From Candidatus Peribacteria bacterium (GTDB taxonomy: Bacteria > Patescibacteriota > Gracilibacteria > Peribacterales > Peribacteraceae), in the NCBI GenBank assembly GCA_023245935.1, contig JAHFJM010000005.1:1-64000 (forward strand): a DNA stretch of 64,000 bases, in the 5' to 3' direction. The position numbers and the translations under genes were made by a program. Positions 1 to 64,000 of the stretch are shown here, one piece after another. The stretch's first letter is position 1, and every line of letters begins with the position of its first letter. The notes under the pieces were generated by a model. It was not told the DNA's origin and searched no databases. It saw only the letters and a list, made by a program, of their open reading frames with translations.

Positions 1-76
1 GGTGGGCAATACAAGATTCGAACTTGTGACCTCCACAATGTCAATGTGGCGCTCTAACCAGCTGAGCTAATTGCCC
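1..76 (-). tRNA. tRNA-Val (anticodon GAC)
   Basis: The reverse complement folds as a full cloverleaf. The acceptor GGGCAAT pairs with ATTGCCC, the D arm reads GCTC...GAGC, and the anticodon stem CCACA/TGTGG encloses the loop TTGACAT, giving anticodon GAC (valine). The T arm is ACAAG-TTCGAAT-CTTGT. Discriminator A and CC are encoded and the last CCA base lies just outside the window. A second tRNA-Val (TAC) lies at 25489. Confidence 0.95.
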
Positions 77-206
77 TTATTTTTACGAAGGAACGTGAAG
101 GAAGGGTACGGATAAGAGAAGCCTTGGTCAATCGATGTCCGTTTGCAAATCCCACCGAACTTTCTACTACTTCGTCACAGCTTTCCAGCTCTGCAAGACA
201 GAGCAA

Positions 207-215
207 TGTGGAAAA
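207..215 (-). promoter_or_regulatory. DnaA-box-like 9-mer upstream of rseP-dnaA
   Basis: The minus strand reads TTTTCCACA, which fits the relaxed DnaA box TTWTNCACA. It sits about 70 bp upstream of rseP, the first gene of the apparent rseP-dnaA unit, so autoregulation by DnaA is possible. It is a single 9-mer and could be chance. Confidence 0.3.
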
Positions 216-278
216 CTTTTTTGTTTTGCACACGTCTGGTACTTTCACTCCCTCGACTGATTTTGGTCCCCCTCCTCC

Positions 279-1391
279 ATGACGCTTCTCATCACCGTCG
301 TCGCGTTCGTCCTGCTGCTCACGCTCCTCATCATCATCCATGAGCTCGGGCATTTCGCCGCAGCGAAGTTCTTCGGAGTGGAAGTGGAAGAATTCGGTTT
401 CGGGCTTCCTCCGAGGGCAAAAACGCTGTTCACGAGAGGAAAGACCGTGTTCTCACTCAACTGGATACCGTTCGGGGGTTTCGTACGACTGAAGGGAGAG
501 AATGAAGTCGATGCGGAGAAGAGATTCGAGCAGGGCAGTTTCGCGAGTGCGAGTTTCCATGCTCGCATTCTCATTCTCTGCGGAGGGGTACTCATGAATT
601 TTCTTCTGGCATTCTCGCTCCTCACACTCGGGTTCTCGGTCGGGAGGTGGGTGCCGAATTTCTATCAGTCGATCGAAGAAATGCAGGAAGCGTCGGCGCG
701 AGGGGAGATCTTCCTTGAGACGGGTGTCTATATTTCCGACGTACTGCCCGGAGGTCCTGCCGCGAAGGCGGGTATCGTGAAGGAGAGTGCGATCCAGTCG
801 ATCGATGGAGTTCCGGTGACGAGTCCGGTGGATGTTGTGGAATTTCAGAAAGGAAAATCGCGTGTCACCTACGTTCTGATGGAAGGCGAGAAGAAAACGA
901 GTCGTACGGTAGTCGTCACCCTCGAGGACGGAAAGTCGGGCATCGCCATTTCTCCTTTCGCGGCAAAACTGTCCGCTCCCCTACGGCCCGTACTGACCGC
1001 GGTCAAGCTTTCGAAAAAAGAGACCGTGTTCATGACGGTGCAGACCGTCCACGGTATTCTGAATCTCTTCCGTTCGCTCGCAACGAAGGGACACGTTCCC
1101 GAGGGCATCACCGGCATCGTCGGGATCGCCGTGCTCACGTACAGTTCGGTGCAGGAAGGGTTCATGACCTACTTGCGTCTCGTGGCTTTGCTCAGCCTCA
1201 GTCTTGCGATTCTCAACATCCTGCCGCTTCCGGCTCTGGATGGCGGACGCCTGCTTTTTGTGCTGATCGAGATGATCATCCGACGACCGCTGAATCAGCG
1301 TTTTGAATTGATGGTGAACGCCGGCGGATTCTTTCTGCTCATCGCGCTCATCATCATCATCACATTCAATGATGTCATCCATCTCTTCTAA
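279..1391 (+). CDS. rseP: Site-2 protease RseP/RasP family zinc metalloprotease
   Basis: This 370-residue M50 intramembrane protease should cleave membrane-bound anti-sigma factors or signal-peptide remnants within the inner membrane. The zinc motif HELGH is at residues 21-25 in the first membrane helix. A PDZ-like segment follows around residues 140-220 (VLPGGPAAKAGI), and the C-terminal NILPLPALDGG motif supplies the third zinc ligand. Size and architecture match single-PDZ RseP/RasP. The TAA stop overlaps the dnaA ATG by one base (TAATG), so the two are probably co-transcribed and translationally coupled. No Shine-Dalgarno sequence is evident. Confidence 0.93.
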   Translation: MTLLITVVAFVLLLTLLIIIHELGHFAAAKFFGVEVEEFGFGLPPRAKTLFTRGKTVFSLNWIPFGGFVRLKGENEVDAEKRFEQGSFASASFHARILILCGGVLMNFLLAFSLLTLGFSVGRWVPNFYQSIEEMQEASARGEIFLETGVYISDVLPGGPAAKAGIVKESAIQSIDGVPVTSPVDVVEFQKGKSRVTYVLMEGEKKTSRTVVVTLEDGKSGIAISPFAAKLSAPLRPVLTAVKLSKKETVFMTVQTVHGILNLFRSLATKGHVPEGITGIVGIAVLTYSSVQEGFMTYLRLVALLSLSLAILNILPLPALDGGRLLFVLIEMIIRRPLNQRFELMVNAGGFFLLIALIIIITFNDVIHLF

Positions 1392-2827
1392 TGACTTCCT
1401 CTCCCGATCTCAATCTCTGGCTGAAAGTCCTTCAGAAAATCGAGCCGCAGCTCCAGCGCGGACAGTTCATCACGTGGTTCAAAGACACCACGATCCTCGG
1501 TCGGGACAATGCCACCGTCGTGATCGGTCTGCCGCTTCCGATGTTTCTGAACTGGCACCTCGAACACTATCGAACCACGACACTCGATGCGCTTCGCGAG
1601 ATCGATCCGACCGTCGAGCAGATCGTGTATCAGGTTGACAACGGTCTCAAGGACGACCTCCAGCGCACGCTTCGGCTCCTCGAGCATTTCCCCGAAAAGA
1701 AGCCGAGGAAACTCCCGAATAAATCCGAGGTGAAGATCGCGGAAGGCTTAACGAGCAAAATCGGGAACTCGCGGTACACGCTCGAAAATTTCGTCGTCGG
1801 TGCGAATAACCGTCTTGCGCACGCGGCGTGTTCGGCTGCCGCCTCAGACCCGGGAGGGAAGTACAACCCGCTTTTTCTTTACGGTGGAGTTGGGCTTGGG
1901 AAGACACATCTCCTGCAGGCAACCGGCAACGCCATTCACCGTACGCTCCCTCATGCTGCGATTCTCTACACGACGACGGAGGACTTTACGAATCAGGTGA
2001 TCGAGGCGATCCAGCACAGCAAGATGGAACAGTTCCGCCGCCGCTACCGCGAGGTCGATGTGTTCATCATCGACGACGTGCAGTTCCTTGCCAACAAAGA
2101 GCGCACGCAGGAGGAGCTCTTCCATACGTTCAATACGCTCACCGAAGACCGCAAGCAGGTGATCATCAGTTCCGATCGAGCGCCGAAGGAACTCTCGGGA
2201 CTACAAGAGCGCTTGGTCTCGCGTTTCGAGCGCGGGATGATCGCAGACTTGAGCCAGCCGGATTACGAAACGCGCTTCGCGATTCTGTCGGAGAAGAGCA
2301 AAGAGTACGGACTCTTGCTCGATCAGAAAGTCATCGATTACGTCGCCCGGTACGCTACCCGAAGCGTTCGGCAACTCGAGGGCATTCTCATGCAGGCGGT
2401 TGCGCAGTACGAGCTGGAGCATTGCGTCCCGACGGTGAAATCGATCGCGGAGATCATGCGCAAACTCGGTGATGAACCTTCGTTGCTTCCGAAAACGGAC
2501 GTCGGTTTCGTTGCTCCGCCGCAACATGCGATTTCTTTTCAGGATGTCCTCGAAGAAGTCAGTCGGTACTACTCCGTCTCCGTTCCCGACATGCTGGGTC
2601 AGTCGCGTGTGCGGGAGATCCTGGTTCCGCGGCACATCGCCATGTACATCGGGAAGAAGCATCTGCAGATGAGTTACGTCCGTCTCGGTGAATCGTTCAG
2701 CAACCGAGACCATACGACGGTGATGCATGCGGTGCAGAAGATCACGAGCAAAATGGATGAGGATCCGCAGCTGCTCAGGGAAATACGAACGTTGGAGAAA
2801 GAGGTGGGGCTTACGGTGGCAAGATAA
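1391..2827 (+). CDS. dnaA: Chromosomal replication initiator DnaA
   Basis: DnaA is the AAA+ initiator that binds DnaA boxes and melts the origin. Domain I is at residues 1-85. The Walker A motif GGVGLGKT is at about 165-172 and Walker B FIIDD at about 225-229. A sensor-2 arginine region follows (ATRSVRQLEG), then the C-terminal DNA-binding domain with the signature motif around RDHTTVMHA. At 478 residues it is full length. The setting is unusual: it lies between rseP and thrS rather than beside dnaN, recF or rpmH, and no cluster of DnaA boxes adjoins it, so the origin may be elsewhere. Confidence 0.97.
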   Translation: MTSSPDLNLWLKVLQKIEPQLQRGQFITWFKDTTILGRDNATVVIGLPLPMFLNWHLEHYRTTTLDALREIDPTVEQIVYQVDNGLKDDLQRTLRLLEHFPEKKPRKLPNKSEVKIAEGLTSKIGNSRYTLENFVVGANNRLAHAACSAAASDPGGKYNPLFLYGGVGLGKTHLLQATGNAIHRTLPHAAILYTTTEDFTNQVIEAIQHSKMEQFRRRYREVDVFIIDDVQFLANKERTQEELFHTFNTLTEDRKQVIISSDRAPKELSGLQERLVSRFERGMIADLSQPDYETRFAILSEKSKEYGLLLDQKVIDYVARYATRSVRQLEGILMQAVAQYELEHCVPTVKSIAEIMRKLGDEPSLLPKTDVGFVAPPQHAISFQDVLEEVSRYYSVSVPDMLGQSRVREILVPRHIAMYIGKKHLQMSYVRLGESFSNRDHTTVMHAVQKITSKMDEDPQLLREIRTLEKEVGLTVAR

Positions 2828-2845
2828 GAATGCTATTCTCGTTCC

Positions 2846-4642
2846 ATGCCACCCGAGGTCGATTCTCTCTTCAAGCTCCGTCACTCCCTTGCGCACGTTC
2901 TTGCGCAGGCAGTCACGAAGTTGTGGCCGGGAACGCTGATCACGATCGGACCGCCGATCGATGACGGTTGTTATTACGATTTTCTCTTCCCGCAGCCGAT
3001 TTCCGAGACTGATTTCGCAGTGATCGAGAAAGAGATGCGGAAAATCATCAATCAGGGGCAGACGTTCCGTTGCGACACGCTTAATGTGACGGATGCGAAG
3101 AAATTTTGGCGAGCACAGAAGCAGAAATTCAAAGTCGAATTGATCGAAGATCTGGAGAAGAACGAAAAAGTGACCGAAGTGACGCACTATGCAAACATCG
3201 GTCCGAAAGGGGAGGAGACGTTCGTGGATCTCTGTCGCGGCGGGCACGTTGAAAATTTAAAAGAAATCCCAGCCGATGCTTTCAAAATCATGAAAGTTGC
3301 CGGATCGTACTGGCGCGGTGATGAGAAACGCGAGCAGCTGACGCGCATCTATGTCGTTGCGTTCTCGAGCAAAGAAGAACTGAAAGCGCATCTCGCGATG
3401 CTGGAGGAAGCGAAGCGCAGAGATCACCGCAAGCTTGGAAAAGAGTTGGATCTCTTCGCGTTCAGCGATCTCGTCGGCTCCGGTTTGCCGCTCTGGACGG
3501 TGAAGGGGACGCTGCTCCGGAATCTCCTCGATCAGCTCGTGTTCGAGCTCCGGAGTGCCAAGGGGTACGACCGCGTGACGATCCCGCACATCACCAAGAA
3601 AGAGCTCTACGAAACGAGCGGGCACTGGCAGAAATTCAGCAATGAGCTCTTTCGCATCACCACGCGTGAGGGGCACGAGTTCGCGATGAAGCCGATGAAC
3701 TGTCCGCACCACACGCAGATTTTTGCGTCGCGTCAGCGCAGTTACCGCGACATGCCGCAGCGCTATGCCGAGACGACCGCTTGCTACCGCGATGAGCAGA
3801 CCGGAGAACTTCACGGGCTCTCACGTGTTCGCGGTTTCACGCAGGATGATGCGCACGTGTTCTGCAGACAGATTCAGGTGAAGGATGAAATTCTTGCGAT
3901 TTGGGAAATCGTCGATTCGTTCTACGCAACGGTTGGCTTCGGGAAGCTGAAAGTTCGTCTCTCTCTGCATGATCCCAAAGCACCCGAGAAGTATCTCGGC
4001 ACACCGGAAATGTGGAAGCGCGCGGAGACGTCGCTTCGCGAGATCGCCGTTTCACGCAAAGCGGACTTCTTCGAGTCTCTCGGGGAGGCTGCGTTCTACG
4101 GGCCGAAAGTTGATTTCATCACGAAGGATTCGATCGGTCGCGAGTGGCAGGTGGCTACGATTCAGCTCGACATCAACATGCCTGAGCGGTTCAACCTGTC
4201 CTGCATGAATGAGCAGGGCGAAGAGGAGCGCATCGTCATGATCCACGCTGCCATCATGGGTTCCATCGAGCGGTTCCTCTCCATCTACATCGAGCACACG
4301 GCAGGGCTCTTTCCGCTCTGGCTCGCCCCCGTGCAGATCGCACTCGTGCCGGTCGCAGCGGTGCACGAAGAGTACGCGCAGAACCTCGCTCTGGAACTCA
4401 AGAAGAACGGAATGCGCTGCGAGTTCATGGCTTCATCGGAGTCTCTCGGGAAGCGCGTTCGAGAGGGCGAGAAGATGAAGATTCCGTACCTGCTTGTGAT
4501 GGGAGACAGGGAAGTGACCGAGAAGTCCGTGACGGTTCGCAATGTGAAGACGAAAAACCAGGTTGCCGTGCCGGTTTCCGAATTCATCAGCAAGACACTC
4601 GAAGATATCAAAGCGAGGAAGTTGGAGGGGTCGATTGGATAA
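2846..4642 (+). CDS. thrS: Threonyl-tRNA synthetase lacking the TGS domain
   Basis: This class II synthetase charges tRNA-Thr. The protein (598 residues) begins directly in the editing domain with HSLAHVLAQAV, and DLCRGGHV completes the editing site. The catalytic core shows KPMNCPHH, motif 2 (CYRDEQTGELHGLSRVRGFTQDDAHVF) with zinc ligands Cys and His, and the third ligand in MIHAAIMGSIERF. An anticodon-binding domain follows. About 45-60 residues corresponding to the N-terminal TGS domain of 640-residue ThrRS are missing. The start is supported by TATTCT at 2834-2839, six bases before the ATG, and no upstream in-frame extension encodes a TGS. Confidence 0.96.
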   Translation: MPPEVDSLFKLRHSLAHVLAQAVTKLWPGTLITIGPPIDDGCYYDFLFPQPISETDFAVIEKEMRKIINQGQTFRCDTLNVTDAKKFWRAQKQKFKVELIEDLEKNEKVTEVTHYANIGPKGEETFVDLCRGGHVENLKEIPADAFKIMKVAGSYWRGDEKREQLTRIYVVAFSSKEELKAHLAMLEEAKRRDHRKLGKELDLFAFSDLVGSGLPLWTVKGTLLRNLLDQLVFELRSAKGYDRVTIPHITKKELYETSGHWQKFSNELFRITTREGHEFAMKPMNCPHHTQIFASRQRSYRDMPQRYAETTACYRDEQTGELHGLSRVRGFTQDDAHVFCRQIQVKDEILAIWEIVDSFYATVGFGKLKVRLSLHDPKAPEKYLGTPEMWKRAETSLREIAVSRKADFFESLGEAAFYGPKVDFITKDSIGREWQVATIQLDINMPERFNLSCMNEQGEEERIVMIHAAIMGSIERFLSIYIEHTAGLFPLWLAPVQIALVPVAAVHEEYAQNLALELKKNGMRCEFMASSESLGKRVREGEKMKIPYLLVMGDREVTEKSVTVRNVKTKNQVAVPVSEFISKTLEDIKARKLEGSIG

Positions 4643-4663
4643 AAGATTTCCAAGAAGTGTTTT

Positions 4664-4882
4664 CTACCTGTGTTTGGGATACAGCCACGCACTTTTGCCA
4701 TCCATTCGCACGACTCCACGCTGCTTTAAATTGTCACAAACTTCCATGACCTTACTGACTTGATGTCCCGTCGTCTGCGCAATGAAATCGACATGCAGTT
4801 CACACTTGTACGTTCTGAGAAGACGCACTACATCGAGTGTAGGTGTAGCTGATCGACGTTCTGGGGATGATAATTTATTCAT
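4664..4882 (-). CDS. Small winged-helix-like protein (72 aa)
   Basis: No exact family is recognised. The predicted fold is helix-turn-helix plus wing: a helix (VVRLLRTYKCELHVDFIAQ), a second and third helix around TGHQVSKVMEVCDNLKQRG, and a beta wing (VVRMDGKSAWLYP), as in MarR/ArsR-like modules. It fills most of the gap between thrS and the Lgt-like gene on the opposite strand. The minus strand carries TATAGT eleven bases before the ATG (4894-4899) and no Shine-Dalgarno sequence. It could be a small DNA-binding regulator; function unknown. Confidence 0.55.
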   Translation of the reverse strand: MNKLSSPERRSATPTLDVVRLLRTYKCELHVDFIAQTTGHQVSKVMEVCDNLKQRGVVRMDGKSAWLYPKHR

Positions 4883-5008
4883 GGAAGGAGGGGACTATAT
4901 TTCGATACTCTCTCATTGTCTCTTCGATTGTCAAATAAGTTCTTCTCATAGCGAGCAAAATTCTCACGCGGTTGGCATCGAGTTCCAGTTTCCTGCTACT
5001 CTGAGGAT

Positions 5009-5932
5009 ATGTTCGAAGCCATCGAATTCGGCCCGATGATTCTCTGGATGCGCGTGGTGTTCCTGCTCCTTGCCGTGTGGCTCTCCACGGAATTTTTCCT
5101 GCGGCTTGCGGGGTCGGCAAGTCTCAGTATCCAGAGCGTGAAGGACAACGCAAAATGGCATCTGCTTGCCTTTCTCGTCATGGGAAGACTCCTTGCGATC
5201 GTTGCCAATTACCAGGCGTACCTCAAGAATTTTTCCAGGATTTTCATCGTCTGGGACGGGGAGTTCAGTTTCCTTGGCGGTGCCATCGGAATCGGGCTCG
5301 TTCTCTTCTGGTCGACGAGGAGCCAACGGGCAACATTTTTACAATGGTTGGATGTTCTGCTCCCCGCAACCACGTTCGGTCTTGCATTCGACTGGATCGG
5401 CATGTTCCTCTCCGCACAGTCCTACGGAAAGCCGACGAATAGAGCATGGGGCATTGTGATGGATACCTTCAACGTGCGGTACTCCGTACCGATCCATCCC
5501 GTGCAGCTCTACTACGCGTTCTTTTACTTCGCTCTCACGTTCGCGCTTCTCCTCATCCGCAAGCACAGCAAGCGTGCGGGAGCCGAGACGCTCCTCGGGA
5601 TCATTGCAGCGTCGATTGCCGTGTTTCTCTTCGAGTTCCTCCGCGGGGATTTCGGTATTCCCGTGTTCGCGATGATCTCCGATTTTATTTTTCTCGGCTG
5701 CCTCTTCGTCAGTCTCGGCATTCTTGCCGTCATCGAACAACGGTTGAGCGAGCGAAGCAACCTGATCTACAGTTCTTCCGTTGCCGCGCTGACACTCGTC
5801 TACGTCTTCCTGAGACCGTTCATTGAGTTTCCACAGTATCAGCTTCGTTTCAGTCAGGTCCTTGCGGTCCTTGCTCTCCTTTCGACCGTCGTTTATGTTG
5901 TCGTGCATCGACGCAAGTACCCCCACCTCTAA
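5009..5932 (+). CDS. Lgt-like (prolipoprotein diacylglyceryl transferase family) membrane protein, divergent active site
   Basis: The 307-residue protein has about seven membrane segments and aligns in outline with Lgt, which attaches diacylglycerol to the lipobox cysteine of prolipoproteins. Matching landmarks are VWDGEFSFLGGAIG (Lgt: WDGGMSFHGGLIG), HPVQLYY (HPSQLYE) and FEFLRGD (VEFFRQPD). Residues important in E. coli Lgt are not conserved: His103 aligns to Leu, and the GRLGNFINGE segment reads DWIGMFLSAQ, losing Arg143 and Asn146. It may be a neofunctionalised homologue. TACTCT at 4997-5002, six bases before the ATG, supports the start. The next gene begins directly after the stop. Confidence 0.7.
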   Translation: MFEAIEFGPMILWMRVVFLLLAVWLSTEFFLRLAGSASLSIQSVKDNAKWHLLAFLVMGRLLAIVANYQAYLKNFSRIFIVWDGEFSFLGGAIGIGLVLFWSTRSQRATFLQWLDVLLPATTFGLAFDWIGMFLSAQSYGKPTNRAWGIVMDTFNVRYSVPIHPVQLYYAFFYFALTFALLLIRKHSKRAGAETLLGIIAASIAVFLFEFLRGDFGIPVFAMISDFIFLGCLFVSLGILAVIEQRLSERSNLIYSSSVAALTLVYVFLRPFIEFPQYQLRFSQVLAVLALLSTVVYVVVHRRKYPHL

Positions 5933-6259
5933 ATGGATTTTCTTTCTTCACTCGTTCAGAACGTCTCTGTTTTTTTCTCCGCAGATCCTTCCGTTCTCCT
6001 CGTTCAGTCGCTGACGATCGGTGCAACGTGCATCATCGTTTTCCTCGTTCTGTACGCCACTCGCGACATTCTTCTGCGCACGCAATCCTTCCTCCTTCAG
6101 ATTTTCTGCATTCTTCTCGTCGCAGCGTTGCCGGTGGTCGGTTTCCTTCTCTATCTGCTGATCCGTCCGACTCGCACGACTTCGGAGCGACGGCTCGAAC
6201 AGAAGCTCGATAAGCTCTTGCAGATGATGCAAAAGAAAGGACAGGAGAAAAAGAAGTAA
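5933..6259 (+). CDS. Small membrane protein with cytoplasmic charged tail (108 aa)
   Basis: No family is recognised. Two hydrophobic segments, at about residues 22-42 and 52-76, precede a highly charged C-terminal helix rich in Lys, Arg, Glu and Gln (ERRLEQKLDKLLQMMQKKG) that looks like a short coiled coil. The ATG immediately follows the TAA of the Lgt-like gene, so the two are very probably translationally coupled and may act together in the membrane. Confidence 0.75.
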   Translation: MDFLSSLVQNVSVFFSADPSVLLVQSLTIGATCIIVFLVLYATRDILLRTQSFLLQIFCILLVAALPVVGFLLYLLIRPTRTTSERRLEQKLDKLLQMMQKKGQEKKK

Positions 6260-6315
6260 ATTTCGAATTCATTTTTTGCTTTTGGAATTTCGTACGATCC
6301 TATAAGCTCCCCGCT

Positions 6316-6723
6316 GTGACGTACTTCCTCTCCTACTGGTTCTGGCCCAATCCCGCTGGATGGCACTATCATGATGCGCGCGTGGAGACACTCCTGATTG
6401 TGTCCGCTACGCTTGTCGTTTTGTCGTTCGTGATCAGTCGTTGGAGAGCGCGTAATGCCAATCCGATCACTCGCAATCTTTCAAAGAGTTGGTCTTCCGC
6501 TTCGTTCTGGTTTGGATTCGTTGCGCTGATCTTGACGGTGAGTCGAGTGGAGACCATTCAGTTTCTCTCCATGCGCATTCTGTGGGCACTCTGGTTTCTG
6601 TTTCTTGCGCTCTTCGTTTTACTCCAGATCGTTCAGTTCCAGCGAAGGCATTACACGGTTGTGAAGCGAGCGCACGTTGCAGACGAGAGAGATCGCTATT
6701 TGCCAAAGAAGAAGGTTCGGTAG
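6316..6723 (+). CDS. Hypothetical membrane protein (135 aa)
   Basis: No family is recognised. Three membrane helices are predicted at about residues 24-42, 62-82 and 86-107, followed by a basic tail (KRAHVADERDRYLPKKKVR). It starts with GTG; TATAAG lies nine bases upstream. It belongs to a same-strand run of membrane and exported proteins between the Lgt-like gene and eno. Confidence 0.65.
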   Translation: MTYFLSYWFWPNPAGWHYHDARVETLLIVSATLVVLSFVISRWRARNANPITRNLSKSWSSASFWFGFVALILTVSRVETIQFLSMRILWALWFLFLALFVLLQIVQFQRRHYTVVKRAHVADERDRYLPKKKVR

Positions 6724-6747
6724 TTTCTGTACGTATGGGAGGTTCTA

Positions 6748-7584
6748 TTGACATGCCTCTTTGACTCGTGGAGAATCACCGTTCCTGTGCCTCTCAAGCA
6801 TCACACAGAAACGGCGTACCTGATCTTCCTCGCACTGGTGATGTGCGTTTCGGGCTTCATTGTTTCCCTCCTGCCGCCTCTGCCTGAGGGTCTCACGTAC
6901 TGTTTGATCTTCTTCGCGCTCGCAGCCCTCTATCCGATTGTTCTTCTTCCGACCTTCAAGCGCAATCGTGTCGATTACGAGTTTCGTCTCCTGCATTGGT
7001 TTCCCGCGGGGATGTTCTTCCTCTGGCTTCTCCTGCAAATCAGCGATCCGTACTGGACATGGTTCCATATTCTGAACCTCGGTTTCTTCTTCCTCTGGAG
7101 TTTGCCGATGGTGGCGTTCGGTCTCGTCTGCATCATTCTGTTCTCCATTCACGTCATTCGCCGCCGCACGGTACGAGTGCCGATCGTTGTTCTCTTCCTT
7201 GTGCTCTTCACCGCCGGGTCTCTGGTGGCGGAATCGAAGGGATGGAACGAGCGATTGCAAGCGAATTTTTCCGCAGCACAATTCGCAACTCTCCTGAGTC
7301 CGGTGACGTCACGGATGCGACCGCTCCTCCGACTGGTCACTTCTTCGCAGGTCGGCAGCGGTACCGTATCGCAGACTGTCACAGCATCTGCCTCCGTTGC
7401 ATCATCGGATACGATTATCATGAAGAATCCTCCTTCATCTTCTGTTCGCGCACCCGTCATCATCAGTGATCATATGCCGAAGAGACTGCCGAAATCCGGT
7501 CCTGAGTTCTCGTTCGTTCTTTTCGTGACACTTCTCGGGCTGTACATCGGTACGCTCCATGCACGGAATCGGGAACGCGCGTAG
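6748..7584 (+). CDS. Hypothetical membrane protein (about 278 aa)
   Basis: No family is recognised. Several hydrophobic helices fill the first 160 residues (for example YLIFLALVMCVSGFIVSLL and VALVIL-type stretches), then a Ser/Thr-rich region and a final helix near residues 253-272. The TTG start is chosen because GGGAGG precedes it by five bases; an alternative GTG at 6787 has weaker support. The TAG stop at 7582-7584 doubles as the first bases of the TAGACT hexamer in front of the next gene. Confidence 0.65.
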   Translation: MTCLFDSWRITVPVPLKHHTETAYLIFLALVMCVSGFIVSLLPPLPEGLTYCLIFFALAALYPIVLLPTFKRNRVDYEFRLLHWFPAGMFFLWLLLQISDPYWTWFHILNLGFFFLWSLPMVAFGLVCIILFSIHVIRRRTVRVPIVVLFLVLFTAGSLVAESKGWNERLQANFSAAQFATLLSPVTSRMRPLLRLVTSSQVGSGTVSQTVTASASVASSDTIIMKNPPSSSVRAPVIISDHMPKRLPKSGPEFSFVLFVTLLGLYIGTLHARNRERA

Positions 7585-7593
7585 ACTGCGAAC

Positions 7594-8343
7594 ATGAAGC
7601 AACGTTCGATCGTCGTTCTCTCGGCTTCGGTTGTGTTTATTGTCGCCGCATTCTTGATCGTTCATGCACTCGAAAGCCGTTTGGAGCGTACCCGATTGAT
7701 GAAGCTGCAGGAGCAGATCAGTAAGCCGCCGGTCGAACCGTTTTCTTCCGGTACCCGGTCTGAGACTGTATCACGCAGCGCAGTGAACTGGGATGTGCCG
7801 TTTACGTCGCAGGCGCCACATGCAGTTTGGGATTCTTTTCATGAGGAAGCCTGCGAAGAAGCGAGCGTGTTGATGGTTCTTCGGTATTTCTCCGGTCGTC
7901 CCATTCTCGGACCCGATGATGCGGAGCGTTCCATTCGGCATCTGGCCAGCATCAATACTGTTCTTGGATACGGTGTCGATGATTCTGCAGAGGATATTGT
8001 TGCGTTTCTTGGGTCGCAGGATTCTTCCCTTTCCATTACCATCTATCGCAATCCATCGATCAGCGATTTGCAAGATTCACTTTCTGCCGGTTCCCTCATC
8101 ATCGTTCCCGCGATGGGTCAGCAACTTCATAATCCTTACTTTCAGACTCCCGGTCCCCGGTATCACATGCTTGTGCTGCGTGGTTATACAAGTGATGGGT
8201 ACGTGATTACCAATGATCCAGGCACGAGACACGGCGAGCAGTATGCGTACCGATGGGATACTCTCGTGAACGCGATTCATGATTGGAATGGGGGAGAGGT
8301 GGAGAGCGGGGAGAAGGTGGTGATTGTCGTGAAGAAAAGTTAA
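7594..8343 (+). CDS. Membrane-anchored C39-like (papain-fold) cysteine peptidase-like protein
   Basis: The 249-residue protein has an N-terminal signal-anchor (about residues 5-25) and an extracytoplasmic domain of the Peptidase_C39_2 type. The catalytic Cys is in EEACEEAS (Cys87), the His in YHMLVLRGY (His191) and the Asp in TNDPGT (Asp208). The [12 protein letters not shown] lead-in to the cysteine is typical of this family. Substrate unknown; it has no ABC-transporter partner, unlike bacteriocin-processing C39 domains. TAGACT at 7582-7587, six bases before the ATG, supports the start. Confidence 0.8.
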
Positions 8344-8430
8344 AAGTTTACAGTTACAAGTGGAAAGTGTGCATACATTCGCCTACAGTGGGCGCAGTTT
8401 TTTACTTCGAGCTTTCAACTTTAAACTTTT
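8342..8430. repeat. AT-rich inverted repeat before eno
   Basis: The arm aaaagtttacagtt (8342-8355) pairs with aactttaaactttt (8417-8430) at 13 of 14 positions. The spacer is about 60 bases. It fills the gap between the C39-like gene and eno and could act as a terminator-like or mRNA-stabilising structure. A similar composition occurs at 24931-25004. Confidence 0.5.
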
Positions 8431-8443
8431 CACTTCTTTTTTT

Positions 8444-9712
8444 ATGTCCACCATCACCTCCCTCCACGCCCGACAAATTCTCGATTCCCGCGGCAACCCC
8501 ACACTCGAAGCCGAATGCACACTCTCTGATGGTTCTTTCGGACGTGCCGCCGTGCCATCCGGAGCATCGACCGGTACGCATGAGGCATTGGAGCTCCGTG
8601 ACGGTGACAAGAAGGTGTATCTTGGAAAATCAGTGCTGAAGGCGGTTTCCAATGTGAACGGACCGATTGTAAAAGTGATGAAGGGAATGGATGCTGGAAA
8701 TCAGAAAGCAATCGATGCTGCCATGCTGAAGCTTGATGGTACGCCGAATAAAGCGACACTCGGTGCGAATGCAATTCTGGGTGTCTCGATGGCGGTTGCC
8801 CGCGCACGTGCGGTGAGCGAGGGTCAGTCGCTCTGGAAATCGCTTGCGAGTCAGTACTCGACACCTTCTGTGAATCTTCCCGTTCCCATGATGAACGTCA
8901 TCAACGGGGGAGCGCATGCGGATTCGGGACTGAGTTTTCAGGAATGCATGATCGTGCCGACTGGCTTTCCAACATTTTCAAGGGCATTGCAGGCGGGAGC
9001 GGAGATCTTCCACACGCTGAAAGGTATTCTGAAGGATCTCGGACACGTCACAGCGGTCGGTGACGAAGGCGGATTCGCTCCTCACGTGAAGAGCAGCGAC
9101 GAGGCTCTGTCTATTTTAATGCAGGCAATCGAGAAGGCCGGCTACAGCGGAAAAGTGCAGCTCGCACTCGACTGTGCCGCGTCGGAATTCTATAGAAACG
9201 GTGTCTATACGGTGGACGGAAAGACGCTCAAGAGCACCGAGCTCGTCGATTTCTACGGAGAACTGCTGAAGAAGTATCCGATCGTCAGCATCGAAGACAG
9301 CCACAGCGAGGATGACTGGGCGGGCTTCGCGCTGATGCAGAAGAAGTACGGCAAGACGACGCAGCTTGTGGGTGATGATCTCTTCGTCACGAATACTTCG
9401 CGCATCAAAAGGGGAATCGATGAAGGTGTTGCCAATGCCGTGCTCATCAAACTGAACCAGATCGGCAGTCTCACGGAGACCGTCGACTCGATCCGCATGT
9501 GTCAGGCGGCGGGATGGAACGCAGTCACCAGTCACCGGAGCGGTGAGACGGAAGACAGTTTCATCGCGGATCTCGCGGTTGGGCTTGCCACGGGGCAAAT
9601 CAAAACAGGTTCGCTCTCTCGGACTGATCGTGTCTGCAAGTACAACCAGCTTCTCAGGATCGAAGAAGAGCTTGGTTCGAAAGCAGTGTACCGTTCGCCG
9701 TTCGCTGCTTAA
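8444..9712 (+). CDS. eno: Enolase
   Basis: Enolase interconverts 2-phosphoglycerate and phosphoenolpyruvate in the cytoplasm. The 422-residue protein shows [14 protein letters not shown], the loop [25 protein letters not shown], the magnesium ligands in [20 protein letters not shown] and [10 protein letters not shown], the catalytic Lys in IKLNQIGS, and [10 protein letters not shown]. The start at 8444 is chosen over an in-frame ATG at 8360, because [17 protein letters not shown] matches the family N-terminus and the upstream extension would translate the inverted repeat. The end overlaps a convergent gene by four bases. Confidence 0.98.
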
Positions 9713-10110
9713 GCACTGAAGGTGACTGTGTCCGGCGGTCTTGTTGTTTGAATGTTCACGGTTGGTCGGGTTGTATTTCCGGTGTAATCCGTGACTGCGT
9801 TCCATCGTTCGTTCACTGACGATGCAATGTTTTCCTGTATCGCAAGAGTTGCGAACAGATCGTTGTCCTTCTCGGAGACACCAGGTTTCTGCTCAGTCGT
9901 ATAATCCCGCAGAGAGTGCAGGAAGTCTGCAGTTTTCCCGAGTGTTTGGCGACATTCATCGGTGAATCTTGTTATTTCCTCTCGCACACTTCTTCCGATG
10001 GTTCCAATCTGTTGTCGTGCCATAAATTTCCCGTCTTTGACATTCGAGATGTCTTCGGAAAATTGCTCGAGACGAGTTCGATGCATCAAGTGATTGAGTG
10101 AGGTTTTCAT
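9709..10110 (-). CDS. Hypothetical soluble protein (133 aa)
   Basis: No family is recognised. The protein is largely helical, soluble and polar, with Thr-rich C-terminal residues. It is convergent with eno and separated from the tRNA-Pro gene by an AT-rich region. On its strand TTGACA and GATAAT lie just upstream, 19 bases apart and only three bases before the ATG, so the true start might be the ATG at codon 9. Moderate confidence that it is expressed. Confidence 0.55.
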
Positions 10111-10144
10111 ATGATTATCATTGCATATGGTAAATATTTGTCAA

Positions 10145-10220
10145 TGGTCGGGGTGCAGGGACTCGAACCCTGGGTCTCCAGACCCCCAGCCTGGCGCTTT
10201 ACCAACTAAGCTACACCCCG
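10145..10220 (-). tRNA. tRNA-Pro (anticodon GGG)
   Basis: The minus strand forms the acceptor CGGGGTG/CACCCCG. The anticodon stem CCAGG/TCTGG (one G-T pair) encloses the loop CTGGGGG, giving anticodon GGG. The T arm is CAGGG-TTCGAGT-CCCTG. Discriminator A and CCA are encoded (10145-10148). A second proline tRNA, TGG, is at 39441. Confidence 0.95.
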
Positions 10221-10334
10221 AGGTGAGCAATGCGGGGATAGTAGCGTTTATCGTTCGATGCTGAAAGATATTCATCTGTTCCACTGGCGTCTTCATGCTC
10301 TTTCGGCGTATACTCACACCCTTTTTCTGATTAC

Positions 10335-10379
10335 TTGACAATAATTACTATTGATATTCTTATAATAATATAGTATAAT
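10335..10379 (+). promoter_or_regulatory. AT-rich promoter region of the DHH phosphoesterase gene
   Basis: TTGACA at 10335-10340 is followed by overlapping -10 candidates: TATAAT at 10361-10366, TATAGT at 10369-10374 and TATAAT at 10374-10379. They lie in a strongly AT-rich stretch between the divergent tRNA-Pro and the DHH gene. The exact start cannot be chosen from sequence. Confidence 0.5.
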
Positions 10380-10399
10380 AATACGAAACATTTGCAAAT

Positions 10400-11707
10400 A
10401 TGCCTCTCAACCCCCAGGAACTACAGGCGGCGACCAAAGCAATCGAGAATGCCAATCGCATTCTCCTCATCCCACATGCGAATGTGGATGCCGATGGCTT
10501 AAGCAGCGCGCTCACGTGCTACTCGATCTTCAAGCAGCTCGGGAAGGACTGTACGGTGGTCTGTCCGGACACGCTGCCGGAGTCTCTCGATTTCCTGCCG
10601 AACTTCAAACACCTGACGACGTCGATTGCGTCCGAAAGGCAATTCGTTCTCACGCTCGATATCAGCGGCGGAATGGAACTTGACAAGCTTCGCTACACGG
10701 TTGAGGACAATAAAGTGAATATCATCGTGACGCCGAAGAAGGGATCGATTCAGGAGAAAGATGTCAGCTTCGCCTCCTCAGATTCTTCGTATGATTTGAT
10801 CGTTGTTCTCGACACAGCAGATATCGGTCTGCTTGGGTCTTTCTACACCGAGCACATTGATCTCTTCACCGACACTCCCATTCTGAATGTGGATCACCAC
10901 ATCAGCAATACGCGTTTTGGACAGCTCACCCTCATCGATCCGACGGCGGCGAGTGCGACCGAAGTTCTCTACGCATGGATTCTCTCGCAGCCGACATGGA
11001 AGGCGCTCCTCACGCCGGATATCGCGACACTTCTCTTAACGGGGCTCATCACGGATACGCGCAGTTTCCAGAATCCGAATACGACGCCGCGTTCACTCGA
11101 AGTTGCGGCGAATCTTCTCGATTTGGGCGCAAGGCAGCAGGAGATCATTCAGCATGTGTATAAAACCAAGCCGCTTTCAACACTCAAGATTTGGGGACGC
11201 GCCTTAAATCACATTCAGATGGATCCGGATGCCGGCATCGTCTGGTCGTCCGTCAGCCGTGAGGACCTCATTGAAATGTCCGCGACGTCCAAGGAAACGG
11301 CAGGGCTTCTCGACGAGCTCATTTCGACGATTCCGGATGCCGATGTCCACGTTCTCTTCACCGAGATCGAAGAAGGCGGACTGAAGGCGAGCATGCGTTC
11401 GTCCGTTGCGATCGACGTGAATCGCGCGGCAGGAAAACTCTTCGGTGGCGGAGGGCATGCACGCGCTTCCGGATTCAAGATCAAGACGTACGGCAACTTT
11501 CAGTTGCAGGTCATCGAGTGCATCCAGAAACTGAAGACGGAGATGATCGCGCAGAGGAATGAAACGAATGCAGCACCCCCGGTCGTCCCTCCCGCGGTTC
11601 CCGTGAAAGTGAGTCCTCCTCCCGTTCCTCTGGTGAAAGAAAACAAACCTCCGACGCCGAGTGTTGATATTGTTTCCGTGCTCGAAAAACCGGAAGCGAA
11701 GAAGTAG
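10400..11707 (+). CDS. DHH/DHHA1 phosphoesterase (NrnA-like)
   Basis: DHH-family proteins of the NrnA type degrade nanoRNA or dephosphorylate pAp. Residues HANVDADG (Asp30, Asp32), VVLDTAD (about 135-141), NVDHHIS (Asp165-His166-His167) and GLITDTRSF form the metal site. The DHHA1 motif FGGGGHARASG is near residue 355. The 435-residue length includes a Pro-rich C-terminal extension of about 60 residues beyond the conserved core, likely disordered. It precedes infB; in many bacteria nrnA sits near infB-rbfA, which supports the assignment, but rbfA is absent here. Confidence 0.88.
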   Translation: MPLNPQELQAATKAIENANRILLIPHANVDADGLSSALTCYSIFKQLGKDCTVVCPDTLPESLDFLPNFKHLTTSIASERQFVLTLDISGGMELDKLRYTVEDNKVNIIVTPKKGSIQEKDVSFASSDSSYDLIVVLDTADIGLLGSFYTEHIDLFTDTPILNVDHHISNTRFGQLTLIDPTAASATEVLYAWILSQPTWKALLTPDIATLLLTGLITDTRSFQNPNTTPRSLEVAANLLDLGARQQEIIQHVYKTKPLSTLKIWGRALNHIQMDPDAGIVWSSVSREDLIEMSATSKETAGLLDELISTIPDADVHVLFTEIEEGGLKASMRSSVAIDVNRAAGKLFGGGGHARASGFKIKTYGNFQLQVIECIQKLKTEMIAQRNETNAAPPVVPPAVPVKVSPPPVPLVKENKPPTPSVDIVSVLEKPEAKK

Positions 11708-11767
11708 GTCAGCAGTTGTTTCCTGTGCTTTCTGTGCTAGGATTAGCGCTGATTTTCCCTTCTGCAC

Positions 11768-14017
11768 GTGCGTCTCGTCCAAGTTGCAAAAATCCTCGGC
11801 ATCACGGGTCAAGAGCTCCGCAAGGAACTCGAGACCGTCGATTTCGGTGTCAAACCGACGGATCGTGAAGTCTCGGACAATCTTGCAATGGGTGTCATTC
11901 GCTTCGTTGCGAATCGGAGGAAAATCACGGTCGATTGGGACATGGTTGAAGCCATGAGAGGAGGGGTGGGCGTTGACGACGACGAAGAGAAGCCGGCTTC
12001 GAATGTTGCCGCTCCTGCACCGGAGCTTTCTTCCGATGTTCCCGAAAAGAAAGCGGCTGCAAAACCCGAGAACCTCAACGTGCTTCGCAAGCTCACGCTT
12101 GAGGGAGTCTCGAAAGATGCCATCGAACGGCAGAAAGTGGCACTGGAGAAACAGAAGCCGAAAACACTCTCGAAACAGGAACTGGAACAGCGGAGAGCCG
12201 AGAGCAAACTTCAAAGAAGTGTCGAGAGACCGGATCGTTCCGAGCATCAGGAACAAATCAAGAAGAAGGTCGGTATCGTGCTGATCCCCGCGCAGATTTC
12301 GGTGAAGGAATTCGCGGAGAAAACCGGCATTCAGGTTCCGAAGATCGTCTCTTCACTCATGAAGAACGGCGTGCTTGCGAGTATCAACCAGCAGATCGAT
12401 TTCGATACGGCTTCCATCGTCGCGCTCGATCTCGGCATCGAACTTCAGAAGGATGCGGGATCGGTTTCCGTGGAAGCGCTCCTCAGCAACAACCTGGCGG
12501 AGCTCATCAAGGATGATCCGTCCGTGCTGACCGAGAGGGCACCGATCGTGACGGTCATGGGTCATGTCGATCATGGAAAAACCGCACTCCTTGATGCGAT
12601 TCGCAGCACCAATGTTGTCGCAGGGGAAGCCGGAGGCATCACGCAGCACATCGGTGCGTATCAGGTCGTCTACGAAGGCAAGCCGATCACCTTCATCGAT
12701 ACGCCCGGTCACGAAGCGTTCACCGCGATGAGAGCGCGCGGAGCGCAGCTCACGGATATCGCGATCCTCGTGGTGTCCGCGGAAGAAGGGGTGAAGCCGA
12801 CGACGATTGAGGCGATCAACCACGCGAAAGACGCGGGGGTGCCGATTCTCGTCGCGCTCAACAAAGTCGACCGTCCGAATGCCGATCTCGAACGCGTGAA
12901 GGGTGAACTCGCGTCGCAAGGTCTCCAGCCCGAAGACTGGGGTGGCACCGTGCCGATGATTCCGTGTTCGGCGCTCACGAAGCAGGGCATTCCCGAGATC
13001 ATGAAGCACGTGCTGCTTCTCGCGGAGATTGAGGAGCTGAAGGCAAACCCGAATCGGAGGGCGATTGCGACCATCGTGGAGAGTCACCTCGATAAATCGA
13101 GAGGACCGCTTGCGACTGTGATCGTGAACACGGGGACGCTGCGCGTTGGGGATACGATCGGGTGTGGCGGAGCTTCGGGGAAAGTGAAATCGTTAACGGA
13201 TGCGCTTGGGAAATCCATTTCGGAAGTTCTCCCGTCGGGTCCCGCGGTGATCTCCGGTTTCAGTGAACTCCCGCAGGTTGGGGAAATACTGCAGGTTTTC
13301 GGTACCGACAAGGAACTCAAAACATATCTTGCCGCATACATGCAGTCCAAAGGGCAGCAGCAGAAGCGCGGGTTTGCCGATCTCGTCAGTCGCTTATCGG
13401 AGGGCAAGCTGTCGCAGCTCAAGATCATTCTGAAAGCCGACGCACAGGGATCATTGCAGTCTCTCGAGGAAGCGTTATCCAAACTGACGACGGACACGGT
13501 GCAGGCAAAGGTCATCCACGCGGCGATCGGTGATGTTACGGAGAGCGACGTGATGATGGCATCTGCGGGACAGGCGCTTGTGATTGCGTTCAACGTGGAT
13601 GCATCCGCCGCCGTGAATCGTACGGCTGAGCGCGAGGGAGTGAAGATCAAGCACTACGACATCATCTACAGACTTCTTGAAGAAGTGGAGATGATTCTGA
13701 AGGGTTTGATCGAACCCGTTGAAGAGGAGAAGATCACGGGACATCTCGAGATCCGGGGTGTGTTCCTCACGAAGAAATCGGAGCAGATTGTCGGAGGAAA
13801 AGTGATGGATGGTTTCATCAAGCGGACGCCGTTTCGGATTCTGCGCGCGGGAGAACTAGTCGGCACCGGTCGCATCAATTCCCTCAAGAACGTCGAGAAA
13901 GACATCAAGGAAGCCAAAGAAGGCGCCGAATGCGGTATGCGCGTCACCGTGTCGATCGGACTGGAACTCGGCGATAGACTGGAAGGATTCACGAAGGAGT
14001 TTGCGAAGGTGGGGTAG
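11768..14017 (+). CDS. infB: Translation initiation factor IF-2
   Basis: IF-2 is the GTPase that places fMet-tRNA on the 30S subunit and promotes subunit joining. Two IF2_N-type modules are visible (VQVAKILGITGQELRKEL at the N-terminus and SVKEFAEKTGIQVPKIVSSL near residue 180), joined by a charged linker. The G domain has GHVDHGKT, GGITQHIGA, DTPGHEAF and NKVD. Domains II, III and IV follow, with LEIRGVF near the end. At 749 residues it is compact. It starts with GTG; no ATG alternative keeps the N-terminal module. The stop codon directly abuts the palindromic element at 14018. Confidence 0.96.
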   Translation: MRLVQVAKILGITGQELRKELETVDFGVKPTDREVSDNLAMGVIRFVANRRKITVDWDMVEAMRGGVGVDDDEEKPASNVAAPAPELSSDVPEKKAAAKPENLNVLRKLTLEGVSKDAIERQKVALEKQKPKTLSKQELEQRRAESKLQRSVERPDRSEHQEQIKKKVGIVLIPAQISVKEFAEKTGIQVPKIVSSLMKNGVLASINQQIDFDTASIVALDLGIELQKDAGSVSVEALLSNNLAELIKDDPSVLTERAPIVTVMGHVDHGKTALLDAIRSTNVVAGEAGGITQHIGAYQVVYEGKPITFIDTPGHEAFTAMRARGAQLTDIAILVVSAEEGVKPTTIEAINHAKDAGVPILVALNKVDRPNADLERVKGELASQGLQPEDWGGTVPMIPCSALTKQGIPEIMKHVLLLAEIEELKANPNRRAIATIVESHLDKSRGPLATVIVNTGTLRVGDTIGCGGASGKVKSLTDALGKSISEVLPSGPAVISGFSELPQVGEILQVFGTDKELKTYLAAYMQSKGQQQKRGFADLVSRLSEGKLSQLKIILKADAQGSLQSLEEALSKLTTDTVQAKVIHAAIGDVTESDVMMASAGQALVIAFNVDASAAVNRTAEREGVKIKHYDIIYRLLEEVEMILKGLIEPVEEEKITGHLEIRGVFLTKKSEQIVGGKVMDGFIKRTPFRILRAGELVGTGRINSLKNVEKDIKEAKEGAECGMRVTVSIGLELGDRLEGFTKEFAKVG

Positions 14018-14179
14018 CGGTCCTCACCCCCAACCCCTCTCCTTCCGCAGGAGAGGGGAGCTCCGTTTTTCTGGATATGAAGTTTGGTCTGATTTATAAA
14101 AACTACTTTTCTCAATACGAATCTTCCTCTCTTCGCCGCAGCGGAGAGAGGTGGCGCATCAGCGCCGGAGTGAGGACCG
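14018..14179. repeat. Composite palindromic element with 10-bp terminal inverted repeats (copy A)
   Basis: Perfect terminal inverted repeats CGGTCCTCAC (14018-14027) and GTGAGGACCG (14170-14179) bound a 162-bp segment. Inside are CCCCTCTCC/GGAGAGGGG with a 7-nt loop (14034-14058), an imperfect CCTCTC...GAGAGG dyad, and GGCGC-atca-GCGCC. It fills the whole gap between the convergent infB and 14180 genes: infB's stop ends at 14017 and the next gene's stop codon occupies 14180-14182. An inverted copy is at 55722-55844. It looks like a MITE- or BIME-type element that could also terminate transcription from both sides. Confidence 0.8.
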
Positions 14180-15391
14180 TTACCTATTCGCAATCATCTC
14201 CGCGATCACCTCCTGATCCACTTTTGATGCATTTCTGACGAGATCGATGATTTCGATGATCTTCTCTTTGTCGATGACTTCATCCGGATCACCGGGATTG
14301 TTTTTTGGTTTCAGAAACAGTTTCGTCAGTGCGGTTGTCCTTCCGTCCGTGAGTGTTCCGATGTCCGACAGAGTGATCGGCAATGGCGACGCTGCTTTCC
14401 TCCGCAGTGCCAATACTTCCTCACGCGGGGCATCGAGGAGTTCCTGGTACGTTTCTTTGGTCAACTTTCGGATGATTTCTTTATTTCCCTGCACGTTGTA
14501 CTTCTTGTATGCGATGATCGATGCTTTCTCTTTCCCCTGGAACATATCCGGGTAGAGCGAGTATGCGGCAACCGCCGCCCACATGAACGTTGGCCACGTG
14601 AGTTTCTGTTTCTTATAGAGAACCTGGTAGAGACCGAATGCAGTGATGAGCGATCCACCGAGGATCCCGAGCATGCGAAGCGGCTTCATATTCATCTTCC
14701 TTGGCGCATTTGTTTGTCGCCACTGGAACAGTTCCGTTCGCACGGGATCCACTGCCTTCAGCGCCTCCAGACCTTTCAGTAGTTTCTCGATCATCGGAAG
14801 CAGTTCTTTGTGGTGCGGAGCAAGTTCCTTCTCGATGTTTTTTAAGTACGCTTCGTCGTTTGCAACCGTCACCAGATTCACAGTCGGTATCCCGTTCTGC
14901 AGAGCCCAGTAACGATTCTGCGCATCTGCATTTTCGAGGAGATCCGTCGGTTCGAATGCGAGTGCACCTGCGATGTTTTTCATCTCCTGCGTCATCACCT
15001 CGGTCGGCTGGCTGATCTGTTCATCCGTGGGATCTTTCACTTCCATCGCATCGTCGATTCCTTTCGTGAACGTATCGCTGATATCCGCGTTCGGTGCGAG
15101 TCCCATCGTGTCTCTGAGCGTATGTGGGATCAGTTCTGCACGAAGCTTGACCGCTTCACGATAGAGTTCCGCGAATCTCTCACTGCATGCCTTCACCTGG
15201 TCAGCACCGTTTGGATCGTTCTCTGCTTTCTTCATATCGGCAATCACTTTCAACGCTTCCATCTTCACCTTCAGATAGTCACGTTCATTTTTACTTTGGA
15301 GAAGCACATCCATTTTCTCGAGGTCGTACTCCGCTTTCTCCGAGGCTGTCTTTTGGGTTTCCGGGCCGCTGCTGGGAATGTTTGGGGACAT
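14180..15391 (-). CDS. Hypothetical protein with central membrane hairpin (403 aa)
   Basis: No family is recognised. The N-terminal 230 residues are charged and helical (EKAEYDLEKMDVLLQSKNE), two hydrophobic segments occur at about residues 245-285 (GILGGSLITAFGLY and WAAVAAYSLYP), and a soluble C-terminal domain follows. It lies 11 bp downstream of the polytopic membrane protein gene at 15403 and is surely co-transcribed, so the pair may form one envelope complex. Its stop codon touches the palindromic element. Confidence 0.75.
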   Translation of the reverse strand: MSPNIPSSGPETQKTASEKAEYDLEKMDVLLQSKNERDYLKVKMEALKVIADMKKAENDPNGADQVKACSERFAELYREAVKLRAELIPHTLRDTMGLAPNADISDTFTKGIDDAMEVKDPTDEQISQPTEVMTQEMKNIAGALAFEPTDLLENADAQNRYWALQNGIPTVNLVTVANDEAYLKNIEKELAPHHKELLPMIEKLLKGLEALKAVDPVRTELFQWRQTNAPRKMNMKPLRMLGILGGSLITAFGLYQVLYKKQKLTWPTFMWAAVAAYSLYPDMFQGKEKASIIAYKKYNVQGNKEIIRKLTKETYQELLDAPREEVLALRRKAASPLPITLSDIGTLTDGRTTALTKLFLKPKNNPGDPDEVIDKEKIIEIIDLVRNASKVDQEVIAEMIANR

Positions 15392-15402
15392 GTGTTTGTT
15401 TT

Positions 15403-17190
15403 TTATGTTGGTCTTCCACCTGCTTTGGCAACAATAGCTTCTATATCAGCCAATTTACGCTTTAGCTCATCAGGAACATCAGGCTTTGTCTTCACGATAT
15501 CCCTGAATTTACTCAGCATTTCAGCTGTTCCGAGGTTATCACCACCGACTCGACTTTGAAGAAGATTCAGGTTCGCGGTGAACTCTTTTGTTCCGATTCC
15601 TGCAAGAGAAAGACCATTGATCGCTCTGATGATATTATCAGTATTCTCTTTCGCTTTTACGTTCGACTCATTTACTTGGGCTCGATCTGCCCCAGCAACG
15701 CGAACCGGCTCTGCATTCGGATCATCTCCTCTTGCCCTGAGCCTGATCTGTTGCCCTATTTTACCAGGTGCATGGAGAAGACCACCAAGGTTTTTGATCT
15801 CCGACTTGCTTCCAGCAGGTAGTGGTAGCGGAGTTAGCAGCGGCAGTTGAGCGACGGCGCCGAAGGTAGAGTCGCCGAAGGCTTTGATACGATCGGTGAT
15901 TTTTCCGGTGATTGCACTTCGTCTGAGTGCTGCGAATGCTCCCGTGTAGATGATGGCAACTGCTGCCATCATCCAGAGGAATGCCCACCAGGAGCCGACA
16001 CCATTGATCATCGGTATGCCCCAATCCTGCGGGAAACCGGCAGGGGAGGGGATTTTCGCCACTGTTTTCAGCATGATGAATCCGATGACGAACGGAATGC
16101 CGACGACAGCGGGCAGGAAGGCGGCATTGATGAACTCTTTCCAAATATCGGTCTCGAACCCGAAGATATTCGTGCCGAGTTTTCCGTTGATCACAAGTCC
16201 GAGGAATGTGAAGGGCATGAATGCTATCGTGACCCAGAGAATGAGAATACGAATGAAGAGCCCTACCCCCAGTCCGATCAGTGGCAGCACTACTCCCACC
16301 TGCACAATGAAGACCATCATGATATTGATCATGATTTTGAGTGTCGTTTCAAAGTTCGCCATCGCGCCTCCGGCTGCGGCAGGCAGACCAAAAACATCCG
16401 GTGGAATCTGCGTGAGTGCATCGATGTGGATGAAGCTCACCGCCATTCCGTTGATCATCGCATGCGCGGCGCCTATGTTGATGCCCGGATAGTCTTCCTT
16501 TCTGATGCAGGCGAGGGCGTTACAGCTCTCACAGTCAGGGTTCAGCCCCGGCTTTGCTCTGCAAGCATTTTTCCATGTCTCTTGCGCGAAGGGATTCCCC
16601 GGCAAGATTTTCATGTCTGTGATAATTCTGCATTTTTTCAGCGGGTCGCCCGGTTTATCGCCAAAAGTCATGCACGTCTTATCCGGGAGCATATTCGGAA
16701 TGGAATAGACTGTTGCGGTGACGACGTTTGCAACGTCAATGATCACGCGTGGGAAGAACCATGAGAAGTTTACGAAGACGACGGCGAGAACGAATTGTGA
16801 CCACTTGCTTTTGATCATTTCCGATTTCGCCGTGATGATGGTGTAGAATGCCACGCCAATCAGCAGAATGGCGAAGATCACGTTCATGATGTTTCTGGAG
16901 AGTATCCAAATTTGATTCAGCGAATTCATCATGTTGGAATCATTGAAGAAGTCCCCCTGGAGCAGATACCCGAGCAAATTCAGGATGATCAGCAAAAGAA
17001 TTTGCATGAACGTTGTAATCATCGAGAGGATCTCCATAAAACTCTGATGTGCTTGGTTCATGCCAATAGCAGGATCAACCGGAGGGTCAGCAAATACCGT
17101 CGGAATTCCTGTCGTCATCGCAAGGTGGAATGTCCCAAGGAGAACAAGAATAGTCAGGATCCGATACAGGTGTTTTTTGTGTGTGAACAT
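15403..17190 (-). CDS. Large polytopic membrane protein, VirB6/TrbL-like layout (595 aa)
   Basis: A signal-like N-terminus (about residues 8-34) is followed by membrane helices near residues 55-80, 95-115 and 135-155. A Cys-rich extracytoplasmic loop comes next (residues about 170-235, six or more cysteines, CRAKPGLNPDCESCNALAC). Four to six further helices lie between 265 and 430, then a 160-residue soluble tail. The many helices around a large loop resemble VirB6/TrbL proteins of type IV secretion, but no VirB4, VirB8 or VirB10 gene is nearby, so this is only a structural analogy. TATAAT lies eight bases before the ATG on this strand. Confidence 0.6.
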   Translation of the reverse strand: MFTHKKHLYRILTILVLLGTFHLAMTTGIPTVFADPPVDPAIGMNQAHQSFMEILSMITTFMQILLLIILNLLGYLLQGDFFNDSNMMNSLNQIWILSRNIMNVIFAILLIGVAFYTIITAKSEMIKSKWSQFVLAVVFVNFSWFFPRVIIDVANVVTATVYSIPNMLPDKTCMTFGDKPGDPLKKCRIITDMKILPGNPFAQETWKNACRAKPGLNPDCESCNALACIRKEDYPGINIGAAHAMINGMAVSFIHIDALTQIPPDVFGLPAAAGGAMANFETTLKIMINIMMVFIVQVGVVLPLIGLGVGLFIRILILWVTIAFMPFTFLGLVINGKLGTNIFGFETDIWKEFINAAFLPAVVGIPFVIGFIMLKTVAKIPSPAGFPQDWGIPMINGVGSWWAFLWMMAAVAIIYTGAFAALRRSAITGKITDRIKAFGDSTFGAVAQLPLLTPLPLPAGSKSEIKNLGGLLHAPGKIGQQIRLRARGDDPNAEPVRVAGADRAQVNESNVKAKENTDNIIRAINGLSLAGIGTKEFTANLNLLQSRVGGDNLGTAEMLSKFRDIVKTKPDVPDELKRKLADIEAIVAKAGGRPT

Positions 17191-17321
17191 TTCTACTTAT
17201 TATAGCGGAAAGAGGGGAGTTTTGGAAGCACCTCACCCTCCTTTCATCCTCCAGTGCCGATACCTCGGGAGATAGTGAAAATATAGTGCAGTACATTGGT
17301 GAACTTTCTTCTACTGAATTA

Positions 17322-17434
17322 TGTATACAAAATTTGTTCAATAAAAGAGTAAATATGTACACAAAAATACTGTTTAATGGCTTATAGTAAACAATAAAAC
17401 ATGTATACAATAGTAGTACAACAGTATTGTACAA
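17322..17434. promoter_or_regulatory. Cluster of TGTATACA/TTGTACAA palindromes, candidate operators
   Basis: Four related 8-mers lie within 113 bp: TGTATACA at 17322-17329 and 17402-17409, TGTACACA at 17356-17363, and TTGTACAA at 17427-17434. The surrounding DNA is very AT-rich. The region separates the polytopic membrane gene (minus) from the winged-helix regulator gene (plus) and contains both promoters. The simplest reading is autoregulatory operators for that regulator. Confidence 0.5.
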
Positions 17435-17458
17435 TTTTCTTGCACTACCATGGGGTAG

Positions 17459-18097
17459 GTGAGTAACATTTGTGAACAGAAGCTTTTGTCCTCCCTCCGG
17501 ATTACGTCTATGGCTCATGAAGCACTGAAAGCACTGTTCTCCTCCCAGACAAGGGTGAAGCTTCTTTCCGTTTTCCTCCTGCATCCGGAGGAGGAATATT
17601 TCATCCGTCAGTTAACGAGACTTCTCCATGAGCAGATCAACTCCATCCGACGAGAGCTTGAGAACCTTCGACGTGTTGGGCTCGTGAAGGCAAGGCACAA
17701 GAACCGTAAGAAGTACTACAAAGCCGATACGGACTTTCTTTTCTTCAGGGAACTGCACGATATGTTCAGCAAAGAGGTGAAAGGAGGGGAGAGTGCGACC
17801 GTGGCATCGCTTAAGACGCTTCCCGGGCTCAAATTCCTCGAACTTGCAGGCAGCTTTGTCGGAACGCACAGCAAAGTGGACTTGCTCATTGTGGGAGACA
17901 CGAAGAAGGAAGCGATTGAGCTTCTGCTGTCGCAGGATCCTTCCATGCGCAGCGTGAAGTACTCGCTGTTTTCCAAGGCGGACTTCCTCTATCGCTTAAG
18001 TCTTCGCGATCGGTTCATTCTGGAGATTGTCGACGATCCGAGGCACATGGTGGTGCTGAATCACATTGAGAAAGAGGTGGAGGAGGCGAGAAAGTAG
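17459..18097 (+). CDS. Winged-helix regulator with nucleotidyltransferase-like C-terminal domain
   Basis: The N-terminal part is an ArsR-like winged helix ([37 protein letters not shown], recognition helix near [16 protein letters not shown], wing [14 protein letters not shown]). The C-terminal half ([21 protein letters not shown]) resembles a MNT-type nucleotidyltransferase fold, but the active-site GSxxxG...DxD pattern is only partial, so catalysis is doubtful. The GTG start has TACCAT seven bases upstream (17446-17451); an ATG at 17510 is an alternative and would remove 17 residues. It probably controls the adjacent divergent membrane operon and itself. Confidence 0.75.
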
Positions 18098-18144
18098 GTT
18101 TTCCCTTTACACTCCCTGCCTCGTTCCCTACACTTTCCCAGCTC

Positions 18145-18585
18145 ATGACAGGTATCGCACTTTTTTCACAGGCGGAGAAGATGATGAAGGCGCGTCCCGA
18201 CATCAAGCCGGGTTTTACGGTGCGCGTGCACCAGAAGGTGCAGGAAGGCGATAAAGAGCGCGTTCAGATTTTCGAAGGGTTGGTGATCGGCGTGCACAAA
18301 GGACACAGCCCGTCGGATTTCAACTTTACGGTTCGTCGCATTGCATCGGGCGTGGGAGTCGAGAAAATCTTCCCTCTGCATTCGCCGCTCATCGAGAAGA
18401 TCGAGGTGAAGAAGGTGGCAAAAGTCCGCAGAGCGAAGCTCAACTTCCTCCGTGGAAGGAGCGGCAAGAGCGCGAGGATCAGCGAGAGATTCACGAACTC
18501 GGATGAGTTTGCGGTGGCAGCAGCGCCGGCTCCGGTAGCGGAGGCTCCAAAAGTTGAGGATGCACCGATGGAGGCGGTGAAATAA
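18145..18585 (+). CDS. rplS: Ribosomal protein bL19
   Basis: bL19 sits at the subunit interface of the 50S. The family core is clear: [60 protein letters not shown] and [13 protein letters not shown]. The 146 residues include a roughly 30-residue Ala/Pro/Glu-rich tail absent from typical bL19 (about 115 residues). The 20 bases ending in its ATG are nearly identical (19 of 20) to those ending in the rplU start. It is not in the usual rpsP-rimM-trmD-rplS operon. Confidence 0.96.
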
Positions 18586-18613
18586 TATCTCTTGAAGATG
18601 GTAGACTTGCCGC

Positions 18614-19549
18614 ATGCGCTGTCTTCTTGTTGGAAACTACGGTGTCCGGAATATTGGTGATGAAGCCCTACGTGAGTACTTCATTGCTGCTTTTCCGGAT
18701 GTGTATTGGACGGTACTGGGTGTTGACGTCCCAAGACTACCGTTTGGATTCCGTTCGTTCTTCACCTCTTGGCTGCGGACGATCTCCGCTATTCGACGTT
18801 CCGATGCTGTCGTATTCGGCGGAGGATCGCTCTTCACCGACAGCGAATCGGTCTTCGCGTGCGTGCTCTGGTGGTGGCACGGCTTCGTCGCTCGCATTCT
18901 TGGCAAGCCACTGTTTCTGGCATTTCAGGGTGTTGGACCGTTTCGCACCTCATTTGCGCAGTTGCTGGCACGGTCGACATTCGAGAAGGCGCTCTTTGTG
19001 TCTGTGCGAGACGAAGCGTCACTCAAGCGTATCGAACGCTGGAACCTGCGATCGAAGCCGATCCTCACGTTCGATCCGGTATTTGCACTCTTCAGCACCA
19101 AGAAGCCGACGAAGCAGCAGAAGCGGATTCTTGCGGTGATCCCCAGAGCAAACTCCGATGATGCGTTTTTCGTTGCTGTCAGCTCTCTTCTTCTGAAACC
19201 TTTCGATGAAGTACGTATTCTCCTGATGCAGCCCGATTCTTGTGAGCAGCGTATCGCAGCAAGAATACAAGCAATGACGACGGTTCCTTCCGTTACGATT
19301 TCTGTGACATCGGTTGATCAATTGCTGACGGAAGTTGCGGGCGTAGGCGAGGTGATTTCACAGCGCTATCACGGGGCGCTTGCCGCACGTGCGATGGGCA
19401 TCGATGCTTCAGTCATTCCGCAGAGTGCAGGCGACAAGCTGGATGAACTTCGGAAACTCCCGAAAAATTCCGAGGAGCGTTCGAGGTTGCTCGGGTTTGT
19501 GGAGGAAGGGAAGAAATCGCTTCTGAAAGCGCTGGCTGTGGTAGGATAG
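18614..19549 (+). CDS. Polysaccharide pyruvyl transferase family protein (CsaB-like)
   Basis: The 311-residue protein matches the PS_pyruv_trans family. CsaB members add pyruvyl ketal to cell-wall polysaccharide, creating the ligand for SLH-domain S-layer proteins. Diagnostic segments are GNYGVRNIGDEAL at the N-terminus, VFGGGSLFTD, FQGVGPF, SVRDEASL, FDPVF and the C-terminal SQRYHGALAARAMG. TAGACT at 18602-18607, six bases before the ATG, supports the start. Its presence hints at a pyruvylated envelope polymer; SLH proteins are not in this window. Confidence 0.85.
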   Translation: MRCLLVGNYGVRNIGDEALREYFIAAFPDVYWTVLGVDVPRLPFGFRSFFTSWLRTISAIRRSDAVVFGGGSLFTDSESVFACVLWWWHGFVARILGKPLFLAFQGVGPFRTSFAQLLARSTFEKALFVSVRDEASLKRIERWNLRSKPILTFDPVFALFSTKKPTKQQKRILAVIPRANSDDAFFVAVSSLLLKPFDEVRILLMQPDSCEQRIAARIQAMTTVPSVTISVTSVDQLLTEVAGVGEVISQRYHGALAARAMGIDASVIPQSAGDKLDELRKLPKNSEERSRLLGFVEEGKKSLLKALAVVG

Positions 19550-19556
19550 GCGGGCT

Positions 19557-21377
19557 ATGAATCGTCGGAATTTCTGCATCATCGCGCACATCGATCACGG
19601 GAAATCCACGTTGTCCGATCGCATGATGCAGCTCACCGGCACGCTTGAGAAGCGTGAGCTCAAGGAACAACATCTCGACTCCATGGATCTGGAGCGCGAG
19701 CGCGGCATCACGATTAAGCTGACTCCGGTTCGAATGAATTACAAAGGCACGGAGCTGAACCTCATCGATACGCCGGGTCATACGGATTTTCGCTATGAGG
19801 TGAGCAGATCGCTTGCCGCATGCGAAGGTGCGATTCTCCTCGTCGACGCATCGCAAGGCATTCAAGCACAGACGCTTGCGGTGCTCTACATGGCGATGGA
19901 ACACAATCTCGTGATCATTCCGGTACTCAATAAGATCGATCTTCCGGCGGCGGATCCGGAGCGTGTCAGCAATGAAGTGATCAAAATGCTCGGGTGCGGC
20001 AAGGAGGATATCCTGAAAATTTCCGCGAAAGAGGGGACGGGAGTCGACGAAGTGATGCAGGCGGTCATTGACCGGATTCCCGCTCCGACCGGACAGAACA
20101 GTAATGCCTCGCAAGTTGCACGCGCGCTGATCTTCGATGCCGTCATGGACGAGTACAGGGGCGCCGTCGCCTATGTCCGAGTCGTCGAAGGAGAATTCAG
20201 GAAAGGGGTGAAAGCGCGACTGCTTGGATCAAAAGTGGATTTCGAAGTGCAGGAAACGGGATACTTCTCGCCGAAGTACGTGGCTGATACGTCGCTGATC
20301 GCAGGGCAAATCGGCTACATTGTGACAGGGCTGAAGAATGTTGCGGAGGCGCGAGTGGGAGATACGATTGCATCATCGCCCGATGCGTTGCAACTTCCCG
20401 GATACAAGACGATCCAACCCATGGTGTTTGCCGGGCTCTATCCGATCCAGGCGGATGACTATCCGAAGCTTCGCGATTCACTCGAGAAACTTTCGCTGAA
20501 TGATGCCGCTGTCGATATCAGCTACGAACATAATACGGCACTCGGCAACGGCTTCCGCTGCGGATTCCTCGGACTTCTGCACATGGATATCATCCAGGAA
20601 CGACTGGAGCGTGAGTACGGGTGTGAGCTCATCATCACCGCACCGAGCGTGCTCTACGAAGTGAAGCTCAAGGCATCGCGTCCCGCGTCCGTCGTGCGTG
20701 CGAGTCTTCTGAAAATCGACGATCCGACGGTTGCACTCATCAGCAATCCCGCCGAACTCCCGGATCCCACGTACATCGAGGAAGTGCGTGAACCGTGGGT
20801 GAGACTCGAGATCGTCTGCAGGCGGCAGGACGTCGGTTCCGCGATGCAGCTCGTGCAAGATCGTCGCGGCATCTACCTGTCGCTCGAGTACATCGATGAT
20901 GATCGTGCGCTCATGCACTTCGAAGTTCCGCTCGCGTCGATCGTTCTCGATTTCTTCGACAAGCTGAAGTCGGCATCCTCGGGCTACGCGTCCCTCAGCT
21001 ACGAGCACATCGGATACCGCGCCGATGATTTGGTGAAGATGTCGATCTTGCTTCTCGGCGAACCTTCGGATGCACTGAGTCTCATCATCCACCGGTCGGA
21101 AGCGCATGCCACGGGCGAGAAGATCTGCAAGCAGTTGAAGGAAGTGATTCCGAAGGCGCAGTTCCAGATCCCGATTCAGGCGGCGATCGGCAGCAAAGTC
21201 GTTGCGAGAGAGGACATCGCAGCACTGCGAAAAGACGTGACGGGGTATCTGTACGGCGGTGACCGCAGTCGTAAAGACAAGCTTCTGGATAAGCAGAAGC
21301 GAGGTAAGAAACGCATGAAGCAGATGGGCAGAGTCACTCTCAGTCAGGAGGCGTTCTTGGCTGTTCTCAAGCGTTAG
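19557..21377 (+). CDS. lepA: Elongation factor 4 (LepA)
   Basis: EF4 is a ribosomal GTPase linked to back-translocation and initiation fidelity. The G domain has AHIDHGKSTLSDR, RGITIKL, DTPGHTDF and NKIDLP. The LepA-specific C-terminus is present (GFLGLLHMDIIQERLEREY, DLVKMSILLLGEPSDAL, then KRGKKRMKQMGRV near the end). At 606 residues it is full length. It begins seven bases after the CsaB-like stop. Confidence 0.97.
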   Translation: MNRRNFCIIAHIDHGKSTLSDRMMQLTGTLEKRELKEQHLDSMDLERERGITIKLTPVRMNYKGTELNLIDTPGHTDFRYEVSRSLAACEGAILLVDASQGIQAQTLAVLYMAMEHNLVIIPVLNKIDLPAADPERVSNEVIKMLGCGKEDILKISAKEGTGVDEVMQAVIDRIPAPTGQNSNASQVARALIFDAVMDEYRGAVAYVRVVEGEFRKGVKARLLGSKVDFEVQETGYFSPKYVADTSLIAGQIGYIVTGLKNVAEARVGDTIASSPDALQLPGYKTIQPMVFAGLYPIQADDYPKLRDSLEKLSLNDAAVDISYEHNTALGNGFRCGFLGLLHMDIIQERLEREYGCELIITAPSVLYEVKLKASRPASVVRASLLKIDDPTVALISNPAELPDPTYIEEVREPWVRLEIVCRRQDVGSAMQLVQDRRGIYLSLEYIDDDRALMHFEVPLASIVLDFFDKLKSASSGYASLSYEHIGYRADDLVKMSILLLGEPSDALSLIIHRSEAHATGEKICKQLKEVIPKAQFQIPIQAAIGSKVVAREDIAALRKDVTGYLYGGDRSRKDKLLDKQKRGKKRMKQMGRVTLSQEAFLAVLKR

Positions 21378-21411
21378 AGCAGAGACATCCCGTTTGGCAT
21401 AATCACTTGTT

Positions 21412-22107
21412 CTACTCCTCCTCTGTTCCATTCTGTTCCTCCCGCAGCCTCGCAAAATATCTCTCCATCGTCTCCATGTGGGGCTCGATGACATCTTGCA
21501 AGATCTTGATCGTCAGTGGCTGAAGATCCTCAAAAGGGATCAGCATCTTCTGCTGCTCGAAGAAATCGACGAGGGTGAAGGTCGAAAGCTGAAGCACAAC
21601 CCCGTCGATATTGTCTTCGTCCACCATCAGCTTGCTGAGAATCTTCTCCGTGTCCGTTGCCATCACGAGGCTCAGACGCGCAATCCACAGCAGCAGTTCG
21701 CCTTTGATTTCGCTGCTTAAGTCACTGCTCTGACTGCTCTGCAAACTTTTGCTTTCCGGAAGCTCGAGGACGATCTCGCGTTCCCGAATGTACTCTTCCA
21801 CCGCCTCGCGTGACGGTTGGTGGATCAGCGAGAGGAGTGCGAGGATGAAGACCGAAGGACAGTCTCTGGCGGAGAGTCTGGAGATCAGCTGGAACAGATG
21901 CGCGTAATGCTCGTCATCCAGAAACTGCCGGATGGTTGCGGCCACACGGTCGTCGCGCCTCCGCGCGCGCTTCTCATCCCGTGCCATCTGCTTCCCCTGT
22001 GCGGCAGCCGCAGCGGATTGTTCTCTTGCCTGCTCCGACGCCTTCTCCGAAACTTTTCCCGTTGCCCCCTCGTCGGGTGACCATGATTCCGCACCAAATT
22101 CACTCAT
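21412..22107 (-). CDS. Hypothetical helical protein (231 aa)
   Basis: No family is recognised. The N-terminal 60 residues are Ala/Glu/Arg-rich and probably disordered or coiled; the rest is helical and soluble, without membrane segments. The ATG at 22107 (MSEFGAESW) is preferred to one seven codons upstream, because TATCCT lies about nine bases before it. It is convergent with lepA, and rplI lies just upstream on the same strand, so the two may share an mRNA. Confidence 0.65.
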   Translation of the reverse strand: MSEFGAESWSPDEGATGKVSEKASEQAREQSAAAAAQGKQMARDEKRARRRDDRVAATIRQFLDDEHYAHLFQLISRLSARDCPSVFILALLSLIHQPSREAVEEYIREREIVLELPESKSLQSSQSSDLSSEIKGELLLWIARLSLVMATDTEKILSKLMVDEDNIDGVVLQLSTFTLVDFFEQQKMLIPFEDLQPLTIKILQDVIEPHMETMERYFARLREEQNGTEEE

Positions 22108-22141
22108 ATGGATCAGAGGATAGTACACATTCGGTTTCGGA

Positions 22142-22600
22142 TCACTCTTTTGGGGCTTCCTGCGGTTTCACTTCCACTTTCAATTGGATACTCTGCGTCC
22201 CGACGGTGAGATCAACGTCGTGCAGTCCTACCGTTTTGATCGCCTTCGGAATGGCAATGGAGCCGACGGCGATATCGATCATGTGTTCGCGCTTGATCGC
22301 CTCGGAAATCAAAGCCTCGTGAATCGCCGCGTAGAGCTTGCCTGCCTTGCTTGCGTTGGCTTCGATGTGAACGGTCTTCCCGCCGAGAGCGGTCGACAAC
22401 GACGTTTGCAATTCCCGCTCCTTCTCGCGCTCGAGAGCACGGTTCTTAATCTGCTCTGCGTAGCGCTTCCTCACACTCGGTGTGACCACCAATGCCTTGC
22501 GATTCGGCAGCAGAAAATTCAGAGCGAAGCCGCTCTTCACGACGATCAAGTCGTTCTTCTGTCCGATGCCAGAGATGTTGGTGAGGAGGAGGACTTCCAT
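22142..22600 (-). CDS. rplI: Ribosomal protein bL9
   Basis: The N-terminal domain MEVLLLTNISGIGQKNDLIVVKSGFALNFLLPNRKA is the bL9 signature (rRNA-binding lobe). It is followed by the long connecting helix and a C-terminal domain, 152 residues in all. The start at 22600 gives the conserved M-x-V-x-L-L opening; the in-frame ATG six codons upstream adds unconserved residues. bL9 is reported missing from many CPR lineages, so its presence narrows the placement. Confidence 0.94.
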   Translation of the reverse strand: MEVLLLTNISGIGQKNDLIVVKSGFALNFLLPNRKALVVTPSVRKRYAEQIKNRALEREKERELQTSLSTALGGKTVHIEANASKAGKLYAAIHEALISEAIKREHMIDIAVGSIAIPKAIKTVGLHDVDLTVGTQSIQLKVEVKPQEAPKE

Positions 22601-22656
22601 AGGGAACGGATCTGACAAGCAATTTCCTTGCCTGAAGCCGGAAGATCATAGGCAAA

Positions 22657-24903
22657 CTAGCGGAAAAGCACAAGCCCAAAGAACCAACCGGGAAAGCTTC
22701 TCCATCCCTTTCCGGGAAGGAACTGCCTCTTCGTCGAGACGTACCACCGGTCCGCCATGGCGAAACGGTCCGCATGCAGAGCGAATTTTCCCCGTTGGAT
22801 GCCGTGCACGCTCTGGTCGCCCCCGTAGACGTAGAGCGGGGAGTACAGAACGATGGCGGGAATGTCTTTCTTCAACTGTTCATTGAGTTCCGAGAGAGCG
22901 GTTTCCCGAGACTTCTCATTGCTTGTTTCACGAATCCGTACCAGTTCGGCATCGGCGTCGAACGAGGTGTACTGCGAAAGATTGAAGGCATCCAATTTCA
23001 TGTTCTGACTTTTGCCGCTGCGATCCTGAATTTGGCTGCTGTGCCAGTACGGATAGCTGTCGAGGTTGTCGAAGAGCGCCTGACCGAAGAGGAGGATGTC
23101 GTAGTTTCTGCCGAGGAGTTTCTCTTCGAATTCTTTCTTCGATTCCGGGATATCGACGGTGACATTCACACCGACATCCTCCCACTGTTTCTTGAGAACG
23201 GCGGCGACATCTTTGTAGCTTGCCGGCACGGTACTCGTGAGGATGGTGAGACTGAGTTTTCTGCCTTTGTCATCGACTCTCGTGTGCGGAGGGTCGGTGG
23301 CAAGCTTGCGACGCAGGTATCCGTTCTCAAGGTAGAGATCCTGCACCGTCACGATTCCCGGATCGTTCTCGGGCAATGTTTTCGAGAGCACGAATTTCCC
23401 GAGGAGACTTTGCTCTTCCGATGCGCGGGAAAATATTTTCGCAGCGGTGATGCGTTCCAGGTATGCTGTGTCGATGACGTCATCCTTTGCGTTCGTCATC
23501 TGCACGAGATTGTTGCCGACTCGGAGCGTTCCGCTTCCGCCGTTGCCTGTCTTGAGTCGTACGATCCAGCTTCCGGAGAGTGTTTTGATCGTCCCATCAG
23601 GGAGTCTGGTTCCGGTCTGCACGCGAATGCCGTTGACCGATACGGGCAGCGCGAGGTTCTTCGTCGATCCCGTGATCGTGAGAATTCCACCCGTGCCGAG
23701 CAATGCGATGCGCGGCGTACCGGCAAGCGGTCCCACTGCGTTCGTTTCGCGTTGTTCCAGCAGACGTTGCAAACGAATTTTTTCCGGAACATTCCAGCTG
23801 GATTCGAAGAAGGCGCCCTTCGCGGCGTTGCTGTCGAATCGGTAACGCCAGTCACCCGTATCGATCTCCATGAGGGGGGTGTCGACGATCTGCGTCTCGT
23901 GGATGCTGTCCGCGATTTCCTGCTTGTTCGTGGCAAGTTGCAACCCGAGTCTCACTCCTCTATCGGCGACAATCGGGTGATCCAGATTGAAGAAGAGAGC
24001 GACGTACTGCGGGAGCGTGTACGACATCGGTCGAAAGTGTCTCGGGAGGATGGGGAGGCCCTTCTCGTTTCTCGGTGCGAGTCGCACGCCGTTGAGGTTG
24101 GTGATGTCCGTGAGAAGAGCCGAGTAGTCCGGAAAGACTCTGAGCACCATCCGGTCGATCTTGTACTCCGGCAATCGATATCGATCGAAGCGCTTCACGG
24201 TGACTTCGGTGGAGAGGTCCGTCTGCTGCAAGCTGACGAAACTGTAGGGACCCGCACCGATCGGATGGAAGCCGAAGTCCAGCGTCTGATCCAGTTTCTT
24301 CACGGGGACGCCTTCGAAAGATGCTGCGGGCAAGAGCCCCAATGTCAGATTGCTCGAGAAGAACGAGTACGGCTTGCTGAGTCGGAAGCGGACGGTTTGA
24401 TTGTCGATTTTCTCGATCTCGATGCCCTGGAAATTCTGCTTCAGGATCGGATTCGGGAATTCGGGATTTTGGATCGTCTTGAAGGTGAAGATCACGTCGT
24501 CGGCGGTGACGGGATGCGGATGCTCAGGCATCGAATCGTGCCACTCGAGATTCGGTTTCAACGTTGCCGTGTACACGCGATTGTCTCTGCTCACGTTCAG
24601 TCTCGCTAAATCGTCGATGACTGTACCGGTCTCCGGATCGTACTTCTGGAGTCCGGAGAAAATGAGAGACACGATGTCGCGGTTGACATCATTTCCCGTG
24701 ATGAACCATGGGTTGATGGGTTGCACTTCCCCGACCGATCCCTCGATGTACGTTCCTCCGCGCACTGCGACATTCGTCGTATTCTGAACGTAGAATTGGC
24801 GGAGAAGCATGAGGAAGCTGACGATCAGCAGACCTGCAAAAATACCGAGAACAATGCGCTCGACTCGTGTCATGGCCGAAAGTAGTCTGAGGAATGAACG
24901 CAT
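22657..24903 (-). CDS. Membrane-anchored family 5 (peptide-type) solute-binding protein with insertion
   Basis: The 748-residue protein starts with a single signal-anchor (IVLGIFAGLLIVSFLMLLRQF, about residues 15-35). It continues as an OppA-type SBP_bac_5 domain: GEVQPINPWFITG, LARLNVSRDNRVYTATLKPNLEWHD, VTADDVIFTFKTI, HPIGAGPYSF, then YKDVAAVLKKQWEDVGVNVTV and NYDILLFGQ in the C-terminal lobe. About 100 residues between the lobes (around GTGGILTITGSTKNLALPVSVNG) are an apparent inserted beta-rich module. No permease or ATPase genes adjoin it. The start at 24903 excludes the upstream hairpin repeat from translation. Confidence 0.85.
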   Translation of the reverse strand: MRSFLRLLSAMTRVERIVLGIFAGLLIVSFLMLLRQFYVQNTTNVAVRGGTYIEGSVGEVQPINPWFITGNDVNRDIVSLIFSGLQKYDPETGTVIDDLARLNVSRDNRVYTATLKPNLEWHDSMPEHPHPVTADDVIFTFKTIQNPEFPNPILKQNFQGIEIEKIDNQTVRFRLSKPYSFFSSNLTLGLLPAASFEGVPVKKLDQTLDFGFHPIGAGPYSFVSLQQTDLSTEVTVKRFDRYRLPEYKIDRMVLRVFPDYSALLTDITNLNGVRLAPRNEKGLPILPRHFRPMSYTLPQYVALFFNLDHPIVADRGVRLGLQLATNKQEIADSIHETQIVDTPLMEIDTGDWRYRFDSNAAKGAFFESSWNVPEKIRLQRLLEQRETNAVGPLAGTPRIALLGTGGILTITGSTKNLALPVSVNGIRVQTGTRLPDGTIKTLSGSWIVRLKTGNGGSGTLRVGNNLVQMTNAKDDVIDTAYLERITAAKIFSRASEEQSLLGKFVLSKTLPENDPGIVTVQDLYLENGYLRRKLATDPPHTRVDDKGRKLSLTILTSTVPASYKDVAAVLKKQWEDVGVNVTVDIPESKKEFEEKLLGRNYDILLFGQALFDNLDSYPYWHSSQIQDRSGKSQNMKLDAFNLSQYTSFDADAELVRIRETSNEKSRETALSELNEQLKKDIPAIVLYSPLYVYGGDQSVHGIQRGKFALHADRFAMADRWYVSTKRQFLPGKGWRSFPGWFFGLVLFR

Positions 24904-24930
24904 ATTTGGAGTGTGTTGTACTCTACCATA

Positions 24931-25004
24931 GAAGCTTTGAGCTTTGAGTGGTGAGCTTTGAGACGGTTTTTTCTCATAACTCAAAGCTCATATCTCATAG
25001 CTTC
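24931..25004. repeat. AT-rich inverted repeat built of TGAG-containing 7-mers
   Basis: The left arm begins gaagctttgagctttgag (from 24931) and the right arm ends agctcatatctcatagcttc (to 25004); they pair imperfectly around a short T-rich loop. Each arm repeats TGAG about every seven bases. It lies downstream of secG and upstream of the solute-binding protein gene, where it could separate the two transcripts. Related TGAG-rich sequence occurs at about 47320-47345. Confidence 0.55.
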
Positions 25005-25040
25005 CCCGCTTGATATTGTACACACAAATTTCTCATTCTT

Positions 25041-25256
25041 TTACATGTACATCATCGCAATCGCAACGACGAAGAAGAGAACAGCCATCCAGACCGTGAG
25101 CGTGAAGAGTACTTTCTCGGCACCGCGGCGCTGAACATAGGCAGTACCCGTTCCTCCGAATGTTGCCGAGAGTCCGGATGCGCGGTGCTGCAGCAGGATC
25201 AGCAGCGCAAGCAGCGAGCCGGAGATGATTTCAATGATGAGGAGGATGTGTGACAC
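25041..25256 (-). CDS. secG: Preprotein translocase subunit SecG
   Basis: SecG is the small SecYEG subunit that assists protein export. Two membrane helices flank the conserved loop LLQHRASGLSATFGG (family: LLQ-GKGGGL-A-FGG). With the GTG start at 25256 the protein is 71 residues, typical for SecG. TACCAT lies seven bases before that GTG. A TTG at 25292 in the same frame would add 12 unconserved residues. Confidence 0.88.
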   Translation of the reverse strand: MSHILLIIEIISGSLLALLILLQHRASGLSATFGGTGTAYVQRRGAEKVLFTLTVWMAVLFFVVAIAMMYM

Positions 25257-25300
25257 AGGAGGTATGGTAGGGTAGGAATTGGAAATTGACAATCCTTATC

Positions 25301-25487
25301 GGGCGCCTAGCTCCCGCCTTCGCTAAAAGCTACGGTGGGCAGGCAGTTGGTTCGAGCATGCCTTTTCTGTTTGAGATATACTTCTACTAACTTGGGCTCC
25401 TAGCTCAGTGGGCTGAGTCTGCCACAGGCAGACGAACCATAAAGAAAGGGACATGCTCACTCTGTTTGAGATATACTTCCACCGCAT
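25301..25487 (+). pseudogene. Two decayed copies of the 5' part of tRNA-Val plus flanking repeat
   Basis: GGGCGCCTAGCTC at 25301-25313 repeats the first 13 bases of the intact tRNA-Val at 25489. GGGCTCCTAGCTCAGTGG at 25394-25411 repeats its first 18 with one change. Neither continues into an anticodon arm. The 19-mer tctgtttgagatatacttc occurs exactly at 25366-25384 and 25461-25479, before the second remnant and before the intact gene. Small dyads (cccgcc...ggtggg near 25313-25340; GTCTGCC-aca-GGCAGAC near 25416-25432) interrupt the remnants. The block looks like a tandem tRNA duplication degraded after element insertion. Confidence 0.65.
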
Positions 25488-25488
25488 C

Positions 25489-25564
25489 GGGCGCCTAGCT
25501 CAGTGGTTAGAGCATCTCGCTTACACCGAGAGGGTCGGGGGTTCGAATCCCTTGGCGCCCACCA
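25489..25564 (+). tRNA. tRNA-Val (anticodon TAC)
   Basis: The acceptor GGGCGCC/GGCGCCC, D arm GCTC...GAGC, anticodon stem TCTCG/CGAGA with loop CTTACAC (anticodon TAC) and T arm GGGGG-TTCGAAT-CCCTT form a complete cloverleaf. CCA is encoded at 25562-25564. It reads wobble valine codons not served by the GAC tRNA at position 1. Confidence 0.95.
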
Positions 25565-25598
25565 TTGCAAAATACATACAGTATGATATAATCATCAC

Positions 25599-26420
25599 AT
25601 GAGTGACGAGAGTGAGAAACCAATAACTCAAGTAACGGAATCCCAAATGGAGGCTACGTCTGGTTTGGAGGTCAAACCTTCTGTGGAAATAACAGTGGAT
25701 ACTGTCCGTGAACTCGTACACAATCTTGCAAGTGCTAACTGCAATGGGCTGCAAATTACGCCCGACATGAGCCGTAAGGAGATTGAAAATAGTCTGAAGC
25801 TGTACCAATATCCACAGTCGATTCTTCACCAGGAAGTACTCTCCTCGTCGAGAATTGGTGGCATGTTGCAGAATGTCATCGATCGCATAAAAGGAGTTTG
25901 CTCTTTGCCGATATACGACGCCGATCTCTTAGAGAATCACAATGAAGCTTGGCAAAATGCCCAAGAGGAAGACATGCGTGAACACGTTGTAAGGATGAAC
26001 AATGCAGGGGAGATGGTCTTTGTGGAAGAGGGCGGAAAACTTGTAGGCATGATTGGCATTCGAAAATTAGGACCAGTAGGAGAAGGAGGTCGCCAATTAT
26101 ACGAATTCCCCAGATTTTCAATTTTATCAGGAGATGATGAAGAGCATGAAACAAGGATACTTCGTAAACTTATGAAGAAAGTGCAGGAATCCATTTCGAA
26201 AGAATGCAAGAACCCACTTATTCTCGTTCATACAAAGAGGCCTTCTGTCCGTAAGTGGGCATTGCGTCGCGAACATCGAGCCATAACTTGTGAGGACTAC
26301 TTCAAGAAACGAGACATATCTCCAGATGCGGCGGAAGAGCTGAAGGAAAGATGGGAAAAAGAGGGTTGGGAATATTTTGAAGTGGATCCTTTGAAGAAGA
26401 GTGCAGAGACAACTTCATGA
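25599..26420 (+). CDS. Hypothetical protein, possible GNAT-like fold (273 aa)
   Basis: No firm family is recognised. The segment GEMVFVEEGGKLVGMIGIRKLGP, then YEFPRFSILSGDDEEHETRILRKLMKKV, resembles the beta4-alpha3 region of GNAT acyltransferases, where an acetyl-CoA pyrophosphate loop would follow, but the canonical R/Q-x-x-G-x-G/A loop is not clear. The C-terminus is charged. TATAAT at 25587-25592, six bases before the ATG and just after the tRNA, supports the start. Confidence 0.65.
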   Translation: MSDESEKPITQVTESQMEATSGLEVKPSVEITVDTVRELVHNLASANCNGLQITPDMSRKEIENSLKLYQYPQSILHQEVLSSSRIGGMLQNVIDRIKGVCSLPIYDADLLENHNEAWQNAQEEDMREHVVRMNNAGEMVFVEEGGKLVGMIGIRKLGPVGEGGRQLYEFPRFSILSGDDEEHETRILRKLMKKVQESISKECKNPLILVHTKRPSVRKWALRREHRAITCEDYFKKRDISPDAAEELKERWEKEGWEYFEVDPLKKSAETTS

Positions 26421-26600
26421 AGGAAAAGTCATGCTTTCGTTGTGAGCTTGAGAGATTTGAGCTCCTTAATGGAATCTAACTGGTCGGATAAATTAAATCT
26501 GACCCTGTGGTGCAGGTTCTGATACTGATTCCTCCCCCGAAACCCCACCCTCATCCCAAACCCAAACAAATAGTAACCTTGCTCTAAGCACGCACCATGA

Positions 26601-27791
26601 TTATTCTTTGAAAAGAAGCTCTCTACCGGTTCGAGTATCGACAATGCGATTGACTTCTTTCGGTCTCTGGAGATACTTCATATCGCCCATCTTGAATGAA
26701 TCTTCCAGGCGAGTTTTGCCAATTTCAAATTCTCTTGTCGTTGTCTCAATGAGAACCCAATGCTTCTTTTCATATGTGAAACTGTAGCCATGTTCTGAAG
26801 GAAATGCCCCCTGTTCAACGGCAACGGCAATATGCCTATGCATGTAGACAAGAAGATAATCCTCTCCACTCTGTTCAAGAAGCGATGCGAGAAGAATTGC
26901 CTTGTTGGAACAGTCGGCTTTTCTGGACATCAAAATCTCCGGAGCACGTTTCATCGTTTCAACGCCGGCATCTGCTTCATCATGATCGTACACGATCTCC
27001 GTTGTCACGAGATCGGTGAAGCGCTGAATTTTTTTCTCACGATTCTGAGGGACATCCCTCGTCAGTACATTTGAAAAACGCTGCAATGAAGAATGATGTG
27101 GTCTCGCAACATATGCTCCGTGATTCACGATCATGATAGGACGACCGCCGCTTCTTTCTCCCGTATATGCATACAATTTTCCGCCGTATATTCCTATATT
27201 GTGAGTGGACAGAGCCAGTTCACGCGGTGTGACATCGAATGTCGCATGCGTATAAGGGAATGATAACTTTCGATCAGCATCCACATGAAAGTTTTTCAGA
27301 TCCGTCCCGAATGCAACATTGTCCTGATTCTTTCGCTCATCACGAGCGGCATGCGGGCGGAAAAACAAGGAGTTTTTGTGAAGTTTCCGGTTACGAATAG
27401 CAGAAGGATCCTTCAGGAATTTCGATCGTTCTTCTTCGGCAGCTGCAGGAATACGAAATACCAATTCATCGGTATCGACAAAAAAAGTCTGTAATTCGGC
27501 ATCTCCGAGAATTTGTGAACGAAATTCTTCCCCACTGAATTCGGGCTGGGCGAGAAGTGACACGATCGATCGTTGAATCGATGCATCGCGCATGAGAAGC
27601 TCTGTGATTTTCCCCTTCACTTCCTCTTTGTTTTTATGAATAGCGATGGCAGCTGCACCGAGCACCGGCACCGATGCCAACTTGAGCCAATACAACAGCT
27701 GCTCGCGTCTATTCGTACGAGGGGGATTGTCCGAAGACATGTCTATCGGAAAATCTTCATCCGGCACATGGTTTTCGTTCAAAGCATTCAT
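26601..27791 (-). CDS. Transglutaminase-like cysteine-fold protein with N-terminal membrane helix
   Basis: The 396-residue protein has one possible membrane helix at about residues 33-52 (YWLKLASVPVLGAAAIAI), a long middle region, and a C-terminal transglutaminase-like domain. The inferred triad is Cys294 in RKADCSNKAILLASLL, His320 in YMHRHIAVAVE and Glu349 in HWVLIETT (Glu replacing the usual Asp). Members act as proteases or cross-linking enzymes; the substrate here is unknown. It is divergent from the 27849 gene across a short AT-rich promoter region. A second transglutaminase-like protein is at 42058. Confidence 0.72.
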   Translation of the reverse strand: MNALNENHVPDEDFPIDMSSDNPPRTNRREQLLYWLKLASVPVLGAAAIAIHKNKEEVKGKITELLMRDASIQRSIVSLLAQPEFSGEEFRSQILGDAELQTFFVDTDELVFRIPAAAEEERSKFLKDPSAIRNRKLHKNSLFFRPHAARDERKNQDNVAFGTDLKNFHVDADRKLSFPYTHATFDVTPRELALSTHNIGIYGGKLYAYTGERSGGRPIMIVNHGAYVARPHHSSLQRFSNVLTRDVPQNREKKIQRFTDLVTTEIVYDHDEADAGVETMKRAPEILMSRKADCSNKAILLASLLEQSGEDYLLVYMHRHIAVAVEQGAFPSEHGYSFTYEKKHWVLIETTTREFEIGKTRLEDSFKMGDMKYLQRPKEVNRIVDTRTGRELLFKE

Positions 27792-27848
27792 AGTAATACA
27801 TTAAACATTTTATATAATTAGTCAAGTATAGTTTGACATACAATTTTT

Positions 27849-28241
27849 ATGGAGGATAGTAGCGATATGGAATCGCATCTCCACTTTGCAACGGATACCG
27901 AATCGTGTTCCGTCGAACCTATCTCCGATTTTGGAGTCATTGCTTTGAATCAAAAAGAAGCTGATGAAGTTGCATTCTTCGATACCCGGATGGATATCGG
28001 AGAACCGGATACTCGCCTTCTTTCCCAGTCGTTCGATACCGGAGTGCTGAAGGCTCCGACGAAGGAAGAGCTACGCACACGACAATTAATGGATGACATT
28101 ACACAGAATGTTTTAGAAGGTGCAGCGAAGGCTTTGGCTCCGAATTTTGGAGAAAAGACTTTTCGAGAGCCGGTAAAACTCAGGAAGGATCACAGAGTGA
28201 GAACGGTGATGGTGCATGTACCTTCGTACAACGGCAGATGA
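27849..28241 (+). CDS. Hypothetical acidic protein (about 130 aa)
   Basis: No family is recognised. The first half is acidic and probably disordered; the second half is helical and basic (TREL-type and KLRKDHRVRTVMVHV). Two starts are possible. The ATG at 27849 has TACAAT four bases upstream; the ATG at 27867 has GGAGG eleven bases upstream. It is divergently arranged with the transglutaminase-like gene, which may mean shared regulation. Confidence 0.55.
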   Translation: MEDSSDMESHLHFATDTESCSVEPISDFGVIALNQKEADEVAFFDTRMDIGEPDTRLLSQSFDTGVLKAPTKEELRTRQLMDDITQNVLEGAAKALAPNFGEKTFREPVKLRKDHRVRTVMVHVPSYNGR

Positions 28242-28292
28242 TACAAAGAGGTGTTGCATCAGCTCTTTCTGCCCGCTACACTCTCCCAGCTC

Positions 28293-28610
28293 ATGTTTGC
28301 ATTCGTCGACATTGCCGGCTTTCAGGAGAAGGTGGAGAAGGGGATGAAACTCCGTGTTCCGAGTTTGGAAGGCGAGAAAGGGGATACGGTGACGTTTGAG
28401 AAGGTCATGTTGCTCTCCGCCGATGGCAAGGATGCCGTCCTCGGCAAGCCGTACGTGACCGGTGCGAAAGTGCAGGCGAAAGTGCTGATGCACGGCAAAG
28501 CGGACAAGATCGTCGTTCGCAAGTTCAAGCGTCGCAAGCGTTACCACAAGACTCTCAGGGGACATCGTCAGGGATTCACGGAGATTGAGATTACGGGGGT
28601 GTCGAAATAG
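28293..28610 (+). CDS. rplU: Ribosomal protein bL21
   Basis: bL21 is a 50S protein binding 23S rRNA. Conserved parts are LRVPSLEGEKGDTVTFEKVMLL, KPYVTGAKVQAKVLMHGKADKIVVRKFKRRKRYHKTLRGHRQGFTEIEI. The start at 28293 gives 105 residues, the normal length; the N-terminus (MFAFVDIAGFQEKVEKG) lacks the common GGKQY motif. The preceding 20 bases nearly match those before rplS. rpmA (bL27), the usual partner, is not adjacent. Confidence 0.94.
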   Translation: MFAFVDIAGFQEKVEKGMKLRVPSLEGEKGDTVTFEKVMLLSADGKDAVLGKPYVTGAKVQAKVLMHGKADKIVVRKFKRRKRYHKTLRGHRQGFTEIEITGVSK

Positions 28611-28645
28611 GGGAGGAAGGTGATGAAGTATGGTAGGATTTTCGC

Positions 28646-28909
28646 ATGGACGAACGATTGACTGAACTTGAGCGAAGGGTGACGCAGATTGAACAGCGCA
28701 ATGTGCGGGTTGAGAAAGACAAGGCATGGGAAACGAGTATGACGAGAATTGTCGTCGTGTCGGTGCTCACATACGTCGTTGCGGTCCTCGCATTCTGGAT
28801 GCTCGGGAACCGGCAATTTTTCCTGAGTGCACTCGTTCCGACTGCGGGATTTATTTTGTCAGTGCAGACGGTACCGATGGTGAAGAGGTGGTGGATGGAG
28901 CGGCGGTGA
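28646..28909 (+). CDS. Small membrane protein with N-terminal coiled coil (87 aa)
   Basis: No family is recognised. A short heptad-rich helix (DERLTELERRVTQIEQRNVRVEKD) is followed by two membrane helices (about residues 33-53 and 58-76) and a basic tail (KRWWMERR). TAGGAT at 28634-28639, six bases before the ATG, supports expression. Its 3' end overlaps convergently with tgt by 59 bases. Confidence 0.7.
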   Translation: MDERLTELERRVTQIEQRNVRVEKDKAWETSMTRIVVVSVLTYVVAVLAFWMLGNRQFFLSALVPTAGFILSVQTVPMVKRWWMERR

Positions 28910-29966
28910 TTGCCTTCCGAAGCTTTCTCATGAATTCCAACATCACCCCCATATTCTGCAGACACGCCAATGTTTCGCCGTAGCGCTCACCGATGCGCAT
29001 GAGGTGATGAAGATAGCTTTTGAGATGCGTGCGACTTGTCGGAGCAGGTGAGTGTTTGTCGATGACCGAATGATCCGTCGAGTATTCATTGCGTCGGATG
29101 CGTATCTTCGTTTCGTCCCTCAGCCAGACATTGCCGTGCCGTGCTTCGCGCATCGGAGACACGCAGTCAAACATATCGATGCCGATGCCAACGGCTTCTC
29201 TAATTTGATGCAGTTCCCCAACGCCCATCAGGTATCTTGGTTTGTCGTTTGGAAGCAGAGGACAGATCGTGTTCAGCACGCCGTACATTTCTTCCTCCGT
29301 TTCACCGACGGCAAGCCCGCCGAGTGCGTAACCGTCGAATCCGATACTGATCAATTCGCTCGCGCATTTTTCTCTCAAGTCGCGTTCGAGACCGCCTTGG
29401 ACAATGCCGAAAAGGAGGGGAGACGACCCTCGCGTTTTCTTCAGTTTCTCGTGTTCTTTCTTGCATTCTTTTGCCCATTTCAGTGTCCGCTCCACTGCTT
29501 TGATCTGATCGGCACGGGGCGCGGTCGACGGCGGACATTCGTCGAAACACATGATGATATCGGAACCGAGCTTGTGTTGGATGTTCATGGCTTCGACTGG
29601 TCCGAGAAACAGGGGATTGCCATTCCGATGATCCTTGAACGCGACACCTTCATCGGTGATCTTTCGAATATTCTCGAGAGAGAACACCTGAAACCCTCCG
29701 GAATCCGTGAGGATCGGCTTCTGCCAGTGGATGAACGAATGCAGGCCTCCCGCAGCTTCGACAATTGCTTCGCCGGGTGACAGATGTAAATGGTACGTAT
29801 TGCAGAGCAAGATGTCCGCGCCAAGAGCGAGCAGATCATCGAACGTGATCCCTTTCATCGCCCCTGCGGTCGCAACCGGCATGAAGAACGGTGTGGGGAT
29901 GACTCCGTGTGCAGTCTTCAGGTTTCCGGATCTGCCGAGGGGAGTCGCTTTCAGAAGTTCGAACAT
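28851..29966 (-). CDS. tgt: tRNA-guanine transglycosylase without the zinc cysteines
   Basis: Tgt exchanges guanine-34 of GUN-anticodon tRNAs for preQ1 in queuosine synthesis. The barrel is clearly bacterial Tgt: TDSGGFQVFSLENIRKITDEGV (catalytic Asp), MCFDECPP, FGIVQGG, GYALGGLAVGE, YLMGVG and GIDMFDCVSP (nucleophile Asp). The zinc segment, CxCxxC in E. coli Tgt, reads KHSPAPTSRTH, so all three cysteines are gone while YLHHL is kept. The start at 29966 (371 residues) has TACACT six bases upstream and matches the family N-terminus; in-frame upstream codons overlap the divergent 30055 gene. A roughly 15-residue Ser/Pro tail overlaps the 28646 gene. Confidence 0.92.
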   Translation of the reverse strand: MFELLKATPLGRSGNLKTAHGVIPTPFFMPVATAGAMKGITFDDLLALGADILLCNTYHLHLSPGEAIVEAAGGLHSFIHWQKPILTDSGGFQVFSLENIRKITDEGVAFKDHRNGNPLFLGPVEAMNIQHKLGSDIIMCFDECPPSTAPRADQIKAVERTLKWAKECKKEHEKLKKTRGSSPLLFGIVQGGLERDLREKCASELISIGFDGYALGGLAVGETEEEMYGVLNTICPLLPNDKPRYLMGVGELHQIREAVGIGIDMFDCVSPMREARHGNVWLRDETKIRIRRNEYSTDHSVIDKHSPAPTSRTHLKSYLHHLMRIGERYGETLACLQNMGVMLEFMRKLRKAITAAPSTTSSPSVPSALTK

Positions 29967-30054
29967 GGATGCAGTGTATCGATGCGAGCGGGTAGCGTGT
30001 AGCGGTTCTCTTTTTTCTGTGCAATAATTCATCCGACTTTCCCCCTCTCTTCTT

Positions 30055-30552
30055 ATGTCCTGCTGCTCTTCCTCATCGTGCGCATGTGGAAACGCCATGT
30101 GTCCTTCGAAGTACGCTTCATGGATCCCGCGCATTGCCTTCGGCATGGTGCTCGTCGGATACGGCGTGAACCACTATCGAACACTCGGCGGATTCGTCGG
30201 TATGGCGAAAGGAGTCTTCCCGTCATCTGCGATTCTCGCCGGTATCGCTGGCGTCCTCGCCTACATCGTTCCGGCACTCATGATCATCGGTGGCGTCCTC
30301 TTCGCCATTCGCAAACTGTGCTGTCTCAGCAAGACCTGCATCCTCGCGTCCCTCGGCGGGATTATTGGCTGGGCGGGGCTTGCAGTGCTCGTCGGTGACG
30401 GCAATGCGGCAGGTGCCATGATGCCGATGATCCAGAACGCAGCCGTCCTTCTGATCCTCTATTACATGATCAAGAAGGCTTCCTGCTCCAAGATGCCGTG
30501 TGCTTCAGGAGCCTGCGCAAGCGGTTCTTGTGCGTCCGGTTCCTGCAAGTAA
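30055..30552 (+). CDS. Membrane protein with cysteine-rich N- and C-terminal tails (165 aa)
   Basis: About four membrane helices (roughly residues 25-150) are framed by cysteine-rich tails: the N-terminus MSCCSSSSCACGNAMC has six Cys in 16 residues, and the C-terminal 23 residues carry six more (CSKMPCASGACASGSC). A central CC pair (KLCCLSKTC) adds further thiols. The layout suggests metal or redox chemistry at the membrane, perhaps DoxX-like, but that is inference. The following gene encodes a cysteine-poor relative. Confidence 0.75.
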   Translation: MSCCSSSSCACGNAMCPSKYASWIPRIAFGMVLVGYGVNHYRTLGGFVGMAKGVFPSSAILAGIAGVLAYIVPALMIIGGVLFAIRKLCCLSKTCILASLGGIIGWAGLAVLVGDGNAAGAMMPMIQNAAVLLILYYMIKKASCSKMPCASGACASGSCASGSCK

Positions 30553-30569
30553 TCCTCTTCGCATTTTTC

Positions 30570-30989
30570 ATGCACTGGACATCCGCTTCCGCAGTTTCCA
30601 ATCTGATCCTCCGCGTGTCGGTCGGTGTCACGATGCTCCTGATCGGCATCTCGGAGTATCGTGACTTTGCACCGTTTCTCGCAAGCGTGACGGACGGACT
30701 CGGGTGGATGTCCAGTGTCGTGACCGTGTTCGCGTACATGCTCCCCGCACTGCTGATCTTCGGCGGGGGACTGCTCGCCATCGGTCGGTACTCATTCGTT
30801 GCAGCGTGGACGGGAGGCATCGCACTCGGTTTGGTTCCGGTCGGCTTGGTCTTGAAAACCGTCATGACCGGTTCACCGCTTCCGGACATGCTGACGGCAG
30901 CCTATCCGCCGGTCGTCTGGCTGATTGCTTTCTATCTTGCGCTGAATGCGTTTCCGGAAGAGGAAACAACTCAAGAATCAGAAGCTTAA
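30570..30989 (+). CDS. Membrane protein related to the 30055 product (139 aa)
   Basis: The four-helix core parallels its neighbour: RVSVGVTMLLIGISEYRDF against RIAFGMVLVGYGVNHYRTL, and VFAYMLPALLIFGGGLLAIG against VLAYIVPALMIIGGVLFAIR. The cysteine tails are absent. It begins 17 bases after the first gene's stop, so the pair is one operon formed by tandem duplication. The ATG at 30570 is preferred because the in-frame upstream codons overlap the first gene. It could form a heteromer with the Cys-rich paralogue. Confidence 0.72.
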   Translation: MHWTSASAVSNLILRVSVGVTMLLIGISEYRDFAPFLASVTDGLGWMSSVVTVFAYMLPALLIFGGGLLAIGRYSFVAAWTGGIALGLVPVGLVLKTVMTGSPLPDMLTAAYPPVVWLIAFYLALNAFPEEETTQESEA

Positions 30990-31207
30990 CCTAGTTGGGA
31001 AGCCTCATCTTGTATTGTTTGATGTTGACGATTCAGCAATCCTTGATAAGCGTTTCTTAGCGTCAATCCAAGAGGAGTTCCGTTCGTTGCTTCTTCAAGA
31101 ATCTGCCTTGGGGTTAGTTCCCTATCGCCGATCCTCATAATAATTTCATCAGCGTAAGGCGAACTTTCTACATTTGCTCGCATGTGATCCAGAACGTCTT
31201 CAGACAT
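30986..31207 (-). CDS. Small hypothetical protein (73 aa)
   Basis: No family is recognised. It is a soluble, helical, acidic protein (DRELTPRQILEEATNGTPLG). The minus strand has TACTAT exactly six bases before the ATG, which supports a real gene. It overlaps the convergent membrane protein gene by four bases and lies just downstream of clpP on the same strand. Confidence 0.65.
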   Translation of the reverse strand: MSEDVLDHMRANVESSPYADEIIMRIGDRELTPRQILEEATNGTPLGLTLRNAYQGLLNRQHQTIQDEASQLG

Positions 31208-31273
31208 GCGGAAATAGTAACTTCCTCATCATGAAAGTCAAACTTTTTGAAGTCTGCAGCATAGTACCGCGTA

Positions 31274-31921
31274 CTACTTGCTCGCTTTCGAAATGATCCT
31301 GTCGATCAGCCCATACTCGAGCGCTTCTTTTGCGGTCATATATTTGTCGCGCTCCGTATCGATCTTCACCTTCGACAGTTTCTGACCGGTGTGATCCGCA
31401 ATCATCTGATTGAGGAGTTCTTTGGTTTGCAGGATATGTTCGGCGTGGATCGCGATGTCCGTTGCCTGACCTTCGGTACCGCCGAGAGGCTGGTGGATCA
31501 TCACTTCAGAGTGCGGGAGTGCGAATCGTTTTCCCTTCTGCCCTCCCATGAGGATGATGGCACCACCCGATGCGGCCATACCAAGACAGACAGTCGAAAC
31601 GTCAGGTGCGATCAGCTGCATCGTGTCGTACATCGCCATGGTCGATGTCACCTGCCCTCCCGGAGAGTTCACGTAGAAGATGATGTCTTTCTTCGGATCC
31701 TGCTTCTCGAGGAAGAGGAGCTGCGCGATGACGGTGTTTGCCACCGCATCATCGATCGCGGTTCCGAGGAAGACGATGCGTTCTTCCATGAGGCGCGAGT
31801 AGATGTCGTACGCGCGCTCGCCGAATTGCGACTTCTCGATGACAGTCGGGATCAACATGTTCCTCGGATTGATCGTTCCTTTCGAGTAACCTTTGGCAAT
31901 CGATTGAATGAGGGGATGCAT
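31274..31921 (-). CDS. clpP: ATP-dependent Clp protease proteolytic subunit ClpP
   Basis: ClpP forms the tetradecameric serine-protease chamber of ClpXP/ClpAP. The catalytic Ser is in GMAASGGAI (usual form GQAASMGA, so two flanking residues differ), the His in [13 protein letters not shown] and the Asp in [24 protein letters not shown] and [10 protein letters not shown] are conserved. The length of 215 includes a roughly 20-residue N-terminal stretch, possibly a processed propeptide. No clpX or tig is adjacent. Confidence 0.95.
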
Positions 31922-32058
31922 AGAGAAGTGAGAAAGGAAGAAACGTTATTGATATCAATGTCATTCATATTGTAGCGAAAATCGGGTCTTCGCGGCAGTT
32001 TTCGAACAGTTCATAGTATGTTTTTTTGATGAATTGGTTAGTTTGATTGTCATTGCCA

Positions 32059-32105
32059 CCTCACCCCCGACCCCTCTCCCGCTGCGGCTGGGGAGAGGGG
32101 AGCTC
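32059..32105. repeat. Half-copy of the palindromic element (copy C)
   Basis: CTCACCCCCGACCCC leads into a perfect 10-bp stem CCCCTCTCCC (32071-32080) / GGGAGAGGGG (32091-32100) and then AGCTCTGTTT. The flanks match the left half of copy A at 14018 almost base for base; only the loop differs. It lies in the divergent clpP-miaA spacer, about 40 bases before the miaA start. Confidence 0.7.
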
Positions 32106-32139
32106 TGTTTCACTAAAAAAACGGTATAGTGAATATCCA

Positions 32140-33081
32140 ATGCAATCTCCTTCAATTTCTTGGCAACAACACCTCGATGATTTCCTCTCATCGAAGCCGA
32201 AGAAACCGCTGATCGTCCTCCTCGGTCCTACTGCGAGCGGGAAGACGAGTCTCTCGATTGCAATTGCGAAGTATCTCGAAACCCAGAAACGATCAGTCGA
32301 GATCATCAATGCAGATTCCAGACAGTGTTATAAATTTCTCGATATCGGTACTGCAAAAATTACGAAAGACGACATGCAGGGCATCCCGCATCACCTCCTC
32401 GATGTTCTCGATCCGAAAGAAGAGTGCACGATCTCGTGGTATGCGGGAGAGGCGACGAAAGCGATCGATGGCATTCAGAAGAGAGGAAACGTGCCGATGC
32501 TTGTCGGCGGATCGATGCTGTATCTGAGTTCCGTGTTCGACGGACTCCAGTCGATGACGGCGTCCGATCCCGCGATACGCAAACGACTGAGTGAGGAATA
32601 CGACATTGATGCCGGCGTGACACTTCATACGCGTCTTCAGAAAGTCGATCCGGAATCTGCAGCGATCATCCCGCATCAGAACAAAGTCTACCTCCTCCGT
32701 GCGCTCGAGATTTTCGAGACAACCGGCAAGCCCAAATCGGCGCAGAAACTGAAGAGCGAGTGTCCGTACGATCTGCTTATTCTCGGCATCGAAGCAGATC
32801 CCGAAGTGCTTCGGGAACGTATCAACAAACGAACGGCTTCGATGCTGCAATCAGGTTGGGTCGAAGAGGTGCGGTCGCTCCTTGCTCGCGGATATACGTC
32901 AGAGAATCCGGGAATGAAGAGTCATGGGTATAGGGAAGTGCTTGAAGGGGTTAGGGTTAGGGTTGGGGATGAGGGATATGGGGATCTGTGTGAAAAAATT
33001 GCATCTCAAATACGCCGCTATGCGAAGAGGCAGAGAACGTGGTGGAGAGGAGATAACCGAATCAAGTGGATCAAAATTTGA
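32140..33081 (+). CDS. miaA: tRNA dimethylallyltransferase MiaA
   Basis: MiaA prenylates A37 of tRNAs reading U-initial codons. Visible motifs are the P-loop LLGPTASGKTSLSIAIA, INADSRQCYKFLDIGTAK, GIPHHLLDVLDP and LVGGSMLYLSSVFDGL, plus SYRE-like HGYREVLEG near the C-terminus. It has 313 residues. TATAGT lies nine bases before the ATG at 32140; starting further upstream would translate the palindromic repeat. The 3' end overlaps a convergent gene by 11 bases. Confidence 0.95.
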   Translation: MQSPSISWQQHLDDFLSSKPKKPLIVLLGPTASGKTSLSIAIAKYLETQKRSVEIINADSRQCYKFLDIGTAKITKDDMQGIPHHLLDVLDPKEECTISWYAGEATKAIDGIQKRGNVPMLVGGSMLYLSSVFDGLQSMTASDPAIRKRLSEEYDIDAGVTLHTRLQKVDPESAAIIPHQNKVYLLRALEIFETTGKPKSAQKLKSECPYDLLILGIEADPEVLRERINKRTASMLQSGWVEEVRSLLARGYTSENPGMKSHGYREVLEGVRVRVGDEGYGDLCEKIASQIRRYAKRQRTWWRGDNRIKWIKI

Positions 33082-33457
33082 AGACATCCGCATGGCTTTC
33101 GATGCGTTGCTTCATCTCCCAGAGCTGATCGATCATGTTCGCGAGTTGCGGACAGGCATCGGGTGTCTGTTTCGATTTATAGAATCCGTAGATGTGTTCG
33201 AGGAGCGTTGCGATATTCAGCATTGCGAGATCGGTCTTCGACTTCCACTCCGGTGAGAGACCGTCGTAGACGTCTTTATTCAGAAACGTCTCCGGCTTCG
33301 TAACATCGATCGCTCCACTCTCGAAGAGCTTCGTGATCGCCTGGCAGAAGTTCTTGTGTTCGTCATCCATGTCACCTCCCATCGGCGTTCCGGCTTTCTT
33401 CTGCTCCTCTTCCGAGAGGGGAGCGGGATTTGCCATAGAGGAGGCGAAGGTGGGCAT
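33071..33457 (-). CDS. Hypothetical soluble protein (128 aa)
   Basis: No family is recognised. It has an acidic, flexible N-terminus (MANPAPLSEEEQKKAGTP) and a helical C-terminal domain with two cysteines. The minus strand carries TACACT seven bases before the ATG at 33457, which selects this start over one seven codons upstream. It is divergent from recG. Confidence 0.65.
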   Translation of the reverse strand: MPTFASSMANPAPLSEEEQKKAGTPMGGDMDDEHKNFCQAITKLFESGAIDVTKPETFLNKDVYDGLSPEWKSKTDLAMLNIATLLEHIYGFYKSKQTPDACPQLANMIDQLWEMKQRIESHADVFKF

Positions 33458-33489
33458 AGCCATGAGTGTATCATACATGACACGCTACT

Positions 33490-35535
33490 ATGCACCTCTC
33501 CGATCTTCTCACTCCCGCGCGGCTCAAGACGACGCAGGCGTTCGTTGATGCACTGGAGGCAATGAACATCAAGACCGTGCAGGATCTGGTGCTCAATTTT
33601 CCAAGAGCGTACGAAGACTTAAGTCAGGTAACATCCATTCTCGAGGCACCTCTCAACGAGAAAGTCACGCTTCGGGGGACGATTCGGAGGTTGAAGCTCG
33701 TGCGGACGAGGATGAGGAAACAGCTTGTGCAGGCTCAGTTCAGCGACGAAGCGGGAGAGACGGCAGACGTCATTTGGTTCAATCAGCCGCACATTATGCG
33801 AATGCTGACGGAAGGGCAGATGGTGACGCTGACCGGCAAAATTGTCGAAAACGGGTACAAGTTGCAGCTCCAGAGTCCGACGTTTGAGGACGGCAATCGG
33901 CAGATGGCGCTGCATGCGGGGAGGATCGTTGCGGTCTATCCGCAATCCGAACAGATCACGACGCGGTGGCTCAGAGAAAAAATGGCACTCGTGAAGGATT
34001 GCATTGCCGAGCTGCAAGAGACGCTTCCGAAGGAGATTGTTGAATCTGAAAAGTTACTTTCGAGAAGCGAGACAATTCTAGAACTTCACTTTCCGACAAC
34101 TCCCGAGAAGCTTGAGCAGGCGAGAGCGAGAATGGCATTCGAGGAAATGTACGCAATTCAGATCGAAGCGCTTGAACGAAAGAAGCAGTGGCAAGGGGAG
34201 AAGCAGGAACGATTGAAAGTTCCGATGGATGTGGAGCTCGTGAAGGCGTTCTTCGCGTCTCTCAATTTCACACCGACACCGGGACAGAAAATCGCGATCT
34301 ACGAGATTCTTAAAGACATGGAGCAGGACAGACCCATGTCGCGGCTCCTCGAAGGTGATGTCGGCTCCGGTAAAACGCTCGTCGCGGTTGCCGTCATCGA
34401 AAACGTGCTGAGTCAGCGCGGTCAGTGTGCGATCATGGTGCCGACGGAAGTGCTTGCAAGGCAGCACCTGGCGACGATCACACGTTTGCTGTTGAATTTT
34501 CACACCTATATCCAGAGCGGTGCTTTTGCTGCAGCCGGTATCAACGCTGAACATCTGAAGGCGATGCGTCCTCCGAGCGTTGCCCTCCTTACGGGTTCCG
34601 TGCCGCAATCGGAAGCAGAGGACATTCGCAGGAGACTGGCATCGGGGCTCATTGACGTTGTGATCGGCACGCACGCACTCATCGAAGATACGGTGCAGTT
34701 TCAGGATCTCCGTCTTGCGATCGTCGACGAGCAGCATCGCTTCGGTGTTGCGCAGCGACAGAAGCTGAAAGACAAAGGCAATCCTCACTTCCTCGCGATG
34801 ACGGCGACGCCGATCCCAAGGACGCTCGCACTTACGGCGTACGGCGATCACGATCTTTCGGTACTGCTCGAAAAACCCGGGCAAAGAAAAAAGATCATTA
34901 CAAAAGTCGTTCCTCCAAGCGAGCGGAAGACGATTGATCTCTGGATCGATCACCAGATCGGGGAAGGAAGACAGGTCTACGTCATCTGTCCGCTGATAAC
35001 GGAGTCCAAAGCGGATGAGATGGCGGAAATCAAGAATGTTGAGACCGAAGAACTGAGATTGAAGAAAGAATTTCCGAAACGCCGAATTACGAAGCTGCAT
35101 GGGAAGATGTCCTCCGAAGAGAAGAACGCCGTGATGGCGGACTTCAAAGATCGGAAATTCGACATTCTTGTGTCGACATCCGTCATCGAAGTCGGGATCG
35201 ATGTTCCGAATTCTACGATTATCGTCATCGAAGGTGCGGAGCGTTTCGGTCTCTCGCAGCTTCACCAATTCCGTGGACGCGTCGGCAGGAGCGATATCCA
35301 GAGCTACTGCTACTTGCTCACGACGTCAGTCTCGCAGGCAAACTCAGAGCGGCTGAAGGCAATGGAACAGCACGACTCGGGGTTTCTCCTTGCGGAGATC
35401 GACCTCAAAATCCGCGGTCCGGGTGAACTCTTCGGGCTTCGTCAGAGCGGAATTCCGGAGATGAAGTTCGGGGGGCTTCTCAACGTAGATCTTGTGGTGC
35501 GAGCGAGGAAGGCGGCGCAAAAAATGCTATCATGA
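33490..35535 (+). CDS. recG: ATP-dependent DNA helicase RecG
   Basis: RecG remodels stalled forks and Holliday junctions. An N-terminal OB/wedge domain (residues about 1-240) precedes helicase motifs: I (LLEGDVGSGKTLVA), Ia (MVPTEVLARQH), II as DEQH, III (MTATPIPRTLALT), IV-VI (STSVIEVGIDVPNST, QFRGRVGRSD). The RecG C-terminal region (FLLAEIDLKIRGPGELFGLRQSG) is intact. A roughly 15-residue insertion (QSGAFAAAGINAEHL) lies between motifs Ia and Ib. It has 681 residues. Confidence 0.96.
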   Translation: MHLSDLLTPARLKTTQAFVDALEAMNIKTVQDLVLNFPRAYEDLSQVTSILEAPLNEKVTLRGTIRRLKLVRTRMRKQLVQAQFSDEAGETADVIWFNQPHIMRMLTEGQMVTLTGKIVENGYKLQLQSPTFEDGNRQMALHAGRIVAVYPQSEQITTRWLREKMALVKDCIAELQETLPKEIVESEKLLSRSETILELHFPTTPEKLEQARARMAFEEMYAIQIEALERKKQWQGEKQERLKVPMDVELVKAFFASLNFTPTPGQKIAIYEILKDMEQDRPMSRLLEGDVGSGKTLVAVAVIENVLSQRGQCAIMVPTEVLARQHLATITRLLLNFHTYIQSGAFAAAGINAEHLKAMRPPSVALLTGSVPQSEAEDIRRRLASGLIDVVIGTHALIEDTVQFQDLRLAIVDEQHRFGVAQRQKLKDKGNPHFLAMTATPIPRTLALTAYGDHDLSVLLEKPGQRKKIITKVVPPSERKTIDLWIDHQIGEGRQVYVICPLITESKADEMAEIKNVETEELRLKKEFPKRRITKLHGKMSSEEKNAVMADFKDRKFDILVSTSVIEVGIDVPNSTIIVIEGAERFGLSQLHQFRGRVGRSDIQSYCYLLTTSVSQANSERLKAMEQHDSGFLLAEIDLKIRGPGELFGLRQSGIPEMKFGGLLNVDLVVRARKAAQKMLS

Positions 35536-35539
35536 ATCT

Positions 35540-35902
35540 ATGCCCATCGAACTCTCTACTACACAGCTCGACTTGGCCTCTTCGCTCTCGCAGCACGCGA
35601 AAGATGCGTGCGAGCTTGTGGGGCTTGAATGTAAGAAATGTGAGCCGAAGAATTTCTATCTGACGGTGCACCGGTACTACGGTCGCGTGCAGGGGATGTC
35701 CGCGGAGATCGATCGCTGCATCGACTGGTGCATGAGCAAGGGAAAGCTGGTCTTCACCGCACAGCGTTTCGGCAACTGGTGCCAGAACAAGGTGAAGTGG
35801 GACAGAGAGGAGGAAATTAAGCGGCAGGAGATGCAGAAGCTGAAGACGGGGACGCAGTACCAACAAGAAGACTACGCGCGGAGAACCATACAGAGACGGT
35901 AA
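35540..35902 (+). CDS. Hypothetical protein, possible replication/DNA-binding accessory (120 aa)
   Basis: No firm family is recognised. The segment AEIDRCIDWCMSKGKLVFTAQRFGNWCQNKVKW has the spacing of a short helical module found at the end of phage replisome-organiser proteins (small-residue turn, then an x-x-W-x-x-W-like helix). A CKKC pair sits upstream. TATCAT at 35528-35533, six bases before the ATG, overlaps the recG stop, so it has its own start signal. Its last 86 bases overlap the convergent GT-C-like gene. Confidence 0.6.
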   Translation: MPIELSTTQLDLASSLSQHAKDACELVGLECKKCEPKNFYLTVHRYYGRVQGMSAEIDRCIDWCMSKGKLVFTAQRFGNWCQNKVKWDREEEIKRQEMQKLKTGTQYQQEDYARRTIQRR

Positions 35903-37241
35903 GCATCAGCATAGCCGCAGGGATCATCATCTGCCGATAGAACGATTCTGCGTTGAGGAGGAATTGCACATTCGGCGTGAAGAGGTAGATGAAGATGACT
36001 TCGAGGAAGATGAGCATGCCCCATGCCAGAGGCACGGCATCGGTACGATCTTGTTTCTTCGATCGACAGAGCTCGATGATCATCCAAGGAACGGCAATCA
36101 GAAGCACGTACCACGCAATCCCAAACGATCCGCGATCAAAGAGACCCGAGAGCATTTCCCGCACACCTTCCGAGTGGAAACTGATGATGGTGTCCGCACT
36201 GTGCGGAGTGAGAAGCAATCCCTTCGCGATCGCAAAGATTTGCCAAGGAATGGAGAGAGCAAGAGCGATCAGCCCCGCATGCAGAGCGTCTTTCCTCTGC
36301 GTTCGATCAGCAACTGTAATTGCGGCAATTGCAAGAAGCCATGGGATCAAACCGAAGAATAATCCTTCTGATTTCGTCCACACACTCGAAGCAACGAGAA
36401 TGCCTGAAAGTATCAGCCAGCCTTTGTCTTTCCGTCGAATCCACATCATCAGACATGCGAGCGACAGCAGAAGTTCCTGCAACAGAACAATATCCGCGTA
36501 GCTTTGTCCGAGATGGAGCGAGAGGAGGGGAATGCCGAGGATCATCGTCAGTGTCAGGAGTGCCTTCAACCTTCCGACAAGCATTCGCAGGATTAGGAAG
36601 AGTGCTGTGAAGCATGAGAGCGATAGCAGCCACAGGATCGAATTCGCCGCCGTGTCGTTCCATCCGGCTCCGCCTTGCGAGGCTACGCCGCGATAGAATC
36701 CGGCTTTGCCCTGATTTGTCGTGATCTGCAGCGCATGGAAGAGGAACGGGTACTGTGGTTTCGCCATGCCGCGATCTTCGTTCGTATCGAATGCAATCTT
36801 CTGATCGAAGAATGAAATTTCGCTGCGCATCGTCCAGTTTGTCGCACTGTCGTACTGGAATGTCGGGAGCAGCACCGCATGCCCGAAACTGTAAATCGCA
36901 GTACTCGCAATCAGTGCCATGCAGAGCCACTCCAAAACATTCTTTCTGTCGCCGGTCTCAGGATCTCTGTGAGTATTGATCGACGCTTTAGCGGTTCTTC
37001 GGTTTTTCGAGATGAGGATCGCTGCGATGACAACGTGAGGCAGAAGCACGCTCAGGGTGATAAGCGGTACATGGGCAACGGTCCAGACAAAAACGACAAG
37101 CACATTCACGAGTGCGGCAATCGGAAGACCGAGAGACAAAAGCAGCCATCGGCTTCGGACGTTCAGGATGAGACGCGCAGTGAGCGCTCCTTCGAGGATG
37201 AGGATTAGCGTGATGCCGATGAAGAGAAGACCGGAGATCAT
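35817..37241 (-). CDS. Polytopic membrane protein, GT-C glycosyltransferase-like (474 aa)
   Basis: About ten to twelve membrane helices are predicted. The first large extracytoplasmic loop contains FQYDSATNWTMRSEISFFD, an acidic motif in the place where GT-C enzymes (ArnT/PMT type) carry their catalytic Asp. That is the basis for a tentative polyprenyl-phosphate-sugar transferase call. The gene overlaps the preceding 37238 gene by four bases (ATGA), forming a two-gene unit for envelope glycan work. A Ser/Ala-rich tail overlaps the opposite-strand gene. Confidence 0.62.
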   Translation of the reverse strand: MISGLLFIGITLILILEGALTARLILNVRSRWLLLSLGLPIAALVNVLVVFVWTVAHVPLITLSVLLPHVVIAAILISKNRRTAKASINTHRDPETGDRKNVLEWLCMALIASTAIYSFGHAVLLPTFQYDSATNWTMRSEISFFDQKIAFDTNEDRGMAKPQYPFLFHALQITTNQGKAGFYRGVASQGGAGWNDTAANSILWLLSLSCFTALFLILRMLVGRLKALLTLTMILGIPLLSLHLGQSYADIVLLQELLLSLACLMMWIRRKDKGWLILSGILVASSVWTKSEGLFFGLIPWLLAIAAITVADRTQRKDALHAGLIALALSIPWQIFAIAKGLLLTPHSADTIISFHSEGVREMLSGLFDRGSFGIAWYVLLIAVPWMIIELCRSKKQDRTDAVPLAWGMLIFLEVIFIYLFTPNVQFLLNAESFYRQMMIPAAMLMLTVSVWFSARSLLVGTASPSSASASPAA

Positions 37242-38314
37242 GATCTTGCTTGCGATGGAAGGAGTTGGAATAAAATCTCCCCGTCGGGGAACGTGCTCAG
37301 CTTCTTCGCTTCACGGTCGATGTCTCCGCACTTCAGTCTCACTGTCGATGCTTCTTTCGTGACGCTCGTCTCGAATCCCCATTTGAATTTGTCCATCACA
37401 ACGGCGTAGTCGGCGGTTGGTGCAATGTTCGCATCCGATGACACGCGTGCAGGATACGTGAAGTACCGGAGCAGTTTTTCCTTGAAATTCGTCCCGTCGC
37501 GGCAGACGTAGACCGTGGTTTTGTCCCCTGGCTTTGCCAGTGTCCGGAGTACGTCGGCAACCGCATGGATCGATCCGGCTTCGTCGTAGATGCCTCGTGC
37601 GTACTCCTGTGTATGCTGCAGTGAGAAACGCAGAAGATCGACTGCGAATCGTGCTTGATACAGAAGACTCGGAATCACCAGCGTGAGAATCACTGTAGTT
37701 CGGTAGTTTTTTTTGCCGGCAACGATGAAGCAGACGAGTGCGACAACCAGTGTCAGAATTCCCAGAATGATCGTGAATGACGTTCCAAGAACTCTGTACC
37801 CGCGCAGTGCGTGATAACTGCTCGGTGTGTAGACTTCCTCCGTGAAGAGGTGCCTGAGTGCGACGATTGCCGTACTGCCCGCGCCGTCATTCGTGAATGA
37901 AATATCGGTGAATGCCGCACCGGTATTTTTGTCTTTTCCGAGCAGTGTCAGAAGCCACTTTTGATTCTTCGTCGACCATCCCGGCGAGATCGTCAGATCG
38001 ATCGCAACCGTTCCCTCGTCCGTCGTCGGGAGTGTGAACCGAACATAGTCTGTTGGCGTGTAGTTGCCGTTTTGCTCCAATGGCACCATGTAAACCTCCA
38101 GCGGTTCGCTGCTTTGGTACGTGATCAGGACCACCTTTCCTTGCCCCTCAATCGTCGTCGATGCATGACTCGGGTTCTCGATGAGCGCCTGTTCCACCGA
38201 GTGAGCCGAGTCGATGAGCGAAGGCGTGATGCGAAGTGTCTGCGCGTGTGCGAAGGTCGGCACAGCAAGAAGGATTCCTGAGAGAAGCGTGCCGAGGGTG
38301 TGGCGATTGTTCAT
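37238..38314 (-). CDS. Exported/membrane protein partner of the GT-C-like gene (358 aa)
   Basis: A clear signal peptide ends in VPTFAHA-Q (about residue 24). An extracytoplasmic beta-rich domain (25-170), two membrane helices (about 175-197 and 205-222) and a further soluble domain with two cysteines follow. No family is recognised. Its last four bases are the start of the GT-C-like gene, so the products are probably made together and may interact at the outer face of the membrane. Confidence 0.7.
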   Translation of the reverse strand: MNNRHTLGTLLSGILLAVPTFAHAQTLRITPSLIDSAHSVEQALIENPSHASTTIEGQGKVVLITYQSSEPLEVYMVPLEQNGNYTPTDYVRFTLPTTDEGTVAIDLTISPGWSTKNQKWLLTLLGKDKNTGAAFTDISFTNDGAGSTAIVALRHLFTEEVYTPSSYHALRGYRVLGTSFTIILGILTLVVALVCFIVAGKKNYRTTVILTLVIPSLLYQARFAVDLLRFSLQHTQEYARGIYDEAGSIHAVADVLRTLAKPGDKTTVYVCRDGTNFKEKLLRYFTYPARVSSDANIAPTADYAVVMDKFKWGFETSVTKEASTVRLKCGDIDREAKKLSTFPDGEILFQLLPSQARS

Positions 38315-38438
38315 TGATTCGAATCAGACTTGTACGAGTTGAAGACTACGTCCAATCCGTTCTTACTTCCAGTTCACCGACAACGCTATTTCGATGCGTC
38401 TGTTGCCGATATTTATCAAATATGGTATTGTAATTCAA

Positions 38439-38975
38439 ATGAACGAATTCTCTGAATTTCCTCCGATCGAAGCCGTACGACGCAGAGTCGTCGAGGAAGG
38501 AGAGACGATCAGTGATGCAGCAAAACAACTTCTGCCGGATCTTGCGGTGAAAAATACCAGAGCGGCTCAGGCTGTTATTTCCCAGATTCTTCGATCGATT
38601 CTCACCGATGCCGAGTATCGAGAAATAGCAGACAGGAACCGGACGCTTGGAGGCAGGAAAGGCGGATACAAATTTCATCCGGAGGGTTTCGTCACTCCGA
38701 GTCGAAGGATCAGTCGAAAATTGACGAGATGGAGAGAGCCTTGGTCGGATCAGGAAACCGAAGTGCTTCGCAAAATTCTGGCGGATACCACCGGTCGTTA
38801 TCGGTATTCTTCCGGATTACACGCGGGGTCGCTCAGTTACTCACTCATTGCACAGGTTCTGAATACAGGATTTGCAGGTCAGCGTGCTAGTAGAACTCCT
38901 AATTCCGTTTTCCGCTTTGCGAAGAGATTGTCCGAAGATTCCGATACAATGGAGGAGAATTCTTCAGCCGCATAA
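38439..38975 (+). CDS. SANT/Myb-like helix-turn-helix protein (178 aa)
   Basis: The C-terminal half, WREPWSDQETEVLRKIL ... SYSLIAQVLN ... SRTPNSVFRFAKRL, has the tryptophan/acidic first helix and RTxxxVxxR recognition-helix pattern of SANT/Myb-like DNA-binding domains, with a loop insertion. The N-terminal half (AVRRRVVEEGETISDAAKQLLPDL) is a second helical, HTH-like segment with GGRKGGYKFHPEGF after it. TATTGT lies seven bases before the ATG at 38439. It precedes queF by 17 bases; whether it regulates the queuosine genes is speculation. Confidence 0.6.
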   Translation: MNEFSEFPPIEAVRRRVVEEGETISDAAKQLLPDLAVKNTRAAQAVISQILRSILTDAEYREIADRNRTLGGRKGGYKFHPEGFVTPSRRISRKLTRWREPWSDQETEVLRKILADTTGRYRYSSGLHAGSLSYSLIAQVLNTGFAGQRASRTPNSVFRFAKRLSEDSDTMEENSSAA

Positions 38976-38992
38976 ATCATTCTTTCGTTTCT

Positions 38993-39382
38993 ATGCCAAC
39001 CACCAAACAAGATCTCTCGTCGCTGACGAAACTCGGCAGATACTCCAAGCCTTCACGAACGCTCGAAGTCTTCCCGAGCCACGGAGTGAAGAGTATGGAA
39101 GTGACGCTGCACTGCAACGAATTCACATGCGTCTGCCCTCTCACGGGTCAGCCGGACTTTGCGACGATCGATATCACGTATGTCCCGAACAAGTTCATCG
39201 TCGAATCGAAATCGATGAAGTTGTATCTCGAGACGTATCGGAACGTCGGAATCTTTCACGAGCATCTTGCGGTCGACATTGGCAAAGACTTTCTGAAATT
39301 CGTGAAGCCGAAATCGGTATCAGTCACTGTTCGCTTCAACGTGCGCGGAGGAATTGCGATTGATGCGGTGTGGAGGAGTTAG
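38993..39382 (+). CDS. queF: NADPH-dependent 7-cyano-7-deazaguanine reductase QueF (type I)
   Basis: QueF reduces preQ0 to preQ1. The 129-residue protein has the catalytic Cys in EFTCVCPLTGQPDFATI, the Asp a few residues on, and the substrate/NADPH motif ESKSMKLYLETYRNVGIFHE. Length fits the single-domain type I enzyme (YkvM-like). It groups with queE and queC downstream, on the other side of a tRNA-Pro gene. Confidence 0.95.
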   Translation: MPTTKQDLSSLTKLGRYSKPSRTLEVFPSHGVKSMEVTLHCNEFTCVCPLTGQPDFATIDITYVPNKFIVESKSMKLYLETYRNVGIFHEHLAVDIGKDFLKFVKPKSVSVTVRFNVRGGIAIDAVWRS

Positions 39383-39386
39383 CGAC

Positions 39387-39425
39387 CCCCATCCTCAGTC
39401 CTTCCCCCGGAGGGGGAAGGAAGCT
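39387..39425. repeat. Short palindromic element variant (copy D)
   Basis: The perfect 9-bp stem CCTTCCCCC (39400-39408) / GGGGGAAGG (39412-39420) has a 3-base loop, preceded by CCCCATCCTCAGT and followed by AAGCTACTCTGT. The layout (pyrimidine-rich left arm, AGCT after the right arm) resembles copies A and C but the sequence is more diverged. It lies between queF and tRNA-Pro and may terminate queF transcripts. Confidence 0.55.
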
Positions 39426-39440
39426 ACTCTGTCTTGCGTT

Positions 39441-39516
39441 CGGGACGTAGCTCAGTTGGTAGAGCGCCTGGTTTGGGACCAGGAGGCCGCGAGTTCGAGC
39501 CCCGCCGTCCCGACCA
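39441..39516 (+). tRNA. tRNA-Pro (anticodon TGG)
   Basis: The acceptor CGGGACG/CGTCCCG, D arm GCTC...GAGC and anticodon stem CCTGG/CCAGG with loop TTTGGGA give anticodon TGG. The T arm GCGAG-TTCGAGC-CCCGC has one A-C mismatch. CCA is encoded at 39514-39516. It sits inside the queuosine gene group. Confidence 0.93.
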
Positions 39517-39570
39517 TTTCACTCGATCCCGATGGATCTCGCTCATGGCAAGCCATTTGTATTTTTCCCT

Positions 39571-40248
39571 ATGGTCATCTCCGAAATTTTCCATTCTCTG
39601 CAGGGTGAAGGACCGACGGTCGGACGACCTGCGGTGTTCGTGCGGCTTGGGCTGTGTAACCTCTCGTGCAATTTCTGCGACACGCCGTACACGTGGAAGG
39701 AAGGACATGAGGATTACAGTGACGAAGCGAACGAGCGGATCATGGAAACGATATCGAAAATTCTCGATGAGTTTCCGCATACTCGTACGATCGTGTGGAC
39801 CGGAGGCGAACCGATGCTCCAGCAGCGGGATATCGTTGCTGCGATCGATTACCTGAATCAGCGGTTTGCGGATCGAAAGCTCGAGCACGAAGTCGAGACG
39901 AACGGAACGGTGAAGGCGCAGCCGGTGTTCGATGCGAGGATCGCCCGGTACAACTGTTCACCGAAGACGAAGATGTCCGGGACGGAACAGTACACGGTAC
40001 AGCTCAAGAATTTTGCGAAGACGACGTACAAGTATGTCGTGGGTAATGAGAGTGACTGCAGGGAAGCACTGAGCGAGATGAAGCGGCAGAAACTTCCGCG
40101 CGAGCGGTGTTTCTTCATGGTGCTTGGGACGACGGCGAAAGAAATGCAGGAACGTTCACCGGCGATTGCCGAAGTATGCAAGAAAGAGGGGATCGCTCTC
40201 TGCATACGCATGCAGTGTATGCTTTGGGGTGACAGGCGAGGTGTATAA
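39571..40248 (+). CDS. queE: 7-carboxy-7-deazaguanine synthase QueE
   Basis: QueE is a radical SAM enzyme converting carboxy-tetrahydropterin to carboxy-deazaguanine. The [4Fe-4S] motif is CNLSCNFCDTPYTW; the N-terminal EIFHSLQGEGPTVGRPAVFVRLGLCN and VWTGGEPMLQQ are typical. It has 225 residues from the ATG at 39571 (MVISEIF); an in-frame ATG 13 codons upstream adds nothing conserved. queC follows after eight bases. Confidence 0.95.
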   Translation: MVISEIFHSLQGEGPTVGRPAVFVRLGLCNLSCNFCDTPYTWKEGHEDYSDEANERIMETISKILDEFPHTRTIVWTGGEPMLQQRDIVAAIDYLNQRFADRKLEHEVETNGTVKAQPVFDARIARYNCSPKTKMSGTEQYTVQLKNFAKTTYKYVVGNESDCREALSEMKRQKLPRERCFFMVLGTTAKEMQERSPAIAEVCKKEGIALCIRMQCMLWGDRRGV

Positions 40249-40256
40249 AACCATCT

Positions 40257-40985
40257 ATGCGTTCCATTCAAGAAATTCTTTCCGGCTTCACGGATTCAAC
40301 GTTGCTTCCTCAAGAGGGAAGCGCCGGTGTGCAGATACTGTCGGGAGGAATGGATTCCGTCACGCTGATGCATTTTTTGGTGAAGCACAGGAAGTGCAGG
40401 ATGAAAGCGTTGTCTTTTGATTACGGACAGAAGCACAGAAAAGAATTGGACTACGCGAAGAAGCATTGCGATGAACTTGGAGTCGGGCATCACATCGTTA
40501 CGCTTCCGTTCATGAAAAATCTTTTCAAGAGTGCGCTTCTCTCCGGTGGTTCGGATATTCCCGAAGGGCACTACCAAGCGGAGAACATGAAACAGACGGT
40601 CGTCCCGAACAGGAACATGATCATGAGTGCGATAGCGGTCGGTTTCGGACAGAGCCAAGGGCTGCAGTTTCTGTCACTTGGAGTGCATGCCGGGGATCAT
40701 GCGATTTATCCCGATTGCCGAGCAGAATTCATCGAAGCATTTCGGTCCGCCGTCGAGCTCTCCGATTGGAATCCGTTCACGGTGTTCGCACCGTTCCAAC
40801 GCATGACGAAAGTCGAGATTCTTGAGATCGGGATGCAGCTGAAGCCAGTAGTGGATTACGCACATACATGGACATGTTACAAAGGAGGAGAGAAGGCATG
40901 CGGCAAGTGCGGTGCGTGCCAGGAGAGACTGGAAGCATTCGCTACACTCAAGATCAAAGATCCTCTTCATCACGAAGCCGTATGA
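40257..40985 (+). CDS. queC: 7-cyano-7-deazaguanine synthase QueC
   Basis: QueC converts carboxy-deazaguanine to preQ0 using ATP and ammonia. The PP-loop is ILSGGMDSVTLMHFL, YGQKHRKELDYAKKH follows, and zinc is bound by CYKGGEKACGKCGACQERLEAF. VPNRNMIMSAIAVGFGQ is also diagnostic. It has 242 residues. TATAAA lies seven bases before the ATG. The stop overlaps the next start as ATGA. Confidence 0.96.
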   Translation: MRSIQEILSGFTDSTLLPQEGSAGVQILSGGMDSVTLMHFLVKHRKCRMKALSFDYGQKHRKELDYAKKHCDELGVGHHIVTLPFMKNLFKSALLSGGSDIPEGHYQAENMKQTVVPNRNMIMSAIAVGFGQSQGLQFLSLGVHAGDHAIYPDCRAEFIEAFRSAVELSDWNPFTVFAPFQRMTKVEILEIGMQLKPVVDYAHTWTCYKGGEKACGKCGACQERLEAFATLKIKDPLHHEAV

Positions 40986-41275
40986 GTTCTAAAAAAGCTG
41001 CATCAGGAGCGGAAGCGGAGACACTCCAACAGATTCCGAACATCGGATCGGAGATTGAAAAAGATTTTCACACTCTCGGGATTCGTCAGCCGAAGGACTT
41101 GATGAACTGTGATCCGTACGAGCTCTATGAGCGATTGAATATTGTGACATCTATGCGACATGATCCCTGCGTGCTCGATGTCTTCATTGCAGCGACCCGG
41201 TTTATGGACGGCTCGCCGCCTGTGCCCTGGTGGGTCTACACGGAAGAAAGGAAACGGAGGATGCGAAAAAATTGA
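40982..41275 (+). CDS. Cdd1-family helix-hairpin-helix protein
   Basis: The 97-residue protein matches the Cdd1 (pathogenicity-locus) family: LQQIPNIGSEIEKDFHTLGIRQPKDLMNCDPYELYERL is a helix-hairpin-helix DNA-binding segment, and RHDPCVLDVFIAATRFMDGSPPVPWW is the family C-terminus. Function is not established; the HhH suggests nucleic-acid binding. It is translationally coupled to queC by ATGA overlap. Confidence 0.85.
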   Translation: MSSKKAASGAEAETLQQIPNIGSEIEKDFHTLGIRQPKDLMNCDPYELYERLNIVTSMRHDPCVLDVFIAATRFMDGSPPVPWWVYTEERKRRMRKN

Positions 41276-41305
41276 CAGCGAAGTCGCGATCAATAAAATC
41301 TCTCC

Positions 41306-41515
41306 ATGCCGGAGAGACACACGATTCCAATCACGGATGCGCTGCGAGAACGGTTTCCTGTATTGCCTTTCCGCAGGCAGGAGAGGGGTGATTCTGCTGA
41401 AGGAGAGCGTGCTCCTGTTCTTCGCATTGCGGAATCGACGGTGAGAAATTTCAATCTTATTTCTGGATATTCCTGTGTGATTGCCTCGCAAGGAGGGGTG
41501 TGTGTTGAGGAGTAG
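41306..41515 (+). CDS. Small hypothetical protein (69 aa)
   Basis: No family is recognised. It is polar, with an Arg/Glu-rich middle and two cysteines near the C-terminus (SCVIASQGGVC). The main support is TAAAAT at 41294-41299, exactly six bases before the ATG, the arrangement seen at many real genes here. The middle of the gene (around 41365-41390) includes TTCCGCAGGCAGGAGAGGGG, similar to part of the palindromic elements, so it may have arisen partly from one. Confidence 0.45.
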   Translation: MPERHTIPITDALRERFPVLPFRRQERGDSAEGERAPVLRIAESTVRNFNLISGYSCVIASQGGVCVEE

Positions 41516-41553
41516 GAGTTTGCAATAGAAATAATCCATTGTACGATAGTCGT

Positions 41554-41982
41554 ATGGTTGAAAAAGCAAAGCCAACCTTTGACGAAGTTCGGAATGATCG
41601 TTCCGCGAAGTTGACTATAGGGAATCGCATTGCACGTTATGTTGATGCCATTTCAAAGATCACGCGTGATCTTTTTCCCCGGCAGTTGGTTCTGAAGAAA
41701 ATGAAGTACACGATCGGAGATGATCTGCTTCGCGGCAGAGAAAATTTCACAGAGATTGAAGATGGAATCGATGTGCAGCAGAGATGCACGATTGACGAGC
41801 TGAGGATTGTTTTTCTTCGGCAGCAGATGCATACAGCGATGCTGAAGGAGTTAAAGAACCTTATTGGCAGTGATGCGGTTTCGGAGGTTCCTGAGACTGA
41901 TTTGAATTCGTTCTATATCGAAGTTGAAGAGTTATACGCAGCGCAGCTGGCTGCCAGCAGATTATTATCAAAAATATTCTAG
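41554..41982 (+). CDS. Hypothetical helical protein (142 aa)
   Basis: No family is recognised. The protein is almost entirely helical and soluble (AKLTIGNRIARYVDAISKITRDLF; YIEVEELYAAQLAASRLLSKIF). TACGAT at 41542-41547, six bases before the ATG, supports the start. It precedes the transglutaminase-like/TPR gene on the same strand. Confidence 0.65.
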   Translation: MVEKAKPTFDEVRNDRSAKLTIGNRIARYVDAISKITRDLFPRQLVLKKMKYTIGDDLLRGRENFTEIEDGIDVQQRCTIDELRIVFLRQQMHTAMLKELKNLIGSDAVSEVPETDLNSFYIEVEELYAAQLAASRLLSKIF

Positions 41983-42057
41983 GTGTAGCCAATTATCGGA
42001 TTCCTCAGAATCACTACATATTGCAAAAATACAATAAATCTGTATTCTGTCGAACTT

Positions 42058-44181
42058 ATGGAATCTGCCTCTTCACCGCAGCCGTTTCGTGCTTTCTCGG
42101 ATGACGAGAGGAAGATTATCGATGGATTCTCGGAGGAAGCATTGACCGTGATCAATCGTGAACTCTCTCCATTGATTGTCGGTGATGTACTACAACGATT
42201 GATGGACAACATGACAACAGATATGAAGCTGGTGACCGGATTCCATCCGCCTGCTCTCAAATTTTCGGATGATACATCATCCGTACCTTCAATGACGTTT
42301 GAAATGCCTCTTTGCCCGACGTCACCGGAGCTCAGTGTCAGCGGAGCGATCCTCGATAACGACCGTCGTGTTGGCGGAGATCGGACGGGTCTTCTGGGTC
42401 AAGCGAAAGCTTGTTTGGCAGATTATTTACCTTTGACTTGCCGGATCATACAGACGCGCTACGGCTTGCAAGATAATCACCTTCTCAATGTTCTGCGTGA
42501 CGACCTTCTTCGTTCGGGAATCAATCAGGATTTCACCGAAACGGATGATGGTACGTTGATCGTTGAGGGAAAGCCTCACTCCGGCAATGACAGAAATGCT
42601 ATTCTTTGGAGCGCTCTTGCCTGTGTCATAGGTCCCGCTCCTCTCCGTCGTCTGTCCCAACATAAATCTTTCGATCTTGAATCTGTTCTTGATGCGTGTT
42701 TCCGTATTTTCTTGCGAAGCGAAGAGGCGAGGTCGCGACTCCTTATCCTTCTGTCGCAGCAGAAAGTACTGTTCCACGGTGAACTGGCTGATTCCATTAC
42801 CCGTCAGGGGTCTAGGACGCTCCTTTCCATGGAAAGAATGACACTGCGTGACCAGTATCAATCGTGGTTTGAATCATTGGAGATTACCGGCAGACGTGTG
42901 GAGCGTGATCCTCCATCCGAGGATCTTCAGGCGGGAGTACCACAGCTGAGACTTGATCCCTCCGTTGATGGTTCTGAGTATTTGAATGATCCGTTTCCGA
43001 TTGGTTCCTTTCCTTCGTTTCTAGCGCATCTGGAAGAATCCGATAGAGAGATGTGGCATAAAGCCGCTCTTTTTCTGGAAGATAACCCACCACAGCAGCG
43101 AGAGAAAATTCTCACAAACCTCGATCCGGTGAACAATCGTCGCACCATGGAACAGCTTCGCGAACTGTGTCAGTGGGATGCACTTGCTGCACATGAGCGT
43201 TCCATTCTTGCAAAAATCTACGAGGAAGTTGTTCGGTTCCCGTATGGAATTCCGGATGTTGATATCGATGCGGCGCAGAGAAAGGGAGATCTGGCAGGTA
43301 CGCCGTCGTACGCTGTGACACAACGCCGACTCAACTGTTTCACATCACAGTGGCTGATAACGGCACTGGCAGTCGAGTGTGGTATTCCGTACGCAAGTAT
43401 CGCCTACTGTCATGCGAATCACTATGGGAAAGTGCAGTCGTCCGCACACGGGCAGCTTCTGTTCTCACTGAGTGACGGTACCTTCGTGATTGTGGATAAT
43501 AGTTTAGGCAAGTGCATTCAATCCTTTCCCCTCTCAGTCATTCAGCATCAGCGTGAGCGTGAACACTTGAAAAATTTCTTCAAGAGTCGTTCGCAATTGC
43601 CGGTCAAAGGTATGTACGAGGCGTTTCACCTCCACATCGATCAGGATCAAGCAGAGAAGATGAGTCTTTGCTCAGACTTGCTCGTGACGACTCCAGATCA
43701 GGCTTTCACAGGCGGGTCACTCCTGAATGTCGGCATCGGTTTCGAGAGGGAGGGGAAGAGCGAAGAAGCGTTCTGTGCCTACGAGCTTGGTCTTTCGGTT
43801 GAACCAGAGCACCCCGATCTTCTCTGTAGAGTCGGAATGTATTGGTTCAACAAGGACGATTTTGATCAAGCCGAGCGGTATTTTCGTGCAGCGCTTACAT
43901 CGAATATTCATCATTCTCATGCAAGGTACTACTTTGCACTGACGCTATGGGAACAGGATCGGTTGCCGGAGGCTTCAAAGATTTTTCTGAGTCTTTTTTT
44001 TGATAAGCGAAAAGTATGGGGTGATCCCGATTTTCAGTCCCGGGTGGATGAGGCTATCTGTGCTCTTCTTTCTGCGGCGGAGGATCGCTTTGATATTGCT
44101 TGCTTAGATGCACAGATCCAGCCTGCCAAGCATGATTCCTGTCGGGAATTCTTGACAGATGACGAAAAACATTTACTATAA
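42058..44181 (+). CDS. Large protein with transglutaminase-like domain and C-terminal TPR repeats (707 aa)
   Basis: No family covers the whole protein. Residues 1-400 are helical and unassigned. A transglutaminase-like module follows: Cys427 in RRLNCFTSQWLITALAVECGIPY, His464 in SSAHGQLLFSLSDG and Asp480 in FVIVDNS give a plausible Cys-His-Asp triad. Residues about 560-640 hold TPR-like repeats (LLNVGIGFEREGKSEEAFCAYELGLSVEP; MYWFNKDDFDQAERYFRAAL). No signal peptide is seen, so it is probably cytoplasmic. The promoter of the next small gene overlaps its last 30 bases. Confidence 0.68.
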   Translation: MESASSPQPFRAFSDDERKIIDGFSEEALTVINRELSPLIVGDVLQRLMDNMTTDMKLVTGFHPPALKFSDDTSSVPSMTFEMPLCPTSPELSVSGAILDNDRRVGGDRTGLLGQAKACLADYLPLTCRIIQTRYGLQDNHLLNVLRDDLLRSGINQDFTETDDGTLIVEGKPHSGNDRNAILWSALACVIGPAPLRRLSQHKSFDLESVLDACFRIFLRSEEARSRLLILLSQQKVLFHGELADSITRQGSRTLLSMERMTLRDQYQSWFESLEITGRRVERDPPSEDLQAGVPQLRLDPSVDGSEYLNDPFPIGSFPSFLAHLEESDREMWHKAALFLEDNPPQQREKILTNLDPVNNRRTMEQLRELCQWDALAAHERSILAKIYEEVVRFPYGIPDVDIDAAQRKGDLAGTPSYAVTQRRLNCFTSQWLITALAVECGIPYASIAYCHANHYGKVQSSAHGQLLFSLSDGTFVIVDNSLGKCIQSFPLSVIQHQREREHLKNFFKSRSQLPVKGMYEAFHLHIDQDQAEKMSLCSDLLVTTPDQAFTGGSLLNVGIGFEREGKSEEAFCAYELGLSVEPEHPDLLCRVGMYWFNKDDFDQAERYFRAALTSNIHHSHARYYFALTLWEQDRLPEASKIFLSLFFDKRKVWGDPDFQSRVDEAICALLSAAEDRFDIACLDAQIQPAKHDSCREFLTDDEKHLL

Positions 44182-44182
44182 T
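44152..44182 (+). promoter_or_regulatory. Consensus promoter for the 39-aa peptide gene
   Basis: TTGACA (44152-44157) and TATAAT (44177-44182) are both perfect sigma-70 hexamers, 19 bases apart. They lie at the very end of the preceding CDS. Predicted transcription starts near 44189, giving a leader of about 30 bases that contains the Shine-Dalgarno sequence AAAGGAG of the next gene. Confidence 0.75.
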
Positions 44183-44219
44183 TTTGACCGATTCTTTCGG
44201 TCTAGAAAGGAGTCTTGCC

Positions 44220-44339
44220 ATGACTAAGAAACGCGGCAAGCGGACTCCAAAGTCGCCACCTTCTGCTCTCAAGAAAGGGCAGGGAAGTGGACCGACTGCG
44301 GGCGAGCTTCGCTCGTCCAGTAAACCCGCGATGCGCTAG
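44220..44339 (+). CDS. 39-residue basic peptide (own promoter, strong RBS, terminator)
   Basis: ATG at 44220 opens MTKKRGKRTPKSPPSALKK and continues with GQGSGPTAGELRSS, ending KPAMR. It carries about ten Lys/Arg and many Ser, Pro and Gly, with no hydrophobic stretch, so it is probably disordered. AAAGGAG eight bases before the ATG is the clearest Shine-Dalgarno sequence in the window. With a consensus promoter before it and an intrinsic terminator after it, it is a complete, probably highly expressed transcription unit. Basic composition suggests binding to RNA, ribosome or DNA; it does not match bTHX, bL36 or bL34 as I know them. Confidence 0.75.
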   Translation: MTKKRGKRTPKSPPSALKKGQGSGPTAGELRSSSKPAMR

Positions 44340-44353
44340 TCGCATCGCAATCT

Positions 44354-44386
44354 CTCGCTCCGGTCTCTACCGGAGCGAGAATTTTA
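44354..44386 (+). terminator. Intrinsic terminator after the 39-aa peptide gene
   Basis: The perfect 10-bp stem CTCGCTCCGG (44354-44363) / CCGGAGCGAG (44370-44379) with loop tctcta is followed by AATTTTAT. It starts 15 bases after the stop codon and before rarA. Confidence 0.85.
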
Positions 44387-44421
44387 TCATTCACTTTCGC
44401 ATCGTGTTATCATCCATCCCC

Positions 44422-45657
44422 ATGGACTCATCCGCTCCTCTCGCATACCGGCTCCGCCCGACGACACTCGATGAGTTTGCAGGTCAGGAAGACATCGTGG
44501 GGGAGGGGACACCGCTTCGGAGAGCGATCGAACAGGACATCCTCTCGTCGGTCATTTTCGGAGGACCGCCGGGAACCGGAAAAACGACTCTCGCAAAAAT
44601 TGTTGCCACTGCAACGAAGGCGCAGTTTTGCCAGCTGAATGCGGTGACGAGCGGGGTGAAAGACATCAAAGAGGTCTGTGCTCAAGCGGCATCGCTCAAG
44701 ATTTCCTTGAAGCAGAGAACAGTTCTCTTCATCGACGAAATTCATCGTTTCAACAAATCCCAACAGGATGCGCTTCTCCCGTCGGTCGAGAGCGGCAACA
44801 TCATCCTGATCGGTGCGACGACGGAGAATCCCTACTTCTCAGTCAACAGCGCACTGATCTCGCGGTCTCAGGTGTATCTGCTCAAGCCTCACACGGTTGA
44901 GTCACTCGAAAAGATTCTTGTGCGAGCACTGAAGAGCAAAGACGGTTTCGATGGCAAGATCCAAATGCATCCGGATGCGATCTTAAAAGTCGCAGAGATG
45001 AGCAACGGCGATGCGCGCATTGCACTGAATCTCCTCGAGATGGCAGTGCTTATGATCGGGACGAAGATCACACGTGACGATGCAGAGAAGTTGCTGAAAC
45101 AGCGCAGTATGCGATATGACAAGAAAAGCGAGGATCACTACGACACGATTTCCGCGTTCATCAAAACATTGCGTGGAAGCGACGCGTCAGCTGCGATGCT
45201 CTGGATGTACAAGATGCTGCAGTCGGGTGAGGATCCGAATTTCCTGTTCCGGCGGATGGCAATCTTCGCGAGCGAAGATATCGGGAATGCCGACCCGCAT
45301 GCACTTCCGCTCGTGACGTCGGCATGGGATGCGTTTCTGAAAGTCGGGCTTCCGGAAGGGGAGTACTTCCTGTCACAAGCGTGCACGTACCTTGCGAATG
45401 CAAAGAAGAACGATGCCGTGAAAGTCGCGATGGCAGCGGCGAAATCGGCGATTGAATCGTCATCATCGCTTGAGGTTCCCATGCATCTTCGAAACGCGCC
45501 CGTGAAAGCCATGCGGGAGCAGCACGGATACGCGAAGGATTACAAGTACCCGCATAACTTTACAGATGCGAAAGTTGATGAGGATTACTTTCCGATCGGC
45601 TATACGGGAAACAGGCAATTCTATCCACCAAAAGCAACATTGACAAAAGAGAAATAG
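44422..45657 (+). CDS. rarA: Replication-associated recombination protein RarA (MgsA)
   Basis: RarA is a AAA+ clamp-loader-like ATPase acting at stalled forks. It has PTTLDEFAGQEDIVGEGTPLRRAI, Walker A FGGPPGTGKTTLAK, Walker B VLFIDEIHRFNKSQQDALLP, and sensor 1 ILIGATTENPYF. The C-terminal tetramerisation region is typical (SAFIKTLRGSDASAAMLWM, EDIGNADPHAL, HGYAKDYKYPHNF). The ATG at 44422 gives 411 residues, with TATCAT eight bases upstream. Confidence 0.96.
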   Translation: MDSSAPLAYRLRPTTLDEFAGQEDIVGEGTPLRRAIEQDILSSVIFGGPPGTGKTTLAKIVATATKAQFCQLNAVTSGVKDIKEVCAQAASLKISLKQRTVLFIDEIHRFNKSQQDALLPSVESGNIILIGATTENPYFSVNSALISRSQVYLLKPHTVESLEKILVRALKSKDGFDGKIQMHPDAILKVAEMSNGDARIALNLLEMAVLMIGTKITRDDAEKLLKQRSMRYDKKSEDHYDTISAFIKTLRGSDASAAMLWMYKMLQSGEDPNFLFRRMAIFASEDIGNADPHALPLVTSAWDAFLKVGLPEGEYFLSQACTYLANAKKNDAVKVAMAAAKSAIESSSSLEVPMHLRNAPVKAMREQHGYAKDYKYPHNFTDAKVDEDYFPIGYTGNRQFYPPKATLTKEK

Positions 45658-45674
45658 TTTGTTACTATAACAAT

Positions 45675-46661
45675 ATGAGTAATTCCAATGAAAGAACAAG
45701 TGCGGAACTCTTTCAACAATTTCAGGCACTGCAGAAAGAGGTTCACGACTTACATTCTGAAGAGCGAGTCTCTAGAGCAATGCTTCGTTATAGGGAAGAA
45801 GTTTATCATATGTTGTTAGGTACGGCTGAGCTTCTCAATCTTCGAGCAAGTCAAGAATATGAGGATTCTCTTAGTGACGAAGCACACTACACTCGTAAGG
45901 AAACAGATCGCTTACAATCGTTCGTAAAATTGACGGAAAAAGTTCTTGAAGAAAATGGTCATGAATGTTTTAGCCTGACTATGAAGAATCTAGAAGAAGT
46001 AATCAAAGATATTTATATAAGAGAAAAAGAAGGCGATAACGATCTTCAGTCTGATGATATTGCATATCTAAAAACACTTCTTAAACGTAAGGATTTTACT
46101 GAAAGTCCGGAGTATGCAAAGCTTGATCTAGGCATTCTGTATCATGAAATTTGTAAGGAAAAAAATAATAAAGAGATCGTGAGCCGTTTAGAAAATTTTG
46201 CTCACATCAATAATTATGATTTGGTAAAATGGGAACGCGAGCGTGCGAATTTTCTTTGGAATGATATTTGCGAGCGTGGAAAAGAGTGTCTAGACATTTC
46301 AGAAAAAATTCCGACGGTGTTAACGGGGATGAGCAGTCTGCTTGATGGCAGTAAGGTAAATGATGTGGAATCCATGCAGGCTAAAGCGTCTGGAGCATTC
46401 AATGCCCTAAAATTTGCTCTTAGGGCGCTCACAGGAAGTGTTACAAAAATACATCTTAGCGATGAGACGAGAATCTATTGCGAGACACTTCTTTCCTTAC
46501 AGAAAACGCCAGATGAATTAATAAAAAATCTTGATCGAACAAAGTTACAACCTGAAAATGCCAAAACTAATTCTCTACGAAAGAATGAGAACGTAGAGAT
46601 GAACAACTCAGTAAATCCAATAAAGAAGCCAAAACCAAGTCGTAAGAGACGAAGTAAATAA
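45675..46661 (+). CDS. Hypothetical helical protein, AT-richer than neighbours (328 aa)
   Basis: No family is recognised. It is highly charged and helical with coiled-coil character at the N-terminus (LFQQFQALQKEVHDLHSEERVSRAMLRYREE) and a basic tail (KKPKPSRKRRSK). Codons are visibly AT-richer (AAA, ATT, GAT, TTA) than in rarA before it, which may indicate transfer or relaxed selection. TACTAT at 45663-45668, six bases before the ATG, and TTGACA 17 bases before that hexamer form a good promoter. Confidence 0.7.
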   Translation: MSNSNERTSAELFQQFQALQKEVHDLHSEERVSRAMLRYREEVYHMLLGTAELLNLRASQEYEDSLSDEAHYTRKETDRLQSFVKLTEKVLEENGHECFSLTMKNLEEVIKDIYIREKEGDNDLQSDDIAYLKTLLKRKDFTESPEYAKLDLGILYHEICKEKNNKEIVSRLENFAHINNYDLVKWERERANFLWNDICERGKECLDISEKIPTVLTGMSSLLDGSKVNDVESMQAKASGAFNALKFALRALTGSVTKIHLSDETRIYCETLLSLQKTPDELIKNLDRTKLQPENAKTNSLRKNENVEMNNSVNPIKKPKPSRKRRSK

Positions 46662-46737
46662 GTCGAATTCAGTATTGTCTACTATTTGAAAATCATCAGA
46701 ATTATGTTATAATAAAGACGAAACAAATACCAACCTG

Positions 46738-47322
46738 ATGCACACCCTCACGCACACCCTCCGGGTCTTCGCGCACGAGCACGATGATATTCCCGCATTC
46801 CATGCGGCGTATCTCGTCACAACATTTCTTGCAGCGGCCGTCTTCAGTCTCGGCTACTTCGCGATTCTGATTCTGCTGCACATGATGCTCGATTTCGTGA
46901 AGTACCGCGATTACTTCCACTACAGTCTCCCGATGACGATCAAGGCGATGGTCCTCGAGAGCATCGTCGACGTTGCGTTCTTCTTCACCTCACTGACGTT
47001 CGGCGTCTACCTCAGTCACGATCTCGCCCTCTCGCTCGTGAGCGGCGTATTCCGCAGCAGTCTCACGCTCGTCGAAGCGTTCGGCACGATCATCCCGAAG
47101 ATCTACATCGTCGAGCACTCGCTCGCTGTTGTTGTCAGTGTTCAACAGTACCTGTACACACCGCATGTCGATCTTCGCAGTCCGCTTCTCAAGTCTCAGA
47201 AAATTGCACTGAGCGTAATCGCTGTCTGCGTCCTGCTCATTCTCTGCTCGAGTGTTGTGTATCAAACACGCGGCGTGAGCTTGCTTGAGGTGTTTGCACG
47301 GGAATTGACGTTAAAGTTATGA
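46738..47322 (+). CDS. Hypothetical membrane protein (194 aa)
   Basis: No family is recognised. Four to five membrane helices are predicted (about residues 24-50, 66-90, 93-115 and 155-175). The N-terminus is His-rich (MHTLTHTLRVFAHEHDD). TATAAT just before 46715 gives a leader of about 25 bases. Its end is followed by TGAG-rich repeats. Confidence 0.65.
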   Translation: MHTLTHTLRVFAHEHDDIPAFHAAYLVTTFLAAAVFSLGYFAILILLHMMLDFVKYRDYFHYSLPMTIKAMVLESIVDVAFFFTSLTFGVYLSHDLALSLVSGVFRSSLTLVEAFGTIIPKIYIVEHSLAVVVSVQQYLYTPHVDLRSPLLKSQKIALSVIAVCVLLILCSSVVYQTRGVSLLEVFARELTLKL

Positions 47323-47383
47323 GATTTGAGACATGAGATTTGAGTATGCAGCAGTACTGATTCTTTACTGCGAGGCAGTGCAC

Positions 47384-48394
47384 TCATGTCTCGGGAGCTC
47401 CCTCCGGAAAGAGCTCTGCTTCCATCCTCTTCATGATGCCGAGCCACTTCCTGTGATGTTCGCTCTCTTTTCCGTTGCCATACCGCGAGACGAAGTCCTC
47501 AAACCGTGCATTCAGTGTCACGCGCCGATCGAACATCACGCGCTTGTCCGCGTACGCGAGAATTTTCTGTTCGGTTGTGTTCGCATTCTCTTGCGACTGA
47601 TCATCCATCCCGCGATGCGCAGAGACGATTTCTCCGATGCCGTCGTACCCGCGCTCGCATAAGAATTTCTTCGCCGCTTCTTCGTGCGGTGTGCCGTATC
47701 GATCCTTCAGCTCACCCCAGATCTTCCTGTCAGCATCAGTCGGTGCGTATGCAGGATCGCCGTTCCACGTTTTGAAATCGACGAACCGCAGGAGATCGTG
47801 CGTGCGTGCAGCAGCATGCAGCGCCTCTCTTCGAAGAGGCATGTGTCGTGATTTCACGAGCGTGAGAGCGTACTCATCTGCAACCTCCGTGACTTTTGCG
47901 ATGTGCCTCATGATGTTTCCCGGAAGATGCACTTCACGCATCCACGCATCGATTTCGCTGTCCTCCGGAACAGGATCATCCAGGTAGTCGAAGGAAATCT
48001 TCCGCACGCCGTCGATGTCATCGATGTGTACGCGGATGTGCGGACCGATTGCGTTTCTGTCGATTCTCTCCGCCCACTCGATCAGCCTGATTCCTTCGAT
48101 ACCTTCCGATTGCTGAAGAAAATCTTTCGCTTGCGCTTCCGTCAATCGATACAGATCGATGTGCGTGAATGCTTCGTGACGTTGTTCCAGTGCATACGTC
48201 GGGCTGACAACCCGGTCTTCGATGCCGAGACCCGAGGCGAATCCCTGTGCGAACGTCGTCTTGCCGACACCCAGTTCTCCGGTGAGCAGAATCGTCAGAT
48301 TTTTCCGGTACAGGGACTGTGCCAACTGACGTCCTGCAGATGCGGTTTTTTCTGCTGTAGATGCCGAAATAGTGCATTGCGAGAACATTGACAT
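47384..48394 (-). CDS. tsaE: TsaE ATPase fused to an HD phosphohydrolase-like domain
   Basis: Residues 1-145 are TsaE, the ATPase of the t6A37 tRNA-modification complex: Walker A GELGVGKTTFAQGFASGLG (39-57), VVSPTYALEQ, HIDLYRL (78-84) and IEWAERI. Free-standing TsaE ends near residue 150. Here about 185 further residues form an HD-like domain: His164 in NIMRHIAKV, His199-Asp200 in RTHDLLRF, HEEAAKKFL, SAHRG and a terminal Asp283 in YADKRV. Starts at 48394 and 48388 are both possible. The fusion suggests a nucleotide or phosphate-ester hydrolysis step coupled to TsaE, which is inference. Confidence 0.82.
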   Translation of the reverse strand: MSMFSQCTISASTAEKTASAGRQLAQSLYRKNLTILLTGELGVGKTTFAQGFASGLGIEDRVVSPTYALEQRHEAFTHIDLYRLTEAQAKDFLQQSEGIEGIRLIEWAERIDRNAIGPHIRVHIDDIDGVRKISFDYLDDPVPEDSEIDAWMREVHLPGNIMRHIAKVTEVADEYALTLVKSRHMPLRREALHAAARTHDLLRFVDFKTWNGDPAYAPTDADRKIWGELKDRYGTPHEEAAKKFLCERGYDGIGEIVSAHRGMDDQSQENANTTEQKILAYADKRVMFDRRVTLNARFEDFVSRYGNGKESEHHRKWLGIMKRMEAELFPEGAPET

Positions 48395-48455
48395 TAATGC
48401 TGAAAAATAATATAATAGTAACAGAACAATCTCCAAAATACACATCCATCCTACC

Positions 48456-49946
48456 ATGCGTTCAGCCAATTCCCGTCTCGGTTTTCAGGCACAGGCGGTT
48501 TACAAACTGAAGAAGCCGACGGTGTTCGCCGTTGCGCGTCAGCGTCTCTCATTTTTGATTGCGTCCTTCTCGCTCTTCGCGTTCGTGATCGGAAACATGA
48601 TCGGTCAGCACGGGCTCTATTCGTTCTGGAGATCGGTTCTCGGGAAGGATGATGATCAGCTGATTGCTTTTGTCGGGACGGTTCCCCCGATCGACAAAAT
48701 TCCGGATTACACCGAGTGGGCGAAGTACGGCGGCAACAAGCAGTTGCATACATTCGATCAGGTCCCAAGTCAGGTGTTGCATCCGTTGCCTGCGTACGAT
48801 CAGTCGCAGCTTGCGTCCGGCAATGCATCGACGTTTGCGATGCAGGTGTACTCCACGCTCTGGGAGGGCGGATACAATTCCCCAAGCGGCAGTCACGCCG
48901 GTGTCGATATCGATGCCCCGCATGGCACACCGGTGCAGTCGATTGGAAACGGCATCGTCGAGAGAGTCAGCATGGACGCGGTGGGATTCGGACACTTCGT
49001 GATGATCAGACATCCGAATGCACCCGATGCTTCGAGTCCCGGAGGAAAGACGACGCTTCGATCGTCGTACGCTCACCTCGATCAGGTATCCGTGAGGGAA
49101 GGCGAAGTCGTGTACAAAGGGCAGCCAATCGGCACTGTCGGCAATACTGGGCTCGTCTTCGGTGCGACGGGATACCACCTCTACTTCGAGATCGACAGAG
49201 ACAGCGCTCCGTATCATCCCTACTGGCCGTTCACGAGTGCCGAAGCGAAAGACGCCGGACTCACGTATGTGCAGGCCGTGAACAGTCCGAAATTTCAGGA
49301 TCGACTGACGCAGTACACCCTGAACCCGATGGCGTTCGTACAGCAGTACCAAAATTACGTGCAGACTCCTGTTCCTGCTGCATCTCCGGTAGCGGCGGTG
49401 CAGCAAAATCAGGTTGTTGCCGAGGTCAGTGCGCCGTCACTGTCGCCTGCTGATCGCCTCAAACAAGTGACACAGAATCGGTTGCGTGTGCGCATCGCGA
49501 AGTCCGTGACGCAGAAGCCGTCTGTCGTTGCACAAGTGACTGCTCCGAATGCCGAGGTTGTAACACCATCGGTGACGGAGGTGATCAAGACCGCATCAGT
49601 GGATGAGCCCGCATCGGTTCCGCTCGTCAGTGCATCGACCAATACCGACGTTGCGAGTCTTTCCATCACGCATTCCGGAAAGCTCAGTCGCACGTGGCAG
49701 AAGATTCAGATTTCCACGCTCGACAGTCAGGGCAATCTCGTCAGGTCTCCGTCGTTCTCCGGTCGACTGTACGTTGTTCCGGACTTCGGCGAAGCCGAGA
49801 TACGCCCGAGCGAGCTCTCGTCACTCGATTTCATCAATGGCGTCGCAACCCTCAATCTTCTCACGCGTACGCAGACGAAGCCCGTCTTCATTCTGACGAG
49901 GGGAGCGTTTCAGACGAAGAGTGCACCGCTTCTGCCGACGAGGTAA
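48456..49946 (+). CDS. M23 (LytM-like) peptidase-domain envelope protein with altered HxH motif
   Basis: The 496-residue protein has a signal-anchor (about residues 32-52). A LytM/M23 domain at about 140-265 follows: GSHAGVDIDAPHGTP carries the first His and Asp zinc ligands, and SSYAHLDQ the third His. The usual HLHFE reads HLYFE, so the final zinc-ligand His is Tyr. M23 enzymes cut peptidoglycan cross-links; this change predicts a degenerate or regulatory domain. A Val/Pro/Ser-rich linker and a C-terminal beta-rich domain (around LYVVPDFGEAEIRPSELSSLDF) follow. It is divergent from tsaE. Confidence 0.82.
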   Translation: MRSANSRLGFQAQAVYKLKKPTVFAVARQRLSFLIASFSLFAFVIGNMIGQHGLYSFWRSVLGKDDDQLIAFVGTVPPIDKIPDYTEWAKYGGNKQLHTFDQVPSQVLHPLPAYDQSQLASGNASTFAMQVYSTLWEGGYNSPSGSHAGVDIDAPHGTPVQSIGNGIVERVSMDAVGFGHFVMIRHPNAPDASSPGGKTTLRSSYAHLDQVSVREGEVVYKGQPIGTVGNTGLVFGATGYHLYFEIDRDSAPYHPYWPFTSAEAKDAGLTYVQAVNSPKFQDRLTQYTLNPMAFVQQYQNYVQTPVPAASPVAAVQQNQVVAEVSAPSLSPADRLKQVTQNRLRVRIAKSVTQKPSVVAQVTAPNAEVVTPSVTEVIKTASVDEPASVPLVSASTNTDVASLSITHSGKLSRTWQKIQISTLDSQGNLVRSPSFSGRLYVVPDFGEAEIRPSELSSLDFINGVATLNLLTRTQTKPVFILTRGAFQTKSAPLLPTR

Positions 49947-50391
49947 CCTTCACAAGACCAGTCCTTATCGAATCAATTGTTGCCTCTGCAGCCTCTTTAC
50001 CTCGATAAGCCTTTTCGAGTTCTGATACGTCGTGATAACTCAATGTTCGGAGCCCTTCATACGAAAGACCATGTTGGCTCACTATTTTTTCTATTCCCTC
50101 AAGAAAGATTTTTCTCTGCGTGAGAAACAGGATCCTTGCGTCGTAATCATCGAGAACTCTCCTGCATTTTTCATGATCAGAATTTCCCAGCATGTCGTTG
50201 ATGGATGCTATTTCACTTCCGACCTGATCAAACGTCGGAAGGAGCGCGTGACCTCTGTCATGCTCACGTGCTATAGCACCAAGAGATTCTATTTCTTCCT
50301 CTCTTCTCACTCTTTGTCTTGCCTCCTGCATCTGATTCCATCGCCTCTGATCATGGTCTCTTAATTGCTGTCCGTAATTTCTTTCACCCAT
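49888..50391 (-). CDS. Hypothetical coiled-coil-type protein (167 aa)
   Basis: No family is recognised. It is a charged, helical, soluble protein (RRWNQMQEARQRVRREEEIESL) with a Ser-rich tail. The first ATG at 50391 is used; TATTCT lies about 14 bases further upstream. The 3' end overlaps the convergent M23-like gene by 59 bases. The region 50392-50499 upstream is AT-rich with no gene. Confidence 0.55.
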   Translation of the reverse strand: MGERNYGQQLRDHDQRRWNQMQEARQRVRREEEIESLGAIAREHDRGHALLPTFDQVGSEIASINDMLGNSDHEKCRRVLDDYDARILFLTQRKIFLEGIEKIVSQHGLSYEGLRTLSYHDVSELEKAYRGKEAAEATIDSIRTGLVKVTSSAEAVHSSSETLPSSE

Positions 50392-50499
50392 AGTCAATCT
50401 TGGTAAGAATAAAGGTTGTCATTTTCACCGGAAAAATGAAAAAGTCAACCAATGCCTTCATTCTCGTGTATTTGTATTAAGCAGAAGCCAAAAGAAGTA

Positions 50500-51513
50500 T
50501 TACATTCTTTTTTTTCTTATCCACACATGCATCCCGGCAATCAGCAGAACCAGAATCACTCCCGCAACACCCTTCTGTGTCGTCGACAGAAATAACGCCG
50601 ATCCACCGAAGATCGTACCAATGATTGCCGTGAGCAGCACGATTTTTCTTTCGGACCAACCGCGATCAAGCAAGAGATGATGCAGATGATCCCGACCTCC
50701 CGCGAGAGGGGAGCGGCGGCTGAGGATTCTGCGAACGATCACAAACAGCGCATCGATGAGCGGTATGCCGAGTGCGAGAAATGCGGTTGCCACTTTTCCG
50801 CCGTGGTACACCCCAAGCAGCCCGAGCATCAGTCCGAAGAACATCGAACCGGTGTCGCCCATCAGCATCTTCGCGGGCGGAAAATCAAAGAGAATTCCGG
50901 CACCGGCGATTGCCGCAAGTGAGAAGGACAGAAGTGCTATATCGGGCTCACCGTTGCGAAAAAGCGCGAGACAGCCGAGCATCAGAAAGCCGATGGTTGC
51001 GATCACGCTCACTTGCCCCGAAATACCATCGAACCAGTTCAGTGCGTTGATCGTGAGCAGCAGCCACGCGACGGTGAAGAGCCCGCTCAGGACAGGGAGA
51101 GAACCGAAGAGGCTTGTATGCAGCACGAGACTGTCGAGCTTCAGGAATCCTCCGAGAGGGCTCGTGATCGTATAAATTCTCGAACCGGTTGCGAAGATCA
51201 GCGTCACGATCACAAGCTGAATGAAAAGCCGAACCCACGAGGGGAGGGGAGTGCGGTCATCGATGAAACAGGTGAGTGCGAGCAGTACGGTTCCGATCAG
51301 CATGCCGATTTCTTTCTGTCCCAAAGGCAAAAGAAAGAAGCTCATGCCGATGAACAGGAGTACGGCAACAATGCCCGTGGGGTAGGGGAGCCTCTTTCGT
51401 CGCAGTCCGTAGCGCTCCGGAAAATCGAGAAGCCCGAGCAGCGGAAAAATTTGCAGCGAAACGGCGTACGCGGTAACTGTGATGAGAAACACGGTGATGA
51501 CGGTCGGAATCAT
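50500..51513 (-). CDS. WecA/MraY-family phospho-sugar transferase
   Basis: These enzymes move a phospho-sugar from a UDP-sugar to polyprenyl phosphate, initiating glycan synthesis. About ten helices are visible. Conserved cytoplasmic motifs are CFIDDRTPLP, NALNWFDGISG, AKMLMGDTGSMFFGL and the late GRDHLHHLLLDRG, as in WecA/TagO. It has 337 residues from the ATG at 51513, which has TACAAT seven bases upstream; eight earlier in-frame codons overlap the divergent gene. It lacks MraY-specific mur context, so an envelope polysaccharide role is more likely than lipid I synthesis. Confidence 0.87.
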   Translation of the reverse strand: MIPTVITVFLITVTAYAVSLQIFPLLGLLDFPERYGLRRKRLPYPTGIVAVLLFIGMSFFLLPLGQKEIGMLIGTVLLALTCFIDDRTPLPSWVRLFIQLVIVTLIFATGSRIYTITSPLGGFLKLDSLVLHTSLFGSLPVLSGLFTVAWLLLTINALNWFDGISGQVSVIATIGFLMLGCLALFRNGEPDIALLSFSLAAIAGAGILFDFPPAKMLMGDTGSMFFGLMLGLLGVYHGGKVATAFLALGIPLIDALFVIVRRILSRRSPLAGGRDHLHHLLLDRGWSERKIVLLTAIIGTIFGGSALFLSTTQKGVAGVILVLLIAGMHVWIRKKRM

Positions 51514-51528
51514 TGCTAGAATTGTAGC

Positions 51529-51876
51529 ATGCGACAAACGGTTTGCGGGCTGATCGGTTCCGTCTGCACTTCTAAGGCACGGACTCTATGGAATGAACTT
51601 TTCAAGGAACGAGGTCTTTCAGCGTTTTTTGATTTCTATCGTACGAAGACGAAAGAAGATCTCGAGCTTCGGCTCTCTGAAATGTTTTTGCTTGAGAGGA
51701 GGGGATACGTTGTTGCTCCGGAGTTGCAGAGCATGATTCTTCCGCTTCTCGATCGACTCGATTCAGCCTCTCAGGAGAAGGGGAGTGTAGATACGGTTCT
51801 GAATGAAGAGGGAGTGCTGATTGGATACTTCTGTGGAGATGATGAAAAACGAATACATGTATGGTTTGCTTCCTGA
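51529..51876 (+). CDS. Stand-alone domain resembling the N-terminal part of shikimate dehydrogenase (115 aa)
   Basis: The sequence follows AroE's substrate-binding domain from end to end: VCGLIGSVCTSKARTLWNELFKERGL (AroE: GLIG-PV-HS-SP-IHN), LLPLLD-type ILPLLDRLDSASQEKGSVDTVLNEEGVLIGYFCGDD (AroE: GAVNTV-nn-G-L-GYNTD). The SLSP motif is missing, the NVT-PhK segment reads YVVAPELQ with the catalytic Lys absent, and no NADP domain follows. It is therefore probably not a dehydrogenase. TAGAAT, six bases before the ATG, overlaps the divergent -10 of the WecA-like gene. Confidence 0.6.
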   Translation: MRQTVCGLIGSVCTSKARTLWNELFKERGLSAFFDFYRTKTKEDLELRLSEMFLLERRGYVVAPELQSMILPLLDRLDSASQEKGSVDTVLNEEGVLIGYFCGDDEKRIHVWFAS

Positions 51877-51888
51877 TACTATTGCTGC

Positions 51889-52086
51889 ATGTGCAAATTC
51901 CCGGAACTCAGCGGCGATACGACTCCTGCGCTCTATCGTAAGGAAAAGCCTGATCCAGCGACGAAAGAACAGCTGGAGTTCTTTCGGCGTGCGCACAATC
52001 CTGAAGCCTATACTCTTCTTTGGGCAAATAGTGCCGGGCTTCTTACTCCGAAAAAAGATTCTTCTGATCAACCGCGAAAAACATAA
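51889..52086 (+). CDS. Small hypothetical protein (65 aa)
   Basis: No family is recognised. It is polar and basic (TPALYRKEKPDPATKEQLEFFRRAHNPEAYTLL) with a Lys/Asp/Ser tail. TACTAT at 51877-51882, six bases before the ATG and right after the AroE-like gene's stop, argues that it is expressed. It lies 45 bases before pgk. Confidence 0.5.
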   Translation: MCKFPELSGDTTPALYRKEKPDPATKEQLEFFRRAHNPEAYTLLWANSAGLLTPKKDSSDQPRKT

Positions 52087-52131
52087 AGGACTTTTTCTTG
52101 CTTTTTTTCGTTCGAATCTTAGACTCGACTC

Positions 52132-53328
52132 ATGCAGTCCTATCGCACCCTCGATCAGGCACGAGTACGAGGAAAGCGAATACTTTTGCGTGCAGGGTTC
52201 GATTTGCCGATGGAGAAGGGGAAGGTCACTGACATCAGTCGTGTGAAAGCAATCGAGAAATCGATGAAGTATATTTTGAAGGGTGGAGGCATTCTGATTC
52301 TCCTTGCGCATCAAGGTCGCCCGAAAGACCGACCGGATCCACAGTTCAGCCAGAAGCCCGTCGTTACGGTGCTCAAGAAACTCCTCAAGACGAACGTTCA
52401 CTTTGCATCGGACTGTGTCGGTCCGCAGGCCGAGAAAATCGTCGCGAAAGCAAAACCGGGCGAGGTTGTTCTTCTTGAAAATCTCCGATTTCATCCCGAA
52501 GAGAAGAAGAATGATGTCGGTTTTGCGAAGAAGCTCAAGAAACTCGGCGATCTCTACGTGAACGATGCGTTCACCAATTGCCATCGCGATCATACGAGTA
52601 TGGTGGCGCTCGCGCGCATTCTGCCTTCGTTCATGGGATTCTCACTCGAGGAAGAAGTGAAGCACCTGAGTCTCGTGCTCAAATCTCCGAAGCGCCCTCT
52701 CACGCTGATCATTGCCGGTTCGAAGATGGAGACGAAAGTGCCGGTGATCGAACATTTCCTGAAGAAAGGGGATCATATTCTGGTCGGCGGGTGCATTGCG
52801 AATACGTTCATTGCCGGTCGTGGGTTCTCCGTCGGGGCGTCGAAGTACGACGAACAGGGGATGGAGGAGGCACAGGAGCTGATGCTGAAAAGCGAGAAGC
52901 CGAAGCGAGCCAAGATTCATGTTCCTCCGGACGTTGTTGTTGCCAGTGAACTCAGTGAAAAGGCAACCAAGATTGATCTTCCTGTTGAAGATATCGAGGG
53001 GGACATGTGTATTTTCGACATCGGCAAGGTGACGGTGAAGCGCTACTGCGAGCTGATTGAGAAGTCCAAGACGATCGTGTGGAACGGACCGCTGGGAGTC
53101 TACGAATTCAACCGATTTTCCCATGCGACGAAGCGGATCGCCGAGGCGATCGTTCGGGCGACGAAGAAGGGAGCGGTGAGCATCGTCGGAGGAGGGGACA
53201 CCGTCGATTTCCATCTTCGATACAAGTATTCGCTTTCGCCGTATACATTCGTCAGCATGGGCGGAGGTGCAATGTTGGAATTTATCGGTGGTGCGCAGTT
53301 TGCATCGTTGAAGGTGCTGGAGAAATAG
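52132..53328 (+). CDS. pgk: Phosphoglycerate kinase
   Basis: Pgk transfers phosphate between 1,3-bisphosphoglycerate and ADP. Motifs are VRGKRILLRAGFDLPMEKGKVTD, LLAHQGRPKDRPD, LLENLRFHPEEKKND, VNDAFTNCHRDHTS, IIAGSKMETKVPVI, WNGPLGVYE and SIVGGGDTVDF near the C-terminus. It has 398 residues. TAGACT at 52120-52125, six bases before the ATG, supports the start. It is alone rather than with gap or tpiA. Confidence 0.97.
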   Translation: MQSYRTLDQARVRGKRILLRAGFDLPMEKGKVTDISRVKAIEKSMKYILKGGGILILLAHQGRPKDRPDPQFSQKPVVTVLKKLLKTNVHFASDCVGPQAEKIVAKAKPGEVVLLENLRFHPEEKKNDVGFAKKLKKLGDLYVNDAFTNCHRDHTSMVALARILPSFMGFSLEEEVKHLSLVLKSPKRPLTLIIAGSKMETKVPVIEHFLKKGDHILVGGCIANTFIAGRGFSVGASKYDEQGMEEAQELMLKSEKPKRAKIHVPPDVVVASELSEKATKIDLPVEDIEGDMCIFDIGKVTVKRYCELIEKSKTIVWNGPLGVYEFNRFSHATKRIAEAIVRATKKGAVSIVGGGDTVDFHLRYKYSLSPYTFVSMGGGAMLEFIGGAQFASLKVLEK

Positions 53329-53353
53329 ATCGGGGAGAGGCATACTCTCTGCC

Positions 53354-54988
53354 ATGTCGAATTCAGAGGAGGTAAACGTTCAGCCACTCAAAGTTTTCGT
53401 CGTCGATGAGAAATCATCGACGAAGGTTCTGCTTGGCGCCGTGCGTAAATCCACTGGACCGTTCCTCGCGGTGATCGGTCCGGAGAGCCTCTCGCATCTC
53501 ACGGACGAAGCACTGCAGAAAGTGCTCTCGGCATCGAGAGCGCTCAACCCGGATCGCAGGCTGCTTCTTGCGACGAAAGATGCTCGTGTTTCCGGAGCAG
53601 CCAAGAATACAGGTTGGCAGACCATCGAGAGCCTGAAAGACCTCACCATTCATCTTCGCTTGCATCCGTTGCTCCAAGAAGCCATCCGTGCCTTCAGCCC
53701 CGTGACCTGGCGGCGCGATATCCGTTCCAGGCTTCAGCTCGTCGGACTTCTCTCGCTGCCGAAACTTCGCATCTGGACGTTGCTCACACTCAGCATCATT
53801 TCCTTCGGGTACGTTTTCTTCCGCTTCCTGCCGTCGGCGACCATTCGCATATGGTCAAACCAGGAGACGGAGACCTTCACGACGAATGTCTACATGGTGG
53901 AATCCGGAGCAAAGTTGCCGATTCCTTCGGATCGGATCAAAACACTTCCCCTTCGGCGTCTCACCGTGCACATCGATCGGACGATCACCTACGATCAGAT
54001 CAGCAAGAATTTCACGGGGACGAATCCGACCGTCGTGATGACGGTGTTCAACGATTCGGACGAGCCGTACTCTCTGCGGAAGGGGACACGCTTGCTGAAT
54101 CAGGCTGGAATGCGTTTTCGTCTTCTGGATGCGCTGATCCTCGCTCCGCACACGAAGCAGCAGTCGCGTGCGGAAGGGGATCCCATCGACCAGTACGGCG
54201 AGGTTCTCGGTGAGCGTGGAAACGTGCCCGCCGGTCTGAAATGGGATTTCCCCGGACTGTCCGAGAAAGAACGTTCCGTTGTCTATGCCCGCAACGAGAA
54301 GCCGGCTACCGGAGGAGCCACGTCGTATGTCAATATGCTTACCAAGGAGGACATTTTCGGTTCCCCGAAACATCCGGGAGCAAAGCAGCGGTTGGAACAA
54401 GAACTGCTCATGGTCGCAAAGCAGCAGGTCGAAGACGAGCGTATCGGCGACAGTAACGTGCACGGTACGAATTACGTACAATTGAAGAGAGACGATCTTA
54501 CGAAGACCGTCTTCAGCAACTTTCAGCTCTCCGAATCGTTCATCGGTCAGAACATCAGCTCGGTTCCGGTGTCGGGCAGCGTCGACTATACTGTCGTTCT
54601 GTACGACGAGAATAAGCTTCTTGAAATTCTAAAAGGGGAGGCGAACGAACGAACCGCGTCCGATAAAACCATTCTCGAAAGCTCACTGTCGAAGGACAAC
54701 ATGGATCTGTATGTGATCCCGCCGTGGGATGACGATCTCCGTTGGGTGAAGATCACTGCGGATTTGACTTACTCAGAAAGCTATGTCTTAAATCCCCTCA
54801 CGCCGGTCGGTGCGAAGTTTGCGAAGTACATCCGAGACAATGTGAGCGGGAAGGATATCGTCGAAGCGAAGCGAATCATCAAAAACCTTCCGGAAGTCAG
54901 CAAAGTGGAAATAAGCATCTGGCCGCCGTGGACGTACCAGTTACCGGCGATTGGATCGTCTATTGCCGTTCTCGAACAGGAGGATTAG
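53354..54988 (+). CDS. Single-pass envelope protein with baseplate-J-like domain (544 aa)
   Basis: The first 130 residues are cytoplasmic. One membrane helix at about 137-157 (IWTLLTLSIISFGYVFF) leads to a large extracytoplasmic region. The stretch KGTRLLNQAGMRFRLLDALILAPH, then GERGNVPAGLKWDFPGL and VYARNEKPATGG, has the layout of baseplate-J/gp47-like domains often annotated in CPR genomes. Its function there is unknown; surface-structure assembly is possible. TACTCT at 53343-53348 lies five bases before the ATG. Confidence 0.7.
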   Translation: MSNSEEVNVQPLKVFVVDEKSSTKVLLGAVRKSTGPFLAVIGPESLSHLTDEALQKVLSASRALNPDRRLLLATKDARVSGAAKNTGWQTIESLKDLTIHLRLHPLLQEAIRAFSPVTWRRDIRSRLQLVGLLSLPKLRIWTLLTLSIISFGYVFFRFLPSATIRIWSNQETETFTTNVYMVESGAKLPIPSDRIKTLPLRRLTVHIDRTITYDQISKNFTGTNPTVVMTVFNDSDEPYSLRKGTRLLNQAGMRFRLLDALILAPHTKQQSRAEGDPIDQYGEVLGERGNVPAGLKWDFPGLSEKERSVVYARNEKPATGGATSYVNMLTKEDIFGSPKHPGAKQRLEQELLMVAKQQVEDERIGDSNVHGTNYVQLKRDDLTKTVFSNFQLSESFIGQNISSVPVSGSVDYTVVLYDENKLLEILKGEANERTASDKTILESSLSKDNMDLYVIPPWDDDLRWVKITADLTYSESYVLNPLTPVGAKFAKYIRDNVSGKDIVEAKRIIKNLPEVSKVEISIWPPWTYQLPAIGSSIAVLEQED

Positions 54989-55352
54989 GTCGGCTTCTTC
55001 CTGGGGAGGGGCTGATTAAATAATGTACAAGATACATTGTGCATCATTCAAGAAATCTCCAGATTCACTCCCCTTTCTCTGTATTTATGAATTCTGTATT
55101 CAAGAAAAAGAAGTTTATCTTTCATTTCATCAAGTACTGCTTTGTGCACAAAAATGTGGATAACCGGTGATCGACAGATATCAGTGAATATCGTATTGAT
55201 CTGCACAGTCTTTCGCTCCCCTTCTCTGCGAATTTTTGATTTTCCTCTCAATGCAGTTGAAAACGCCCGGAGGCAGCTTTTTTTTCAATAAATTTGTATT
55301 CCGTCCAGTATTTCTATTTGCTTTGTATGGTGTACGAATGTACACTCATTCC
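54989..55352. other. AT-rich intergenic region with two DnaA-box-like 9-mers
   Basis: No gene is seen in these 364 bases. TTGTGCACA (55142-55150, plus strand) and TGTGGATAA (55155-55163, the exact minus-strand DnaA box TTATCCACA) lie five bases apart. The promoter-like TACACT of the next small gene is at 55341-55346. Two boxes are too few to call an origin. Confidence 0.4.
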
Positions 55353-55613
55353 ATGACAATCACTTCTCGCACTCCAAGGCTCAGGCGAAGCAGGCAGATG
55401 GTTTTGGACTGCAGAGACATGGATTTCTCAGTCCCCTCTTCCACTGACATCGCCGATTCCGTCATCGCCTGGGTGATGAGTTTTCCGCAGAGAAATGCCA
55501 TGCACGTCTATCTCCCCTCTTCAGCTCCATCGATTCGCAGACTTCAGTGCACACTCCAAGGCTTAGGTTGTGCCGTTTCCCGTGTAACAAAATTCATTCC
55601 ATCACGTTTATAA
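55353..55613 (+). CDS. Small hypothetical protein (86 aa)
   Basis: No family is recognised. An Arg-rich start (RTPRLRRSRQ) is followed by a mixed alpha/beta segment (DIADSVIAWVMSFPQRNAMHVYLPSSAPSIRRLQCTL) with three cysteines. TACACT at 55341-55346, exactly six bases before the ATG, selects this start over upstream ATGs and argues for expression. The first tiny membrane peptide gene begins six bases after its stop. Confidence 0.6.
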   Translation: MTITSRTPRLRRSRQMVLDCRDMDFSVPSSTDIADSVIAWVMSFPQRNAMHVYLPSSAPSIRRLQCTLQGLGCAVSRVTKFIPSRL

Positions 55614-55619
55614 GCTCCA

Positions 55620-55718
55620 ATGTCAAGAAAAGCGTACTCAAGCATCGGCAAGGCATTCATCCTCTCGGTCGCCCTCACGGCGGCACCGGCGCTGATGCTG
55701 AGGTGGTTGGTAATGTAG
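55620..55718 (+). CDS. Tiny single-span membrane peptide 1 (32 aa)
   Basis: The peptide starts MSRKAYSSIGKAFILSV and ends LMLRWLVM: a basic N-terminus, one hydrophobic helix and an Arg near the end. It is clearly related to the peptide at 55991 (same length, shared AY--IG-AF-LS and LR-LV) and more loosely to that at 55882. TATAAG lies five bases before the ATG. Palindromic element B begins three bases after the stop. Confidence 0.6.
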   Translation: MSRKAYSSIGKAFILSVALTAAPALMLRWLVM

Positions 55719-55721
55719 GCA

Positions 55722-55844
55722 GTCCTCACTCCGGCGCTGATGCGCCACCTCTCTCCGCTGCGGCGAAGAGAGGATGATTCGTATTGAGAAAGGCATGGGC
55801 TCCCCCTTCTCCAGCCGATGGAGAAGGGGTCAGGGGATGAGGAC
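55722..55844. repeat. Composite palindromic element, inverted copy (copy B)
   Basis: GTCCTCA (55722-55728) and TGAGGAC (55838-55844) are terminal inverted repeats. Internal parts mirror copy A in reverse: GGCGC-tgat-GCGCC (55733-55746), the CCTCTC...GAGAGG dyad with ccgctgcgg, GATTCGTATTGAGAAA shared with copy A's minus strand, and a perfect 10-bp stem CCCCTTCTCC/GGAGAAGGGG (near 55803-55829). The stem's sequence differs from copy A but pairing is kept, indicating compensatory change or selection on structure. Confidence 0.8.
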
Positions 55845-55881
55845 CGTGTAATAATTCTCCTTCCCTCTCGTCTTCTTCGGT

Positions 55882-55977
55882 ATGCGTACACATGCGTACC
55901 CAGACATCGGCGGATTGGCACTGTTCTTCCTCCTCGCAGTGATCGGTGCTCTTGCGCTGGTCCTCAGCGGTTTCTGA
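55882..55977 (+). CDS. Tiny single-span membrane peptide 2 (31 aa)
   Basis: It starts MRTHAYPDIGGLALFFLL and ends LALVLSGF. It shares the M--x-AY--IG opening with peptides 1 and 3 but has a longer, more hydrophobic span and no C-terminal Arg. It ends with TGA. No -10 hexamer lies close to its ATG; TAATTC is about 24 bases upstream. Confidence 0.5.
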   Translation: MRTHAYPDIGGLALFFLLAVIGALALVLSGF

Positions 55978-55990
55978 TTCCTTCTATGAT

Positions 55991-56089
55991 ATGTCCACTC
56001 GTGCATACATCGGTATCGGCAGAGCCTTCGCTCTCTCACTCGGCATCATCACGGTTGCCGCGATGGTGTTGAGGGGGTTGGTAGGGTAG
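55991..56089 (+). CDS. Tiny single-span membrane peptide 3 (32 aa)
   Basis: It starts MSTRAYIGIGRAFALSL and ends MVLRGLVG. Position by position it parallels peptide 1: basic residue before AY, IG followed by a basic residue, AF-LS, and LR-LV at the C-terminus. It begins 13 bases after peptide 2's stop. tyrS is convergent 15 bases after it. Confidence 0.58.
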   Translation: MSTRAYIGIGRAFALSLGIITVAAMVLRGLVG

Positions 56090-56104
56090 ATCTGTAAATT
56101 TCAT

Positions 56105-57271
56105 TCAACAGATTTTGAGGAACTTCCTCTTCCCAACCTTCACCACACCTTTTTCAGCTTTTGCATCAATTGATTTCACAACAACATCATTCACCTTCAC
56201 GCCTCCCTGCTCAATCAACCTTCTTGCTTCTGATTTGCTTGTGACAGTACCACTTGCAAGAAGCGCATCGATCAGCGATTCGCCTTTCTTCGCTTTGTAC
56301 TCGAGCATATCGTCCGGAACGCCTTTGTTCTTGAAGACATTCTCGAATGCCGCTTCGGCATCTTTCGCCGCCGCAGCGCTGTGGTACATGGTTACTATCT
56401 CCCGCGCGAGGCGCATTTTGAGGTTCTTCGGATTCTCTTTTCCGTCCTTCAGCGCTTTCTCGGCTGCTTTCACCTCGGTCATGGGAAGACCGGTGCAACA
56501 CTCCATGTACAGAGGAATGAGGTTGTCGGGCATGGAGAGAATGCGACCGTACATTTCGTCCGGTGTGTCGGTGAGGTATACGCAGTTGTTGTACGTTTTG
56601 CTCATCTTTCTGCCATCGGTTCCTTCGATTAATTTTGTGGTCAGGACGAACTTTTCACGTTTGCCGTAGGCTTTTTGGAGCGTCCGTCCCGCGAGCATGT
56701 TGAAGAGCTGGTCATTTCCGCCGAGTTCACAGTCTACGTCCAGCATGACGGAGTCGTAGCCGACCATCAGCGGATACAGAAACTCCTGAAGGTGAATCGG
56801 TTCTCCCCGCGATTCTCGATCCTTAAACATGTCCCGTTCCTCCATTTGCTGCTTCGTGAAGTGACTCGCAAGTTTGGCGATCTCCGCAAAACCAACCTTG
56901 GATAGCCATTCGTCGTTGTAGCGAATTTCCAGTTTCTTCATGTCGAGAATCAGCTTCGCCTGTTCAATGTAGGTTTCGAAATTTTTCTTCACGTCATCCG
57001 CAGTCAATGCTTGCCGCATTTCATCTCGACCGGTCGGATCACCGATCATTGCGGTGAAGCTTCCGATCAGAAGAATGACGTGGTGACCTGCATCCTGAAA
57101 CGCGCGCATTTTCCGAAGCGGCACAGAATGTCCGAGGTGCAGCTTCGCTCCGGTTGGGTCGATACCGAGATATATCCGCAGCGGCTTGCCGGATTTCAAC
57201 TTTTCTTCGGCAAGTTTTTTGGGGACGACGTCGCTGACTGCGCGCGAAAGAAGTTCGTCAAAGGATGTCAT
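56105..57271 (-). CDS. tyrS: Tyrosyl-tRNA synthetase (TyrZ type)
   Basis: This class I synthetase charges tRNA-Tyr. GIDPTGAKLHLGHSVPLRKM contains the HIGH-like signature, GGNDQLFNMLAGR is the tyrosine-recognition region and KMSKT is the second signature. A C-terminal S4 domain (SKSEARRLIEQGGVKVNDVVV) binds tRNA. The 388 residues and HLGH/KMSKT pattern fit the TyrZ group. It is divergent from rluD. Confidence 0.96.
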   Translation of the reverse strand: MTSFDELLSRAVSDVVPKKLAEEKLKSGKPLRIYLGIDPTGAKLHLGHSVPLRKMRAFQDAGHHVILLIGSFTAMIGDPTGRDEMRQALTADDVKKNFETYIEQAKLILDMKKLEIRYNDEWLSKVGFAEIAKLASHFTKQQMEERDMFKDRESRGEPIHLQEFLYPLMVGYDSVMLDVDCELGGNDQLFNMLAGRTLQKAYGKREKFVLTTKLIEGTDGRKMSKTYNNCVYLTDTPDEMYGRILSMPDNLIPLYMECCTGLPMTEVKAAEKALKDGKENPKNLKMRLAREIVTMYHSAAAAKDAEAAFENVFKNKGVPDDMLEYKAKKGESLIDALLASGTVTSKSEARRLIEQGGVKVNDVVVKSIDAKAEKGVVKVGKRKFLKIC

Positions 57272-57300
57272 TACTGCCTAGAGTACGGCATAGTAGGGTT

Positions 57301-58245
57301 ATGCAGCAATGGATCGAAGCACCCTCCGGCAGTGGTATGCGGCTTGATCTGCTGCTTGCGACGATTCCTGCAATCAAGAGCAGGAGCAGCGCACAGAAGA
57401 TGATCGAATCTGGATCGGTGAGGATCAGCGGCAAGAAAGAACTCCGACCGTCACGGATTCTGCGTGCGAACGACTGCGTCGAGTACGTTCTGCCTGCTCC
57501 TCCGAAAATCCCGGATACTGCCGGACTGAACCAAGATCTTACCGTTCTGTACGAAGATGATGATTGCCTCGTGATCGAGAAGCCAGCGGGCATCGCGGTG
57601 CATCCCGGTAACGGCATTTCGATGAACGATGCGACGATCCTCGACGGTATTCGCTACCTCTTCCGGAAGCGGAAGCTCCCTTTCTCGCAGTCTGAAGTTC
57701 TCGTGCATCGGCTCGACAAAGAAACAACAGGCTGCTTGCTCATTGCGAAGAATCCGAAAGCCCACATGGCACTCCAGAAACAGTTTGAAACGCGCTCGGT
57801 TGAGAAATTCTATCTTGCACTCGTTGCGGGAATCCCCTCCCCCAAAGCAGCGAAGATCGACGCGCCGATCGGCAGGCACACGGGAGACAGGACACGAATG
57901 TCGATCGTGCAGGTCGGGAAGACAAGACATGCTTCGACGACGTACCGCACGTTGTCAGCCGAGAACGGCATGGCGCTTCTGTCTTGTGAATTGCACACCG
58001 GACGCACGCATCAGATACGCGTGCACCTCCTGAGCATCGGACATCCGATTCTCGGGGACGAGAAGTACCAGACGACGGTATCGACGAAAGTGACCGCCGC
58101 AATGCAGGTTGATTTTCTGTGTCTTCATGCGTGGAAGCTGAGCTTCGTCTCACCGTCTTCAAAAAAGAAAGTGTCGGTTGAGTGTCCGCTTCCGAAACGG
58201 TTTTCGGAATTTCTCTCCGCACACGATCTGCAAATCAGGGTCTGA
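57301..58245 (+). CDS. rluD: RluA/RluD-family ribosomal pseudouridine synthase
   Basis: RluD-type enzymes convert specific 23S rRNA uridines to pseudouridine. An N-terminal S4 domain (GMRLDLLLATIPAIKSRSSAQKMIESGSVRISG) precedes LTVLYEDDDCLVIEKPAGIAVHPG and the catalytic HRLDKETTGCLLIAK (Asp). HTGRTHQIRVHLLSIGHPILGD completes the site. The ATG at 57301 (314 residues) has CATAGT six bases upstream. Which rRNA site it modifies cannot be told from sequence alone. Confidence 0.9.
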   Translation: MQQWIEAPSGSGMRLDLLLATIPAIKSRSSAQKMIESGSVRISGKKELRPSRILRANDCVEYVLPAPPKIPDTAGLNQDLTVLYEDDDCLVIEKPAGIAVHPGNGISMNDATILDGIRYLFRKRKLPFSQSEVLVHRLDKETTGCLLIAKNPKAHMALQKQFETRSVEKFYLALVAGIPSPKAAKIDAPIGRHTGDRTRMSIVQVGKTRHASTTYRTLSAENGMALLSCELHTGRTHQIRVHLLSIGHPILGDEKYQTTVSTKVTAAMQVDFLCLHAWKLSFVSPSSKKKVSVECPLPKRFSEFLSAHDLQIRV

Positions 58246-59935
58246 AGTTGATCGTATACTCCAGCACGTCGAGAATCTCACCGTCCTTGTTTCTTGAAAC
58301 GACACGGTACACGTTTCGACCGCGCTTCATGGTTTGCAGATCCGTCGAGGCGATGTAGTTCCACGTTGCTTTGCCGGGGAGATAGAGAGACAGTGTGTAG
58401 CCGTTGACCGAGATCGAATTGGTTTCCGGTGAAGTCGTTCCTTCCAGCACCAACTCTTTCTTGTCTGTTGTCATCTCCGTGCCAGGTTCCGGTCCCGTGA
58501 CTGAGAGAGAACCGGGGGTGAGCGGCGGATTTTGTTTGAGCGGTGGTACGTCAGTTCCTGTTCCGCTTTCCGAGCCCGTGAGGCTGAAGACAATCGAAAT
58601 GCTTCTCGCGGGACTTCTGTTACCGTCCGAGTCCAGAACGTAGACCGTGTAGGTGTTCTTCCCTACGACCATGTTCCCGAGTACGGTGCTCGCGAGGTAG
58701 CTCCACGTTCTGCTTCCCGGCTTGAAGAGTTGCAGTTTGTACTCATTCATGACGATGGCAGCCGCTCCGACCGGAGCCTCGCCGGTGATTTCCACTTCGC
58801 GCTGACTCGTCGTCAGCGTTCCGCCGGAGGCAACCGGTGATTTGAAGCGAACCGGATCAACCGTTGCGACGAAACTGCTCGTGATCGTCCGATCGACGGC
58901 ACTCAGCGTGATCCCCTGCAGATCCTGCGCTTCGATGTGCAACATTGTTTTCACTTCCCGACCGAGGCTCATATCCACTGAGAAACTTCTGTCCTTCTGG
59001 ATCGGAATGCTCTGCCCGTTCACGAGCACGAGCGCAACCCTCGTGCTGACTCTGCCGCTGACGGTGACGGTTTTGGTTGTGATATCGGCGTGATTTTCCG
59101 GAGAGAGTACGGTCAGATCGGCACTGTCGACCTCTGTTGCCGTGCTTCCGCTGCCGCTTCCAATGACCGTATTCTGGCTGAGCAGAGCGTAACTTGTTGC
59201 TAGGAACTCATCCTTGAGTATCTGCGGCGTAAGTGGATCACGGAAATCGTACGGATCTTTTCCGCTTGCGATCAGTTTCATCGCATCGTCGGTGAGACTG
59301 AGGTACTGTCCTTCGCCGACAATCACGGCGGGGTTTGCCGCACCGTTGATGTTCGTGATCACGCCCGCACCAGCCGCATGCAACACGACAATCGTCGCCG
59401 GACTGAATAGTACGTGGCTGCTTTGAGGAATGTCAGCACTGTAGTTTTTCGTGATGACCGTGCGGACGATGCTTCCGGAGAACGTTTCCGGAGTGGGAGA
59501 CGATAGCCAGAGTCTTCCGGAACGGATCCTGAGCGACACTGATGATGTTCCTTGCTCCACACTCTCGCTCTTCTCGATCACTGCGTCGGTGTCTTTATCC
59601 AGACGAACGCGAGTGCCGTCGAAGAATGTCAGGAGTGCGTCCGCATTTCCGCGGGTGGAGACGGCATCTCCGACGTACAATCGAAGGTTGCTTTCCGCTC
59701 GTTGCCACTCCGCTCCCTGGAGCGATACTTGTACATTTTCACCTCCGGAACGGATGTTGAGGGTCGTCGCGGTCTTCTTCCCGATGGAGTAGTCGAAGAG
59801 GGCAAGCACCTTCGTCACCAGGTACCACGCAATCAGAAGGGCGAGCACCAGAATGAGGAGCCTCATGATGGCACGAGGCTTCTTCTGCTCGGTGGAGCCG
59901 ATCATTGTCAGGCGTCGTCTGTGGCGCGGAAGCAT
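58235..59935 (-). CDS. Membrane-anchored FecR-domain protein with Ig-like repeats (566 aa)
   Basis: After a basic N-terminus and one membrane helix (IMRLLILVLALLIAWYLVTKVL, about residues 23-45) comes a FecR-like domain (ESNLRLYVGDAVSTRGNADALLTFFDGTRVRLDKDTDAVIE; SLRIRSGRLWLSS). Three Ig-like/glucodextranase-B-like modules follow, each with the pattern NEYKLQLFKPGSRTWSYLASTVLGNMVVGKNTYTVYVLDSDGN. A Pro-rich spacer separates the last two. No FecA or sigma factor is nearby, so a structural envelope role is likelier than iron signalling. TATGAT lies nine bases before the ATG at 59935. Confidence 0.78.
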   Translation of the reverse strand: MLPRHRRRLTMIGSTEQKKPRAIMRLLILVLALLIAWYLVTKVLALFDYSIGKKTATTLNIRSGGENVQVSLQGAEWQRAESNLRLYVGDAVSTRGNADALLTFFDGTRVRLDKDTDAVIEKSESVEQGTSSVSLRIRSGRLWLSSPTPETFSGSIVRTVITKNYSADIPQSSHVLFSPATIVVLHAAGAGVITNINGAANPAVIVGEGQYLSLTDDAMKLIASGKDPYDFRDPLTPQILKDEFLATSYALLSQNTVIGSGSGSTATEVDSADLTVLSPENHADITTKTVTVSGRVSTRVALVLVNGQSIPIQKDRSFSVDMSLGREVKTMLHIEAQDLQGITLSAVDRTITSSFVATVDPVRFKSPVASGGTLTTSQREVEITGEAPVGAAAIVMNEYKLQLFKPGSRTWSYLASTVLGNMVVGKNTYTVYVLDSDGNRSPARSISIVFSLTGSESGTGTDVPPLKQNPPLTPGSLSVTGPEPGTEMTTDKKELVLEGTTSPETNSISVNGYTLSLYLPGKATWNYIASTDLQTMKRGRNVYRVVSRNKDGEILDVLEYTINFRP

Positions 59936-59995
59936 TGGTTTCCGATCATAGGCGCACCGATGCGTACAGTGCAAGGTCTGATGGTCGTCGACCTG

Positions 59996-61111
59996 CTACA
60001 TCGCCGTCACTCTGTCCACTTCCGATTTTGTCGTGATCTTCTCTGCAATGTACGTTTGTCCCCATTCCGCCATGGTTCTGTATCCTTCCTTCCTCGCAGC
60101 CTGAAGAATCTCGGCAGTCGGTGCCTGACTGAGAATCAGATTCTTGATGTTTTCGCTTGCGAGAAGCAGTTCCGAGAGCGCTACCTGTCCCGTGAAGAAA
60201 TGCGGCTCGGTTTCGGTGTGGTTCTGCAGAGCATCGCGAAATTCCGGGTTGGTCGTGCGGATCAATCGTTGTGCGAGCACTGCCCGGAGCGCCGGCGCGA
60301 ACGTGTAAGGGCTCACTCCCATCGACAGGAGACGTGGAATCGCTTCGGCTGCGGAGTTCGTGTGGAGCGTTGCAAAGACGAGGTGACCGGTGAGCGATGC
60401 ATCGATCGCCGTCTGCGCCGTTTCCTGATCACGGATTTCACCGACAAGGATGATATCCGGATCGTGACGGAGGATGGCGCGCAGCCCCGATGCGAACGTG
60501 TAACCGTGCTCGATGTCGATCTGGCTCTGGATGATGTCTTTCAGTTCATACTCAATCGGATCTTCGAGTGTGATGATGTTGCGATCCTTTCCGGCAAGCG
60601 TCGACAGCAGGGCATACAGCGTCGTCGTTTTACCGGATCCCGTCGGTCCCGTGACGAGCACCAGACCGTTTGGGAGATCGGAGATTGCCTGAAGCTGCGA
60701 TCTGATCTCACCCGGGAACCCCAGTTTTTCCAGAGGAACAATACCGCGCTGAGGATCGAGCAGTCGCAGCGTGAACGCTTCTCCGAAACGAGATGGCAGA
60801 CTTGCCACGCGCACGTTGACCATGCGTCCGTTTGTCGGGAACGTGTACTGCCCGTCCTGTGCGACGGTCGTGAGATTCAGTTTCAGTTTCGCTTTGAACT
60901 TGATGCGCCTCTGGACCGAGTCGAATGTGTCCGGAGTGATCGTCAGGAGCGTCGACAGCAGACCCAATTCACGCCATTCGATCTTCACACCGTTCTTCTG
61001 GGGGTTGAGGTGGATGTCGGAGATGCCGCAGCGGATCGCCTCCTGTTCGAGAGTCGACAGGAGTTCCTCTCCCTGCAGCCGTTCCAGCTTCTTTGGGTCA
61101 ATCGTTGCCAT
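59996..61111 (-). CDS. Compact PilB/GspE-type secretion ATPase
   Basis: These hexameric ATPases drive type IV pilus or type II pseudopilus assembly. Present are Walker A GPTGSGKTTTLYALL, the Asp box (ITLEDPIEY), Walker B ILVGEIRDQETA and the His box TGHLVFATLHTNSA. The 371-residue protein begins about where the N2 domain starts, lacking the N1 domain, and the tetra-cysteine zinc module that normally follows AQRLIR is absent. TATAAT, six bases before the ATG at 61111, fixes the start. No pilin or PilC genes are in the window. Confidence 0.88.
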   Translation of the reverse strand: MATIDPKKLERLQGEELLSTLEQEAIRCGISDIHLNPQKNGVKIEWRELGLLSTLLTITPDTFDSVQRRIKFKAKLKLNLTTVAQDGQYTFPTNGRMVNVRVASLPSRFGEAFTLRLLDPQRGIVPLEKLGFPGEIRSQLQAISDLPNGLVLVTGPTGSGKTTTLYALLSTLAGKDRNIITLEDPIEYELKDIIQSQIDIEHGYTFASGLRAILRHDPDIILVGEIRDQETAQTAIDASLTGHLVFATLHTNSAAEAIPRLLSMGVSPYTFAPALRAVLAQRLIRTTNPEFRDALQNHTETEPHFFTGQVALSELLLASENIKNLILSQAPTAEILQAARKEGYRTMAEWGQTYIAEKITTKSEVDRVTAM

Positions 61112-61170
61112 CTGATTATTATAGCAGATTTGGAGCGGTTTTGATAGGTTTGTTCTCTCTGTGTCTTCTT

Positions 61171-62073
61171 TCAGTCGTCTTTCTCCACTCTCTGCAGCCT
61201 CTCCCCCCACTTCAACTTGCTTCGGAGTGTCGTGAAATACGTCTCCTCTTCCCGTCTCAGAAACTTCACCGTCTGCTTCGCGATCTTCGCTCGCACGATG
61301 TCCCCGCGCTCCAGTGTGACGTACGTCTGACCGTCGAGCGTCAGGCTCACGTGGACATCGGAAAACTTGCTCTGCTTTGTCAGAATCGTGACTTCCACTT
61401 CGTTCTCCGCCGGCAGCACGAGTGGTTTCTGCGTGAAGCTGTGAGGATTGATGGGCGTGAGGATGGTTGCTTTCATCTTCGGATGCACGATCGGTCCTCC
61501 TGCGGCAAGCGAGTAGGCAGTCGAGCCGGTCGGCGTTGCGATGATGACTCCGTCGGCATGAAACACCGCAAGCGGGTCGCCATTGATGCTCGTCTTGAGA
61601 TCGATGAGGCGTGAGATCGCTCCCTGTGCAATGACCGCTTCATTCAGTACTTTCCCTTCCCAGAGCTTTTTCTTTCCCCGCAGGGCAACGACGGAGAGCA
61701 GACTTCGCTCTTCAATTTTCCCGTGTCCCATGAGGAATTGCTTGAGCATTCCTTCCATGCTTGAGCTGGTGATTTCCGTGAGGAAGCCGATCGTCCCGCG
61801 ATTGATCGTGAGGATCGGCACGGTGAAGTCATCCATCTCACGGACGGTTCTGAGGATCGTTCCGTCTCCTCCGAGCACGATCAAGAGATCCAGCTCGGAC
61901 ACGTGGTCGTAGCGAGCGATATGTCGCAGTGTCGGTAGCAGACATCGCTTGGAATCGAGACGAATGTCCACCGACGCTTCTTCCAGAATCCGCACAACGT
62001 TCTTCACGATTTTCTCGAGCTCCGCGATATCCGATCTCGCCGTGATGCCGACTGTCTTGAAGCGCTTTGCCAT
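61171..62073 (-). CDS. nadK: NAD kinase
   Basis: NadK makes NADP from NAD. LLIVLGGDGTILRTVRE contains the catalytic GGDGT, followed by NRGTIGFLTE, LNEAVIAQG and HADGVIIATPTGSTAYSLAAGGPIV. It has 300 residues. TAGAAT lies six bases before the ATG on this strand, and nearly the same TAGAATGCGG sequence lies before the divergent 62132 gene. The PilB-like gene follows on the same strand after 59 bases. Confidence 0.95.
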   Translation of the reverse strand: MAKRFKTVGITARSDIAELEKIVKNVVRILEEASVDIRLDSKRCLLPTLRHIARYDHVSELDLLIVLGGDGTILRTVREMDDFTVPILTINRGTIGFLTEITSSSMEGMLKQFLMGHGKIEERSLLSVVALRGKKKLWEGKVLNEAVIAQGAISRLIDLKTSINGDPLAVFHADGVIIATPTGSTAYSLAAGGPIVHPKMKATILTPINPHSFTQKPLVLPAENEVEVTILTKQSKFSDVHVSLTLDGQTYVTLERGDIVRAKIAKQTVKFLRREEETYFTTLRSKLKWGERLQRVEKDD

Positions 62074-62131
62074 GCCCGCATTCTATCACTCCGGATGGCA
62101 GCATGGTCGATTTTTTGCTAGAATGCGGTCG

Positions 62132-62722
62132 ATGTTCGAAAAGTTCACACGGGTTCTCCGGGGCATGGAGCTGGAAGAGAAGGTTTTGCATGCCGGTTTG
62201 ATTCTCTGTCTCATCGGACTCTTCTTTCCGTGGCTCGGGGGACAGTGGGTGGGAGAAGAGCAGCAATGGAACGGTTTCGGCTTCCACACGGGTTTCATGG
62301 GACAGACGGTCTTCATCATCGATTTGTTTATCGTCGCGATGACACTCTCCCCGCTTCTTGGGGGTCCAGTTCTTGTCCGGAAGGCGGTTCGTCACTATGT
62401 TCGCTTGGTTCTCTGTGCGATCACGAGCATTCTTCTGATTGCCAGCTTCACGGTTCTCTTCCGTCTCACATCCGAAGTGTCGGGAGCCGAAATCCGCTTC
62501 GGGATCTACATTTCGATCGTCGGATCACTCCTTTCGACACTCTATGCTTTTCTCAAGTATGATGAGCAGCGAAAGAACGAGGTGCATGAGCTTTTCCATC
62601 ATCCGGATGAGCAGCAGAAGGTGACGAAAATCCCTTCCTACCTGCCCGATGAACATCGACCGCCTCCTCCCCCGCCGCCTTCTCCCATGCCCGTCGAAGA
62701 TCATTCCCTCTTCAAGCCATGA
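62132..62722 (+). CDS. Hypothetical membrane protein (196 aa)
   Basis: No family is recognised. Four membrane helices are predicted (about residues 21-40, 56-78, 87-108 and 119-140), ending in a cytoplasmic tail with a run of prolines. TAGAAT at 62119-62124, seven bases before the ATG, selects this start over an ATG at 62123 that overlaps the hexamer. It is coupled to the next gene by ATGA overlap. Confidence 0.68.
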   Translation: MFEKFTRVLRGMELEEKVLHAGLILCLIGLFFPWLGGQWVGEEQQWNGFGFHTGFMGQTVFIIDLFIVAMTLSPLLGGPVLVRKAVRHYVRLVLCAITSILLIASFTVLFRLTSEVSGAEIRFGIYISIVGSLLSTLYAFLKYDEQRKNEVHELFHHPDEQQKVTKIPSYLPDEHRPPPPPPPSPMPVEDHSLFKP

Positions 62723-63066
62723 GCACTCTTCCTCTCTCTTCGGAAACTCCTGCTGAACGTCCTACCTACAAGGATGACGATCTCGTGTACGTCGACCCCG
62801 AAACGCGTTCGGTCGTCGGGATGGTCGAGTGGAGCAAGACCGGAGAGAAGCCGCTCTCGAAGATCTACGTCGCACCCAAGGTGACCGAGAAAGGGAAAGA
62901 ACCCTCGAAGCGTTCGTTCTGGAGAAAAGTCTATCCGTGGGGAACGTATCGCAGCATGAAGCGAATTTTCAAGGTCGAAGGGAAGATCAAGGATGCGGAA
63001 CCGAATAAGACACTTGAAGAAGTGCTTCCAAAAGCTCTGAACTCGGCGTTCTGGGATTGGAAATAA
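62719..63066 (+). CDS. Hypothetical soluble protein (115 aa)
   Basis: No family is recognised. It is polar and Lys-rich with conserved-looking aromatic segments (VYPWGTYRSMKRIF; NSAFWDWK). Its ATG overlaps the stop of the preceding membrane protein, so the two probably function together. It is convergent with fbp, two bases apart. Confidence 0.65.
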   Translation: MSTLPLSSETPAERPTYKDDDLVYVDPETRSVVGMVEWSKTGEKPLSKIYVAPKVTEKGKEPSKRSFWRKVYPWGTYRSMKRIFKVEGKIKDAEPNKTLEEVLPKALNSAFWDWK

Positions 63067-63068
63067 TT

Positions 63069-64000
63069 CTAGCTCTTCAAAACTTCGCTCACTCTCTTCA
63101 CTTCTTTCTTTGCCCCGATGATGATGGGCGTGCGTTGATCGAGATCGCGAATTTCGATGTCCAGAATGGACTTGGTGCCGTCACTCGATGCCCCGCCCGC
63201 CTGCTCCGTGATATAGGCGAACGGTCCGCACTCGAAGAGTAAGCGCAGTTTTCCCTTCGGATACTTGCTGCCGCCGATGTTGGTGAAGATCCCCGCACCT
63301 TTGATGAGCATGTGGTGAATATCCGGAACCATGCCGCCCGAGTAGCGAAGCGTGTGGCCTTCATCCAGCCAGAGATTCATCATCTTCCGGTACGCCGGAG
63401 TGTCGACGACCGCACGCAAATTACCCGGTGCGTAGGTCTTCACTTCGTCTCTCATCATGAGATTTTTTTGCAGCAGGTTGAATTCGCCGACTTCATTGAG
63501 GTAGAACGCATGCGCGCCTTTGCCCGCGCTGTAGACGAGGATGGTGCGCGGACCGTAGACCAGGTAGAGGGCGGCGACCTGATCCCTCGGCTTCTTGCCG
63601 ATCAACCCTCCTTTGCTTTCGTAGATTCCGAAGATGGAACCGATGGCAAGGTTGCAATCGACGAGAGAGCTTCCGTCGAGCGGATCGAAGACCACGGTGT
63701 ACGGAGCGTTGACGACGAGTTCCTGCAATTCGTCCGATTCCTCTTCGGATGCGAAGGAGTGCACGAGTCTCGACTCACAGAGTTCTTCTTTGATGATCCT
63801 GTTGCTGAGCACGTCGAGCTTCAGCTGATCCTCTCCGAATGTATTGCTCGAACCCGCAAGCCCGAGATCCGTTGTGCGAATCGCGTTCTGCACGTATTTC
63901 CCGCCTCTCGCGATATCGTTGATGAGATGTCGAAGTTCATCGGACACCCCCGATGCGTACAGGTGATTGTTGAGTGAGATGCGCGATGGGAGAGGACAGG
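63069..64000 (-). CDS. fbp: Fructose-1,6-bisphosphatase class I (5' end outside window)
   Basis: FBPase removes the 1-phosphate of fructose-1,6-bisphosphate in gluconeogenesis. Metal-site motifs are ASEEESDE and FDPLDGSSLVDCNLAIGSIFGIY; LRYSGGMVPDIHHMLIKGAGIFTN and LLFECGPFAYITEQAGGASSDG are also class I signatures. The frame stays open from the GTG at 63947 to the window edge and encodes PSRISLNNHLYASG, matching the family's N-terminal (R-x-T-L-x-x-F/H-L) segment, so the true start lies beyond 64000. With eno and pgk it implies gluconeogenic capacity. Confidence 0.93.
   Translation of the reverse strand, partial: CPLPSRISLNNHLYASGVSDELRHLINDIARGGKYVQNAIRTTDLGLAGSSNTFGEDQLKLDVLSNRIIKEELCESRLVHSFASEEESDELQELVVNAPYTVVFDPLDGSSLVDCNLAIGSIFGIYESKGGLIGKKPRDQVAALYLVYGPRTILVYSAGKGAHAFYLNEVGEFNLLQKNLMMRDEVKTYAPGNLRAVVDTPAYRKMMNLWLDEGHTLRYSGGMVPDIHHMLIKGAGIFTNIGGSKYPKGKLRLLFECGPFAYITEQAGGASSDGTKSILDIEIRDLDQRTPIIIGAKKEVKRVSEVLKS

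Follow-up and report, generated by a model that had tools for sequence, protein, structure and literature searches.

The window, by which we mean the whole 64,000-nt stretch of Candidatus Peribacteria DNA that was analysed, carries three very short reading frames in a row, each predicted to encode a peptide with a single membrane span. Their presence raises the question of whether frames of this size are genes at all, whether they are copies of one another, and under which conditions and to what effect their products would be made. We find that the locus probably encodes genuine stress-inducible single-span membrane peptides, the first of which (P1) would be induced via the SOS response or an extracytoplasmic function (ECF) sigma factor, and the other two (P2 and P3) via the ECF factor. 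The peptides probably belong to a hitherto undescribed stress response in these uncultured Peribacteria.

Reading frames and the selection acting on them

A preliminary description of this DNA, made from the sequence alone, placed the three frames at 55620, 55882 and 55991 and gave them 31-32 residues and one span each, all of which proved accurate:

P1, 55620-55718, + strand: 32-aa single-span peptide, MSRKAYSSIGKAFILSVALTAAPALMLRWLVM
P2, 55882-55977, + strand: 31-aa single-span peptide, MRTHAYPDIGGLALFFLLAVIGALALVLSGF
P3, 55991-56089, + strand: 32-aa single-span peptide, MSTRAYIGIGRAFALSLGIITVAAMVLRGLVG, a paralogue of P1 located 13 nt 3' of P2

The same description regarded the three peptides as related. 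This is true of P1 and P3, which are homologous and share 47% identity in an ungapped alignment whose score was equalled by none of 100,000 region-wise shuffles. The kinship does not extend to P2 beyond the N-terminal AY..IG that it has in common with the other two (P ~0.06-0.12), and its similarity in the helix is not significant. A search of the whole genome (1.22 Mb, 8 contigs) with P3 as the query returned P3, which adjoins tyrS in this genome, and P1 only. The peptides have no usable match in Pfam, NCBIfam or Rfam, the locus as a whole has no significant Rfam match, and P3 is without a match in plasmid sequences; that the peptides belong to no described family is thus borne out for the curated libraries (Pfam and NCBIfam).

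The same locus can be found in sister genomes classified as Candidatus Peribacteria, Peribacterales or Peribacteraceae, which confirms the CPR origin assumed in the preliminary description. P1 is intact in both sister species (G001 and G002), and P2 and P3 are intact, with no frameshift, in G001. Codon changes relative to the sister species show that all three peptide frames are under purifying selection: dN/dS is ~0.2-0.46 for P1 and, against G001, ~0.12 for P2 (7/1/14 substitutions at the three codon positions) and ~0.21 for P3, while the neighbouring gene that we call ORF A yields ~0.15. The preliminary description had held that the frames are translated and had proposed dN/dS as a check; with these values the frames do look like genes. 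It had also named broken frames in relatives as evidence to the contrary, and these were found in one sister species for the P2-P3 cassette, P1 being intact in both. In G002, P2 is absent and the first codons of P3, encoding its N-terminus, have been lost to a repeat, so that the cassette, which occurs in one genus only and is broken in one of three species, is dispensable.

The P1 family is more widely distributed. A profile of P1-like peptides (E<1e-7) detected it in 32 of 74 Peribacteraceae genomes, in 23 of which P1 lies directly 3' of ORF A and in nine elsewhere, sometimes beside tyrS. The family consensus is MSxDTRSxGLAFLLSxxLVxxxA, with G10 and S16 invariant and A12 and A24 nearly so. 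Chance frames in a gap of low constraint, owing their similarity to non-coding DNA that was recently duplicated locally, would be compatible with such short ORFs and with the repeats inserted nearby, but this reading is scarcely credible given the purifying selection, the absence of frameshifts between species, the conservation of the peptide family across these genomes and the promoters kept at a fixed distance from the ATG (described below). For P1, it is already refuted.

The gap between P1 and P2 is occupied by a repeat:

Repeat element, 55725-55829, no strand assigned: 29-bp repeat (55725-55753) and a perfect palindrome with 11-bp arms (55803-55829)

The 29-bp stretch has an exact copy on the opposite strand at 14146-14174 of the window. 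In the sister species, different repeats and a GIY-YIG-like ORF take the place of the element (gaps at L008:1661-2032 in G001 and L007:1047-1466, minus strand, in G002), which marks the P1-P2 gap as an insertion hotspot. The palindromic element noted between the first and second peptide is therefore present, but we rejected it as a shared part of the system, since it is a repeat of mobile type that other repeats replace in the sister species.

The putative ORF A promoter and its LexA box

Next to P1, we identified a longer gene that the preliminary description had not listed, just as it had missed the regulation described below. The promoter region of this gene contains an SOS operator:

LexA (SOS) box, 55330-55345, no strand assigned: GTGTACGAATGTACAC, a perfect palindrome of the pattern GTGTACNNNNGTACAC, in the ORF A promoter
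Putative SOS promoter of ORF A, 55318-55346, + strand: -35 TTGCTT (55318-55323), 17-nt spacer, -10 TACACT (55341-55346)
ORF A, 55353-55613, + strand: 86 aa, first gene of the putative SOS operon

Exact 16-bp matches to GTGTACNNNNGTACAC occur three times in the 1.22-Mb genome, against ~0.07 expected, and lie at ORF A, at recA and upstream of a UPF0102 gene. Boxes with one mismatch are found at recA (a second box) and ahead of both ssb and lexA. The genome encodes LexA, with matches to PF01726 and PF00717 (C6:357066-357239 and the full protein), and has the operator of the ORF A promoter ahead of lexA and recA as well. Among 52 ORF A loci, the box is perfect in 48, has one mismatch in two and two mismatches in one, and was not found in the remaining one; the start codon of the homologues usually lies 7-9 nt past the box. 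Across the Peribacteraceae, exact boxes can be found in 73 of 74 genomes (224 in total, compared with ~8 for a reversed control), and when 84,980 genomes were scanned for the box followed by an ATG, 20 of the 28 hits were ORF A homologues. P1 begins 6 nt after ORF A. Since the box is also found at lexA, recA and ssb and is unchanged in 48 of the 52 ORF A homologues, ORF A and P1 very probably form an SOS operon.

The putative SOS promoter was read from the sequence and is not called by a simple sigma-70 scan, although its TTGC.. and TACACT elements recur with near-identical geometry in relatives. As TTGC and TACACT frame the box, we infer that the ORF A mRNA would be nearly leaderless, starting near the ATG. 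Among the three peptides, P1 alone is a small single-span membrane protein in a putative SOS operon. LexA control of P2-P3 was considered and rejected: no box lies upstream of them, and a site with two mismatches at the start of P3 falls within coding sequence.

SOS boxes also accompany other genes of note. The ssb gene at the box-linked locus L022 (C6:142955) encodes two tandem stretches that match the SSB domain. In two other Peribacteria (L128:3154-3714 and L136:3828-4391), the same SOS box and an ATG precede LAGLIDADG endonuclease ORFs located within 23S rRNA group I introns, and homing of these introns may therefore be induced by DNA damage.

ORF A homologues were detected in 47 of 57 sampled Peribacteraceae genomes, with no convincing homologue outside this family among 288 genomes of the class. 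They share the conserved core IDxS...L..WV...P....HVYLPS....R.LQ..LQ.LGCTVT. The AlphaFold model, of modest confidence (mean pLDDT 76), predicts a beta-alpha-beta-alpha-beta mini-fold, for which a fold search returned no significant structural match. The protein has no match in Pfam or NCBIfam and matches the STAS domain weakly (E 0.008 over the full chain and 0.29 over the best-matching stretch). We rejected its identification as SulA, which is not among the Pfam profile, PDB-sequence or fold matches, and likewise a viral or plasmid origin, as ORF A has no match in viral contigs or phages and P3 none in plasmids.

ECF-type promoters and the sigma factor regulon

A second type of promoter was found ahead of both P1 and P2:

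ECF-type promoter of P1, 55584-55608, + strand: GTAAC-N16-CGTT, within the 3' end of the ORF A coding sequence
ECF-type promoter of P2-P3, 55848-55872, + strand: GTAAT-N16-CGTC, with the ATG 9 nt downstream

In a de novo enumeration, GTAA-N17-CGT ranks first upstream of P1 genes, being present at 19 of 29 against 0.16 expected, and no motif of this two-block form exceeds five in shuffled upstream sets. An N18 variant accounts for six further P1 genes (25 of 29 in total), and the distance from the motif to the ATG of P1-family genes is nearly constant. The four P1 genes that lack the motif are those of G031, G054, G039 and G011; the G031 copy adjoins ORF A and the others do not, and the G054 and G039 copies have sigma-70-like TTGACA promoters instead. 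With nine copies not next to ORF A and four of 29 lacking the ECF motif, joint control by the two systems does not extend to every P1 gene. The spacing of the P2 promoter is the same in G001. Its GTAAT differs in the third base of AAC, as does the promoter of the ECF sigma factor described below.

The genome contains three genes for ECF-type sigma factors. One of them (C4:125351) starts 7 nt after a copy of the motif, and the next gene encodes a DUF5667 anti-sigma-like protein. Of the 21 best-scoring Peribacteraceae orthologues of this sigma factor, 19 have the motif at the same position. AAC and CGT boxes, autoregulation and a co-transcribed neighbouring anti-sigma factor are hallmarks of ECF sigma factors (PMC8103513). 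The system found here resembles the known regulons in its AAC/CGT promoter, its autoregulation motif and its adjacent anti-sigma-like gene (PMC8103513), and differs from them in that the partner is a DUF5667 anti-sigma-like protein and that families of membrane peptides of 30-50 aa are among the putative targets. The motif is also present in this genome before genes for an HlyD-family adaptor and a FecR-domain protein, and in relatives it precedes genes for anti-sigma-like proteins, signal-peptide proteins and other membrane peptides of 40-48 aa. At L249 and L250, membrane peptides of 46-48 aa beginning M.(A/P)SILTH... are encoded near the ECF sigma gene and carry its promoter motif. Counts of the motif within this genome alone (four hits) are not above chance, and the case for ECF control thus rests on conservation across genomes. 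Regulon-wide counts derive from pattern searches and from selected stretches of sequence.

The P1 promoter overlaps ORF A codons, and in five close genomes the overlapped codons specify VTK..R. This opens the possibility that the motif is a by-product of conserved ORF A codons and that P1 is driven by the SOS promoter alone. The five codons over the promoter are, however, synonymously invariant in the five genomes, compared with three of 21 other comparable codons (Fisher P ~0.001), so that they are frozen where most others vary. The motif also stands at the same distance before P1 copies that ORF A does not overlap, and before P2. We consider the by-product explanation quite improbable, and continue with a genuine ECF-type promoter for P1. 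The preliminary description of three copies in a row is right about their adjacency, but the anatomy is that of two units: ORF A-P1, which is very probably an SOS operon and contains a further, ECF-type promoter for P1, and a separate P2-P3 cassette with an ECF promoter of its own.

Possible roles of the peptides

From these motifs, stress would be expected to induce the peptides, probably from leaderless mRNAs. DNA damage would lead to RecA-stimulated cleavage of LexA, which would free the box at 55330-55345 and allow ORF A-P1 to be transcribed. Envelope stress would act through the autoregulated ECF sigma factor and its DUF5667 anti-sigma-like partner on the promoter in the end of ORF A, and hence on P1, while P2-P3 would be made from their own ECF promoter. 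The peptides may then sit in the cytoplasmic membrane and make helix-helix contact with a membrane partner via the face formed by G10, A12, S16 and A24, with ORF A perhaps serving as a cytosolic partner; this placement and mode of action are a weaker inference than stress induction. The suggestion in the preliminary description that the peptides are regulators of membrane proteins is possible.

Our leading guess, which we advance tentatively, is that P1, acting much as SidA or YneA do, restrains synthesis of the septum or the envelope. It is based on the consideration that DNA damage and envelope stress both call for a pause in growth, and no sequence feature links P1 to the divisome. Small SOS-induced membrane proteins directed against late division are now considered widespread (PMC13396833, PMC4211646). 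SidA of Caulobacter is an SOS-induced single-span peptide of 29 aa that acts on the FtsW/FtsI/FtsN complex (PMC4211646). Compared by description with SidA and DidA, the small division inhibitors of Caulobacter, P1 is alike in the size of SidA, the single span and the link to SOS; unlike SidA, it occupies second place, behind ORF A, and has a further, ECF-type promoter, and its role in division would be by analogy. YneA of Bacillus, SosA of Staphylococcus and ChiZ are SOS-induced bitopic proteins for which a block of late division is presumed (PMC13396833, PMC6851548), but YneA carries an external LysM domain and SosA, at 77 aa, includes an extracellular part, whereas P1 has no extra domain. 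A broader picture, which we regard as rather doubtful, is a checkpoint throughout the Peribacteraceae in which P1 takes SOS and ECF inputs and stops division or envelope growth, with P2-P3 as a genus-specific addition to the regulon.

The peptides could instead be feedback or accessory subunits of the envelope, binding the anti-sigma factor as MgrB-like proteins or a pump served by the HlyD adaptor as AcrZ-like ones. The sigma factor, the anti-sigma factor and the HlyD-family adaptor form a regulon with the same promoter as the peptides, and G002, where P2-P3 are broken, is also without an orthologue of the sigma factor. This joint loss is suggestive, and as evidence it is weak because the G002 genome is 93% complete. 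We found no direct link to a pump or to the anti-sigma factor, and an accessory role would leave the SOS operon with ORF A unexplained, which makes it fairly unlikely.

Dormancy effectors of the TisB, DinQ or YohP kind, which would lower the membrane potential or otherwise alter the membrane and so silence metabolism, have the same size and single span. TisB and DinQ of E. coli are LexA-controlled single-span peptides of a size similar to that of P1 (PMC3567139), and YohP, a stress peptide of 27 aa, lowers the membrane potential (PMC12719787); induction by SOS and an envelope sigma factor, as proposed here, would fit such a role. YohP-type proteins are stress-induced inner-membrane proteins of <50 aa (PMC12719787) that resemble P1-P3 by description, but come from another group of organisms and are controlled differently. 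TisB and DinQ belong to type I systems with antisense RNAs, whereas at the P1-P3 locus no antisense antitoxin promoter was predicted: the simple scan called no sigma-70 promoter on either strand of 54900-56300, although it also misses the promoters described here. The motif MSxDTRxxGxAFLLS, with its invariant G and S, is kept across many genera, unlike what would be expected of a free membrane-perturbing helix, and some copies have apparent sigma-70-like promoters, which would hardly be tolerable for a toxin. We therefore judge dormancy effectors unlikely. The comparison with type I toxins drawn in the preliminary description likewise finds no backing, as no antisense promoter is predicted and the peptides are encoded by single-copy chromosomal genes under purifying selection.

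The locus gives named stress regulons, open to test, for uncultured bacteria with small genomes. ORF A represents a core SOS target family, with a LexA box, in most Peribacteraceae, and the putative targets of the autoregulated ECF sigma factor include membrane peptides of 30-50 aa that are absent from the family libraries searched. If P1 does pause division, reduced genomes would retain a checkpoint for DNA damage and the envelope that is built on a 32-aa peptide.

At approximately half of the ORF A loci, no neighbouring P1 can be recognised. In some genera (L034, L035 and L037), a single-span peptide of a further type, with 22-24 aa (MTFFILLIGILSLVW...), is encoded 3' of ORF A, and at L109 and L130 a 40-aa membrane peptide beginning MRSNLYIPG..., which is unrelated to P1, lies 3' of ORF A behind the same ECF promoter in two genomes. 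On the other side, a 544-aa protein without a Pfam match is encoded upstream of ORF A (window 53354-54988), and in G001 and G027, too, part of this gene can be seen ahead of ORF A.
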